Shown here in pieces: positions 1-64,000 of a stretch of DNA of 64,000 nt. How positions within the stretch are numbered: position 1 is the first letter of the stretch; each line of letters opens with the position of its first letter. The stretch is from Polytrichum commune (lineage: Eukaryota; Streptophyta; Polytrichopsida; Polytrichales; Polytrichaceae). The position numbers were made by a program, and so were the translations under genes. The stretch spans positions 36,727,180 through 36,791,179 of the forward strand of contig OX485808.1 of assembly GCA_950295325.1 (NCBI GenBank), in the 5' to 3' direction. Below the pieces are notes generated by a model. The model did no database searches. It was not told where the DNA came from and saw nothing but the letters and a program-made list of their open reading frames with translations.

Positions 1-1119
1 GATCCTGATGTCTCTAGAGAGATTCACAACTGGGCACACATGGAGGATTTTTATGTTGCCGAAGACTAGTTTGAAATGAATGACCTCGACCTTCAATCGC
101 CTACTAATCCTAGAGAATTGGTAATTCAATTTCGCCTTCATCCTTTATGATTTTTAGTTATTTCTTTATTTTGTTTTTTCTTTAATGAACCGATCATTCA
201 TCTTGCAGACTCGCAAGTTCTTTATCAAAGTACTTGTGCGCAATGTATCGGTTTTGAATGTCCGGACTTCGGACTTCGAAGATATGGATTATAATATCAA
301 ACGAGATGGTTGGCTCAATAGCTTCACGGATGTGAAAAAACCAATCCATAAGGGATGACGGGGTGCCTTGGAGAGGAGCTCGTGAAAAACGTCCCGAGTT
401 CTTCTCCATCATTTTCTCCGCCCTCACGGACAAGGACAACATTATATTTGATTGGCAATGTGGCGTTGATTCGATCTTAACTTTTCTTGTTTTTCTTGCC
501 CTTGTTTTATTATGTTTTAACTTATTTCATATTTTGTTTATCTCACGTGCATTTTCTTATCCTCACCTATTGGCATTGTCTTGTTCTAGGAGGTTCCATC
601 ATTGCATGTCGCTCCATTCAACGCCATATTGTGGCGCTTGACTCGGATATTGATGTCTTCAAGTCCATCCTCCTTCCCATTCGTGAGCCTGAGCAAGAAC
701 ACACCTCTCAACACGCCGCCCCTCGACGAGGCTCAATATTTGCTCCTCCTCCCCGGAAGATGGCCAAGCGCAATTTCGATTTGCACTGTGAGTAAGTTCG
801 TTCTTGTATTCTACATTTTTTGCATTTTCATCTCTTCGTCTAGGACATTTCGACTTTAGCTGACATTTTTTTATCTTCCTTCATGTGCAGAGTTCAAAAT
901 GATAGCACCATCCGCGTTCTTAATGCGGACATGTTCTCTACGCCTTCGACTACGTTTGAGCTTCCTTCCTATGCTGCTCAGTTTGCCAATCTCTTGGCGG
1001 AAGCACCCTCCCCGCCTCCTAGTCGCACCCGCCCTTTTAACAAACTAGTATTAGATTTCCTAGACATAGAGGCCGAGCAGGCTGAGGATAGTGATAGACA
1101 TGCTAGTCCACATTCTTGA
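1..1119 (+). pseudogene. 3' part of a decayed multi-exon gene with an N6/N4 DNA methyltransferase-like core
   Basis: Four exon-like blocks can be followed: 1-120, 209 to about 473, about 590-788 and about 891-1119. Introns run 121-208 (GTAATT to TTGCAG), about 474-589 (ending TTGTTCTAG) and about 789-890 (GTGAGT to GTGCAG). The third block reads GGSIIACRSIQRHIVALDSD after FDWQCGV, which resembles the S-adenosylmethionine-binding motif of N6/N4-type DNA methylases (a glycine-rich loop followed by an acidic residue after the next strand). PWRGAREKRPEFF precedes it. Several breaks show it is dead. There is an in-frame TAG at about 88-90. The frame changes near 350-362. The expected donor after CGV reads AT instead of GT. 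The catalytic DPPY/W-type motif would lie upstream, outside or at the edge of the window. The last block ends at a TGA at 1117-1119 after an acidic tail. The exon structure is clear; the methyltransferase assignment is inference from motif resemblance. Confidence 0.5.
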
Positions 1120-2040
1120 CTACGCCTTGTTATGATGACACATTTTCCATCCCATATGTATTGTCTTTTTTCAGTTCCTCTTAATATTATTTGTTGAATT
1201 TCCATTCACCTTTTGCAAACCCCTGTCAACTTCTTATTCATCTTATGTTGGCGTTGAATTCCATTTTCTGAAAATGTTTGGGCTCACAACTGTACTCTTT
1301 GGTGGTTGAGTTGAAATGTTTCAAATTCGTGTGGTGGACCATGAATGTATAGTGTAGAGGGTTCGGCCACAAATTTTGTTTCGCTAAGTGGTTTCGGTTG
1401 GACAAGTTCGATCTCAAGTTAAGGGGTTGGATCTCAAGCTTAGGGGGTTGGAGGTTTGGGGTTCGGTTTAATCACAAAAGTTTTGGTTGGCTAAGTGGTT
1501 TCGGTTGGACAAGTTCAATCTCAAGTTAAGGGGTTGGATCTCAAGTTTAGGGTGTTGGGGGTTGGGGGTTGGGGGTTGGGGGTTCGGTATATTTACAAAA
1601 CAATTGTTTGGCTAAGTTGTGTCGGTTGGACGGGTTGGATCTCAAGTTAAGGGGTTGGGGGTAGGCATTAGATTTTTGCATGTGGCATTATAGTCATCAT
1701 CCCATAGATTGCATCCCGATCATAATATTTATTCTTAGCTATGATCCCCCAATCAAGCGGGGATTCACCTCATTAATATAGTGCAATCGGGACAAATATC
1801 ATCCCAATGATGGTCAAATCCCCCAAGCCTTTTTCACATTCATATACTTCCAAGCCTATGCGCTACATATCTAATGTTGGTGGGTGGCAAGTGTTTGTTG
1901 GGAAGCTCTCTTCGGCCATTGAAGAAGGTTGGATGTTGTATCTTGAAGGTTCAGCCCCTCCCCCCCCCCCCTACATTTGCATGTTGTTTTTTATTTCACA
2001 ATGTGCCTACACTAAGGGCTGTGATCGGAAATGTTAGTTG
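1120..2040. other. non-coding stretch with diverged GGTTGG-rich short repeats
   Basis: No credible gene. Between about 1380 and 1660 a loose tandem repeat is visible, in which GGTTGGACAAGTTCGATCTC and AAGGGGTTGG recur about three times with TTCGGTT spacers. The rest shows no pattern I can name. Confidence 0.5.
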
Positions 2041-2056
2041 GATCCTGTGGGTAGGC

Positions 2057-2404
2057 TAAGGTCTCGGATCCGAGACCTTAGAGAATTCGGCCATTGAACC
2101 AGGTTGTGAAGTTTTTTGGGTGAAACCTGTGGGTGGGTAAGGTCTCGGATCCGAGACCTTACCCGATTTGGCCACTGGACCAGGTTGTGAAGTATTTTGG
2201 GTGAATCCTGTGGGTGGGTAAGGTCTCGGATCCGAGACCTTGGAGGATTCGGCCATTGGACCAGGTTGTGAAGTGTTTTGGGTGAGTCCTGTGGGTGGGT
2301 AAGGTCTCGGATCCGAGACCTTAGAGGATTCGGCCATTAGACCAGGTTGTGAATTTTTTTGGATGAATCATGTTTGTAGGTAAGGTCTCGGATCCGAGAC
2401 CTTA
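2057..2404. repeat. 81-bp tandem repeat centred on a perfect palindrome (5 units)
   Basis: Five copies of a perfect palindrome (half-site AAGGTCTCGGA followed by its exact reverse complement, 22 bp) begin at about 2058, 2139, 2220, 2301 and 2382, spaced exactly 81 bp. In the second unit the palindrome extends to 30 bp (2135-2164). The spacers are similar but less conserved (CATTGGACCAGGTTGTGAAG and GGGTGAATCCTGTGGGTGGG). Because 81 is a multiple of three, the minus strand stays open and encodes a 27-residue repeat, which is probably incidental. The conservation of the palindromes compared with the spacers suggests either selection, gene conversion or recent amplification. Confidence 0.9.
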
Positions 2405-2409
2405 GAGGT

Positions 2410-3060
2410 TGAAGGTGAGGGTTTTGAATGTAGGTGCTTAATACTTGAAATCTGCTATTGTGAGGGTAGGTTCTTTATACTTGACATCTGGTATTGTGAG
2501 GGTAGGTGCTTTATACTTGAAATCTTGTATTGTGAGGGTTTAGGCCAGAATTAGGACTTGTGAGGTTGAATGTTTGTGTTTCAATGTGAGTGCTTTATAT
2601 TTGAAATCAGGTTTTGTGAGGGTATGTGCTTAATACTTGAATTCTGGTATTGTGAGGGTTTAGGCCACTATACTTGAAATCTGGTTTTGTGAGGGTAGGT
2701 TCTTTGTACTTGAGATCTGGTATTCTGAGGGTAGGTGCTTTATACTTGAAATCTGGTATTGTGAGGGTTTAGGCCAGAATTAGGACTTGTGAGGTTGAAT
2801 GTTTGTGTTTCAATGTGAGTGCTTTATACTTGAAATCTGGATTTGTGAGGGTAGGTGCTTAATACTTGGATTCTGGTATTGTAAGGGTTTAGGCCAGAAT
2901 TAGGACTTGTGAGGTTGAATGTTTGTGTTTCAATGTGAGTGCTTTATACTTGAAATCAGGTTTTGTGAGGGTGGGTGCTTAATACTTGAATTATGGTATT
3001 GTGAGGGTTTAGGCCAGAATTTAGACTTGTGAGTTTGAATGTTTGTTTTTGGCTACGCTA
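2410..3060. repeat. complex tandem repeat (about 55-60 and 120 bp periods)
   Basis: Sub-units of the type TACTTGAAATCTGGTATTG followed by TGAGGGTAGGTGCTT alternate with a longer block (TTTAGGCCAGAATTAGGACT ... TTTGTGTTTCAATGTGAGTG). The long block occurs at about 2531, 2761, 2882 and 3001, so the last copies have a period of about 120 bp. No coding potential. Confidence 0.85.
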
Positions 3061-3650
3061 AGGACTGAATTGGAAGGCTGTTATGGTGCGACGAAGATTT
3101 ATGGCATGTTCTTTGGATCATTTTACCCATATTGGACATGCCCGGCAGATAGGGTGTAGATGGCCCTAAACTTGAGTATATAGCTACTTGAACTGACTAT
3201 CCATTTTTGTAAGTCTTGAGGTTGGCTACATTTTTGTTGACCAATAAAATATTTTGTGTATGGTATTTTGATTTCAATTTGGTGACGTCAGCCCTAATTT
3301 AATATGATACATTTGAAACATATACTATAAGATGTTTGATAACAAATGCAATCTTGCACGCCTATAGGATCCGTTGGTTTCTCGAACAATTATGGGTTAT
3401 TATGTCCACGGGAATGGGGTACCTTTCCAAATATAGAATTTAAACTATCTCTAATTCCACGGAAATAGGCATTGCTTCTCCTAAAATTACCCAACAAAAT
3501 CTAAATTTTCCACTCTCCACTCTTCGCTCTCCGCTCTACGCTCACATAGCTAAATCCCCCGTCTAAGGCTTTAATTAATGGATATATCCTATTTGTTGAT
3601 GCATTGATTCTTGCATAATCTTGTGGGTAATTGTTGTGAAAAGGTACCAA
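3061..3650. other. no recognisable feature
   Basis: AT-rich sequence without a credible open frame, repeat or motif. Confidence 0.4.
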
Positions 3651-5950
3651 AATGCCAAAAATGAAGATGGTGATTACAATCTTGGAAAAATGCCCGAATG
3701 ACTGTAAGTTGAACTAAGAGGATTTAAATTTGAGATTATTGCAAAGCATAATATATGACATTTACAAACGATGTGGTATTCATAGACATTACCCTAGATT
3801 TTATCCTAAAAATTAGTCATTGACAATTTGCCAAGTTATTGAGCTTCGTGACTAATTGAAGGATGGAATTAGAGTGATAGAAGTCCACATGCACCTAGGA
3901 TGGAAATCACATACGACCAAGAAAACACAAGGAATCAAAAGAACGGAGATTAAGCTTAATAAAGAAGGAATGAAGGGATGGAAAGACCTAGATTGTTATT
4001 CTAATCCTTCATCCAATGTGACATTAACCCTTATAGATATTAGCTTAGTCTTCCTTGTGATCCAATACCCAAGGTTGTTTTTGTTTGAGTATTTGAGTGA
4101 TAGCAAAAACCTAACTACAATGACCCATCATTTTCGAAGAATCTATGGAATATACCTCAACTCAATAAAGAACAATCCGAAAGATCAAGACATGTAACTG
4201 GTTGGACTTGGAAACACTAGAATTTTGACAGAAATAATCTCCCCGGACACTGATTTGTATGTATTTTGGGTCTGGTTGAGGTGAGTGCAAGATGCCGTCA
4301 AGAATCATGTTGTCGCACAAGGTCAGAGTCAAACACTGTGAGAAACTTAGGATTGCAAGCAACGAATGCCCCAAGTGATCCGTCTATCTTCATGTCACTG
4401 ATAAATCGTAAATTCATTTACACGCATACAACCCATTTTTATTTTTGAAGAAATCAAATACCTCAAAGGTGGAGTTAGCAGCTTACTTCTTGTACTCATT
4501 CAGAAGTCGGAAAACATGTGAGTTGACCTTCTCGGAAATGTAGGCTGTCGCTCAATGCTGGATGTGCACAAATAAGAGCACACCATCGATAGAGAAGATT
4601 GCAGAAACTATTGCAGATGAGGTAGACGTGCCCAATTCGGTTACTAATCTTAGTCCAACACGTATATTTGAGTGGTATGTGGTGAGATGTGGTTTCAAGA
4701 ATGACCATAACAAAAAGGACACATGTTTATAAGAGATTGGATTACGTGTTCAAATTTTGTTAACTCATTCTAGACTCGATAGTCGGAAACAATGACCATT
4801 TAAGACCCATGTACCGTAAGACAAAGGATACTGCAGAAAGCCCAGAACTAGCCTTTGAGAAAATAGTCCAGATATTCACTTGTAGGTGCCTTCACCAAGG
4901 GTCACCTCTGGCCTACACCCACGTCTCTCCTTTTATTCCCCTCTTTTCGGCAAAAGACGATGGTGACAATTCCCCCTTTGAATTTGGACAAGATTCACAT
5001 TGTTTGTGAAGTAAGCGGGCCTAATTATATTACTTATCTTAATCAAACACCTATATTGGAGTGGTATGTGGTTAAGCGTGGATTTAAGAACGGACACCGA
5101 AAAGGGCATCATGTGTTTTAAAAAAGGTCAAACTATGTGTTCAAAAGACGTTAATCATTCTAGTTCATTAGTCAACATGATTGGGGTGACCTATATGATC
5201 GTTGAACAAAATAAACAAATCTCTACTTTGATAATGAATAAGATATTCAAATGAGCTCCATAAACTATGAGGAAGAATAGGCTACAACCTCAATTTGGAT
5301 TTGCTAAGATCATTTTGCACTATTCAAGTGTTTAATGTTTTGGGAGAAGTGGGAAATTTTAAAACATGTGAGTATACTAGAGGTTGTGTGGAATCATTTG
5401 AGCACTAATGTACATTCATTTTGTGGGCTAGGTACCAAATGTACATTACTAAAATAGCCTTTCTGAGACCGTCTTGATGTACTTCTAGTCCCATAAGCCA
5501 TTTGACTTCCCGGACCTTAATAGTAATTCCAATTCATTAGAATGATCCTTTAATTTGACCATATATAATTTGGGTTGGGAGTTGGTTGTTTTACATACAA
5601 AACTTTCCATGTTCGGTAAGTTTTCAGTGTATGCTTGGAGTCGGTGTGAGTTCTCATCACACTATTCACACACCATTTGCAGAGAACACTTATAATGAAC
5701 GTTTGTTTCCTTCAAAATTGAATGTGATGATGGAAAAGAAGAGACTCAGCTATCTTCTTAAATGTATCTTAAGAAAGAAAGAGATAATTCTTTTTTCATA
5801 CATAATTGCAAGTTTCCACAAAGAAACGATGATGAGGATGAGAAGAGGTGAACTTGGTGAAAGAAACCATATTTTCATGTTTCATCAAATACTGCGACAA
5901 TTTCTTGTGTGTGCCATGTCTTGAGTGCAAAAACTTCCCTGTACTGAGTA
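3650..5950 (+). repeat. interspersed repeat family B, copy 1
   Basis: The block from GAATGCCCGAATGACTGTAA to about 5660 is matched, in the same order and orientation, at 32650-33990. The match is interrupted: about 650 bp here (about 4560-5205) is missing from the other copy. Inside that extra part, 4610-4730 and 5005-5130 are similar to each other, so it contains its own tandem duplication. Short pieces of the family also appear at 17930-18070 and 36130-36300. No protein family was recognised in any frame, so this is probably a decayed or non-autonomous mobile element. Confidence 0.7.
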
Positions 5951-5984
5951 ATTGACATGCATCAAAGACCCAGACTCGGCTATA

Positions 5985-8900
5985 ACAAAATCCTCAGATA
6001 TTTCATGCAGATAACTCCATTGATTGAACGCACATGCTTGTGATACTGTATGATTTGCTAAACAAGCTACACCATTTATGGTATTTAATTAGTGTCACGT
6101 ACACTATTTGCGAAGGGCCTAAACTAGATGCCTAGAGGTTTTAAAATGTCACAAACACAAATTGTTAATAAGATTTCATTTGTCAACATAAGTAAAATAT
6201 TTAAGTGAAAAAGTATGTACATTTTGACATGTAGAGTAGCACATTGGGATATATTAGACGATAATCTTGCAAATTTAGTATGCAAGAAGAAGATGTTTTT
6301 GAGCGTGTTAATGGCAAGTGTCATATGTATACATTTTAGTATGCAAGTTGAAGATAACTTAAGAATACTAATGGCAAGTGTCATTTGTGTAAACTTTAGT
6401 CAACTTGTAAACCATTGTGTAAAATGTGCATGCACATCATAACACTATTGAATATGCTCATGTCAAGATATTAGTAAGCGCACTTGAACGCCAAGTGTCA
6501 TGAGTTGACACTTATGGTGAGGATGTTAATCATCAACATAACCTAGGATATGCCTCAAAATACAGCAAGGGACACTAAATACCATAAATAATGTAATACA
6601 CTAATACACGCAATACAATTGCCTTTGCAAATAGGCTACCCCTTTACACATGCAAATTACCTTGGGTGAAAACCATATTAAAAAAAACCTTGAAACTTTG
6701 TTTATTCATCTATATGGCACCCACATTAGAAATAAGTACTATTGTATTAGATTACTGTGGTAGCAAATGCTATAAATAGTGTAGAATGTTGATATATTAG
6801 TGTGGGCCAACCTAATTGCAGATATCAGTGCAAAAAACCACTTTGCTGACATTTATCTGTTATCTTCCCTACACAAAATTTGCATGTGTGGTGGCATTTG
6901 ACGGGGGTTTTGGAACTTTGCTTGTGGAGATCTTGTCGCTGTGAACCATAGCTATAAAAAGGGCGCTCAGTTTTATCCTTACTACACGTACACTAAAATT
7001 GTCCTATTAGTACAGTGGGCTAGAGTAATTCTGTATACTAATCACATTAGTTTTGAACCCATGCTATATCTCTTAGTTTGAAATTTGTGTGGCTTAAAAA
7101 ATCACATCATGAATTCATTGTCCAGAATTATAGACAAAAACAAAAGAAGGGGGAAAAAAAGAGTTGGGCATTGTTTGAAAATGACATGATTGAAAGCCTA
7201 ACTTCAAATTTGAAGTCCCAATCACAGGTAGAGTGGATTTGTGGAAGCTTAAAATTGTTAGGGTAACTTTGTCAACTTTTGGTGGGTCCACACTCTGGAA
7301 GAATGTGACTAGTATTGGGAGCCACGAATTTTTATGTTGTAAAATCTATCAATTCAAAAATTCAATATGCCTCAGACGAAAGCCCTTATGGTGGGCCCCT
7401 ATGGCCCACTCCTTCGAGAGGCCTTGGGGCTACCTTGGGCTTGTCTGGCCAAAGGCTCACCCCCATTCATGCTCTGTTCTTTATACAACGAAGTAGCTTT
7501 GAGGCAAGTGGGGCACACTTACTCATATGCTTGCCATAACATTACTCAAATGCATTCTCTCTCTTCTCTTTCTATTTCTAAGTATTGCAATGCAAGGAGA
7601 CTTAGATTCAGTTTGGCCAGCTATAGATTCCGGCATCCTAGCTCTTTATGCCCAAATCTTATATGGCAATTTGCTAGGCCCATGGAACAATGTAGACCTT
7701 GAGTAATACTAAGGCCCAAGATTGACAATCCTCCCGAAAAATAGAAACCTATGTGTAGCCAACGACATGGTTATTTTCTTAATGATATCAAAGAAATTGA
7801 AGTGACCTTAAAATAGAGGCTCCACACAATATGAACTTTTGAGTTCAATATAATGTAGGTTGTTATAAATCCATGAAATTGACGTTGTATTATTGCTAAG
7901 ATACCATGGTATCGATCATATATTACACTTGTCTATGGTTTCGTAATAAGAAGAAAATTATCATGTTGTTGTTGAGTGCAAATCTATTTTTGTGTAAGTA
8001 TTGTTTTGTATTGTGGATTTCTAAAATTTCTTAAAGGCTAATTTGCATTGCAATGAACTATTGGCTTTACCTTTTGAGATGGCTTTTAAATTGAGCCAAA
8101 GTTTGGCCTTAGTTGGACAACTAACTAGATTTGACCATGTGTAAAGGACAATCATGGGGCATAGCACTATGTGGACAAGCTTGTTAATTTATAATAAGCA
8201 CATGATACATGAAATGACTCACCTCAACCTCTAAAGTAATTGGAAGGTACTACAAATTATGCACAATTAGAAAAATACGTAATTAAATGGGTTGTTTAAT
8301 TGCTTGTCACCAAGATAATATCCCTCAAAAAATTATACCCTTGCTACATGTGGTTCCCGGAAGTCACACTAAGTGTTTCCCTCCGGGGTGGTTGTGACAA
8401 TATGTCTAAAGTATGTGGGTGTTCTCCAACTTTTTCCAATGAGAGTTACTCAAAAAACCATATATCACAATAACAAATCATTGATAGAGTATCAACAAAA
8501 ATTAGATTGAAAATTGGACCTCCCCTTCATATAGGTATGGTCATCGGAAGTGCATGTTTGTTGATTCCTTAACTAAATACGAGGTGAGATCCTTGGACTT
8601 GTGTTCACTATGAGTAAGGAAAAGTTTATAAAATTGGAAGACTTAACCTCATAATATCCTTTTATACAAACCCCTACATATTCAGTGTTTTAAATTGTAT
8701 ATTTACTTATTATGTATGATAATGATTCTAACTCCTTAGTCTCCAAGATGGCCGATCCAAAGTTTTTTTTAATGTTGATATGGTGTATTTGAGGTACATA
8801 CTTCCATGTTGAGCTAATTGTGTATGATCCTATCTAAAACAACTCCATTGTTCAAGTGCACTTCTTGAATCAGCTGAATACTTATTATAATTGAGTAGTT

Positions 8901-10060
8901 TTGTTCAAACACTCCATAGAGGTTTTCTTCAAAGCTCTTATTTAAGCAAATATGGACACATTCACAAAACCTGAACTTTTTGGTTGCCTTAATTTCATGG
9001 GCGGATCCGTCAATAGACTTTTATTGTACCTGATTTTGTGGGAGATGTATGAATCCTCCATAATTATTTGAATGCATCGCTATCAAAATATGACGGAAAA
9101 ACTAAAATATTTATTTTTTGAAGTTAAATGGGATGCACAAGGATATTACAACGAACAACTCTTGATCCCTACAAAGATTTAAGTGAAAGTGATTCAAAAT
9201 TATATACTAACTTTGAGTTTTGTGGAAAATATCATAAAGTGTTTTAAAGGACTTATTGTTTACAAAACCAAGCAGTGTATGTTTTCAAAATCAATTAAAA
9301 ACAATACACATATTTTGGAATACAATGCAAGTGGTGTGCAAGTAGGTGATATTGAGCAAGTCATTGTCTAATATCTATGTAAACTGTGATAAAATTACAT
9401 TTTTTTTTATGATGCCTGCAAGTTTCATATTCAACAAACATGTAACAAAATTCCAAGTTCAATATGTTTAAGGTTATGAAATTTACATCCAACCCCAAAT
9501 TTAGCCATTTTGCTTTTGAGCATTACTTTTGATGATAAGTTAGGAAGTTGGACTTAGTCCAATTTTACTTAAAGTATTGGCTTCAACTCATAAGTCTTTT
9601 TCAACTCTTAAATCAAAATCAGACTAAGAAAGGGTTTACACATAGATTTTTTGGTCCACTACAACAACAACAAAAATTGGGAACTTGAGGTGATTTGCAC
9701 TTCATAAGTGTTGGAAACTCAAGTCTTAGACTAAAGTCATTCACGCATTGTAAGTGTTGGCAATGGCGAGTTGGCCTTAAATTCTGCCTTCCAAAGACAG
9801 TTGCATCAAACATCCATAATAGTCAATACTAAACAATGTGGTTGTAGTATTTTCTTATTGCCGGTGCAACTTACAGGCAGTACAGACAGTGTACAGACAG
9901 TGGGTGCAGGGAAACGTGTGCAGACAGTGGGCGGCAAATTCGAGGGGTTGGTGGTAACCCTAACCTCTACACGAGGCGGCGAGGCCTACATATATAATAG
10001 CAAGAGACCTGCACTTGGACCTGGACCCAAGGAAGGCGTACCTGTTGGTAACTGTTGAGT
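5985..10060 (+). repeat. interspersed repeat family A, copy 1 (about 4 kb)
   Basis: From TATAACAAAATCCTCAGATA to GGAAGGCGTACCTGTTGG the sequence is colinear with 12105-14240 (copy 2, lacking about 2 kb of the middle) and with 37390-43640 (copy 3, interrupted by insertions). Only short, unrelated open frames exist, and these differ between copies, so the family is non-coding. All copies share a TATAAA box followed by a conserved downstream stretch. The 3' end (9940-10050) is duplicated again at 10270-10378. Best read as a non-autonomous retroelement or long LTR; termini were not defined. Confidence 0.75.
6953..6960 (+). promoter_or_regulatory. TATA box conserved in repeat family A, copy 1
   Basis: GCTATAAAAAGGGCGCTC occurs here and, with small changes, at 13091 and 39585 in the other two copies. 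About 25-35 bp downstream lies a conserved TATCCTTACTACACGTACAC stretch, the distance expected for a transcription start. Promoter activity is inferred. Confidence 0.4.
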
Positions 10061-12104
10061 TTCAGCTAATTAGGCTTGGGATCCGGGTTCCATAGTTGAC
10101 TTAGAGTAGGTTTCCATGTAGGGTAGTTGCTCACCATATTTTAGAAAATAATGGGTTGGAGGTGTTCTCATGTATTTAAGCGCAATCAAATTCTAGCATA
10201 TACAATTGCATCAAATATTATAATATACTTCATGGTGGTAAACATTGTAATATATTTCATTAGCATTATCAATTTCTAGGTGTTGGTGGTAACCCTACAC
10301 TCTACACGAGGCCTACATAATGCAAATTTGGAGCAAGAGACTTGCACTTGGACCTGGACCCAAGGAAGGCGTAACCACCGAATTTTTTTTCACTTTTTAA
10401 TGGGAGGTGAAATGGCTATGTTGATGTTATTTTACATTTCAATTTTGGCTATGTGAAGAGATTAGGAAATTGTAAATATTGCGATGAAATGTGTGGTAGA
10501 ATAAAATTTCTGCTATCTTAAAATGGCCATAGAGAATTGCAAATGTGATACTTGTTTGAATGGCTTTTGGAACTTTAGCTAAGTGAAAAAAAAACAAAAT
10601 ATTGCAAGGTCACTATTGGAACAAGAAAATGCAGCAATACATATGCGAAATTACATCCCACACATCTTTGCATAAACAAATTAGGAGGAAACCACTTCTT
10701 TGTTCATAATGGCATGCATTGCTAATAAGCCATGTGAGACATAGGCTCTTAAAAGTAGAAAGTTATAGGGTTTAGGGTTTAGAACGCCAAAAAATTGCAA
10801 CAACTCCTTCATGGGTGAATACTTTGTCATAGGCCTTCCAAATTGCAACAAATGAAAGGTGACTGCCCCGGGTAGGGCACTCATACATGTATTTAATAAC
10901 CCATCTGCAACGGAAGGGTATTTATCATGGGGCTATTTATCTAAGAAATTGGAATTCTTTACACCCTAACATTACAGATAAATCTAATTTTTTTCATTTT
11001 AGATGACCCTATTTGTATTTATAAAGTCGCAAGTGAACTAGTTTCTAGTACCCTATGTTCCTTATAATTTTTATGTTTGACCCCATGCATGACGAATCAT
11101 AGGACTCTTGAAAGTTTGTAGTGAAAATTCAATAAACCATGTCTAGACTGAAGACATCAAACAATGTACCAAAACATAAAAACTTGAAGTATTATTAGGA
11201 CCTCCTATTGTTCCAAAACATAAAAACTTGAAGCATTATTTGGACCTCCTATTGTTCCAAAACATACATCAAACAATGTTCAAATCAAACAAACTTGAAG
11301 CAAGCAAACTTAAGAGAAGCACCAAAATAAAAATATGAATATCTAAGCTCAATTTGATTATCAACTCTTGTGTTTTAGAACACATTGGATAGCAACAAAA
11401 TTCATTTTTGTGTTTAGGAACACATTGGATAGCAACATAACTTAGAAGTATTATACCTTGAACAACATTTACAAGACATTTACAGGGTGTTCATCCATGT
11501 GCCGGCAAAGTTCGGCAATTTTGCAACTTTGAGGTCTTCAAGAGCCGTGAGTTGAAGTGGACAAAATCCAAGAGCATTAGATGAGATCTAATGCTACCAT
11601 GAAGCGCCCCTCGTTGTCTCCCTAATGAAATTCCATAATGAAATTCCATAAGTTGGTGTTGTTACCTATTTGTAAAAAAATACTAGTAAAGAGATAAAAC
11701 GGTTTATCTTTGAATCAAAAATCAAAATAAGAGAGTGAAAAGTCTCAATATAACGAATATAACCAAAACCCTCGTCATCCAAATTTTTCATTCGGGAATT
11801 TGGATTGAAAATGGATAGTTTTTCATCCATTGACCACCATAAAATGCATTGTATACCTCTGCCTCAATATTTTTTATCTCTACCTACTATTCCCAACCCT
11901 ATTTTAGATTGAAAGAATTAGATAAATTGATGCATTATATGGTACCCTTATTTTTTTATACACACAACTTTGTAATTGAAGAGGTGCTTCATTATATCGA
12001 AGAATTGTATAAATTTTCTCACAAATGAATAAAAAATACCCTACATTCTTTCTCACATGGTTTAATAAATTTTCACGAGTGCCCTACCCAAGGTGATTGC
12101 CATT
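10061..12104. other. inter-repeat region without genes
   Basis: It contains the duplicated tail of repeat A (10270-10378). A piece beginning GAGTAGGTTTCCATGTAGGG at about 10098 resembles the terminal sequence of the inverted-repeat elements at 16528 and 45588. Two short direct duplications (11190-11270 and 11370-11430) are also present. A plant-type telomere-like doublet GGGTTTAGGGTTTAG lies at about 10768. No credible coding region. Confidence 0.5.
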
Positions 12105-14235
12105 TTCAAAGACCGAGACTTGGCTATAACAAATCCTCAGATATTTCATGTAGAGAACTCTATTGATTGAATGCACATGCTTGTGGTAATGTATGATTTG
12201 CTAAAAACGCTACACCGTTTATGGTATTTAGTGTCATGTACACTATTTGCGAAGGGCCTAAACTAGATGCCTAGAGATCTCAAAATGTCACACCCACAAA
12301 TTGTCAATAAGATTCCATTTGTCAACATAAGTAAAACACTTAAGTGAAAAAATATGTACATTTAGACATTAAGAGTAGGACATTGGGATACATTAGATGA
12401 TAATCTTGCAAATTTAGTATGCAAGAGGAAGATGTTTTTGAGCGTGTTAATGGCAAGTGCCATGTGTTTACATTTTAGTATGCAAGATGAAGATAATCTT
12501 AAGCATACTAATGGCAAGTTACACTTGTGTACACTTTAGTCAACTTGTAAACCATTGTGTAACATGTGCATACACATCATAACACTATTGAACATGCTCA
12601 TGTCAAGATATTAGTAAGCACACTTGAACGCCAAGTGTCATGAGTTGACACTTATGGTGAGGGTGTTAATCATCAACATAACCTAAGATATGCCTCAAAA
12701 TACAGCAAGTGACACTAAATACCATAAATAGTGTAGTACATTGATACATGCAATACAATTGCCTTTGCAAATAGGTTGCCTCTTTACACATGCCAATTAC
12801 CTTGGGTGAAAACCACTTTAGAAAAAACTTGTAACTTTGTTTATTCATCTATATGACACCCACATTAGAAATAAGTACTATCGTATTAGATTACTGTGAT
12901 AGCAAATTCTGAAAATAGTGTAGAATGTCGATATATTAGTGTGGGCCAACCTGATTGCAGATATCAGTGCACTAGACCACTTTGATGGCTTTATCTGTTG
13001 TCTTCCCTGCACAAAATTTGCATTTGTGGTGGCATTTGACGGGGGTTTTAGAACTTTGGTTGTGGAGATCTTGTCACTGTGAACCATAGCTATAAAAAAA
13101 AAGGGCACTCTGTTATGTCCTTACTACACGTACACTAAAGTCGTCCTATTAGTACAGTGGCTAGAGTAATTATCTATACCAATCACATTAGTTGTGAACC
13201 CATGCTATATCTCTTAGTTTGAAATTTGTGTGGCTTAAAAAATCACATCATGAATTCATTGTCCAGAATTATAGACAAAAACAAAAGAAGGGGGGAAAGG
13301 AGAGTTGGGCATTATTTACAAATGACATGATTGAAAGTCTAACTTCAAATTTGAAGTCCCAATCACAAGTCGAGTGGATTTGTGGAAGCTTAAAATTGGT
13401 AGGGTGACTCTGTCAACTTTTGGTGGGTCCACACTCTAGAAGAATGTGACTAGTATTGGGAGCCACGAAGTTTTATGCTGTAAAAATTATCAATTTAAAA
13501 ATACCATATGCCTTAGGACAGACGGAAGCCCTTATGGTGGGCCCCAATGGCCCACTCATTCAAGAGGCCTTGGGGCTACCTTGGGCTTGTCTGGCCAAAG
13601 GCTCACCCCCACTCATGCTCTACTCTTTATACAACGAGGTAGCTTTGAGGCAAGTGGGGCACACTTACTCGGATGTTTGCCATAACATCACTCAAATGCA
13701 TTCTCCCTCTCTTCTCTTTCTAATTCTAAGTAGTGCAATGCAGGGACTCATATTCAGTTTGGCTAGTTGTAGATTCCAACATCCTAGCTCTTTGTGCCCA
13801 AATCTTATGTGACAATCTGCCAGGCCCACGGAACAAATGAGAGATTTTCAGTAATGTTATGGCCCTTGCCTCCAAGGAACCAGTGTACGGGTTGTTTTGC
13901 CCCAGCCTGAATTCAGCCTTCCAAAAACAGTTGCGTCAAACATCATCATATACTTCATGATGTTAAATGATAATCATGGTTTCTTTTTTAGTAAAATAGT
14001 CTATACTAAACAATGTGGTTGTAGATACATTGTTCCCTTATTGCCGGTGCAACTTACAAACATAAATGTGTGCAGACAGTGGATGTGGGTAAACGTGTGC
14101 AGACAATGTGTGGCAATTTCTAGATGTTGGTGGTAACCCTAAACTCTACACGAGGCCTACATAATGCCAATCTGGAGCAGGAGACCTGCACTTGGACTTG
14201 GACCCAAGGAAGGCGTGCAGTTAGTAACTGTTGAG
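12105..14235 (+). repeat. interspersed repeat family A, copy 2 (internally deleted)
   Basis: Colinear with copy 1 from its start to about 7690. The copy then jumps at about 13850 to the part equivalent to 9770 onward, so about 2 kb of the middle is absent. The TATA box is at 13091. Copies 1 and 2 are similar enough to align by eye throughout, with scattered indels. No coding capacity. Confidence 0.75.
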
Positions 14236-14425
14236 GGGTTGATCACACCAACCAATTTAAATACCATCTGTCGGCATCTCCAGCTTTAATAGCGTGAAAA
14301 GTGGTGGACCAACATTTATTTCTGAACATAATCCCCAACAATTTCATGGTTGGTACCGGACGGAAAGTTTGGTGTGATTGAGGCATGAGCTTCATCTAAT
14401 TTGGCTTGGGATCTGGGTCCCATAG

Positions 14426-16524
14426 TTCAATAAGGGTTGGTTTACACTATGGACCATGAAGTGGGACAATGAAGAGGGTTTTTATCAATGGTCTGAGTTC
14501 AAGGTCCAATTTCCATGGTTTGACTTCTTAGAAAATCAATTTTGAAAGCCTTGGGTCCCTCACTAGGTGTAAACTAAATGTGGATCAAGAATAATGACCA
14601 TGCACCCAAAAGTGCATGTGCTGATTTTTTTTAATATATGCCCAAAAAGGGAAATTTTGAAAAAATAAAAATAAAAATTCAAGTATGCTCATTCTCTTGT
14701 CTTCTTATGGGCTTTACTTGTCTTGGCTTCTTGTTAAATGTGTCAAAGATGTGGCTTGCAATTCTTCTTCTCACAACATTTTTTACAAAAAGAAATGAGC
14801 AATTTAGTTTGTACATGTTAAATGTAATTTACATGTGACATGTACCTTGTGTTGTACATTGAGCATTAGTTGCAACCCGCTTCACCATGTGAACTCAAAT
14901 TCTTGAGTTCTAGATGTCTCACATTGTTTGATGAAACATGTGGGAGCAAGTTTAAGGGATAGGGCATGAAAGAAATGGTATGTCTCATGGGCTATGATAT
15001 GATCTATGCACTTAGAGGGTGGAGTTGCCTCTCAAGATTCATTACATCACATAGATGTTGAAAACTGTGCCTTGTGAGCCTTACGTAGTGAGAAGAGTTG
15101 TATATAAAGCCCCCCAAAAACATTTCATTGAAAATTTTATTATAGCGGCATTTCTTTGCCATGGGCCCTTGCGTTTTCCTTCCAGACCACCTCAATCGCC
15201 TCTCTCATGGGAAAACCCATTGGACCATTATCAATGTATTAATTAGGCCTTAAAATATGTCTTTTGGGGACATGGACCTCTGTGAGGCCAAACCACCCAC
15301 CCTTAAGCGTCCTAGTCTGGGTGAGGGAATGGTTATCACATTCATGTTCATATAGCTCCCTCTTACCATCTTCATAAAACTCCATTTCAATTCCCATCAA
15401 TTCTTGCACACCAATTTATTCCATAAGAAGAATACAAGCATTAAAAAATGCTCTTCCCTATTTATTCCCTTCCCCCTACACTAATTTACACACCAACCCT
15501 CAACTCACTATCCATATCCCCTAATGCCCTCGGCCCTCGGCCCTTGGCCATACCCGGCCCATACCCGGCTCATACCCGTATTCTCCGGTTCCACAACCGG
15601 GTCCTTGGCCCTCAATCGAGTAGCTCCTTGGACCATCATTAATCACCCAAGGCTTCGGCCCTCAATCCAGTAGCTCTTTCGGCCAGCATTAAGCATCCAA
15701 GGCCTCGGCCCTCAATCCAGGAGCTCCCTCGGCCAGCATTAAGCACCCAAGGCTTCGGCCCTCAATCCAGTAGCTCCCTTGGCCAGCATTAAGCACCCAA
15801 GGCTTCGGCCCAGCTCTAAGAGCTCAACCCTTTAATACCAAAAGTCCCTTAACTAATTCCCTTACCTAATTCTAATAATTCCACTAAATCCCCTACTAAG
15901 TTCCTTACCTAATTCTAATAATTCCACTAAATCCCCTACTAATTTCCTTACCTAATTCACACATTTTCTTCTAGCTGTAAGAGCTCAAAATCCTAGAGAA
16001 GAGAGGGAGAGAGAGAGGGAGGAAGAAGAGAAAGAAAGAGAGGAGAGGAGGAGAGGGCACCCAAGACCACAAACCCCTTAACCTTCTCCTACTTAGTAGG
16101 ACCTTATCCTATCCACTAAACCCTCACCCCCAAAACCAACAAGAACATGTTCTAAATCAAACATTTAAATCTAAGGCCCTTCCCCTTGCTTCATCAAACA
16201 CTACACACATAACCAAAACACTCCCTAATGTCACTAAGCTTCTAATTAACCACACAAAATAGGCTTAAGGCCTAAAACATAAACCACACCAAGTCTCACT
16301 CTTTTTATATTTTTGATTGTTTCAATAACACTCTAAATGCAATTCTAAATAAATTCTAAACATAAAACAAATATGAGCAACCATTTTGGGCTCATAACCT
16401 CCATGGTCACTCTACCATTTTTTCTTTGATGTAAACCGAAGTGGTCCCAGTACGAGTTTAGTAGCTAATCAACGCTCTTGTAGCACCCCGGGACGACTTC
16501 CTCGTCCATAGTGTAAACTGGCCC
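14426..16524. mobile_element. inverted-repeat DNA element (PIF/Harbinger-like), with a nested insertion
   Basis: The left end GGGTTGGTTTACACTATGG and the right end CCATAGTGTAAACTGGCCC are inverted repeats, and the similarity continues inward (GACCATGAAGT / ACGACTTCCTCGTC). Inner parts match the smaller element at 43891-44465, including CGGCATTTCTTTGCCATGG and AAGTGGTCCCAG. Flanking triplets are TAA on the left and TTA on the right, so the target duplication is imperfect. About 1.15 kb (15240-16390) has no counterpart in the smaller copy and is probably an insertion. Confidence 0.6.
15240..16390. repeat. insertion with GC-rich and other tandem repeats
   Basis: It holds a roughly 58-bp tandem repeat at about 15600-15815 (four units of AAGGCTTCGGCCCTCAATCC plus GGCCAGCATTAAGCACCC). 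Just before this are short repeats of ATACCCGGCCC. A second repeat at 15850-15960 has units of CCTTACCTAATTCTAATAAT. A purine tract of GA/GGA lies at about 15995-16057. Its base composition differs from the surroundings. No protein was recognised. Confidence 0.65.
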
Positions 16525-16527
16525 TTA

Positions 16528-17308
16528 GTGTCGACTTCCATGTAGGTCGCTTGTCCACTAGATTCCAAAAAAATAATGGGTCGGAGGTGTTCTCGTGTAC
16601 TTAAGCGAAAACCGGCATCCAACTATATTATGGCAATTTGTTAGACTAAGGAGGGTTGTGGACATGGGCTATAAGACTTCCATGCGTCCATGAAAGAATC
16701 TTCAACCTACAAATTTTGATCACCAAAGGTTTTGTAGGATTAGTTTTAGGAGGAGGAAGAGGTCTTAACTTGGAGGAGGAGGTGAGTAGGTGGGCGTGGA
16801 TTTGAGAAGATGGGAGTAGCTACTTGGCACATGTGAACCTTACCCCACCAAATTACCTTTACATTTGGACGGGTTTGTTCCTTAGGATGAGTTTTCATGT
16901 AGGCCACTTGCCCACTAGATTCTAGATAATAGACGGTCGGAGGTGTTCGCATGTAGTTAAGCACACCCCGCTATCCAACCACATTATGGTGGTCTACTAG
17001 AATGTGGAGGGCCATGAAGACAAACATGTAGACTTGCATGTGTCCACTAAAGAATATTCAACTTTCAAGTGCCAGTCATTGAAAGATTAAGACCGGTTGA
17101 AGACTCAAAAAAACCAAGGTTGGTCTAGACCTCCATCCTTGATAACCGGGAGGGGGAGGTTAGAAGGTGGACCCGGGTTTCAGAAGATGGGAGGTAGCTA
17201 GTTGGCACATACGACCCCTACCCCACCATATTCCCTCGACATTTGAGCGGGTTTGTCCTTATTCACACTAAAATCTGGTGGGCGACCGGCCTACATGGAA
17301 ACACACCC
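16528..17308. mobile_element. inverted-repeat DNA element with TTA target duplication
   Basis: The left end GTGTCGACTTCCATGTAGGT pairs with the right end, whose reverse complement begins GGGTGTGTTTCCATGTAGGC. The pairing continues over about 38 bp (GCTTGTCCACTAGATT / GGTCGCCCACCAGATT). TTA directly flanks both sides (16525-16527 and 17309-17311). An internal copy of the left end lies at about 16890. It abuts the element ending at 16524. The 3-bp TTA duplication suggests PIF/Harbinger. No transposase inside. Confidence 0.65.
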
Positions 17309-17311
17309 TTA

Positions 17312-18840
17312 GCCGACCCATTTGGCATCTGGAGACTGGAATCCAGTTTTGTCGATGGTGGGCAGTTTACCTCACCATAGCCACAGTATTCTGTCAGCAT
17401 CACTTGACTTAGTTGCCAGTGTATTCTCTCGCCATCGCCAACGTATTTTGTAGGCATTGCTTAGTAGTGGCAGTGGGTTCTGTTGCCATAATCAAAGCGC
17501 TTTGTCGGCATGACTTACGGCCACTTTACACCTAGAGGCCGGGCCAATTCCCCTTGAGGCCGATTGCATGAAATTTCAGCCCCTTTTGGGTTGGAGGCCA
17601 ATCTCAACTATACATTATAATAAGAGTATAATGTGGGTCAATTTTTTCATATGTAAAGGCCTTAGAGTCAAGAAGCTACGCCGATTCAATAAATCTAGCA
17701 TAATCCAACTGATCTAGTATAATATAACATAGAGCCGTTCATATTTCCACATAATCCAATGGATATAGTTCGTTGAAAAAAGCATACTTTATTAAGAATT
17801 TTTTTTTTCTAATTGAAATGTGGTATTGGCCCCGAGGCCAAGAATTGCCATTAGTGTACACAAATGAAACTTGCCATTAGTATGCTCAAGAACTACGTCC
17901 AAGAAGAACCGGCGGTTAGTTACAGATGAACCGGTTGCGTTCGAGAAATAACCGGTTGAAGTTGGAGACTTCAAGAGAATTACCGATCATTTTGGAGGAA
18001 TCTATAGAATATACCTCAAATGAATAAAGCAAAAGCGGAAGATGTCAACATGTAACTGGTTGTATTTAAAATCACTAGGATCTTGACCTACTATGCCCAA
18101 CAACTTCCTGGGCACAACTCAAGAATATCTTCCTCTTCTATACGAAAATGTGGAGACATGGCACTTGCCATTAGTATGCTTAGAAATATCTTCCCGTTGC
18201 ATACTAAAACGCAAGACTATCATCTAAAGTACTACTCTAAATGCCATACGGTAAATATATTCTCACTTAAAGAAGTAACTTATGTTGACAAATATAATCA
18301 TATTGGTGATCAGTGGGCGTGGCACTTTGAGACCTCTAGACGACCTCTGGGCATCTATTTTAAGCCCTTTGCAAATAGTGGATGCTACTTTAAATACCAT
18401 AAATACTGCAATGATCTGGCTTGAAGTGTGGAAAAACAGAATATGTTACGGAAGTTATGGGAGACTCTCACACTGCTGTCGGCATGTAAGTTAAGTTGGA
18501 CGGAGGCCTCAGAAAAGTCAAGGCCAGGAGGTACCAGTGCCCAACATTCCCTGTGCCACCATGCCCACTTGGACTTGGCAATATTTATTTACTTTTTATT
18601 TATTTTTGCACAAATTGAAGGCTTACTATTGTCTTGGCATGAGTACATTCAACAATGTTATAAAGTGTATGCCTATGTTACACAATGGTCTACAACTTGA
18701 CTAAAGTGTATACAAATGACACTTGCCACTAGTATGCTCAAGAAGAATATCTTCCTCTTATATATTAAAATGTAAAGACATGACGCTTGCCATTATTACG
18801 CTCAAAAGATTAGACCCTTTACATGACACTAAATACCACA
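17312..18840. other. mosaic of repeat fragments, no gene
   Basis: About 17345-17520 is a diverged tandem repeat of about 60 bp (CAGTGTATTCTCTCGCCATC-like units). About 17930-18070 matches part of repeat family B (ACCGGTTGAAGTT ... CATGTAACTGGTTG). About 18150-18430 and 18700-18800 match repeat family A in reverse orientation (CACTTGCCATTAGTATGCT). No credible coding region. Confidence 0.5.
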
Positions 18841-20090
18841 AGCGGTGTAGTTTGAAATTTGTGTGAATCCCACAATTTGTTATTCTAGAAGATTGATTTG
18901 GACGATTTTTTTAATTTTATGCTACTTTTGTCCTTTAACTAACATTCAAGGTGTTGGTGGAAAGTCTTTGAGAAGAATAGAAGAAAATCCGGGGTCTTTT
19001 GTCCACACTATATCCAGCTCAATTGATTATACCCACATTGATTATATCCATGCAAATTGTCCACCCACACTAATAGACGATTTAGTGCAGTGGTGTGGCA
19101 ACGATGAAGTCGTGGGTTGCAAAATTCTATCAGGAAGAGGTTCAGTTATCATGTGGAGTCATCTTGCTTCGGGCAAATGAATGGATGGCAAGTCGTCGTG
19201 ATTTCATCCACAAATGGTCATGTAATCCAAACACACCTAATATGTGTAAGATCACATTTGTGGAACCAAAGTGCATGTGATATCAAGGAGTTTTGTAGTG
19301 TTAACACGGATGCATGATGAAAGACAATTAGTGCAGCGTGATGTTAGTAAAAAGCATATGACATTATGGAATAACACAAATTCAACATTGCAATAATGAC
19401 AATAAATACAATGATGACAAGTGATCCGTGTGAGCGTGTGGTTTGATTTCTTTGGTGGTTTATTTTAATGTCAAAACCCGTGATATATATGGGAATGTAA
19501 AGGTGACAACAAGGAGTGAAATTTCTATTGGGAACACCCATTCCCTAGGGTTTCGGGATATAAAAGGAGTAACGTAAAGGAGGTCCATATTACGGAGTAT
19601 TGAGCATATCGGTGTGCACGTGGACTTGGCAAATTGCAATGAGTCATCGAGCCCTAGGCAGCTCATGTGGGGTACGTAGTACGCCGAGTCCACATGTATT
19701 ATTTCCACTTGGCTTAAGTTCCACGCAAACTCATAGACTATTCAAGTGGCATAACTAAGATAGTGATGTAACATTCATGCCGGCTTGAATCCTGTAAAAT
19801 GTAAGATATTATATTGCAGATGTTGAAATTTGAGCTGGACCGAATCCTCGAAGAAGCCAAGTCTGGGACGGACCATCGCCCACAATTCTGTGTGCCACCA
19901 TAATCGGCTATTCCGATACTGATACTGGAGCCCATTCACTCGGCAAGTTGCAGTTTATTGAGCCATAGCCACCACCACCGTTTCCGCTTGCTTGCTCCTG
20001 GTTACTCCTTCCTCCTCTTGCCATGAACATGTTCATGATCATGTTCATGTTCATGCAAATTGATCCAGTATTGTAGTGCAACACGCCACA
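18841..20090. other. no gene; a short block resembles the 3' flank of the kinase-NB-LRR gene
   Basis: About 18913-19000 (TTATGCTACTTTTGTCCTTT ... CCGGGGTCTTTT) aligns with 31705-31795, just past the LRR array. A block at about 18490-18570 (TGGACGGAGGCCTC ... CTGTGCCACCAT) is repeated at about 19835-19905. A CATGAACATGTTCATGATCA self-complementary stretch lies at about 20020-20055. Open frames here look random in composition. Confidence 0.4.
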
Positions 20091-20566
20091 CGCCACACCA
20101 AGCAGCTTGTGGGATGTGAGGAGTTAGTGACACGGGTGCGTGGATGTGGTGTTCATGAGGTTTGCTCTGTGTGGCAGCAAGCACGTACTTAGTCTTATGA
20201 CTCCGGGTTTGCAGTATAGTTGGGCTTCGATCGCCACCGGGGGAGGTTCTGCTCACTCCCCTTCCAAATCCGTGGGTGCGGGGGAAGTCGTGTGTTGTGT
20301 GTTGGGTTGGAAATAGCGGCGAGAAGGATCGAGAAGGATCCGGGATTGTCTGGGCCATGTTATGAGATGCTTTGTGATTGTTGTAGCATGTGGTGGCATG
20401 GGGTTGGATTCGTGGCGCAGGTGTGGGTCTTGGTGAGGGGAGGGGGTAGCTTGACGCTATTTGTAAATATGTGATGTAGGTGCCATGCGTTTTGGTGATG
20501 AAGGGTGTGTGGGTGGTTTGCAGTGGGTTTGTGAAAGTGGGGAGCAATTTTCTGCAAGCAAGAAGA

Positions 20567-20730
20567 ATGTGTGAAGAGATTGGCGCACAAACGGGTGATG
20601 AGTACGACGATCTGTTCAAGGTAGTGTTGATAGGAGACTTCGTAGTCGGGAAGTGTGATCCACGTGTAACGAGTTTTGCGTGGAGTCCCAATCGCCGATT
20701 GGTGTACAGTTTGCCACTCGTTCCATCCAG
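20567..20730 (+). pseudogene. first exon of a Rab11/RabA-type small GTPase, broken
   Basis: The frame from the ATG at 20567 reads [20 protein letters not shown], which matches the start of plant Rab11-class GTPases ([20 protein letters not shown]). After the P-loop the expected stretch (switch I side) is shortened and the frame shifts by one. It then reads NEFCVESQSPIGVQF and ATRSIQ, followed at once by a GT donor (CAG/GTATTG at 20731), the place where plant RabA genes commonly have their first intron. The P-loop is mutated (GDSGVGKS to GDFVVGKC), so it could not bind GTP normally. No further exons were found, and a copia remnant begins about 100 bp downstream. It looks like a captured or duplicated gene fragment that was not copied from spliced RNA. 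Confidence 0.75.
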
Positions 20731-20828
20731 GTATTGTCTCCCCTGTATTAAGACTTTGTCAAAATATCAACAGTTTGTAATGCTGTTGGAATATATTCAA
20801 GGTCTATGACCTTATCCTGAAACTGATC

Positions 20829-21620
20829 TCATATAAAGTGATATTGGATGTCCACGTGCTTAGTACGCTTGTAAAATTCAAAATTCTTTACAAGACGTGT
20901 AGCAGATTGATTATCACTACGAATCAATATTGGTTTAGTGAGGTTGATACCGAAAGTCCCCAACAATCGCATGAGCCATACAACTTCTTCCGTGGCTGCA
21001 CAAGTTGCAATGTATTCTGCATCTGTAGTACTTACAGCTGTGCATTTCTGCGGTTGTGAGTTCCAAGCAATGAAGTTGTCGTCGAGTTTGAACAAATATC
21101 ATGTTCGTGATTTGCCAGTATCAATGTCACCTTTGAAGTCCTAGTTGCAATAACGTGCAAGTACAGGTGCACATGCACATTGTTTATATATCAAACCGTA
21201 ATCAGTTGTCCCTTTGCAATAATGAAAAGTTTGTTTGATAGTTGTCCAGTGCATCTGTCAAAGATATTCGGCATATTTAGCCACAGTGTGCACAGTGTTT
21301 GGGCGAGTGAACAGGGATGCAAACATTAGGCAGTCAACGACTTCCTTATAGGGAACTGAAATTGGTGCATTGCATTCAGAGTCATCTGACTGCATGGACG
21401 AATGAACGTGAGGGCCAGCATGTATTGAAACGGGGATGCAATCTATCATATGAAACCGTTTGAGCACTTCATTAATATATCTTGTCTAGTGAAGAAAAAT
21501 GATCCCTGCTTCTTTGCGATTTATAACTTCAAAACAAACATAATAGTCACCATCTCTTGTTGTGGCGAGCATTGTCCTCATGGAATTTGACCTTATTACA
21601 TGAGAGTACGTGTCACTGTA
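20829..21620 (-). mobile_element. Ty1/copia polyprotein remnant (end of reverse transcriptase and RNase H)
   Basis: Read on the minus strand, about 21540-21258 gives GIIFLH, then TRYINEVLKRFHMIDCIPVS and later CLMFASLFTRPNT, the usual end of the copia reverse transcriptase domain. From 21095 to 20829 it reads WNSQPQKCTAVSTTDAEYIA, ATEEVVWLMRLL and RSDNQSATRLVKN, the copia RNase H with its DAEY and SDNQSA motifs, and KHVDIQYHFI near the end. Stops and frame changes separate the parts, so it is inactive. LTRs were not identified. It faces the Rab exon fragment. Confidence 0.85.
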
Positions 21621-24480
21621 TTTATACTTATCAACGTGTCATGAAGACTTATATTTCACCTTAAAACCCGATTTTCTTTTGAGAGCGAAGGAAAACATGG
21701 GAAAGCTCACAGGGTGCCCTCTCTTGTGAATCGAACATGCCGTTCCAAAAAGGGTGAACTTGGTGAGTTGATGGCTGACGCACAAGTATGGTGGCCTCAT
21801 ATCGTCGCTCATCTAGAACAGACATCTATATTTACGTTATACATAATAAGGCTAAAGTTTTGAAACAATCACTACAAGGACATGGGTTATGCTGAGATTT
21901 GGACTATGTGCAAATGCAATTCATTTTATTGTATTTGGACTATGTGCAATAGGCCGCATACCTTATGCAGAGAAGCGATTCGGAGAACGGGTTAGCATCG
22001 CACTTCCGTAATTTTTTTTGACATGATTGAAGTACACATCTCTACTTAGTCCCTAGTTTTCACATAGAAATCTTTGATTGAACACACTTGAAATTTTATG
22101 GACGAACTCTCACATGTGTGGAAATGTAGGATATCTCTGTACACAAACTCAATCACTTTATATTACATAGAAGTGGCCATTTGTTAAATTGCATAGATGC
22201 AAGTCATGAAGCAGGTTGGCTAAGTTTTAGCTGAATTTGATTGCCATCCATGGTGTTCCATTCTAATGTCTTCTTTTCTGCGACATCTTTCAGGTGGACA
22301 AGTTTGAAATAGACAAGGTGCTTGTGAAGGATATTCAAACAAGGTGCCATTAAATACATCCAGGGTTACTTTTCTTTCTTGTAAGGTATTGCATGTTGGG
22401 GATGATCATTTACATGAAATCGTGGCCTTTGGTTGATGTAAGGTTTGGGATAATATTTGTAAATCAATGTTAGACTCATTTGTGTATTGGGCTGAAAGAG
22501 TTTTGATGAAAGAGAATGTGATCTCAACAATAAAAGTAGTTGTAAGAGTATTCCATCTTGCACTTGGACATTAAGGATGATTGACCATGTTGGTGATGCC
22601 TTGCAAGGGGAAGCTGAAAATTCAGTGCAATAGTATGGTTATTCAAAAATGATTTATCTTGATTGTCGTTCCTAGTAACAAATGTTTAACACAAATTGGT
22701 GAAGTGAGTCATAGTTTATGTGGAGAGATTTGTTTATCTATTTCATCTTTTTGGCTTAGGAGAGTTGATGCCATCATTTTCAGTGGAACCCATGAATTTG
22801 TTTCTAACCATGTCCAAGATTGGTCTTGTTATGAATAGGGATTGTAATGGCACTTTGGTTCATTGTGGATGAAAATTGAAAAAGGGTGGTGTGTTAAAAT
22901 CAAGTTTTACTTTTCCATTGAGTTGAGCACAAAAGGCCGCTATGGCAAAGTATGGTAGATTGCATGTGACAACATCAAAGTATGCTAGAAAGCAAGGCCT
23001 GGTTAGTGAAGATCATTGAAATGACAAAATGAAAGTTGGACTAAAAATAAATTTGAAAAGATGGTTGTTTGTATTGCAGTTTGAGGTCCACGGATGAGAT
23101 GATACGAAGGATTAATAGACCACTTTGGAGAATTTAATCTTTCAAGTTTTGGAACTCTAAAGCTGCATTCAACAACATAACCAAGAGTACACATAGGTGT
23201 TTGAAAGAGGCCATTATGCAAGAAAGAATTGAAGGTTCATCCCCCTTGACTTAGGTATTTACATCCCCACAACATGTCTCACATGCTCAAAGAACTTGTA
23301 AAAGTTGCTTTAGTATTTTACAATTGCAGTTTTTGAAACTTCTCATTATGTTGTTGATGACCTTCAGTGTTTTGTTAAACAACCAATTGTTGATTCTTCC
23401 AGAGTTGTTTTGAATGGTTAAATAAAGGAATTTGATTTATTTGCTCTTTTTAGTTGTCAGTCACATTGTTGATAACAAGGGTTATGCTCAGATTTTCTTG
23501 TTGGCTATGATTCTCAACGCGTTAGGGATAAGAGTGGGTTTGTGGTTGTGATGAACAGTGAATTCTTGTTGAAATTTCACTTCAATTTCACCACCTGATA
23601 GGTTATATTGTTCTCATCTTTTGTCCCTCCAAACTTGAATTTGACAACATTTTGAGTAGTAATAATTTTATTGAGGCCATAGTAATTTGATGTGGATATT
23701 TAATTTTTTTGAAATTATTCACATACAAGAAACAAATCATTAGACTTTATAAATTTGAACTTGGAATTTTTATCTCTTATAATTGTGGTGAACAAAGAAA
23801 TACTTTGATTTATGTGTCACACACAACTTTATGTGTCACACATAGCTTTATGTGCTTTCTTATATATGTTTTAGGTTTACAAGACATAGTCAGTAGATTT
23901 GAAAAATTCTCTACAAAGTTTGGATAGGCAAGGAACTTTATATCGTATCCACTTAGGAAGAGCTTATTTGCACCTCATGGTACTCCAACCGTATTGGGTG
24001 TGCACAATAAGTTGGTATTCGTTTCATGCTGGATGTCATATGAAGTCTATAGTAATTTAGTGATACATAAAGCACCTAAATTTGCAAGGGATTAAGCATG
24101 TTATTCATCTTGGGCTCATTTTTATGTTGTAGACATCAAACTGTGACAATGCAATGTTATGTATTGTATATTGCGAACCCAAATTGTCAATAAATGCCAT
24201 GTGATGAATCATAGTGAAATTCAAGGTTGACATTTTAGTTCAATGTACACTATCAAGTTATGTGCTAATTTAAGATGTTGATATGCTAGGTGTGTTCCAT
24301 ATAAAGTATTGTTTGAAAACAACACAACAATGACACCAAGTGGGCATCAAACATAAAAAAAAGTCTAGCAATATGTATACAAATTATGCCAAATGCTATT
24401 GTCTTTTCCTTTGTGTGATGTGGCATTGAATTTGTAGATGCAACGTGACTCTAATTCTTACCCTTTTTTTGTTCTACATG
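21621..24480. other. upstream region of the kinase-NB-LRR gene; no gene recognised
   Basis: AT-rich sequence with only short, random-looking open frames. It probably contains the promoter and a 5' untranslated exon of the gene starting at 24484, because that exon is preceded by a clear splice acceptor, but I could not place the upstream exon. Confidence 0.4.
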
Positions 24481-24483
24481 CAG
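24481..24483 (+). other. splice acceptor before the first coding exon of the kinase-NB-LRR gene
   Basis: A pyrimidine-rich run (CTTACCCTTTTTTTGTTCTA) ends in CATGCAG, directly followed by GATATGATGGCT. This is a good 3' splice site, so an untranslated (or short coding) exon should lie upstream. The ATG at 24487 is then the first start codon in the exon. Confidence 0.6.
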
Positions 24484-24486
24484 GAT

Positions 24487-26154
24487 ATGATGGCTAATCA
24501 ATCCAATATCTTGGGGCTTTGTATATTCAACACTGACTACATACAACAAATTGTGCATGAGGGGGGTGCCAAGTTTGCATTGAATCAACGCCAATGCACA
24601 TGTCTTGCACAAACGCTCAAAAAATTCACCAGTACTATAGAAATTATTTTCTCCCATACAAATGAGTTTCTTAACAATTGTGACTTGTTCTTGAAGGAGT
24701 TGTTTCTAGTTATTGAAAGGGCCAAGTTGTTGGTACAAGAGTGTTATGGTGAGAAATGGTGGCATGTAGCATTGCTCCAAATCCACAATGAAGAGGCATT
24801 CCAAGACTTGTTCATGAATCTCAAATCTTGTCATGATGATATTTATCGACATTTAAAAGGCCAATGTGTTGGACAGTTGGACCAATTTCAAGATGATGTG
24901 AGTTTTTCACTAAGCACCATGAGTGAATTGGGAGTTGAAGATCATCTCGAATTGGTGAGGCGATTACAAGCAAGCGTAGAATCCACGCATTCATCCTCTA
25001 AGAACAAGGTCACTAGCAAAGAGTCAACGATTGCGGCATACTTGTTGAAAAGATATGACAATCAAGGTTACTATGTGAATGGTGGACAACATGTGGAGGT
25101 TGATGCACGATTGGGTTGGCGAGGCTCAAGCCCACTTGGAGAAGGTGCGTGTGGCAATGTAGAGAAAACAACTTGGTTTGGTTTGCCGTGTGCAAAGAAG
25201 GTTCAAGTTTTGGGTGATATGGAAGATGGGGACAAAAGCTTCAAGAAAGAGGTAGGCATACTTGCAAGCGCCAATCATCCAAATGTCGTGAAATTCATAT
25301 GTTGTGGCCGAAAACCAGAGAAACGCAAATGTTTCATTGCTATGGAGCTTCTAGACACAAGCTTGGAGGCATTGATGGAGGAGGTATCAAATGGCGGAAC
25401 AAAAACACCCTTCCCAATTCAAGTAGCTATGGACATCATCTTACAAATCGCGAAGGGCATGAGTTATCTACATGGGAAGAAAATTGCACATCGGGATTTA
25501 AAACCTGCCAATGTGTTGGTGCATAAAATCATGGTGGACGAATTGCACAAGGACAACTATGTGAATGTGAAGTTGGCCGACTTTGGACTTTCAAAAACGG
25601 ATGTGCATAGCAACATTTCTGAGAAATTAAGCCAAGGTATTGGGACGAGGTTGTATAAAGCACCTGAGCTATTCCACTACACCAACCAAAAGACAAAGAA
25701 CACGATGTCTTTTGCAGTGGAAAAAGTGAATGCACATGAAGCCGATGTATACAGTTTTGGTGTGATGTGTGCAACTATACTCTCAGGAAACCAACCATTT
25801 GAAGGCGATGGTCATGATCTTCCTACAAGGCTAAGGTCAGGTGAGAGGCCATGGGTGCCTGATGATTGTCCCCAAGCTTTGGTCTCCTTGATCAACGAAT
25901 GTTGGTCATTAGAACGAACAAAGAGACCCAAGTTCAAGGAGATTTGCACAACATTAAAAGAATTGAGAAGTTCCATTTTATGGGGAAATGTTGCACTTAG
26001 AAATCAAAAGGTGGAAAATGAGACAACCTTGTTTCAAAGGATTTCAAATTTGCCTCATGACGTTATATATTTGTGCAAACGCTTCTGGAGGACACCGAAT
26101 TTGGAGGGGAGAGAAGCTAATGAGGCCCAACATACAAGTCAATTTCATACCAAG
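24487..26154 (+). CDS. exon 1: HeLo/DUF1221-like helical region plus protein kinase
   Basis: This exon encodes residues 1-556. The first part reads FALNQRQC, then FLKELFLVIERAKLLVQEC and EKWWHVALLQIHNEEAFQDL. The pattern of a helix with LNQRQC, an L.EL..V...A...V..C helix, then WW followed by a helix, resembles the DUF1221 (HeLo-like, four-helix) region of plant MLKL-like proteins. That assignment is by eye. A linker of low complexity (STHSSSKNKVTSKES) precedes the kinase. The kinase reads through to ECWSLERTKRPKFKEIC, the usual end of subdomain XI. A tail of about 55 residues follows before the donor CCAAG/GTATTA. Confidence 0.85.
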
Positions 26155-29100
26155 GTATTAATCCTACCAATATATTAAATGGTTTAGAAATTAGTTCACA
26201 TCAACTTTCAAATGGGCTAACAAATACAATCAATTTATCTTGTTGTATTCATTTTCATCAAATATTGGATCCAAATACAAATTTGAAATCTTGTTAAAAG
26301 AGAAAGCGTATTCTTTTAAATGAGACAATCAAGGTACTTTGATAGCACTCATAGAAATCATACTCTTTTGCATTTATTGTAACTTATGTGTCAAAGCAAT
26401 ATCTAATATCAAATTTTGTATGTAAAGGGTTTTCAACTTTTTGCACCATTGTCATGGGCAAACCGAATACTTCCATCACAAGTGCGGTCCACACATTCAT
26501 TACCATCACTCCCGGTTCACTTTGTCAATATTGATAAGAAAATCTCAAACGTGTTATTTCAACTAGAATCCAATCAAATTCTAGGCATCGTCGGGATGGG
26601 TGGAAGTGGAAAGACCACTTTGACAAAGGCCATTCTTCATCGTGTGCATGAAGGCTTTGAAGCAACAAGCTTTGTGGCAAATATGAGAGACTCCAAAAAC
26701 ATCTTGGATATACAAAGACAATTGTTGGAGGATCTAAACTACAAGAGGTACATAAACACCACAGAAGAAGGGTTCAAGGACTTACACGAGATATTTGAGA
26801 GGAAAAAAGTCTTTGTTGTCTTTGATGATGTTGCCTCTCAAGAACAACTCCATGGGCTAGTTTCATCTAAGTGGAAGTTTGCTAACGGTAGTAAGATCAT
26901 TGCCACAAGCCGAAATTGGCAAGACTTAAAAACAACTTGTATCTCACACAATGGAAAGATGGACATGGAGTTATTGGACGAAGATGAAGCAAAGGAGCTA
27001 TTCTACAAGCATGCATTCTTACAACAACAATCTCAAGGGCCACAATTTGAAAAAGTTGCCAACAAAGTCATCGAAGCATGTGGTGGTCTGCCTTTGAGTT
27101 TGGAAGTATTGGGAAGTTATTTGTGCGGAGTTCAAAGGCTTAGGGTATGGCAACAAGCATTGCGAAGATTACAGAGGGGACAATGCCTTGGTGGTAGTTG
27201 GGACAACGAAAGGATATGGAGAACGTTGAGGATAAGCTACGATAATTTGGATGGAGAAGAGAAAAACATGTTTTTGGACATTGCTTGTTTTTTTTGTCGG
27301 GATGTTCTCAAGCAAGGGATGGAGGAAGAGAAGGCGTTAAAAATATGGGATTGTGATGATAGTAACGCACATTCTGCACTTTTGAATCTCATGGACCGAA
27401 GTCTTGTGCGAATGGATTTGGATGGGATGTTGACAATGCATGATCATTTACGTGACATGGGACGTATGATAGCATGCAAAGAACATATTGGAGGACAAAG
27501 AATTTGGAATTTGGATGAGTTTGAGCCCACCAAATCTAATGCGAGCATGGTAAATGAATATATCCATCATCTTTGTCTAGTTTCATAATCATAAAGCGTC
27601 CAAATTTGATGAAATTGAGTTTGCACTTATAAGATTCTTTGTAGAAATAATATAAGGAAGTAAATGTATATGTTTGAAGTTTTTTTAATCAATTGAGATA
27701 ATATGAAAAAATCCACACACTTAATGGATTGCCATAAACAATGATTTATAACATGGTTGATGCAGATGATGCAAAACGTGGAAGGTCTTCATGTGGCTGG
27801 ATCTCATTGTAATTATGATATGATTACAAGTTTGGATATGACAAACATAAGGCTCTTGGATATCAACGATTGTGAGAGTTTGGATTACTTTTACAAAACA
27901 ATGAAGAATGCGAATAAATTGAGGTGGATGCGGATAAACATGAGCTCAACCCTATATAGAGGAGAAAAAATTGAAGAGTTGCAACCATCATTTTTCATTC
28001 CATTCAAACAGTTGCGTGTGTTGGAGATGAAGAGCTTTGTGCACTTGCAACAATTTCCACTTGAAATTGGAACCCTTAAGATGTTACAATACCTTACCTT
28101 AGTTGATTGTAACGCATTGGAATTCATACCAGAGACATTGGGCAACTTGACTTCCTTGGTGACATTGGATTTGGGTGGTTGCTCGAGCTTGAGGGAAGTA
28201 CCGGAGACATTGGGCAACTTGACTTCATTGGTGACATTGGACTTGGATGGTTGCTCGAGCTTGAAGGAAGTATCGGAGACATTGGGCAACTTGACTTCAT
28301 TGGTGACATTGGACTTTAGTCATTGCTCGAGCTTGAAGGAAGTTCCGGAGACATTGGGCAACTTGACTTCATTGGTGACATTGGACTTTAGTCATTGCTC
28401 GAGCTTGAAGGAAGTTCCGGAGACATTGGGCAACTTGACTTCATTGGTGACATGCAACTTGTTTGGTTGCTCGAGCTTGAGGGAAGTACCTAAGACATTG
28501 GGCAACTTGACTTCATTGGTGACATTGAATTTGGATGGTTGCTCGAGCTTGAAGGAAGTACCTGAGACATTGGGCAACTTGACTTCATTGGTGACATTGG
28601 CCTTGTGTGCTTGCTCGAGCTTGAAGGAAGTACCGGAGACATTGGGAAACTTGACTTCATTGGTGACATTGCACTTGAGTGGTTGCTCGAGCTTGAGGGA
28701 TGTACCGGAGACATTGGGCAACTTGACTTCATTGGTGACATTGAAATTGTGTGGTTGCTCGAGCTTGGAGGAATTACCGAAGACATTGGGCAACTTGACT
28801 TCATTGGTGACATTGGACTTGGGATATTGCTCGAGCTTGAGGGAAGTACCAGAGACATTGGGCAACATGACTTCATTGGTGACATTGGACTTGGATGATT
28901 GCTCGAGCTTGAAGGAAATACCTGAGACATTGGGCAACTTGTCTTCATTGGTGACATTGGACTTGTGTGGTTGCTCGAGCTTGAGGGAAGTACCGGAGAC
29001 ATTGGGCAACTTGACTTCATTGGTGTTATTGGACTTGGATGACTGCTCGAGCTTGAAGGAAGTACCTGAGACATTAGGCAACTTGACTGCATTGGTGACA

Positions 29101-30471
29101 TTGGCCTTGGATGGTTGCTCGAGCTTGAAGGAAGTACCTGAGACATTGGGCAACTTGACTTCATTGGTGACATTGAAATTGAGGGGTTGCTCGAGCTTGG
29201 AGGAATTACCGAAGACATTGGGCAACTTGACTTCATTGGTGACATTGGACTTGTATGGTTGCTCGAGCTTGGAGAAATTACCGGAGACATTGGGCAACTT
29301 GAGTTCATTGGTGACATTGGAATTGTATGATTGCTCGAGCTTAAACGAAATACCTGAGACAATGTGCAACTTGAATTCATTGGTGACATTGTCGATGAGT
29401 GGTTGCTCGAGCTTGAAGGAATTACCGGAGACATTGGGCAACTTGACTTCATTGGTGACATTGGACTTGTATGGTTGCTCAAGCTTGAAGGAAGTACCGG
29501 AGACATTGGGCAACTTGATTTCATTGGTGACATTGTACTTGAGTGGTAGCTCGAGCTTGAGGGAAGTACCGGAGACATTGGGCAACTTGACTTCATTGAT
29601 GACATTGGACTTGCGATGGTGCACGAGCTTGAAGAAGGTACCGGAGACATTGGGCAACTTGACTTCATTGGTGAGAATGGGCTTGGGTGGTTGCTTGAGC
29701 TTGACGGAAGTGCCGGAGACATTGGGCAACTTCACTTCATTGGTGACGTTGGACTTGAGTGGTTTCTCGAGCTTGAAGGAATTACCGAAGTCATTGGGTA
29801 ACTTGACTTCATTGGTGAGATTGCACTTGAGTGGTTGCTCGAGGTTGAAGGAAGTACCACAGACATTGAGCAACTTGACTTCATTGGTGACATTGAAATT
29901 GAATGGTTGCTCGAGCTTGGAGGAATTACCGAAGACATTGGGCAACTTGACTTCATTGGTGACATTGGACTTGTGTGGTTGCTTGAGCTTGAGGGAAGTA
30001 CCGGACACATTGGGCAACTTGACTTCATTGGTAACATTGAAATTGAATGGTTGCTCGAGCTTGGAGGAATTACCGAAGACATTGGGGAACTTGACTTCAT
30101 TGGTGACATTGAAATTGAGTGGTTGCTCGAGCTTGGAGGAATTACCGAAGACATTGGGCAACTTGAATTCATTGGTGACATTGAAGTTGAGTGGTTGCTC
30201 GAGCTTGAAGGAATTATCGGAGACATTTGGCAACTTGACTTCATTGGTGACATTGAAATTGAGTGGTTGCTCGAGCTTAAGGGAAGTATCGGAGACATTG
30301 GGCAACTTGACTTCATTGGTGACATTGGACTTTAGTTATTGCTCGAGCTTGAAGGAAGTTCCGGAGACATTGGGCAACTTGACTTCATTGGTGACATTGG
30401 ACTTGCGATGGTGCACGAGCTTGAAGAAGGTACCGGAGACATTGGGCAACTTGACTTCATTGGTGATATAA
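24487..30471 (+). CDS. MLKL-like kinase / NB-ARC / LRR fusion protein (three coding exons, about 1831 residues)
   Basis: Predicted intracellular immune receptor. Coding exons are 24487-26154, 26428-27549 and 27766-30471. Both introns are phase 0 and have GT-AG ends, and joining them keeps one frame. Domain order: an N-terminal helical region (residues 1 to about 170), a protein kinase (about 205-500), NB-ARC (about 595-900), and LRRs (about 950-1831). The kinase has the glycine loop GEGACGNV (218-225), Lys238, HRDLKPAN (335-342), DFG (365-367) and APE (392-394), so it should be active. NB-ARC shows GMGGSGKTT (612-620), FDDV (688-691), GGLPL (775-779) and MHD (893-895). Kinase-NB-LRR proteins are known from mosses. 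The stop at 30469-30471 falls inside the repeat array, with more LRR-like sequence beyond, so the C-terminus may be a recent truncation. The start is the first ATG after a splice acceptor. Confidence 0.85.
26155..26427 (+). other. intron 1 of the kinase-NB-LRR gene
   Basis: GTATTAATCC at the 5' end and TTTTGTATGTAAAG at the 3' end, 273 bp, AT-rich. It separates the kinase exon from the NB-ARC exon in phase 0, which would make domain shuffling easy. Confidence 0.7.
26428..27549 (+). CDS. exon 2: NB-ARC nucleotide-binding switch
   Basis: This exon encodes residues 557-930. In order: P-loop GMGGSGKTTL, RNBS-A-like TSFVANMRDS, kinase-2 KVFVVFDDVASQEQL, RNBS-B GSKIIATSRNW, RNBS-C ELLDEDEAKELFYKHAFL, GLPL motif CGGLPLSLEVLGSYL, RNBS-D-like FLDIACFF and MHD motif LTMHDHLRDMGRMIA. 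The kinase-2 motif ends in Asp-Val rather than the Trp typical of CC-type receptors. All motifs needed for nucleotide exchange are present. The exon ends ATG/GTAAAT. Confidence 0.9.
27550..27765 (+). other. intron 2 of the kinase-NB-LRR gene
   Basis: GTAAATGAAT at the 5' end and GGTTGATGCAG at the 3' end, 216 bp, phase 0. Confidence 0.7.
27766..30471 (+). CDS. exon 3: leucine-rich repeats
   Basis: This exon encodes residues 931-1831. After about four irregular LRRs (ending LEFIPETLGNL) come about 32 units of 24 residues, consensus LGNLTSLVTLDLSGCSSLKE followed by VPET. Variation is concentrated at the positions after LVTL and around the C/S positions, where solvent-exposed residues would lie. 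The array would form a very long solenoid. The reading frame ends at TAA (30469-30471) in the middle of a unit (LVI then stop, where other units read LVTL). Confidence 0.85.
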   Translation: MMQNVEGLHVAGSHCNYDMITSLDMTNIRLLDINDCESLDYFYKTMKNANKLRWMRINMSSTLYRGEKIEELQPSFFIPFKQLRVLEMKSFVHLQQFPLEIGTLKMLQYLTLVDCNALEFIPETLGNLTSLVTLDLGGCSSLREVPETLGNLTSLVTLDLDGCSSLKEVSETLGNLTSLVTLDFSHCSSLKEVPETLGNLTSLVTLDFSHCSSLKEVPETLGNLTSLVTCNLFGCSSLREVPKTLGNLTSLVTLNLDGCSSLKEVPETLGNLTSLVTLALCACSSLKEVPETLGNLTSLVTLHLSGCSSLRDVPETLGNLTSLVTLKLCGCSSLEELPKTLGNLTSLVTLDLGYCSSLREVPETLGNMTSLVTLDLDDCSSLKEIPETLGNLSSLVTLDLCGCSSLREVPETLGNLTSLVLLDLDDCSSLKEVPETLGNLTALVTLALDGCSSLKEVPETLGNLTSLVTLKLRGCSSLEELPKTLGNLTSLVTLDLYGCSSLEKLPETLGNLSSLVTLELYDCSSLNEIPETMCNLNSLVTLSMSGCSSLKELPETLGNLTSLVTLDLYGCSSLKEVPETLGNLISLVTLYLSGSSSLREVPETLGNLTSLMTLDLRWCTSLKKVPETLGNLTSLVRMGLGGCLSLTEVPETLGNFTSLVTLDLSGFSSLKELPKSLGNLTSLVRLHLSGCSRLKEVPQTLSNLTSLVTLKLNGCSSLEELPKTLGNLTSLVTLDLCGCLSLREVPDTLGNLTSLVTLKLNGCSSLEELPKTLGNLTSLVTLKLSGCSSLEELPKTLGNLNSLVTLKLSGCSSLKELSETFGNLTSLVTLKLSGCSSLREVSETLGNLTSLVTLDFSYCSSLKEVPETLGNLTSLVTLDLRWCTSLKKVPETLGNLTSLVI

Positions 30472-31710
30472 GACTTGAGTGGTTGCTCGAGCTTAAGGGA
30501 AGTATCGGAGACATTGGGCAACTTGACTTCATTGGTGACATTGGACTTTAGTCATTGCTCGAGCTTGAAGGAAGTTCCGGAGACATTGGGCAACTTGACT
30601 TCATTGGTGACATTGGACTTGCGATGGTGCACGAGCTTGAAGAAGGTACCGGAGACATTGGGCAACTTGACTTCATTGGTGATATAAGACTTGAGTGGTT
30701 GCTCGAGCTTGAAGGAAGTACCAGAGACATTGGGCAACTTCACTTCATTGGTGGCATTGTACTTGAGTGGTTGCTTGAGCTTGGAGGAATTACCGAAGAC
30801 ATTGGGCAACCTAACTTCATTGGTGACATTGGACTTGTATGGTTGCTCGAGCTTGGAGAAATTACTGGAGACATTGGGCAACTTGAGTTCATTGGTGACA
30901 TTGGACTTGTATGGTTGCTCGAGCTTGGAGAAATTACTGGAGACATTGGGCAACTTGAGTTCATTGGTGACATTGGACTTGTATGATTGCTCGTGCTTGA
31001 GGGAAGTACCGGAGACATTGGCAACTTGACTTTATTGGTGACATTGAAAGTGAGTGGTTGCTCGAGCTTGAAGGAAGTACCGGAGACATTTGGCAACTCG
31101 ATTTCATTGGTGACATTGTACTTGAGTGGTTGCTTGAGCTTGAAGGAATTACCGGAGACATTGGGCAACTTGACTTCATTGGTTACATTGATCTTGGGAT
31201 GGTGCACGGGCTTAAAGGAAGTACCAGATATCTTGGGCAACTTGACTTCATTGTTTACATTGAAAGTGAGTGATTACTCAAAATTGAAAGAAGTACGGGA
31301 GACATTGGGCAACTTTACTTCATTGGTGACATTAGTCTTGAGTGGTTGTTTGAACTTGATGGAAGCCCCGGAGACATTGGGCAACTTGATTTTATTGAGA
31401 ACATTTCACTTGGGCGGTTGCTCGAGCTTGATGCAAGTACCAGAGATTTTGGGCAACTTGTCTTCATTGGATACATTGAGCTTGGGTCGTTGCTCGAGCT
31501 TGGAGAAATTACCGGAGATATTGGGCAACTTGACTTCATTGGTGACGTTGCACTTGGATGGTTGCCGGAGCTTGATGGAAGTACGGGAGATATTGGGCAA
31601 CTTGACTTCATTGGTGACATTTTACTTCAATGGTTGCTCAAGCTTGAAGGATTTTACCGGAGTCATTGGGCAACTTGATTTCATTGGTGACATTGCACTT
31701 GGTGGTTTAT
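28132..31710 (+). repeat. 72-bp tandem repeat array encoding LRRs (about 50 units)
   Basis: Period 72 bp from GAGACATTGGGCAACTTGAC onward. Most units differ from one another at only a few positions. The largest recent duplications visible are a 216-bp (three-unit) block repeated at 30256-30471 and 30472-30687, and a 72-bp unit at about 30832-30975. Because the period is a multiple of three, other frames on both strands also stay open for long stretches. Confidence 0.95.
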
Positions 31711-31733
31711 TTTGTGCTATTTTTGTCCTATAA
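30472..31733 (+). pseudogene. out-of-use LRR extension downstream of the kinase-NB-LRR stop codon
   Basis: The same LRR units continue in frame after the TAA at 30469-30471, meet a second identical TAA at 30685-30687, then run to about 31020. There GACATTGGCAAC lacks one G compared with the usual GACATTGGGCAAC, which shifts the frame. The LRR frame then continues in the next phase to about 31650, where one extra base (GGATTTTACCGG) shifts it again. Unit conservation drops toward 31700. Either the parent gene once had about 50 LRRs and was shortened, or the array grew past the stop by duplication. Confidence 0.75.
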
Positions 31734-32649
31734 TTAATCATTGATGTGTTGGTCGGAGGTTGTTCATGAAGGCTTAGGTAAACACCCGGGGTCTCAAACC
31801 CAGGTTAATTCCCCATTGACAAGAGACCTAGTGTATTGCTCACTAAATATTTCCACACTAAATTTCCAGTCATACTAATACGACTATTTGGGGTAGTTAT
31901 CACCAAAAACCCAAGCACTCATGGACAAAATATGAAAATATGGATGACACCGTGCCTCCATTGATGGATGAATTTTTTTAACAAATGTATTTTAGGGTGT
32001 AATAGTATACCATTGTTAATGTATATAATTCTGTGTGTTTCAGTATGGACATACAAATGCCATCCGAAGCATATGAATATATGATGGTATATGAATCAAT
32101 GAACACGGAGAACCGACTATTGGTTATAGATGAATTGTTTGAGTTTGAAAAATAACCGGTTGAAGTTCAAGACTTCATGACAACTACTGTGAGCTCGAGT
32201 TTTTGGCTATAGCTTGGCCTATAGGCTAAATATCATAGATAAGTGAGAATTAACAAGCAATAGGCAGTTAGAAAATCATCCTAAGTGGGTTCAAGGGGCT
32301 ATTGCCATTTCAAGATGGTTGTTGTAACCACCTTATCCTCTCCTCTAATAAGAAGGAGGTCGGCCATCGGAGAATCATGCTATTTTCTTAAGGTAGAATC
32401 CGGCATAGTCTCAACTTAGAAGCAATAGACTTCCTTGAAGGTTCAACACTCAAGGATTAAGGTTGAATGCTTAACATTAGGCAATGTTCAAGCAAGATGC
32501 TTGTAGATGTAGAATTATTTTGAAAGAGCCAAGTGATTCGGACACTTAATTATCTTGTAAACTCTGACATTGAGAGTAAAAGTTTGTCAAAATGCAATTG
32601 ACTTTGAAGTGGAATTTTGATTGCTAATTATGTTGCTGAATGAAAGTAT
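31734..32649. other. 3' flank of the kinase-NB-LRR gene; no other gene
   Basis: About 31705-31795 resembles 18913-19000. About 32130-32190 (GAACCGACTATTGG ... AATAACCGGTTGAAGTTC) resembles 17910-17970. No clear polyadenylation signal or other gene could be assigned. Confidence 0.4.
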
Positions 32650-33990
32650 GTATTGGAAGAATGCCCAAATGACTGTAAGTTGAACTAAGAGGATTTAAAT
32701 TTGAGAATATTGCAAAGCATAATTCATGACATTTACAAACGATGTGGTATTCAAAGACATTACCCCAGACTTTGTCGTGAAAATTAGCCATTGACAATTT
32801 GCCAAGTTATTGAGCTTCGTGATTGATTACAGGATGGTATTAGAGTGATAGAAGTCCACATGTACCTAGGACGGAATTCACACATGACCAAGAATACACA
32901 AGGAATTATAAGAGCAGAGATTAAGCTTAATAAAGGAGTGAAGGGATGGAAAGACCTAGATTGTTTTCTAATCCTTCATCCAATGTGACATTACCCCTTA
33001 TAGACACTAGCTTAGTCTTCCTTGTGATCCAATACCCTGGGTTGGTTTTGTTTGAGTATTTGAGTGATAGCAAAACCCTAACTATAATAACCCATCATTT
33101 TCGAGGAATCTATGGAATATACCTTAACTCAATAAAGAAAAAACCGAAAGATCAAGACATGTAACTGGCTGGACTTGGAAACACTAGAATTTTGACCGAA
33201 ATAATCTCCCCGGACACTGATTTGTATGTATTTTGGGTCTGGTTGAGGTGAGTGCAAGATGCCGTCAAGAATCACGCTTTTGCCCAAGGTCAGAGTCAAA
33301 CACTGAGAAACTTAGGGTTTTGTCATCAACAAGAGACCATAAGCACCAAATGCCCCAAGTGATCCGCCTATCTTCATGTTACTGATAAATTGTAAAATCA
33401 TTTACACACATACAACCCTTTTCTATTTTTTGAAGAAATCAAATACCTCAAAGGTGGAGTTAACAGCTAGCTTGTACTCATTCAGAAGTCGGGAAACATG
33501 TGAGTTCACCTTGTTGGAAATGTAGGCTGTTCACTCGATGCTGCATGTGGAACAGAAGAAACAAATCTCCGCTTCGATAATGAATAAGATGTTCATACGA
33601 GCTCCAGAAACTATGAGGAAGAATGGCTACAACCTCAATTTGGATTTGCTAAGATCATTTTATATTATTCAAAATTTTAATGTTCTAGGAGAAGTGGGAA
33701 GTTTTAAAACTTGTGAGTATACTAGAAGTTGTGTGGAATGATTTGAGCACCAATGTGCATTTATTGTGTAGGCCAGGTACCAAGTGTGCATTACGAAAAA
33801 AGGCTTTTTGACACCGTCTTCATGTACTTCTAGTCCCATAAGTCATTTGGCTTCCTGGACCTTAACAACAATTCCAAATCATTAGAGTGAGCCTTTAATT
33901 TGAACATAGTTTGGGTTGGAAGTTAATTGTTTTGCATACAAAACTTTCCATGTTCAGTAAGTTTTCGGTGCATGCTTGGAGTCAGTGTGG
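32650..33990 (+). repeat. interspersed repeat family B, copy 2
   Basis: Colinear with 3650-5660 and lacking about 650 bp relative to it (junction at about 33545, after GCTGCATGTGG). Like copy 1 it has no recognisable coding capacity. Confidence 0.7.
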
Positions 33991-34190
33991 AGTTCTCATT
34001 GAAGAACTTTCTATATTGGTTCTTCAAGGACCAAACTAATTTTGGCATGCCAAGAGGTGCTAAAATGAGTTTGGTTCCCAATAAACCAATTTTAAAATGC
34101 CGTTTGTTTAAACCTCCACATTGACTCCAAGCATGTGCCGAAAACTTACCGAACATTGAAAGTTTCGTATGCAAAACAACCAACTCCCAA
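33911..34190. repeat. long imperfect foldback (about 280 bp)
   Basis: The outer arm 33911-33992 (including TTTTGCATACAAAACTTTCC and CATGCTTGGAGTC) is the reverse complement of 34112-34190 (GACTCCAAGCATGTG ... GTTTTGCATAC region) with few mismatches. Pairing continues inward at lower identity to a small loop near 34052 (ACCAAACTAATTTTGGCA against TGCTAAAATGAGTTTGGT). Only the left arm exists in repeat B copy 1, so the right arm arose by an inverted duplication or the element is a foldback transposon. A transcript would form a long hairpin. Confidence 0.8.
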
Positions 34191-34219
34191 TCGAAATTAT
34201 GGGTGAAATCAACAATAAC

Positions 34220-35300
34220 TCTATTGGCTTAACAAAGACATCATGCTCCTGCTTACATTGCCGTAACATAGTCTCAGGACGCGAACCATGAATGTGGATA
34301 TATGTGACATATTTGAGCGTAACGAGCAATTCCATGTGCTTTCTCGAGGATGGGAGTGAAGGAGAGATGGACTGTGGAGTCCACCTTGATGACAACCCTC
34401 CCGCTTTGCAAATCGAACCCCCTATTGGTAACACCTTCACAAAGCAAGCAACTGTAGAGAGATAGATGAACCCAAAACTTTTAAGAAGAGTTCCACACTT
34501 ACCTACAAATCAATCAAATTGAAACCCCGTAGTATGATCCCTGGTTCAACACCAAAAAATCAAGTTAGATGCATTTTGCCATGTGACATATCTGCATTGG
34601 TCAAGACCATGCTCAATCTGTCATGGAAACTAGCTTTCAACACTTGGAAGTGTTGAACCAAACATCACTCTCCGGTAATGAGAAACTAAAATGAAATATA
34701 TTGAAATAATTCACACATGCAGCAATAGCCCAAATGGTAGCCACCAATTCGACCATGGGCCATCCACAACAATAAATTGTTCCTGTAAGTGCGACCGTGT
34801 CTTGAGTTCCTGGTAAGTACCGATCTCCATAGGAAGTGGGAAGACTCGAGCAAATTGTTGTATACCATGTGTACTAAGACCTCAATTTCGTCAACACAAG
34901 GAAACCGGCAGAGATAAGACAAACACCTCAAGTAGGAACAGAAATAATATTATTTGGAGGAAGAAAATACAATACAAATTTTCATTGAGCGTGAATAGAT
35001 CTGAGACAACTTGGGGAATTGTTCTCCAGAGATTTTGGGCAGGGGGCAGAAAATACCAACCTTTTGCAAGGCCACCCAACCAAGCCTTGTGTTGAGGTTT
35101 CTCCATCAGTGCCATCAGTGGCCGACTTTGTGATCCCAGGCAAGATGCCTTGCTCCTTAACAATGTCCACAAAAGGCACTCCCGCCCTGGACGACCGAAG
35201 CAGGGTCTCCTCAAACATAATTGTGCCACTAATGGACTGCACCCACCATAGAGAATTGAAAACTTGAGTACCATTCTGGAGACAACATCCCAGGCATGTA
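34220..35300 (-). pseudogene. class I fructose-bisphosphate aldolase pseudogene
   Basis: On the minus strand about 35240-35090 reads [35 protein letters not shown] and [15 protein letters not shown], which match the class I aldolase core (SGVILFEETLYQS, GKPFVDVLKEAGVLPGI, GTDGETTTQGLDGL). It continues as [18 protein letters not shown] (compare AKWRAVLK...PSQLAINEN) to about 34985. A further block at about 34370-34300 reads ILEKAHGIARYAQIC (compare ENANGLARYAIIC). The parts are in different frames with stops, and the Schiff-base lysine region is not found. Aldolase is a cytosolic or plastid enzyme of glycolysis and the Calvin cycle; this copy is non-functional. Intron-like sequence between blocks (with GTAAGT at about 34495 on the minus strand) suggests a genomic, not processed, copy. 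Confidence 0.7.
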
Positions 35301-35367
35301 TTGATCCCCATCTATGAATGGGGATATCTGACCGCTGGTTCCAGATGGACTGCTTCGGGGAGATTTA

Positions 35368-35920
35368 AGGGCACTTTATATTAGGGCCCATTTGGAGTTG
35401 AGCCCACTTGGACTTGAAGTGGGCCTTAACTTTAGCCCTACTTTACAAAGTGGGCCGTAGAGTGGGCCTTGCAATATAAAGTCCATAGGCCCACTTGTAG
35501 GGTCCAAATTGGAAATTCTACTTTAAAGTGGGCCTTCCAAATGGGCCTAGGGACTTTATATTGTAAGGCCCAATCCACGGCCCACTTGGGCTTAAATGAA
35601 TTATGCCCTTGCTTGAACTAAAGTCATAAAACCATAAAGTCATAAATGACTATACCACAAAAGTTGGGTGAAGTGGGCCGAAGGTGCGAAGTGGGTCTCC
35701 ATAAACCCTCGACCCAATTTCTTGGCATCGGCCCATTTTTTTCCCTCCAAAACGCCGCCATGTCACCCGCCACGTAAGCTTTAGGAGAAGTGGGCCGACC
35801 CTCAATATAAAGCCCTTGGGCCCATATTAGGGCCCATTTGGGCAATCTAAGCACTCTCATTGGTTGATGCCTAGGGTTTGGAAATGGGCCCTAGAAATGG
35901 GCCCTAATATAAAGTGCCCC
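35368..35920. mobile_element. Tourist-like MITE with TTA target duplication
   Basis: The left end AGGGCACTTTATATTAGGGC and the right end (reverse complement GGGGCACTTTATATTAGGGC, both followed by CCATTT) are inverted repeats of about 26 bp. TTA flanks both ends (35365-35367 and 35921-35923). The inside is packed with AAGTGGGCC / GGCCCACTT and AATATAAAGTCC motifs in both orientations, so it has strong internal self-complementarity. No transposase. Size and target site fit a non-autonomous PIF/Harbinger element. Confidence 0.85.
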
Positions 35921-35923
35921 TTA

Positions 35924-37385
35924 GGGCACGATCGGTCGAGATCTGAGCGTTTCCAAGCACAACCGAGTTACATGTTGATATCTTTGGGTTTTCCTCTCTT
36001 CATTCAATTAGGTATAATCTATAGATTCCTCTAAAATGATGGGCGATTTGCCTAAAGTCTTGAACTTGAACCGGTCATCCCTCATACCCAACTAGCCCAT
36101 CTATAACTAGCAGCTGGATCTCCCCATTTGTAGGGCTAGGTGAGTTTGAGAAATGACTGGTTCAAATGCAAGGTTTTAGGTAAGGTGTCGATCATTTCAA
36201 AGAAATCTAAATAATACATCTTAAATTAATAATAGAAACCCGAAAGGTATCAACGTGTAACCGGTTGGACTTGGAAACACTTGGATCTTGACAACCGATT
36301 GTGCCTGAAACCTTTCGAGAAATTGATTTCCACCTCCTAAAAGAAGTGACGATTTGCTATTTCACAAAGAGTCGAAGCAACATGCTTGGAAAGAAAGAAG
36401 GCAGTGAGAGGAAGCCATTGATCATAACATTTGTGTCTAAAGTAGAAAAAATTGCACTTTCAAATGTCGATGGTTCTCCAATTTGAAGCATTTTACCTAA
36501 AGCAAGGGTCACCATCTAGATCTAGACCTCCCTAGGTATTTGATTTTTCACTTCTAGAAAATTCAATTAACTTCTCAAAATTTGTAGTCTTTAGAGATAA
36601 TTATGATACAAAAGCAGCTCCATAATAATGCATATGCTCAAAAATGATGTTTTGGCAGCTCTCGAGTAGGCTCTAAAGACACTCACCCTCAAGGGTGCTG
36701 CAGATAGTTATCATGCCAGGGAAGAGTGTGATCTTGAGTGGCACACTCAAACACTTTTGCTGTATGTTTTCCATACAGATGGCTACAACGACATGTGCAA
36801 TTAGGTTTCCCCACAATAATACATCGACATCCCAAACTATTTATTATTATTTATCACCATAATAACAAGCAAAAACATAAATTAGGTTTTTACTGTAGTT
36901 TCTATACAGATGAATAACAAAGTTCTAAGTTTCTTCCCGATCTGGTTTTAACCCAAACTGATTTGCATCGGGGTAAAGAGGCAACCTAATTGCACAGTCT
37001 ATCAGTGGAGCTCATTCTACTCGCGTTGCCGCAAATATGAAAAGCAAGCACAAAACTCAAGAAACTCAAGCATACAGGGAAGCATGGAAGTTACGTTTCC
37101 GAGGCCAAGAGCAGAGTGGAGAAGTTGGTGCCATGCTTGCCAGTTTTTGACAGTGTTGTCAAGCCCAACTGTTGCCGACCTACAACAACTTGCCATACTT
37201 CCACCAAGGATTAGTCCCAATTCCACTTCAACAAAGCACTAAACCTCCGCACATGCAAGTTCCCCCTTCACAACAGTTGTTAGCTGGAGAGAGGGAATTA
37301 TCGCATACGAGTGTACCTCTCTTGCATCTCACATAAAAGCCCTCAAATGGTATGCAGCCTGGAGGGGAATACATTCAGTCAATTT
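35924..37385. other. no gene recognised; fragments of repeat B
   Basis: About 36130-36300 resembles repeat family B (ACATGTAACCGGTTGGACTT-like). About 37283-37330 contains AATTATCGCATACGAGTGTA, the terminal motif of the inverted-repeat element at 55361. The minus strand at about 37230-37017 has a 69-codon frame (TVKNWQAWHQ) which I could not assign. Confidence 0.4.
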
Positions 37386-37881
37386 GACACCTAAACTAGA
37401 TGCCTAGGTAGAGGTTTCAAAATTTCACACCTGCAAATTACTAATATGATTTCATTTTTCAACATAAGTAAAAAATTAAGTGAAAAAAATCTACATTTTG
37501 ACATTAAGAGTAGCACATTGGGGTACGTTAGATGATAATCTTGCGTTTTAGTATGCAAGAGGAAAATATTTTTGAGCATGCTAATGGCAAGCGTCATGTG
37601 TTTACATTGTAGTTAGCAAGCTGAAGATAATCTCAAGCATACTCATGGTAGGTGTCATTTGTGTACACTTTAGTCAACTTGGAGACCATTGTGTAACATA
37701 GGTATGCACATCATAACACTATTGAACATACTCATGTCAAGATATTAGTAAGCGCCCTTGATGCCAATTTTCATGAGTTGACAATTATAGTGAAGGTTGT
37801 TAATCATCAACATAACCTAGAATATGCCCTCAAAATAGGGAAAGTGACACTAAATACCATAAATGGTGTAGTACACTGATA

Positions 37882-39226
37882 GGGCCCTGACGGGTCCTCC
37901 ATGATAGACACACCAGACAAAGGTCCCGTTAGATTCCTAGAAAAACACATCATAAAATATGATAGAATAAAAAACCTAGAACCTATGGCCACACACACCC
38001 CTGAAATCTATAAATGGACAGGAAATGTAAACATCAACAAAGAACTCTCCAATGAATTCTGGAACAACCCTAATATTACAGACAAACAAAAATCTTGCCT
38101 CATCAAATTTCGCATGGGAACTTACATGGGCCACGCCAGAAAACAACTCTTCTTTGGCAGGCAAAGATACCCTACCATTACTTGTCCTATCTGCAACTCA
38201 TATGAACCAGACACGTGGCTACATGTACTACTTACATGTAGACAACAACATATACACTCACTTCACGTTAAAAGACATAACAAAGTTGTATGGGAAATAA
38301 GAAAAATGCTAATATCGTCCGAAAAATCCAGATGTTACACTCTCATGAACGCTGGTACATTCAATAACAACCCCCAAGAAAACACCGTCCCTAACTGGCT
38401 ATTACCATGTACATGTGGAACCCAAAGATGCCATTGTAACGCCCGATTTAGACCCGACATCCTCTGCGTTAAAGGGTTGCCATACCCTTATCATACAATT
38501 CATTGAATTCACATACTGTAACGACAGATTCTCACCGGAAACACTCGAAGCTAAAGCTAACAAATATAGACCCTTAATAGAAAACATAGCCGCTAGAGGC
38601 TGGAAAATTGACCCGATCATCGTTATTACGGCATGCGCTAGAGCTGCAACACACACCCCATCAATGAAAATACTTGAAGACAAATTCAAACTACCTATAT
38701 GAGCCATTCGAAACACCTTTAAAAACATAAACACCATTGCCATACAATATGCCATGTCCATCCGCCTCCACAAAAGAAAATTAGAAAATAATCAACCTCA
38801 ACCTCAATTACAAGACCCCCCCTAGTCAACAAATAAATAAACAAATAATCAATCAATACTAAAAATATAATAATTAAAACCACATAAGTATATATCGGCA
38901 ACGGGCACAATTCCCCCTGCCACGCGAAAGACGGGCTGCTAGGTGACATAAACATCACACTCCCAATACTTACGCAAACACACTCACCAGAATCTAAAAC
39001 ACCAAGAGTTAAAACCTTGCACCAAACAAATCCAAGACTAACCAGTCCTTATTGGGAACTGGTTCTATCTGTTACTGGTTACTTGTGACTATAGTGTCTA
39101 CTCTCGAAAGGGGGAAGTAGTTCTATACCTCTATTCCTTTGTCCAATGGACATAGGTCTAGGGGTGGAACGAACAGACACTTCATTCACGTCGGCCTCCT
39201 AACGGAGACCGAAGTTTCTCTTCTTC
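37882..39226 (+). mobile_element. 5'-truncated LINE (restriction-like endonuclease type), copy 1
   Basis: The insertion is flanked by a perfect 13-bp duplication TAGTACACTGATA (37869-37881 and 39227-39239). The uninterrupted version of the site is seen in repeat A copies at about 6596 and 12734. The 3' end is TTTCTCTTCTTC, without a poly(A) tail, as in the related copy at 58601-60564. The 3' untranslated part runs from 38826 to 39226. The element lacks reverse transcriptase and RNase H because of 5' truncation. Confidence 0.9.
37901..38825 (+). pseudogene. C-terminal part of the LINE polyprotein (CCHC finger and restriction-like endonuclease)
   Basis: The frame from 37901 reads KFRMGTYMGHARKQLFF, then the finger CPICNSYEPDTWLHVLLTC, then HVKRHNKVVWEI, and NAGTFNNNPQENTVPNWLL before RFRPDILC. 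One frameshift near 38480-38500 moves it to the next frame (IIQFIEFTYCNDRF, then KANKYRPL). A TGA at 38700-38702 interrupts it, and the natural end is the TAG at 38823-38825 after HKRKLENNQPQ. The C-x2-C ... H-x4-C finger, RHN, RPD, the following E, and K..KY are the motif series of restriction-like endonucleases of R2-group LINEs. Clearly the same family as the minus-strand ORF at 58755-60564, about half identical by eye. Confidence 0.85.
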
Positions 39227-40752
39227 TAGTACACTGATACATGCAATACGGTTGCCTTTGCAAATAAGTGGCCCCTTTACACATCTAAATTACCTTGGGT
39301 GAGAACCACATCAAAAAAGCCTTGTAACTTTATTTATTCATCTATGTGGCACCCACAGTAGATATAATTACTACTGTATTTGATTACTGTGGTAGCAAAT
39401 ACTGAAAATAGTGTAGAATGTCGATATATTGGTGTGGGCCAACCTAATTGCAGATATCAGTGCACTAAACCACTTTGATGGCATTTATCTGTTGTCTTCC
39501 ATGCACAAGATTTGCATGTGTGGTGGCATTTGACGGGGGTTTTAGAACTTTGGTTGTGGAGATCTTGTCCTTGTGAACCATAGCTATAAAAAGGGCGCTC
39601 TGTTGTATCCGTACTACACCTACACTAAAATTGTCCTATTAGTACAGTGAGCTAGAGTAATTATCTATACCAATCACATTAGTTTTGAATTCATGCTATA
39701 TCTCTAGTTTGAAATATGTGTAATTTTAAAAAATCACATTATGAACTCATTGTCCAAAATTATTGACAAAAACAACAGAAGAAGAAGAAGAAGAAGAAGG
39801 AAAAAAAAGAGTTGGGCACCGTTTGGAAATGGCGTAAATGTAACTTCAAAGCCTAACTTCAAAGTTGAAGTCCCAATTGCAAGTAGAGTGGATTTGTGGA
39901 AGTTTGAAATGGGCGGGGTAGCTTTGTCTAGTTTTGGTGGGTCCACATTCTAAAAGAACGTGACCAATATTGGGAGCCACAAATTTTTATGTTGTTAAAT
40001 TTACCAATTTAAAAATACAATTTGCCTCAGGATAGGTGGAAGCCCTTAAAGTGGGCCCCAATTAGCCCACTCCTTCTTCAGGCCTTGGGGCTTCCTTGGC
40101 CTTGCGTGGCCAAAGGCTCACCCCACTCATCCTCTTCACTTTACACAATGAGGTAAGTCAAGGCAAGTAGGGCACACTTACTCGGATTTTTGCCATAACA
40201 TTACTCTAATGCTGGCCATGACATTACTCAAATGCATCTCTCTCTTCTCTTTCTATTTCTAAGTAGTGCAATGCAAGGAGACTCAAATTCAGTTTGGTCT
40301 GCTGCAAATTTCGGTATCCTAGCTCTTTGTGCCCAAATCTTATGTGGCAATTTGCCAAGCTTATAGAACAATTGAGAGACCTTGGTTAATGTTATCATGG
40401 CCCAAGACCGACACTCCCCCCCAAAAAATAGAAACTTATGTGTGGCCAACGATATGATCTTCTTTTTTTGGTGGTATCACAAAACTTGAAGTGGCTTCAA
40501 AATAAAGGCCCCACACAATATGACACTTTGAGTTCAATATAATGTAGGTTCTCATAAATTCCATGAAAATCTAAGATACCAATCATATATCAAATCAATC
40601 TATGGTTCCATAATAAAAGAAATTCCTATTGTTCTTGAGTGCAAATCTTTTTTGTGTATGTATTGTTTTGTATTGTGGATTTCTAAAATTGCTCAAAGGC
40701 TAATCTACATTGCAATGAATTATTGGCCTTGCCTTTTGAGATGGCTTTTGAA

Positions 40753-41022
40753 CTCGGGGGGTTCACTGGCAAAAAATCGTAGAACAACGTGCGATAAAAA
40801 ATAGGGTCTAATATATTCATTGTAGATAAATTTTGTAAAAACTTACATATAATATAGGGGGTTTTAAAATAGTGAAAAAGGATTACATGTAAAATACCAT
40901 CACACCTTTATTTTGAATAATACCATACCTTAAAATCTTTTCTGCAAGGTAAATAGCCCCCCCAATAAATAGGTCTTGAACGCACGTGTATGCAAAATAT
41001 AAGAGGGAGTGAACCCCCCGAG
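40753..41022. mobile_element. hAT-like MITE (270 bp) with 8-bp target duplication
   Basis: Perfect 15-bp terminal inverted repeats CTCGGGGGGTTCACT (40753-40767) and AGTGAACCCCCCGAG (41008-41022). A perfect 8-bp target duplication CTTTTGAA lies at 40745-40752 and 41023-41030. The empty site is present in repeat A copy 1 at about 8078-8096. An 8-bp duplication is typical of hAT elements. No transposase inside. Confidence 0.9.
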
Positions 41023-41622
41023 CTTTTGAAATGAGCCAAAGTTTGGCCTTAGTTGGATTGATCATGTGTGGAGGATAATCATAGGGCATAGCACTCTTTT
41101 GACAAGCCGCTTGTTAATTTATAATAAGCACATAGTACATGAAAATAACTCACCCCATCCTTTTAAAGTAATTGAAAGGTACTAGAAGATATGCACAATC
41201 AAAAAATTACCAAATCAAATGGGTCATTTAATTGTTTGTCACCAAGATAACACCCCTCAAACAATTATACCCTTGCCACACATGGTTCCTGGAAGTCACA
41301 CTAAGTGTCAGCCTCGGGGGTGCTTGCGACGATGCGTCTAAAGTATGTGGGTGTTACTTAGTTTGCTTTTCATGTTCTCCAACTTTTTCCAATGAGAGTT
41401 ACTAGAAAAAAAAACTTTGTCACAATAGCAAATCATTGATATTGCTTCAACAATAATCAGATTGAAATTGGACCTCCCCTTAATATAGTTATGGTCATCG
41501 GAAGTGCATGTTTGTTGATTCTTTAACTAAATACGTGGTGAGATCCTTGCAATTGTGTTTATAGTGAGTAAGGAAAAGTTAATAAAATTGGAAGACTTAA
41601 CCTCCTAATGTCCTCCTAAACA

Positions 41623-42299
41623 TGCATATTTTATGGTGTTTGTTCTTTGGTCTTCACCAAACTGTACACCCATCATATATAGGGGTCCAATTATTAAGGA
41701 AAATAATCAAATAACACCCGCACTGTACCTTAAGTCCTAACTCATAAGGATTCCCTCCATATTATAATACAAATGTTCAATTTTATGCTCTATTCCATTA
41801 TATTTGCCTATTTCTCTTATAGTAAGACATTAATACATACTACACTAAACAACCTTACTAATGTGGATATTGAATTAATGTGGAAATAATTAACGTGGGT
41901 TGCTCTAATTGTCTAAGCATGGTGGAAATAACGTAGGTCCAAGATATTAGGTCTTCCCATAATTCTTCATGAAGACTTCCAACCACAAGGATAGAGTGTC
42001 ATGGCAATAGTTCTAAGACCAAAAATATAGCATAAAATAAAATAGTCGCCCTTATCAATTTCTAAAATCAACTAACATGGTCCACATTGATTTTAAATTG
42101 AAGATTTGATGCCCATTTGATGTCAGTTGAAAAGCTATGTGGGCCCCATTAATTTAAACCAAAGATATGGTGTGGGTTGAAATTCAACATGGCCCACTTT
42201 GAGTGCATTATGAGTATTAATGTGGGTTCTAGAGAATTATTGTGGGCCGCAATAATAGGACTACTCAATGTAGGTCCTCCCTAGTTCCAACTCTAACTT
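41623..42299. mobile_element. insertion of about 680 bp in repeat A copy 3
   Basis: Absent from repeat A copy 1 at about 8665-8672. TAAACA flanks both sides (41617-41622 and 42300-42305). The insert begins TGCATATTTT, and with the right flank ends ...TAAACA, so it could be a solo LTR (TG...CA), but this is not certain. Inside are several ATGTGGG / GTGGGCC motifs. No coding region. Confidence 0.5.
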
Positions 42300-43814
42300 T
42301 AAACAAACACCTACATATTGAGTGTTATAAAATGTATACTTACTTATTATATATAATAATGATTCTAACTCCTTAGTCTCCAAGATGGCCAATCTGAGTT
42401 TTTTTATGCAAAAATAGGTGTACTTGAGCTACAGACTTTCATGTTGAGCTAGTTGTGTATGATCCTATAATCTAAAACAAGTCATCATTCATGTGCACTT
42501 CTTGAATCGGTTGAATACAATATTGTGATTGAGCATTTATGTTCAAACAAAAAATAAGGGTTTTCTTCAAAGCTTGTATTTAAACAAATATGGACACATT
42601 CATAAAACCTGGATGCTTTGGTTGCCTTAATTATATGGGCGGATCCATCAACACACTTTTACTATACTTGATTTTGTGGGAGATGTATGAATCCACTATA
42701 AGTATATGAATGCAATGCTATCAAAATATGATAGGAAATACCAAATATTTATTTCTTGATGTTAAATGGGTGCAAGCATATTAAAGTGGACAATTCTTGA
42801 TCCTTGCAAAGGTTTAAGTGAAAGTGATTCAAAATTATATTCTAGCTTTGACTTTTGTGAAAAATATCATAAAGTTATTTTAAAAGCTCATTGTTTACAA
42901 AACCAAGTAATGTATGTTGTCGAAATTAATTAAAAAAAATACACATATTTTGGAATACAATGCAAGTGGTGTGCAAGTAGGTGATGTTGAACAAGTCATT
43001 GTCTAATATATATACAAATTATGATTAAACTACATAAAACAGTTAATTGTCTATATTTTATGATGCCTTTAAGTTTATAATGAATTAAAAAAATATGAAA
43101 CAAAATTCCAAGTTCAACGTATTTAAGGTAATGAAATTTACATCCAAACCCAAATTTAGCCATTTGCTTTTGAGCATTACTTTTAATGATAAGTTGGGAA
43201 GTTGGACTTAGTCCAATCTTACGTAAACAGTGGCTTCAACTCATAGCATCTTCTTCAACTCTTAAATTCAAAATCAGGCTATAAAAGGTTTTCCACATTA
43301 AATTTTCTGGTGCACTACAACAATGAAAAATCGGGAACTTGAGGTGATTTGCACTTCATAGGTGTTGGAAACTCGAGTCTAATACTCACGTGATTCATGC
43401 GTTGTAAGTGTGGGAGAGGTGGCCCTGAATTTGGTCTTCCAAAACCAGTTGCGTCAAACATCATAATATACCTCACGATGTTGAATGAAAAAACATAATT
43501 TTCTTTTTCCAGTATAATAGTCAATACTAAACAATGTGGTTGTGGGAACAGTATTCCCTTATTGCCAGTGCAACTTACAGACAGAAACGTGTGCAGACGG
43601 TGGGTGCAGGTAAACGTGTGCGTAGTTTGCGGCAATTTTTAGGGCAGACGTTAAGTCCCCCCACGAACTTTTCGGGGGAGGAATATTTGGGCAGGGGCAG
43701 GACCTGACCTCTATATTAATATATAACAAATATATTAATTATATATTAATATTTTTGTTATATATATTTTTTATGGCAGTCCAAATGAGTCCGGCGCCCC
43801 CCCCCCTCACATCC

Positions 43815-43816
<2 letters not shown>

Positions 43817-43847
<31 letters not shown>

Positions 43848-43863
43848 TACTACTACTACTAGT
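43817..43863. repeat. ATT/ACT microsatellite
   Basis: About ten ATT units followed by about five ACT units, directly after a run of C at 43797-43806. Confidence 0.9.
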
Positions 43864-43890
43864 ATTATTCACACGTTCCTTACTTGATTA

Positions 43891-44465
43891 GGGGTTGTTT
43901 ACAACATCATGGACTATGAAGTTGTCCCATATCATAGGGCATTTTTCAGCGGTCACACTTCCACGGTCTGAGTTCTAGAAGATGCATTCTGAAAGTCTTT
44001 GGGACCCTGACTAGGTGTAAAGCAAATGTGGATCCAGGTAAGTGACCATGCACCCAAAAATGGGTGCGTTGTTTTTTGAAATGTATGTCCAAAAAATGAC
44101 AGTTTTGAGCATTGTCTTCATGTTTGACCTCCTCCCTTTTTTGTTCCCTTCTTTCCACGTGACTTCGGAAATGTTTGGGAGGGAAAAAAATGATTAAAAT
44201 TTATTGAAACGGCATTTCTTTGCCATGGTCCCCTTATATTTGTACCAAGAGAAGATCCTTTGCCTCTCCCACCACCAAAACCGTTGCACCATGACAATGG
44301 ATAATGTATGAAAAATAGGGTTTTGGGGTACCTCATGTTGCATGGTCAATCTTACATTTTTTTTTGCTTGATGTAAACAAAGTGGTCCCAGGACAAGGCC
44401 AATGGCCAATCACATACTTTAGAGGAGCAAGGGATGACTTCAGGGTCCATGATGTAAACAACCCC
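43891..44465. mobile_element. PIF/Harbinger-like non-autonomous element with TTA target duplication
   Basis: The left end GGGGTTGTTTACAACATCAT and the right end ATGATGTAAACAACCCC are inverted repeats, extended by GGACTATGAAGT / ACTTCAGGGTCC. TTA flanks both sides (43888-43890 and 44466-44468). Its interior matches parts of 14426-16524, so the two are the same family and this is the shorter form. Confidence 0.75.
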
Positions 44466-45430
44466 TTACTCCACCCAACTTAGCTCATGACACCTTTTAT
44501 AGTAGTTGGGGCTCGGATAGTGCCCCCTTCTGTGGAGAGAGAGAGAGAGAGAGAGAGAGAACTACGTCCTGTATACGAGCATACCTCTCATCCATCCAAT
44601 ATAAAAACTTCGCCCCTATAAGTTTGTTTCCGATTCATCTCAAATAACCTTGTGTGGACTAATTCACAGTTTTTAAGTTAAATTTGGCATCAAATTAATA
44701 AAAACCCAAACATCAAGATTGCATATTGTTCAGGAGTTTGTGTTTGGGTGAATGAGAGACACACTTGTAAACAATAATCCCCTCTCCTCGCCTGACTATT
44801 GGATTGGGCTTCCGAGTGGTTTGATTGCACAATCTTATAATTTAATCACGCTTTGTTGCTTCATTTTATGAATGGATGGATGGATGAATTACTGACCAAA
44901 TACTATCACTCCCACATGCGATTTGATACTCATAAATATAAAGGCCGCTTTACACACAAACCGAGTGTTATGACCATGGAAATCCAAGGGCCCTTGGAAA
45001 TCATCCAAAGGTTGTTCCATGGGAAACATAAATCCAAGTTTGCCATATATATTTTTCATTTCTTTGAATTTCTTTGATCTCACAAGCATTGGAAGTCCAA
45101 TGTAAAGTAGACTTAGATTGTCTCTAGCTTCTCGAGCAATCACATAACTTGTATATCACGGTCGAGGGCCCCCAATCTCTAGTTTGAAGTGCCTCTAAGA
45201 TAAGCGGACCTCGTTTGGTTATTTATCTGGATCATACAACTATATTCAAGCCATACATGGTTTAGTGTGGATCTAAGAACGGACACCAAAATTGAATGGA
45301 CGTCAAATTATCGTCATTCACCTTCCTAACTCCAACTCAACTTAGGCATAACTAGAGTATTTGATCACATTTCTTTTCGTAGTTGGGTTTGGGTAGCTTA
45401 TTGGACAAGACTTCCAAGTGGTTTGATTGA
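44466..45430. other. repeat-derived region without genes
   Basis: A (GA)n run lies at about 44539-44562. It is followed by TATACGAGCATACCTCTCAT, the terminal motif of the element at 55361, and an inverted partner (GAATGAGAGACACACTTGT) is near 44750. About 45230-45300 (GTGTGGATCTAAGAACGGAC) is related to 5060-5100 in repeat B and to 45950-45975. No credible coding region. Confidence 0.45.
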
Positions 45431-45850
45431 AGTCATAAGTTGGCCCAAACACATTACCAATGTTTAGAGTTTAGCACAACTGCCCATCTTGAGATGAATT
45501 CCTCCTCACTTGAGCACTCTAGACCAAGGACATATGTCATGGCATTATCGATTCCTTGGTGATACCGTAACCGAAGTTCAAGACTTAGGGTTAGTTTCCA
45601 TGTACGCCGCTTTGCCCACCATATTCTAGTGGAAATGTAAAATCCATATGGTGAGATCAACATTTCCACTAGATTTCAGTGGGCAAGTGGCCTACATGGA
45701 GACTAACCCTTAGAAACCATGAAACGTGGAACTTTGTTCTAGCCACTCATGAAAAGAAATTACCCAAATTAGTCCCAACCTGAAAGAGATGATGGCACCC
45801 TATAGATTCTTGATGGGGTCCTAATCAGGAATAGGTGCAACTTCTTTATG
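45431..45850 (+). repeat. repeat family C, copy 1
   Basis: About 45431-45580 matches 53085-53205 in reverse orientation. About 45560-45850 matches 49225-49510 in reverse orientation, including the small inverted-repeat element inside. Non-coding. Confidence 0.7.
45588..45709. mobile_element. 122-bp Tourist-like MITE with TTA target duplication
   Basis: Almost completely self-complementary. The left GGGTTAGTTTCCATGTACGC pairs with the right, whose reverse complement is GGGTTAGTCTCCATGTAGGC, and TTCTAGTGGAAATGT pairs with CATTTCCACTAGA. TTA lies at 45585-45587 and 45710-45712. The same element sits in the same place in repeat C copy 2 (49355-49473), so it was already there when the repeat was copied. 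Confidence 0.85.
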
Positions 45851-48800
45851 GAAGTAAATAAAGTCTCATACGACTAAGGTAAGTGGCCCTGATTAGGACA
45901 TATATCTTAAGCATACACCTACATTTGAGCAGTTTGTGGTTGGGTGTAGATCTAAGAATGGACACCAAAACTTGCCATGTGTTTAAAACATATGTGCTTG
46001 GACTAGAGACTGGACTAGAGACTGGACTAGGTGCTCACAATTTCATAACCATTATAGGTTCAATCACCAACATGAAAAATGGGACCTATAATGATCACTT
46101 AATGAGAATTCAATTTTCACTTTGACAATTAATTAAATATTCACATGAGCTCCATAGATTACGAGGATAATGGATACATGCATAATGTAGAGTTCTGAAT
46201 CATCTCACACTAATCATGAGTTTCGTATCCAAAGAGTAGTAGTTTCCTTTAGACTACTAAAGCCCCCTCCCCTAGAGCCCCTCTTTATTGTGCTTCCAAA
46301 AGGGAAACTAGCACCAAACAATTGTCCCATAGCCATGCTCCTTGTTGTCCTTGTTATCCTTGTTGTGAATGCAATGAAATTGATATCAATGTTTTGAGTG
46401 GCCATAATGCCCATGTGCATGAAATACAAAAGTGAACTTGAAATGTTTTATTCAATAGACCATCACAACGTGCTAGCCACTTGGAGGTGCTAAATATTTG
46501 CATGACAATCAAAATTGAGAAAACACAAAAGACTACCTGAAGAATTTTTTTTTAAAGGAAATGAAAAATATCTCGAATATGTTTTTCAAGAGATAGTAGG
46601 ATAATGGCAAGTTTTTAATGTGACTATTGTGCCCAATGTGTTAATTATGACATTGCAAGGACCACATGGTCATTCCACTAGTTCAATATTTTTGCACAAA
46701 AGTTGAAGAAAGTGGTCGAAGCCATTGTCGTGCCCGTGTGATTCATGACTCAATTGGAAAAACTTGCTAAGTGTTCTCCATTAGGGGGGCTCCAATGAGG
46801 TCAATTGTGTCATATATTCAATACATACATTAAAAGTAGTGATGAGATAAAATTACAATATCACTTACGTGAGGTAATTGAAATGTGAAAATTAATGTTA
46901 TGAATGCACACAAATTCTTTGAAAACGGTTCCCGCATGGGGAACCACTTTTATGCTCACTTGAGCTCCTAACCGAGGTTAGAAGTGGTTCCCCACTACGG
47001 GAACCGTCTTTGAGCTTATTCAAGCTCCTCAAATTCGATGTTTCTCCCCATTTGTATGATGTTACGGAAGGATATTATAACCTAGTTTTATGACTACTTT
47101 CAAGCTTGTATTGACAAAGTTGACCTCGCTGAAGGTCATATAACAAAGTTACCCAATTATACCAAATATCACTGTGCACAATAGTGGGTTTGACCACTCT
47201 CTCCCACATTTTAATGAAAATATTGAACCTAATGACATGGTCCAATTGAATAACCATGTGATTATTGTAGTGTCACCTATTCATTGACCTTCAAAGACTG
47301 GAAAACTTTGGATTACTAAAACTTCCCTAGGTTAAAATTTAATGGTTATGTGCTTGAAAATTGATGCAAGTTCTACTCTACACCAAATTAGGCTAGCAAA
47401 AGCTACAAGGTTGGGGCCAAGTTTTGCATTTACTACGCACAACCCAAATAAATATGATAATTAAGTTATGAAAATCGGGTGGTTTGTTCACGAACCTTTT
47501 TCGGCGTCTCCTCTTTGTGTCACATGATAATTTGGACATAGACATTCAACCCAAGTATGTAGGGGAGAAAGTGCACATAACTTACAAAGACATTGATAAA
47601 TTAGGGATTTCCTATCATAACAAGAACTATGGGAGCTAATAAATTCCATCGTTAAAAGGTGGTGGTAGTGATGAGGAGGTTCCCCAATCTACCAAGCTTT
47701 AACTTGGCAATCTCAATGATAATAACGTTGAGTTCTTTTATCAATCATTTCGAGTCATCAAAAGAATGGTAAAATACAAGCAATACACTACACACTAAAC
47801 TAGTGACACATTAAAGTTATATGCACAACCTCAAGCATATCTCGAAAGACATGGTTCAGGGACGAGTCTAGTCCGGCATGTTGTATTATGAACTTTTTGA
47901 CAAACTTGGGTTGGGAGTTAAAAAAAACTTAACACATAACAAAACTCCTTGCACAACATTACTCAACTTATGAGATGTATTCAGCTGCCCTGATTTCAGA
48001 TTTTGTCTGAAACACTAGAAAGCTTTATTCTTGAATATATTGCATGCCCCACGAACACAACTCTCTCATCAATTGAGTTATGTTATGTGCATGTTTATTA
48101 GGGTCGTTCGATTGATAGTTTTACTATAGGTCGAGTTCGATGTCGTTGTTCACATTGATCCCTTCATTATGAGAAGCAAGATGTGAATCCATAAAACTAA
48201 CCCAAAAAAAATTGTCTTTAACACACGGGTTGCTTTGAAGCTACTAATTGATATGGCCATTTATTTCCAGTTATATCACCCTAAACATTAGAGACTCTGG
48301 TTTAGGGCAAGTCTTTCATAACATTATTCAGTGGTCCTTCTTTTGTCTCTTTTCGATCATGGGGAGGTCAGATGATTAGCAAGCAACATAGTGTGTAGAT
48401 AGACATGCCCAGTTTATATATATGTTGCCTTTGTGAGATCAACTATAATGAGCCTTTGGGCACTTGATACGGTGGTTGGCACCCATCAAGTATAAAGAGT
48501 AATGGGAATTGCATGTGCCCAATTTATGAAAACGGTGCATGTATAAATGCCACATACAAGCAAGCTTCAAGTCATTATAAGGTATGTAGTCCTAAAGTGG
48601 GTTGTGATCTTAAACATTTTCTAGCATATAAGGACATGTTTCAATCTGAAATATACATATATGAAAGAAAACCATTCAAGAAAACCTACGACCACCACTT
48701 CAAGATACTCATTTTCATTATGAAAATAACACAACTAACTCTCATATTCCTCATTTGGATTTGCTATTGTGTTCATATAAGTTTTCTTGGATTGTCAAAC

Positions 48801-49224
48801 CCCTACATACGTTGGAGTGTTGAAAGTGTCCACTTTAAGCAAACTTGCTTTATGTGATGTTGAACATGGTGGTGGCAAGATCTATCAAAAGTTATGTAGG
48901 GACATAGTTTTAAGTCATTCCCACTCCCACAACAACTCTAACAAGAGTTGAAAGATGTTAGGTTCATACTTGTACATTTATGTATAACATTATCCGAGAT
49001 TCAACATGATTAACTTGGGTGAAGAGTTGTCACTAAATATCAAGGTTGAGGTGTCTATAACCAATAAAATAAGAAAGTATGCATCTATTTAGGAAGAGGA
49101 ATAGTAGGGAGATATTTGTTTGCGAAGAGAAACAAATTCCAAAGACAATGCACAAAAATTAAATGTTTTCATGAATATTGAAATTGCTGCAATGTTTAAA
49201 GCGGTATAGTTAGGGTTACACATA
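45851..49224. other. gene-free region
   Basis: A triplicated ACTGGACTAGAG motif occurs at about 45998-46032. About 47480-47790 contains broken stretches that look protein-like on the plus strand (for example KYVGEKVHITYKDIDKLGI), but I could not assign them. Otherwise AT-rich with short random frames; the double cruciform at 46925-47007 is listed separately. Confidence 0.4.
46925..47007. repeat. inverted repeat whose arms are themselves palindromic
   Basis: The left arm ACGGTTCCCGCATGGGGAAC (continuing CACTT) pairs with the right arm 46982-47007 (AAGTGGTTCCCCACTACGGG, continuing AACCGT). Within each arm GGTTCCC pairs with GGGAACC across a 5-6 bp centre. The loop between the arms is about 32 bp. 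Confidence 0.8.
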
Positions 49225-49510
49225 GAGTAGAACCACCTATTCCCGACCCATCACGACTCTATAGGGTGCCATAATTTCTTTCAAGTTGGGATTCATTTTG
49301 GTAAAAAAAATTCGTGGGTGGGTGAAACAAGGTCCCACGTTTCATAATTTCTAAGGGTTAGATTCCATATAGGACACTCGCCCATTGAATTCTAGTGGAA
49401 ATGTAAATGCCACCATGTGGACTCTACAAATCCACTAGAATATGGTGGGCGAAGCAACCTACTTGGCTAATCCTAAGTATCCAAGTTTGGTTGTGATATC
49501 ACCAACAAAA
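49225..49510 (-). repeat. repeat family C, copy 2 (inverted)
   Basis: Reverse complement of about 45560-45850: GTCGTGATGGG, GGCACCCTATAGAGTC and CATGAAACGTGG-like blocks appear in mirrored order, with the small MITE at 49355-49473. Confidence 0.65.
49355..49473. mobile_element. 119-bp Tourist-like MITE with TAA target duplication
   Basis: Ends GGGTTAGATTCCATATAGGA and, as reverse complement of the right, GGATTAGCCAAGTAGGTTGC. TAA lies on both sides (49352-49354 and 49474-49476). Same family and same insertion event as 45588-45709, seen on the opposite strand. Confidence 0.75.
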
Positions 49511-49544
49511 TTAATTGGCAAAAGACAGTGGCATATTGGTATAG

Positions 49545-50290
49545 TTGGGGAACTCCACTAAGATGGGTGTAGAAATTCAATGGAAGCGGGCCGCTACAAG
49601 TGACTTGTCAATGCTATTGGACACATTGCTCGATCTACATCTGGAATTACATAATGTTGATCGAACTCTTGTTGACAAAGTCAAGGCTAAGCTCAAATGT
49701 TGGAGCTCTACACAACTATCATTAGTTGGTAGAACCCTTATTGTGAAGCACGTGTTGATGCCATCTTTGTGGTATTTCACTACGGTGTGGGTAGGCTTAA
49801 AGAGAGTTTTAGTAAATGTTAAGGCCTTGTTACGCAATTACTTGTGGTGTGGATCCAAGAACACAACACACACAAGTAGGAGTTGGGGTGATTGTATGAT
49901 CCCGAAAAAAATTGGAGGCCTTAGTCTTACTTCTTCAGAGGACGCTATGAAGGCATTAATGAGCAAGTGAATCATTCAAGCAATCATGCATGGTCATGCT
50001 AATATCCAAATTTTTATGAGATTCTGAATTACTCAGTTACAACCTTCCTACCATGACAACTAGGGTCCAACCTCTCTTTGGTTGTTCTCTCCGAACTTCT
50101 CCAACCAAGGTGGGTCTCAAGTTTGGCGGCACATCACTCAGTCTTGGAAGGTGGTGGCCCGTAAGGTTGTGTTTCTCTATCCGTCTTGCCTAGAGGACAT
50201 CTAGTTAAACTTTTGCTAGCAAACTAACCCAAGGAAAACAACCATGGTACTAGGTCTGAAGGAAGATTGTGCTAGCGTTTATAAGGCTTA
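49545..50290 (+). mobile_element. L1-like LINE fragment (end of reverse transcriptase)
   Basis: The frame 49545-49970 reads KVKAKLKCWSSTQLSLVGRT, LIVKHVLMPSLWYFTTVW, LLRNYLWCGS and MIPKKIGGLSLTS, which match the thumb and connector after the reverse transcriptase in plant L1-type LINEs (KL.GW....LSLAGR..LIK.VL....Y). After a stop it continues in pieces as WRHITQSWKVVARKVVFLYP to about 50200. It is truncated and inactive. Confidence 0.8.
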
Positions 50291-51955
50291 ATGTCACATT
50301 GGATTAAGGTTTCTAAAAACAATCCATGTTTTAACTCTTTCATTCCTTCTACATTAGGCTTAATCAACACTCTTAGGATTTATTGATGCTTTCTCAATCG
50401 TGTGTGGTTCCATCCTACATGTGTGGAGTCTTGTCACTCTAATTCCATCCATTATGTCAATCTTGAAGTTCAAGAGCTTGGGCAATAGTCTTTGTATCAA
50501 CAATTATCTTTTGTATTAGTCATAGTCTTCCAAAATATTCTCATCCATTTGGGGTTAGTAATCCTTCCTTAATTAGAATGACATTTAATCCAATCCAAGC
50601 ACACATCAAATTGCTTCTTCATTTTATTGATCTTTCATTAGTCTCAACCAAGAATTCCACTTATCTCATATTCGTCATTGCCACACAACACACAAATGCT
50701 TGCTCAATTCTTGCAATAACTCCAAGGCAACCATACATGTTTATAGATTATAGCCATTTAGTCATAAGCCAATGGTTTTTGCTTAGTCTAACCTAATTTC
50801 AATCATCACATGATGTTTTCTATAATCATATCAAAGTATGTTATTCGTCGACTAGACTATTTGCCCACCCAATATCATCATTAATATTGATTTTTCATCA
50901 TGTCTTTATCAATCCTTAACATGTCTTAGTCATCATAACCATGATGATCTCTAACAACTTCATAACAACTCAATAATATTCTTCATTGGAGCTCATCGCT
51001 TTCTCATCTCGGTTCATTGTCACTCACTCAAACTTCACTCTCGCAACACTATTTCTCTCTTTGTCTCTCTTCATGGCTATAGTCTGCCCCTTAACCTGCT
51101 CTTGGTTCACTCATTGGCCTTCAACTCTCTCATGGTACTTCATCTGTTGTTTTGCCACTCTTGAAGTTTGTTTCTCTATGTCATCACATCTCTCTCGGTT
51201 GAGGTTATTCCATATATTAATGCCTATAGAATGTCGCCCAAGGAGACTCACTAGCTTAGGCTATAGACATTTCAAGCCTCAAGTAGTATGCAACTTCTTC
51301 CCCTCTCAATCACTTCTATCATTGACAATACATTTCCCTTTCACTGACTTTTGTTCTTGGATTTTTACTTGGCTATAGTCAAGATACTTCCTCCAAAGAC
51401 CTTCTTCTTTAATCAACATAGGTTGCAGATCTTTGACTCTAATCCCATCATGTTTCTTTCACATGAAAGACTATAGCCTCTTTTGAACTCCTCATATATC
51501 AAGCGTCAACATTCTTATCTCTCATGCTTCACTCAACAACTCCTCTTACATTGCATTAACTCCAAATGTTGAACTAAAAAATAACATCATTCTTGCAGCA
51601 TGCACATTGAGTTCATCATCGGTCCTTTTGCCGAAACATCTCAATTTACAACTCTATATATTCGCGTCCATTCCCATAGCATAAGGTGGCAATGTCTTTT
51701 ACTATAATTTCTATCTACTTTCTAGCATCACACTGGATTCTACAACGTTCTTGCGTATGGCATGTTTTTGTTTCGCTATGGCTTAGAAAATTTAACAAGA
51801 AGTCCCATCATCTTCAAGCGGTAGTCTTCTTATTCCTTTGGGGCTCCAGGTAGTTGTAACCTCTAAAATTGCCTTCCCAAGACTATATCCTCATTATCTC
51901 ATCCTAGAAGGCCTTCCATCTACTATGTCATCAACTTTATCATCAATGAAGTATT
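50291..51955. other. no gene recognised
   Basis: Pyrimidine-rich on the plus strand (many TCTC, CATC and CTTC runs), with open frames such as 50986-51378 whose composition (Ser, Leu, Phe, Cys) follows from that bias. Nothing was recognised. It separates two L1-like LINE fragments. Confidence 0.4.
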
Positions 51956-52250
51956 TTCCCACGTAACACAAGAATATGGCCGAAAAAACATATTACATGA
52001 AATTTGGCAACTGAATCTCTAGTGGAAGACGGAGTATCGAGTGATTTGTTATAGCATTACGATGGATAGAGCCTTGGTTCTTTACAAGAAAGGGTTGCGT
52101 CACTTCCGTGACATATGGGATCCATGTCGGAATCATTTTATGAGATGGGAGGAAGAACACACAAAATTCTCCCTTGCTAGGAATTATTGTGATTTTTAGT
52201 TTTTAGATGTTGGAGTTTTACAACTCCTTATGTTCACAGGTGCTCAACCA
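51956..52250 (+). mobile_element. second L1-like LINE fragment
   Basis: The plus strand reads KTEYRVICYSITMDRALVLY, KKGLRHFRDIWDP and HFMRWEEEHTKFSLA, the segment that follows the reverse transcriptase in plant LINEs (LY..GL.H..D.WD....F..WEE....F.L). It ends at a TAG after NYCDF, with broken continuation. It may be a separate copy or the continuation of the 49545 fragment across an insertion. Confidence 0.6.
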
Positions 52251-52534
52251 AATTGATGTTCCACCTACTTCACATGAATGAGTTGGTTTGTATAAGAATT
52301 CGGAAGATGCGATTCTTGAACATGTGGTTTGTGGTGGGTACTTAAATGAATTCAAACATGGCTCATTTCAATCTAGTGGGAAGTTTATGGGCATTTTTTT
52401 CTTCTAAATAAACAATCGGGTCACAACACTTCGCCGAAACTGAAGTGAAACCAAATGATTGCATTGCGAAACCCTCCATGGCCTTCTTGGGATGTGTGAC
52501 ACGGGTTCATGTAGTCAAATTTTACGCATATGTG

Positions 52535-52990
52535 CTATAGTTCTATAATTGCCCATTGGCTCAACAAGTGTGGCACTACGCGGCTAATATCACATGCCAG
52601 CTCTTTGCCAAGAAGGTAACCTTTGTTCTTGGAAATACTTTTCAATGCCTCCTTATCAACCTCTTCGTAAGCCGCTAAAATCCTTTGGCCAAATTTGGTA
52701 AAAGTAGTTTCCCTTGGATTATCAGGCGGTGGAGAAATGATCTTCTTTTTAACACTTTGCATTGGCAAGTGGATGAAACACACCAAATAATGTGGGGCTC
52801 TTTGATTGACTATGGTAGACCAAAATGGCAACAGATTCTTCAAGATTTGGAGAAAGCTCCAGACGTCACCTATCAAGATGTGCTTAAGGAATTTGACTCG
52901 GCTTGGTGTGTCAAAGGTCTTATTGTGATTGGTAGTGGTTTGATGGATACTTGGAAGGTTTGGCATTGGATGGGCATTATTTCTTGAATC
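52535..52990. other. two opposing unassigned open frames, probably transposon-derived
   Basis: Plus strand 52685-52987 encodes 100 residues (WRNDLLFNTLHWQVDETHQI, LIDYGRPKWQQILQDLEKAP, VLKEFDSAWCVKGLIVIGSG). Its composition is protein-like and it is rich in Trp. Minus strand 52690-52535 reads QRILAAYEEVDKEALKSISK and LGKELACDISRVVPHLL, also protein-like. They are read on opposite strands and neither has a clear gene structure. I do not recognise either. Their position among LINE fragments suggests debris of a mobile element. Confidence 0.3.
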
Positions 52991-53084
52991 CCCTTTGGTT
53001 GCGTTGGTTCCCCTTGGTGGTTGTACTTTTTCCCTTGCAATTGGATTTGTCTCAATTTGTACCCGCCCCCAAAAAGAAAGATCT

Positions 53085-53205
53085 CACTAGGGAATCAATA
53101 GTGTCATGACACATGTTCTTGGTTGTGAGTGCTCAAGTGAAGAGGAACTCGTCTCAAGATGAGCCGTTATGGCAAACTCTAGAAATTGGTAATGTGTTTT
53201 GGGCC
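53085..53205 (-). repeat. repeat family C, partial copy 3 (inverted)
   Basis: The reverse complement matches about 45431-45570 (CACTTGAGCACTC, GTCATGGCA/GTCATGACA, and TCTTGAGA blocks in the same order). Confidence 0.6.
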
Positions 53206-54254
53206 ACTTTTGGCTTTAAAAATTCACAATAATTTCAATGCAAGGACTAAAACTATCACAAAATCGAAGTCCTCTTGATTTCTATCTTCCTACATGGGAA
53301 ACATTTGCACCACCTTATACTTCTCCACATTTGGCGCATAATCTTTTAAGTGATCGGTGCATTCACTCTAGGTAATCTATAGGTTAACCCATAACCACTC
53401 ATCTAAATCCCAATGCTTGGTTAAGACAGTTGTCAAAACCCTTACGAGGAGAAACAATGACAAGCCGCCACGACACAAATGCTAACTCCGTTCACCTTAC
53501 AAATACAGATCTCATTCACGTCGGAATTACACGACCGTGATGAGCAGTAAAATAGACATGGTCCACTATGAATGCCTCGACCTTATTAAAAGCGAAACGG
53601 TGGATAAAAGATGAACAATGTTACGAACACCCACATCCCTTACTTAGTCTAATTACATTCTCTAATTACAAGCGATCCTTACATGCCAACTTGTAAAGCA
53701 AATAGGAGCGAGCTGCTCACAACTCCAACCCCCATGGTTTTATGGGTTTAGCTTAAAAGGACAAAGGATGCTTTTGATACTACTGTAGTAGTAGTCGTAG
53801 TAGTGGAGTCAACTTTGAAATTCAAATTCAAATTTCAAGGCATTGGCAAATAGTGAGTCAACTTTACCCCTGTGTTGGGGTGAGTGGGTGAAGTTAAAAT
53901 TTTGAATGGTGGCACTGACTGACGAGTCGAACTTGAAGCAACCTGCACTGGCAAGTAGCGTAAGAACTGTGAACCGACCATTAGCCCTGCACCCCCAATC
54001 TCACCCCCAGGCCCCCAGGCACCCAGGCACCCAGGCAGGCGACAAACGAATGAACCCCGCCCGCGGGCGGTGGGGGAAAAAAAAGGAAAAACAAAAGGAA
54101 AAGGAAAAAAAAAGTAATGTCAAGTTGCCCCCCCCCCCCCCACCAACCCCTCACATTTTTGTCACCAGAAAAAGTTACTTTTTATTTAAAGCCAACGAGT
54201 CGGAGTGATGTTTCGTAGCGCCTATCAAGGGGGAGGGTGAAAAATGTTGATTGC

Positions 54255-54306
54255 TATCTATCTATCTATCTGTCTATCTATCTATCTGTCTATCTATCTG
54301 TCTATG
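54255..54306. repeat. TCTA/TCTG microsatellite
   Basis: About 13 tetranucleotide units, TCTA with interspersed TCTG. Confidence 0.95.
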
Positions 54307-54454
54307 TTGACATGTGCCACCAGGTTGATGCTTTCCCTGTCCAAATGATCTTGGGTCAATATCATATTACAAAAACTTATGACTTTGTTGATTCGACCAA
54401 ATAACACTTCGGTAAAACTTGTCTCGGGTTCACATACGAGCTCGCGGCAATGAT

Positions 54455-54459
<5 letters not shown>

Positions 54460-54491
<32 letters not shown>
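54460..54491. repeat. (CT)n microsatellite
   Basis: About 16 CT units. Confidence 0.95.
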
Positions 54492-54495
<4 letters not shown>

Positions 54496-55360
54496 GTGGT
54501 AATAGGCATTCATGATTGCATGGGACGATAAATTAATGTGGGGTAACATGATTGCACGTTTTAGCGTAGAACATGGTGATTGTTGTTTTAAGAAATTGTA
54601 ACACCTAAATTGAGATTAGAGACTCCAAATGAGTTTGGTGAGGCTGAATTATGATGACTCAGCAATAACCTTGTAAGGTGCAAAGTTTTCTTGCATCCCC
54701 CATGGTAGGTGTTGGGAAATGAAGTCCAACACATGGCCGCATGCCGCCTAGGGAGGTTATTTCTTGGGCTATGGGTTTTGGTTACATTCCCATTTCATGT
54801 CTTCAAGTACTCTCCAAATCCAACATGTCCTACAAACTCAACGGACTTCATTTGTACCTTGAAAAAATACCCAAAAAACACCCACATCCAAATCGAGCAA
54901 GAGGGAATGATTGCATACAAGTGTCCTTCTCATCCGCTCCCATCCCCCAAAAATTGAGAAAAAGCAACAAACAACAACAATAAGAGATCCTTCTCCTCGT
55001 GATGAACAAGTAGTAGTTTTAGCCACGTAAACTCTTAAAGTTTAAACTTGCGTGCATTAGTGCAAAATAGTTAAAACCTTTGGAAGAAATCTTCTTCTTC
55101 CTTATATGTGTGCCCATAAGTGCCTTTCATTTGTCAAGGATCTAAGAAGTGTTGTGTTGACTTGGGGGGGGGGGGGGGGAGAGTTATTTATCCTACTTGT
55201 TACATGTAACTATCGACACGCTGGTTCAAGTTCCAATGCAATTGGGGCTCCTTGCACATGGTCACATTGTTGAATGAACTCCGATCATTAGGGATTGTTT
55301 TCGCTCTACTTCTAGTGTCCCCATTTTACACAACCCGTGTATCATATTGAGACAAAAAGA

Positions 55361-55570
55361 TGGAATCATCGCATATGAATGCACCTCTCATCCATTCACA
55401 TCAAAACTTCACCGGTTATAAATTTGTGGCCAATTTGTCGCAAATGAAATCTAAAATGCTTGTATTCGGACTTGTAAAGCTAATAAACTCAAAATAACAA
55501 CATCCAAAATGCATATTATGTCAAGGATTCTATGGTGGATGAATGAGAGGTACACTCATATGTGATAATC
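55361..55570. mobile_element. foldback/MITE-like element with 37-bp inverted ends
   Basis: The left TGGAATCATCGCATATGAAT (then GCACCTCTCATCCATTC) pairs with the right, whose reverse complement reads GATTATCACATATGAGTGTA (then CCTCTCATTCATCCA). A (CT)n run follows directly. The same terminal motif is found singly at about 37290, 44575 and 54905, so it is a dispersed family. The exact ends and target duplication are not clear. Confidence 0.6.
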
Positions 55571-55619
55571 TCTCGCTCTCTCTCTCTCTCACCCCTACTA
55601 TTCAAAAGGCATTTACTAA

Positions 55620-56029
55620 GGGTTAGTTTACACTACATTGGAGAAGTGCACGAGTCAATCAAGAATTTCAACCCCATGCAAGGTTATTTAAGACAATGGT
55701 TGTTTATGGCAAACAAGATAGGAAAAAAAAACATTAAAAAAAACCTCAAGGTGGAGTTCTCTTGAGGCCAAGTCTCTTATCCAAGGGTTTGAGGTTACCA
55801 AGAAACTTGACCTCCGAAGAACTCCCCTAGCGAAAAAGAAAGGAAAAAGGTTGCCATATTAACAACCATGTCATTTTTTCATCCATGATTGAAGTCCTCC
55901 ACCAAAAAAAATTCTCATCTGTACTGTAAACCCCGGTTGATGAAGGACCTATCTCACGCCCAATCATATTATTCCATTCCCCTAAAACTCCTAGCCAATG
56001 CACTTCTTCGCTATAGTCTAAACAGGTCC
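55620..56029. mobile_element. PIF/Harbinger-like non-autonomous element with TAA target duplication
   Basis: The left end GGGTTAGTTTACACTACATT and the right end (reverse complement GGACCTGTTTAGACTATAGC) are imperfect inverted repeats. TAA flanks both sides (55617-55619 and 56030-56032). The ends resemble those of 14426-16524. No coding region inside. Confidence 0.55.
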
Positions 56030-56032
56030 TAA

Positions 56033-57480
56033 GCCCCTCTTCCCATTTCTTGGAATGTGCACAACGTGTACATCCTACGAGGGAGAATGCGCTTGCCCTA
56101 CCTCGAGGGAGGGATCAAGGGTTTTGGGGGGCCATTGTTTTTTCCCTTGTTTTGTTGGGTGAAAGTCGTTTCTCCCTTCTTCGAGGTAGGAGACAAAAAA
56201 GTGGTTGCAAGTCACCTGAGAGGCTTTTGATCGAGCTCCGCCATTCAAATCTCGGCGGCTTCCTCATCTTCCTTTTTTTTTTTTTTTTTTTTTTTCCCGT
56301 TAGTAGGCTGGGACGACTTCACAGTATCTTTTGGGGGGATCCTTCAAATCTAGTAACAAATTGCGAGTGCATGCTCGACATATGGCAAGGTTTTGTATCT
56401 ATAACTTGAACGCTTCCGCTTTTGAATATTCGACAACATTTATATATAGAGAGAGAGAGTAGAAAGTTTACTCTAGGATCCAAGGACTAAAAGAAATGCC
56501 AAAATTTGAATCCAAGGAGTTCACACAAACTATGGGTCCAATATACAAAAAAAACTAAAGTGGCCTCGCTTTTCCATCAAATCTTGTTGTTCCCCACTCA
56601 AGAAATATAGTCCAACATATAAAAAACTAAAGTGGCCTCACTTTTTCATCAAATCTCGTTGTTCCCCACTCAAGAATTATAATCCTATATACAAAAAAAT
56701 TGAAGTGGCCTCGCTTTTCCGTCAAATCTTGTTGTTCCCCACTCAAGAAATATAGTCCTCCTACTTTGAGAACTGATCTTGAGTTTGGATGTAACGTCTA
56801 GTTTACCCTCATTTCTAAGTGACTTGAAGTGAACAATCCCCGTGTAAAGGTAGTGACTGAGATTAAGGTTGATTATGGGTTAACGTCGGGGAATGTTGAT
56901 GGGAACCTAGCACGTCATTTGTTTTTGTTTTTGGAATTTTGTTTTGGCTTAGGGAATCTCTCAAAGTGTCCGCCTAGGGTGTTTGATTTGCCCTTGAGGC
57001 AAAATTTCATAGGATATTGTGAATGTTTTTGGACAAGAATATTATAGGAGTGTTCCCTTTCACTTGTGCTAGAAACTTATAGTTTAGTCATTATTTTTCA
57101 TAACATACATTTGTTAAAGTTATTTGAAAAGTGACATGGTCTTACATCGTATCCCAACGCATCATTACTCCCCCATCATGTGTTTAAGAGTTTAGTCGGA
57201 AAGTCTTCATAGTTAGGGCTTCTCACACAACATAAACGCCAACAAGGGGAAACTACTTGGGCCCGCCACCAACCAATTGTCGAGCCCAACATGATCAGTA
57301 GCTCTTGATCTCTCCCATAGGATTTACATGAAGATGGATACCAATATGTGGTTTTTCCTCCGATGATAGCTCCAATGGAAAGATTCTTGAGGAGTGGGAG
57401 AATGAGTTCACGATTATCTACACCATGATGTTTTTTTGCATTAACACCTATGAGTTCTTCAATCATGATGAGCTAGAGGA
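56033..57480. other. no gene; contains a threefold tandem repeat
   Basis: At about 56535-56760 a unit of about 75-80 bp (AAACTAAAGTGGCCTCGCTT ... TTGTTCCCCACTCAAGAAAT) occurs three times. A T run lies at about 56272-56295. About 57180-57480 may hold the decayed beginning of the transposase that follows, but I could not recognise it. Confidence 0.5.
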
Positions 57481-57493
57481 TAAAGGATAATGT

Positions 57494-58547
57494 GTGCTTG
57501 ATCACAACCACAATGTGCATGGTGTCTTTTTGCATATGAGACCCATTTCTCAAAAGTTCAAGACCCTTACAAACTTTACCATAGTTGATCTTGATGAGTT
57601 TTGTGGATTTGTTGTGCTAGTTATTGCATCTCATGCTCGGTCCACTGGCGAGGTTCATAAACTCTCGGGTTGTCATATGAAGTTGTCTTTGCAACAATGC
57701 CTCCTCAACTCCCTCCTCTACATGAAACATCAAAATGTCACTAGTTATAATGCATTTCAGTGAAACTGGTATTGTTCAACCTTGAATGATAATGTGTTGT
57801 TCATATCTTCTTGCATTAACCATGCTCTAGCCGTTGAGATGGTATGGCCTGATGCAGTGGAGCGTGCTCATTAAAATACCCTCCATCCTCACTTCCTAGA
57901 TGTAGTGGTATTATTGATGGAACCCTTGTGAAAATAAGGAAACCTTGGAACAATCTGAAGTACTCAAAATGGTTCAATGGCCCTGAGAGAAGATGTATTA
58001 TTTGAATAATGTAGTTGCTGTACCTCACGAGGATTTGTTGTTGTATGTGAACTTGGTTTATCCAAGTTCTTATCACGATGTCTCTATTGTAAGACACTCT
58101 TGCTTGTACAAAAACTAGTGTACACATTTTTAACTCATCAATGAGAACTTCCAATACCTTCTTGGGGATTCCGGACATATTGATGCAAATATGTTTATTC
58201 TTTGTTGAACTAGAGTGGATGAGAGTCCACCTAATGTGCCTTGCAATGCTATTGATGCATTAAAAAAAAATTCAATTTGTGCAAAAAGAAATAAATAAAA
58301 TGCATTCAACCAAAAAAAAAAATGCATGTTACAAGGCTTGTGTGGAGTTGGGCATTGGATGCTTGAAGATAAAGTTTGCAAGATTGATGAAGTGATTCGA
58401 TGCTACAAAATCCAAGTACACACACTTGTTCATGTCTTGTGCCCTGTAACGAACTTTCTTCATCGAAGAAGGATGAACTTGTATCAAGAGATAATTGGAA
58501 ATACAATGAATGACCTAGAAACTCATGAGTGGGAGGAAGATTACTAG
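57494..58547 (+). pseudogene. PIF/Harbinger transposase pseudogene
   Basis: Successive plus-strand pieces read LDEFCGFVVLVIASHARSTG, then CFLMKH-type helices, then GTLVKIRKPWNNLKYSKWFN after IID, YPSSYHDVSIVRHSCLYKN, and finally ACVELGIGCLK, ALLTNFLHRRRMNLYQEIIG and a C-terminal HEWEEDY stop. These are the DDE-type transposase (DDE_4) blocks, and the three catalytic positions survive: Asp in IDGT (about 57915), Asp in YHDVS (about 58076) and Glu in VELGIG (about 58344). Frameshifts and stops (for example after NAFQ and after ERAH) make it inactive. It could have mobilised the TTA/TAA-flanked elements in this window, though a direct match of ends was not shown. Confidence 0.85.
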
Positions 58548-58600
58548 CATGTTCACATTTTGATTTTGTACATGTAAGTAAGTTTGTGGATAAAGACGTA

Positions 58601-60564
58601 GAAGAAAAAGAAAAAATAACGCCCATATTCTAATACCGGCGTGAATTTGAGCCCGTTTGTCGTGCACTGATCACGGTGTACCGTGATGCAGTGTACGGTT
58701 TTAATGCCTCCGGTGGGAGGTGGCTCGGGTAAGTCATATAGTAATCCGTTTTTGTTATGGTGGGGGGACCGGTGCTTGTTTGTTGTCTAATTTTCGTTTG
58801 TTTAGTATTATGTAAGTGAGGTATTTGATAGCGTTTTGGTGGAGTTCTTTCATGAGTTTTTTGACGTTTGATTTTGGGATTTTTAATTCAGTGAGTTTTT
58901 GGATGGAATGCTCATGTATGGCTCCTCGCACGCTTGCCGTGATTGTGATGATGGGGTTGATTTTCCAGCCATTGTTTTGAATGGTGGTGTTGAGTGGGTC
59001 GTATTTGGTGTGTTTTTGTGAAATGGCTTGTTCAGGAAATCTATCATGGCAGTACGTGAATTCGATGAATTGTACTGTGTGGTATTGTGATGGCGATAGG
59101 GGTGGTGTCACGTGGTTGGGAGCGCCTAGTATACATAGTATGTCAGGTCTGAGTTTGGCTTGGCATTGACATGGTTGTGGGGAGCATATACATTGGAGTA
59201 GCCAATCCGGTACGGTATGCTCTTGTGGGCGGTTGTTGAGGTGTCCTGCATTGACCATGGTAAAGAACCTAGTATGTTTATTTGCTTGTAGGGTTTGAGT
59301 GATAAGGTGAACTGCTTTGTTGTGTCGTGCGATTCTGAGTCCTTTTAAGTATGGGTGCTCACATGTAGATAGTAGATGGGGCCATGTGTCACGTTCGTTT
59401 TTGTGACATAATGTGCAATTAGGGTTTTGGTATGTGAGGGGCCAGAATATGTTTTTTCTATGGTTTCCCATATATTGGGCGTATCGGAATTTTAATGTTT
59501 GTGTGATTTGGGTGTCTGGGATTTTGTCATTTTGCCAGAAGTGGTTAGAGAGTTTTTGGTTTATTTGTTTATTTGATAACCATTTGGCGACGTATGGGAA
59601 TTTGTGGTTGGCAAGAGTTTTTTCCTGGGATTCGTGTGTTTTGGATATAAATGTGCGTAGGTTGCGGATGGCGCCGTCATGTGTGGCTGTTGGACAGCTG
59701 GCTAGCCAGTATGGGGTTGCATGGGCGGTGTGGATGTGTGGGGTGTTTGTTGGTTTTTCTTGGGTTGTTCCTATATTTGCGAGTTCATCGGCTATTTCAT
59801 TTCCTGTAATGCCTGAGTGTGCGCGGACTTTGTGTATGTGAATTTGGTATGGGGTCCAATATATTTGTCGTACTATGGCGGCTATGAGTAGTTTGTCTGG
59901 ATGATGGTGTTGAGATGTAGGATGTTGTATGTGGTTGTTTATTAAGTATATGCTGTTGAGGCTATCCGTGAATAAATGCGTGTCTGTTTGTGTAACTTTT
60001 ATATTTTCGATGGCTATGAGTATGGCGTTAAGTTCGGCCCGGAGTATATTTTGGTAGCCAGGTAGTCTTTCGGATAGGCGTGTGTTGTTGTTAGGACTAT
60101 AGACGCCTGATCCTGCGGTGTTGCCTATTATTTGACCTTCAGAATTTTTTGTTGGTGGTATGAATGAGCCATCTGTATATACGCATTGGGGCGGGTGGAA
60201 TTTGAGTGGGTGGATGCGGTTATATGAAGTTGGTATGGGTGTAATGGTGGGATTATTAATGTGTGTTATGGGTATTTTGGGGGCGGTTTTCCATGCATTG
60301 GAGAGTTTGACTTTGTATTGTAGGGGAGTAGGGTTGATGGGATGGGTGTCTATGCGTGTTTTTATTGTTTGGAGTAGGGTTTGTTTTAACATGTGTGGGG
60401 TTTGGGTATTGGGGGTTAGAGTTGTTTGGTTGTGTATGCATATTAGTGATGTAAGTGATGGTTCCACATATTGGTAGTATGTTGGCCATTCGGGTGTGGG
60501 TTTGTATTGTATGGTGTGTGGGGGTATTGTAGCCATGACGTGTATATCGGCTTTATTGGCGAGT
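58601..60564 (-). mobile_element. 5'-truncated LINE (RNase H plus restriction-like endonuclease type), copy 2
   Basis: Flanked by a 6-bp duplication GACGTA (58595-58600 and 60565-60570). Read on the minus strand the 3' end is TTTTTCTTTTTCTTC with no poly(A), like the TTCTTC end of copy 1, and TA follows the end in both. The insertion lies 54 bp beyond the end of the Harbinger transposase pseudogene. The reverse transcriptase is missing through 5' truncation, but the remaining ORF is intact, so the insertion is probably young. Confidence 0.75.
58755..60564 (-). CDS. LINE ORF remainder: RNase H, CCHC finger and restriction-like endonuclease (about 600 residues)
   Basis: Uninterrupted to the stop at 58755-58757. 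The frame stays open past the 5' end of the element into flanking DNA (to 60602), so there is no authentic start. Counting from that upstream Met, RNase H has Asp144 (VYTDGSF), Glu190 (LRAELNA), Asp213 (LFTDSLN), His262 (VRAHSG) and Asp272 (IADELAN), the full catalytic set. Then come a C-x2-C-x9-H-x4-C finger (396, 399, 409, 414; CTLCHKNERDTWPHLLSTC), RHN (426-428), RPD (485-487), Glu514 (QFIEFTY) and HTKYDPL, the order seen in R2-group restriction-like endonucleases. The protein would nick target DNA and remove RNA from the hybrid. It is Thr-, His- and Pro-rich. No promoter is expected, as a 5'-truncated copy is normally silent. Confidence 0.8.
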
Positions 60565-60570
60565 GACGTA

Positions 60571-60829
60571 CTTTGCTTTGACATAGCACATTCAAAGCAC
60601 ATGTGAATACATAATCTAATACAACTTGAGCCTTATCAAGGAATCACTATGGTAGATAGAATGTAAGCATTTCCATGAATACAAGATGATGCTACATATC
60701 ACATTCACCAATATTTTTCACAATTGCAATCACATGTTCATGGACATAATGATGTACTTCAACAAAAAAAAATTTAAAATGATATATATCCACATTGAAA
60801 TATGTGGACATCAAGACCCTTACTTGGTC
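60571..60829. other. no feature recognised
   Basis: AT-rich flank of the LINE insertion. Confidence 0.4.
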
Positions 60830-61450
60830 CTTCAAGCTCTCTTTGTTAATGCTCCTAACATCTCACCCTTTGTCATAAGCCTCTCCATATGCTTTTGTGT
60901 GGATGTGGTGCTAGCAACATCCGGTGTGGCGGGGAGACTAGAGACATTATCATCTACTTTAACATGTTTTTTTTTGGGGGGGGGGGGGTCCTCTCTTGCA
61001 GTGGATGCAAAACCTTGCAAAGTGGATTGCCTATGCTTAAGAACATTCCTAGTTGCATGCTCATTTGTGCACCTTAATCTTTGAAGCATCTCATCACATT
61101 AAGGTAAGGCATTCTTGGTACCTTAATCATTAGATATCCACGGTTTGGTTGAGTTCAATGCGTATCAACCTTTCCTTCAAGGTGTCCTCTTAATATGTGA
61201 TATTAGGGAACTCATTACAAAACTCACCGTACACATTATGTCATACTAGATGTGGCATAAATTGAGTATCATTCTTCCTTAGGCGAGAATACTCATGCAA
61301 AATGCACATAATAGGAATGAAACATCTTGGCCAACATATCCAACTCCAAAGTAGGCTTGTATTTGTTTTCCTTCCACGATCTCTTCAAAGTTGGTGCATC
61401 TTGGGGCGTTTTGTCATGTGGATAGTTGAGTTTGGAATAGGTGGTTGACC
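60830..61450 (-). pseudogene. decayed protein-coding remnant, possibly the second ORF of the Harbinger element
   Basis: On the minus strand, from about 61420 down, the sequence reads TLKRSWKENKYKPTLELDML, AKMFHSYYVHFA, VFSPKEE, YSIYATSSMT, EFPNITY, EDTLKERLIRIELNQTVDI and, after more breaks, RCTNEHATRNVLKHRQS and a Pro/Lys-rich part. Several stops and frame changes separate these pieces. The text is clearly protein-like. PIF/Harbinger elements carry a second (Myb/SANT-like) protein, and this lies just beyond the transposase pseudogene on the opposite strand, which would fit. I do not recognise the domain itself, so the link is a guess from position. Confidence 0.4.
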
Positions 61451-64000
61451 TAATCAAGTAATACCCATGTCATATATAACTCAGCAATCCTCATCCTCCC
61501 TTGCCAATGACTCTAGCATTACCTCAACGTCATCCAAATTGAAGTGGTGATTATGATTGTGAGCTAGCTCAAAATCTATCAAGCTCTCATAGTTCAATGA
61601 TGTCAACCATGGCCATGCCATTCTACCACAAAAACCAACCACATGTGAGTAATGACCTTTAGTCTCGATTCAAAGTATGTTTTGGGTATATGTAAATGAA
61701 CAAAAAAAAACAAGAATGCATTCATAAAAAGTTAGCATGACTTCTACATGTGTAAAGAATTCAAAAAACAAAAAAAACCATGCGTGACAGAATTTCAACA
61801 TGTCTTCAGCATGTGTATATGAATTTGGAAAAAAAAATAAAAAAAATACATTGATAAGATTTTAGCACGACTTCCTCATGTGTAAATGACATTGCAAAAA
61901 AACATAAAATGATATACTTTCCGCTTGGCTTCCGCACATGCTAGAGATTATTGGAAAATTAAAGTGCACATTCAAGATAAACTAATTCTTGATTCCACCT
62001 CAGAAATCTCAATTCCCCGCCTCCAATCTAGCATGAGCTCACTTCAAGCTCCTAATCCAACTTCTAATTCATGTCCTAATCCCAACAAGTGAGGCTAAAC
62101 CAACAACTCCCAAGTCCGAGGTTAGACTTTGAGAGCGAGCAATTGGAGGGGCCTTGGTTTCGGATACCCCCCCACCGTTATTTGATGCATCCCGGCCATT
62201 GATGTAGTCTTTCTTTTAGTTTCTCCTACTTGTGACCAAGGTGCCATAGTGGCTCTCTCAAAAAACGTAGTCGGTGAATTAGTGGCCATGCATTGATTTT
62301 CTTTGGAGTGAACTAAGGTGCACACAAAATTATAATGCACATGATTTTTTATATTGATATTTTATTGAGTCTATGGCCACTGCATTTTTTTTGTTTTGTT
62401 GCCATTGTTAGACCACTTAACAAGAAAAATTGTGGGATTTTTGGCCACAAGCTTCTACAAAAGGCAAGTGCATAAACTAGTGTTGCACTAACATGTCATC
62501 TTAGAGTTTATAATATCCACAATGTCATTGTACAATTTATGATTAATAACCACAAACCACCCAACCACTGGTGTCCCGGTACTAACTTCAAAGAATGAAT
62601 AAAGAAAAAGGAAAGTAATTTTTTTTCACAATTGTATGTTCGCCAATCCCTATCCATGACTGCGTGCGTGGCCATGGGAGATATTGACTAATAAGTTCAA
62701 ATAAGCAAACATAACCCTAACCCTAACCCTAACCCTAACCCTAAACCCAAATATAATAATTCCTACATTCTTATTTTCTAGATTCAAAGCTATTCTTTTC
62801 ACATTGCCAGAAAATGCAACCATTTCTCCGACTTGAATCTAATTTAGTCCATAAATGCATAACATATAAGTTGTAATAGTAGTCAATGTCAATTGACATT
62901 ATTATATGCAAAACTCCATTGACAATCTACACAAGGTTGAACCAATGACGATCCTTGACAACAATGTTGTAAGCAAACCTTTGGTTCACTTTGTGATTCC
63001 TTATGGGTGAGGTAAATACCAAAAAATATCACCAATTTTTAGGTTTCTACAACCGCCCTTGAAATTTTTGCTTGTTATCAATAAGTTATGATATCGTATT
63101 CCCATTTTGGGCGTCATTGACCTTTACTCCTCAAGTGTGATTGAGAAAACTTCAAGGTTATTATTATGTGAATATGGAAAGATCCCTACCCGTTTGTACT
63201 TTGTACATGTCTATGATGCTATGGTTATCAACAAAATTGGAATTATATTATATATGTATGTATGTATGTAGATACATACATGTATATGCAATCTCCCTAT
63301 GAACAAGCATAAATAAAGAGCCTTTTTTTTTTGCAAGCTAGGTGTAAATATTTGATGTGTTGACATGCAATGCACTGCCATGCTAATATTTTTTGGTCTC
63401 ACGCTAAGTTTGTTAATTGAGACATCCAAGACTCTATTTGAATACATTGTAGGTGATGAGCATGTTCAGTAGACATTACTTCAAATTTTCGAACAAAGTG
63501 CCACGTGTTACTTTTCCATAAATTGCAAATACAAAATTCCATTTGTAAGTTCAAAAAACTAGCATTTTGGCACCAACACACGCATATCGTCTATATCATT
63601 ATATTGTATTGTAAAATGCGGATTATTTTAAAGACTCTAACACCTAGCAAAAGTATGCCGTGGGAGCAACAATGGCATGTCCAAATCATCCATTCAAAGT
63701 TCATGTCCAAATCATCCACCTCCTTCACCTTGCACCACTTAAAATTTTCAACCCATGAGCTATATGACACCATAATTTTTCATCTAAGAGATGATAATGA
63801 GGTGGCCAATGAAGAGTTACACAATAAGGCTAGTGGAGCAAGGTTTATTATCGAGGACGTCACTTGATGACTACCAACCGTTTGATGTCACCGCCCCACC
63901 ATCCATGTCGAAATAGGACTTTGATGACGGGTAACGAATGTGCGACTATACTAGTGGCTCCATATATGGTGAACTCCTCCACATCGGCCACCGGTTTTTA
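61451..64000. other. gene-free region
   Basis: AT-rich, with A-rich runs at 61705-61900 where a block of about 70-80 bp is repeated three to four times (GACTTCTACATGTGTA-like phrases followed by AAAA runs). A (TATG)n stretch lies at about 63252-63275. No credible coding region; the 63505-63867 open frame has no recognisable pattern. Confidence 0.45.
62712..62748. repeat. short interstitial telomere-like array
   Basis: Five tandem CCCTAA units (TTAGGG type) followed by one CCCTAAA-type junction. Too short and internal to be a chromosome end. Confidence 0.9.

Follow-up and report, generated by a model that had tools for sequence, protein, structure and literature searches.

A moss kinase-NB-ARC-LRR receptor gene with a predicted N-terminal domain related to DUF1221 of plant MLKL proteins

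Our analysis of a 64,000-nucleotide stretch of the Polytrichum commune genome (contig OX485808.1; hereafter the window) identified a gene whose predicted structure places it in the PNL class of moss kinase-NB-ARC-LRR receptors [Xue et al. 2012, PMC3352924]. Profile comparisons indicate that the segment preceding the kinase is homologous to the DUF1221 domain of plant MLKL proteins, and the N-terminal "effector" part as a whole is very probably a HeLo-kinase (plant-MLKL-like) module. The receptor class is known; the MLKL-related N-terminus is a new reading of that class, and we found no description of an MLKL-related origin of the PNL front end in the searchable literature. The interpretation we favor, with somewhat better than even confidence, is that a sensor, an active kinase and a HeLo-like executor are combined in one chain.

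Table 1. Predicted features of the receptor gene and its surroundings (positions in the window; a slash marks a splice border)
Feature	Position	Strand	Description	Basis
Probable 5′-intron acceptor	24480..24486	+	GCAG/GAT; abuts start codon	Sequence, related loci
Exon 1	24487..26154	+	556 codons: HeLo/DUF1221-like domain, linker, kinase	Sequence, Pfam
HeLo/DUF1221-like N-terminal domain	24487..24861	+	Residues 1-125; NQRQC 33-37, EKWWH 89-93	
Linker, domain to kinase (place of a brace)	24862..25110	+	Residues 126-208; profile match covers part	
Protein kinase domain	25129..25956	+	Catalytic residues intact; best PDB matches 6lba, 6ka4	PF07714, 1.3e-40
Intron 1	26155..26427	+	Phase 0, GT-AG; AAG/GTATTA...GTAAAG/GGT	
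Exon 2	26428..27549	+	374 codons: NB-ARC and winged helix, ROQ1-like	
Intron 2	27550..27765	+	Phase 0, GT-AG; ATG/GTAAAT...ATGCAG/ATG	
Exon 3	27766..30471	+	901 codons and stop (30469-30471): LRR region, 24-residue units	
LRR-like repeat units past the stop (array tail)	30472..31707	+		Sequence, repeat analysis

As the initial annotation had proposed, three exons encode kinase, NB-ARC and LRR in a single frame, and both introns are in phase 0, since exons 1 and 2 consist of whole numbers of codons. Pfam matches in the predicted protein lie far above chance (kinase, 1.3e-40; NB-ARC, 3e-37; WHD_ROQ1, 4.6e-11; LRRs, 1e-105), the NB-ARC motifs are intact, and the nearest NB-ARC is that of ROQ1 (144 bits, versus 76 for ADR1). 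The same scan found no TIR domain, only the ROQ1-type winged helix, and no further N-terminal signaling domain was visible in it. The order kinase, NBS, LRR in this model, with phase-0 introns at the kinase/NBS and NBS/LRR joints, is that of PNL genes, in which the position of intron 1 is reported to be class-specific (PMC3352924); the annotation's statement that kinase-NB-LRR receptors are known from mosses agrees with this source. The intron-1 donor GT is kept in 18 of the 20 related loci compared (L017 and L020 read at another offset), and the comparison of its acceptor covered five of the 20. Retention of intron 1 would yield a HeLo-kinase of 563 residues on its own. Of 20 loci, 19 have AG/G.TATGATGG ahead of the start codon, L017 again being read at another offset, and this conserved AG/GATATGATG immediately 5′ of the start codon resembles a 5′-intron acceptor, so that the exact start at 24487 is only putative. 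Exon 3 has the same beginning in L042, a relative on contig C5 whose exon 1 is 93% identical. On the opposite strand, ORFs as long as 647 aa also run across the LRR array, and we judge them to be products of its 72-base period.

The kinase and the NB-LRR could in principle be separate genes that are mere neighbors, or parts of a decaying pseudogene in which the stop within the repeat array marks a truncation. The 72-base array does extend beyond the stop, reaching 31707; in this tail the stop recurs at 30685-30687 and the frame changes twice, near 31016 and 31665. Stops also occur in some relatives. The terminal stop, however, lies at the same repeat position in L042 and in the identical copy L041. 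Because L042 lies on a different contig, we take 30471 to be an inherited end, which argues against premature truncation there. Exon 1 has at least 80 matches in the genome and thus belongs to a large family, in which each of the 27 close match rows (26 loci) is followed on its own strand by an NB-ARC no more than 1.5 kb away. This pairing used 32 of the 110 NB-ARC rows (28 close, 4 chosen by place); for the 53 distant rows the presence of an NB-ARC was judged from fetched loci, not from pairing. Kinase and NB-ARC lie within one uninterrupted ORF in 10 of the 40 fetched loci, and these single-ORF relatives rule out separate genes at the family level. The retention of the intron-1 donor and dN/dS values below 1 (given below) also stand against separate genes or a pseudogene, an explanation that we consider highly improbable. 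Searches of bacterial/archaeal and viral collections confirmed no relatives, and an anti-phage library returned generic kinase and ATPase matches.

The proposal that the pre-kinase segment resembles the DUF1221/HeLo region of plant MLKL-like proteins is borne out by a chain of profile comparisons that passes through HeLo-kinases lacking a nearby NB-ARC. Alignment of relatives showed that the segment is a conserved domain with the motif LN..QC ... C....W ... N.E.F. A profile of this domain from 25 family members (A3) matched a pair of moss DUF1221-type HeLo-kinases from the same genome, L043 and L044, at 98.2% (E 4.4e-14, 149 columns), and none of 100 column shuffles scored as high. Against the DUF1221 cut-off of 25 bits, L043 lies over (26.3) and L044 under (21.8), and the pair matched Arabidopsis DUF1221 at 92.6% (E 4.4e-7). 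Because A3 matches L043/L044, which in turn match Arabidopsis DUF1221, the case for homology holds, even though A3 compared directly with Arabidopsis DUF1221 reached just 53%. Among 177,635 PDB sequences, the DUF1221 kinase 6lba was the sole match to A3 at E <= 10 (E 0.089), and 6ka4 was missed; a single-sequence search of the N-terminus against solved structures gave nothing useful. When the window segment was compared with DUF1221 fragments, its score was equaled by either no shuffle or a single one out of 2000.

HMM searches of the window protein against DUF1221 and HeLo profiles did return matches, but all of them fell below the HeLo-type Pfam cut-offs (RPW8, 23.4 against 30.4 bits; MLKL_N, 14 against 27; DUF1221, 11.4 against 25), and over repeated Pfam tests the DUF1221 score ranged from 11.4 to 15.2 bits against the curated cut-off of 25. 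No HeLo-type family reached E <= 0.01 in six relatives scanned at full length. Among ten control sequences, either scrambled or reversed, one matched an unrelated family at 0.0092, so that the DUF1221 values of 0.015-0.23 carry little weight when taken singly. Other helical families also matched A3 members, each in 5 of 25, with best values of 2.3e-5 for ATG17_like and 3.1e-4 for DUF7792. A tblastn search with the window N-terminus alone (E 1e-3) misses the fused relatives L023, L025, L034, L038 and L039, in which the domain is visible in alignment only. Helical periodicity over residues 1-160 was equaled by 16 of 1000 shuffles, and proline is absent from residues 1-205.

The window kinase contains GxGxxG, the beta-3 lysine, the glutamate, HRD and DFG, and its scores against PDB entries are 145 bits for 6lba, 126 for 6ka4 and 92 for B-Raf. 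We take chains 6lba and 6ka4 to be AtMLKLs. The beta-3 lysine is found in 39 of 39 aligned relatives and both catalytic aspartates in 38 of 39. With all catalytic residues present, the window protein is not a pseudokinase of the plant MLKL kind; the annotation was correct on this point, but the contrast it drew with pseudokinase MLKLs has an exception in print, the wheat MLKL Pm13, which is described as keeping its kinase residues (PMC10951266). Among ten copies (45 pairs, leaving out L018, which has a one-codon insertion in the kinase), dN/dS was 0.46 for the N-terminal domain, 0.59 for the linker and 0.29 for the kinase, and at the codon level these comparisons show purifying selection on the N-terminal domain. 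The kinase value, the lowest of the three, and the near-invariant aspartates would suit a receptor whose output is the kinase itself, which would phosphorylate cellular targets while the HeLo-like helices serve just for dimerization, localization or autoinhibition. Cell death caused by the Tsn1 kinase is reported to depend on the HRD motif (PMC11218826), and the output of kinase-NLRs has been described as phosphorylation of targets yet to be shown (PMC10952240). However, the helical domain accompanies the kinase in all four subgroups sampled and is related to reported inducers of cell death (PMC9950082, PMC10951266), and we regard the kinase as sole output as possible but rather unlikely.

If sensor, active kinase and HeLo-like executor do act as one chain, the LRR would detect an effector or a change in the host, and the TNL-type NB-ARC would exchange ADP for ATP and oligomerize. 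The NB-ARC ring would gather several HeLo-kinase modules, whose active kinases may act on neighboring modules, phosphorylating their linker or HeLo-like bundle, or on a downstream substrate. The freed helical bundle could then bind and permeabilize the membrane, leading to local cell death, and the receptor might, as the annotation suggested, need no separate helper. MLKL kills animal cells by membrane attack; for the moss receptor, the four-helix fold, oligomerization, trans-phosphorylation and membrane action are the inferred elements of this scheme, and we give its membrane-executor step slightly less than an even chance. Mild ion leakage is reported for every kinase N-terminus assayed except one mutant, and the response to a P. 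patens kinase N-terminus is described as just "modest yet variable" (PMC11218826).

It is also conceivable that the HeLo-kinase module serves as an integrated decoy, copied as bait from a stand-alone HeLo-kinase under pathogen attack, and that separate helpers run the cell death. In NLRtracker, the kinases of P. patens are reported to be listed among integrated domains (PMC8559963), and the same genome has HeLo-kinases (L027-L029, L043, L044) for which the 1.3-3.7 kb examined downstream contained no NB-ARC. Against a decoy, the window protein has no other visible N-terminal signaling domain, and the module is retained across a large, expanded class, whereas decoys are usually sporadic; we consider a decoy improbable.

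As a tentative extension, which we think somewhat doubtful as a whole, moss kinase-NLRs as a class may be MLKL-NLR fusions and work as one-chain "necrosomes", with oligomerization of the NB-ARC uniting an active, RIPK3-like kinase activity with the receptor's own HeLo executor. The HeLo-kinase module would first have stood alone and later been recruited into NLRs, and pseudokinase MLKLs would form a branch in which catalysis was lost once sensor and executor had been kept separate. Kinase-NLRs are reported to dominate the NLR repertoire of P. patens (45 of 65; PMC3352924), and the MLKL family has been described in seed plants (PMC9950082). Should the N-terminus be a HeLo-kinase module, kinase-NLRs would share an executor family with CC/RPW8-NLRs and MLKL, an active-kinase relative of MLKL would exist beyond seed plants, and the question of how kinase-NLRs act would reduce to a few deletion and kinase-dead tests.

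Several known systems share parts of this architecture. RPW8-type NLRs (ADR1, NRG1) also have a HeLo-like N-terminus before NB-ARC-LRR, but they lack a kinase, which in the window protein lies between the sub-cut-off RPW8 match and the NB-ARC, and their NB-ARC is farther from that of the window than is ROQ1's. Plant MLKLs (6lba, 6ka4) provide the nearest solved kinases and have a co-linear DUF1221-like domain and kinase with common motifs, whereas the window protein is fused to NB-ARC-LRR and its DUF1221 score lies under the cut-off. Its kinase is intact, while 6lba and 6ka4 lack the beta-3 lysine, HRD arginine and DFG aspartate, and 6ka4 also the HRD aspartate. Pm13 of Aegilops longissima, an MLKL_NTD-kinase reported to confer disease resistance, likewise joins a HeLo-type domain to a kinase with all key catalytic residues; as described, it has no NB-ARC or LRR, and its kinase is assigned to the DLSV/LRR_8B subfamily (PMC10951266). 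The PNL or Pkn-NLR class shares the kinase-NBS-LRR order, phase-0 introns at both joints, an NB-ARC nearest to those of TNLs and a large expansion [Xue et al. 2012, PMC3352924; Chia et al. 2024, PMC11218826]. The N-terminal domain described for that class is the kinase only, whereas the window protein carries a HeLo/DUF1221-like domain before it.

The window gene encodes kinase, NB-ARC and LRR regions in a single chain. The initial annotation had read these in one frame across three phase-0 exons, a structure confirmed by the exon coordinates, by GT-AG borders at both introns in the window sequence, and by Pfam domains: a protein kinase on exon 1 (1.3e-40), NB-ARC (3e-37) and a ROQ1-type winged helix (4.6e-11) on exon 2, and LRRs on exon 3. 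Both introns are phase 0, as follows from the codon counts of exons 1 and 2, and they match the phase-0 introns at the kinase/NBS and NBS/LRR joints that the accessible text of PMC3352924 gives as marks of the moss PNL (kinase-NBS-LRR) class. On domain order and introns, we classify the gene as a PNL. The nearest solved NB-ARC to exon 2 is that of the TNL ROQ1 (144 bits; next chain, 92 bits). Intron 1 contains an in-frame stop after 7 codons (window 26155-26178), a chance expectation given that the intron is AT-rich; retention of this intron, if it occurs, would yield a 563-residue HeLo-kinase alone, which is the layout of a stand-alone MLKL. A separate ORF on the opposite strand is probably part of a LINE-type element.

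Open reading frames in the window
Feature	Position	Strand	Content
Exon 1, open	24487-26154	+	Whole number of codons; kinase
Exon 2, open	26428-27549	+	Whole number of codons; NB-ARC + winged helix
Exon 3, open	27766-30471	+	LRRs
ORF, 615 aa	58755-60602	-	RNase H domain (6e-15); weak zf-RVT match (0.15)

A search of the genome (407.8 Mb, ~406 Mb of it in seven large contigs) with exon 1 gave at least 80 matches (78 of 789 candidates scored). Among the 80 listed, 27 rows, representing 26 loci because one is split, have at least 50% identity to exon 1, and all 27 are followed by an NB-ARC match within 1.5 kb on the same strand; 67 of the 80 start at or before query residue 32, inside the pre-kinase domain. 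Forty related loci were read, and in ten of them (L021-L025, L034-L036, L038, L039) kinase and NB-ARC share a single uninterrupted ORF, which includes the N-terminal domain in all except L036, where a stop lies ahead of it. In two of the ten, a single reading of 1622 or 1654 residues carries Pfam matches to kinase, NB-ARC, winged helix and LRR, and no family of HeLo type reaches E 0.01. Given the single-ORF relatives, a reading as two neighbouring genes fails at the level of the family. The intron-1 donor GT is kept in 18 of 20 close loci, the 18 being those read in register. Some relatives have very long single ORFs (2924 residues in L023, 2501 in L035; L021 is also in this set), and at G000:C6:37185610-37339379 five relatives lie in a row over ~150 kb, with ORFs of 1684 to 3674 residues.

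The segment preceding the kinase had been likened to the DUF1221/HeLo region of plant MLKL-like proteins; homology is upheld by a chain of profiles, while single-sequence searches place the domain below every relevant Pfam cut-off. Within the whole protein, the N-terminus scores under threshold for RPW8 (5e-5; 23.4 bits of 30.4 needed), MLKL_N (0.036) and DUF1221 (0.23), and the HMM check of residues 1-188 alone likewise returned only sub-threshold matches (1.6e-4, 0.0055 and 0.037, respectively). Nine scrambles and one reversal of the N-terminus never matched these three families; one of the ten controls reached 0.0092 on an unrelated family, so the weaker E-values carry no weight singly. Among all PDB sequences, the kinase is closest to two DUF1221-kinase chains, 6lba (145 bits) and 6ka4 (126), with B-Raf at 92. 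Their N-termini, assigned to DUF1221 by Pfam (6e-41 and 1e-44), show a co-linear, very weak match to that of the window, with NQRQC identical. Only 0 or 1 of 2000 shuffles scored as high as the window segment, or higher, against these DUF1221 fragments, whose cutting at alignment edges slightly biases the comparison toward a match.

A profile of 25 N-termini chosen from the 40 loci read (A3) has the invariant core LN...C, C....W, N.E.F. Its members, searched singly at E up to 0.1, match MLKL_N (12/25), RPW8 (10/25), DUF1221 (6/25), ATG17_like (5/25) and DUF7792 (5/25), a helical, HeLo-type pattern without clean family assignment. Against 177,635 distinct PDB sequences, the sole match of A3 at E up to 10 was the DUF1221 kinase 6lba (E 0.089). 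Fifteen places in the genome match DUF1221 with E no higher than 1, and the top one exceeds the cut-off; two of the 15 belong to the gene's family, L019 (0.11) and L045 (0.47), the latter with an NB-ARC starting in the fetched stretch. L043 and L044, the two that score best, encode HeLo-kinases carrying the same motifs (26.3 and 21.8 bits by hmmscan; cut-off 25) and have no NB-ARC in ~3.6 kb downstream. In profile comparison, A3 reaches 98.2% with this pair (E 4.4e-14, 149 columns; score 89.8 vs a maximum of 19.5 in 100 column shuffles), and the pair reaches 92.6% with Arabidopsis DUF1221 (E 4.4e-7). Compared directly, A3 and Arabidopsis DUF1221 reach 53% only (E 1.3e-4), a level attained by 0 of 100 shuffles. 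By this chain of sequence profiles we consider homology of the N-terminal domain to the DUF1221 domain of plant MLKL established; by score, it falls short of formal DUF1221 membership. Elsewhere, outside the exon-1 rows, MLKL_N exceeds its curated cut-off at G000:C7:41446218 and 7 other places (ORFs of 205-951 residues).

Among the 39 of 40 relatives aligned, the beta-3 lysine, alpha-C glutamate, and catalytic-loop lysine and asparagine of the kinase are invariant, while the HRD aspartate is kept in 38, the HRD arginine in 34 and the DFG aspartate in 38. Over 45 pairs from 10 close copies including the window's (excluding broken copies, the identical one and some more), dN/dS was lowest in the kinase, at 0.29, against 0.46 in the N-terminal domain and 0.59 in the linker. 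The kinase is altered in the subgroup of L033, L037 and L045: HLD replaces HRD, and NYG or DYG replaces DFG, in L033 and L045. An NB-ARC follows at a distance of ~300 bases in L033 and L037 as well as in two unfetched rows. In a kinase tree of 36 rows, in which basal order is not fixed and several branches are long, L026-L029 group as a single clade (SH-aLRT 89) next to the groups fused to NLRs. L026 (G000:C1:10899000-10905000; ORF of 1167 residues) is a double-kinase HeLo protein in which a HeLo-like domain sits between two kinases; the 6 kb fetched contain no NB-ARC match. A further ORF, of 1137 residues, is known by its coordinates alone, G000:C1:11031517-11032992.

The LRR array (window 28127-31707) is built from 50 units, each 72 bases long and with 85% matching; the stop of the ORF falls within unit 33. 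Units past the stop contain a second stop copy and two frame changes, suggestive of premature truncation at 30471, a possibility countered by relatives that share the stop place. A copy 103 kb off (L002/L041, G000:C6:36854939) shows no difference across the 4668 bases compared, and the identity continues beyond them, past the stop, as far as window 30826; window 22987-30826 and this copy reflect either segmental duplication in the very recent past or a duplicate made in assembly. More telling is a relative with 93% identity on contig C5 (L005 with L042), which stops at the same place within the same terminal unit block; we therefore conclude from these sequences that 30471 is the inherited protein end, beyond which the array has expanded. 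Amino-acid changes in the 32 complete units ahead of the stop concentrate at residues 11, 13, 14, 19 and 21 of 24, and the non-synonymous share of changes is 0.84 vs 0.72 expected. This pattern may fit a binding surface under diversifying selection, although the test is weak, since the 17 post-stop units have a similar share (0.79). Antisense ORFs over the array, up to 647 aa, are attributed to the 72-base period.

According to the accessible texts, kinase-NLRs act by phosphorylating targets, a view for which evidence is still wanted (PMC10952240). One screen used kinase N-terminus constructs reaching up to the NB-ARC, names the kinase alone as the N-terminal part, and describes a modest, variable response to a P. 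patens kinase N-terminus and mild ion leakage from every tested kinase except one mutant (PMC11218826). Cell death is reportedly induced by MLKL-type and RPW8-type HeLo domains (PMC9950082; PMC10951266). A P. patens RPW8-NBS-LRR has been reported, with no kinase mentioned in the accessible text (PMC5039405), and in the literature searched, which left preprints and most subscription papers outside, moss PNL kinases are nowhere stated to follow a HeLo/DUF1221 domain. From the kinase-N-terminus, HeLo-domain and Pm13 reports, we infer that one chain combines sensor, active kinase and HeLo executor; membrane action of the receptor, its phosphorylation and oligomerisation steps and its fold are likewise putative.

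The wheat MLKL Pm13 is, according to the accessible text, a HeLo-kinase with intact kinase residues (PMC10951266). The moss HeLo-kinases L043 and L044 keep HRD but have AHFS and AGFG. In contrast to 6lba and 6ka4, which have HGDLNP and HGELNP together with an FGL that lacks the aspartate, most of the aligned members of the moss receptor family retain these kinase residues.
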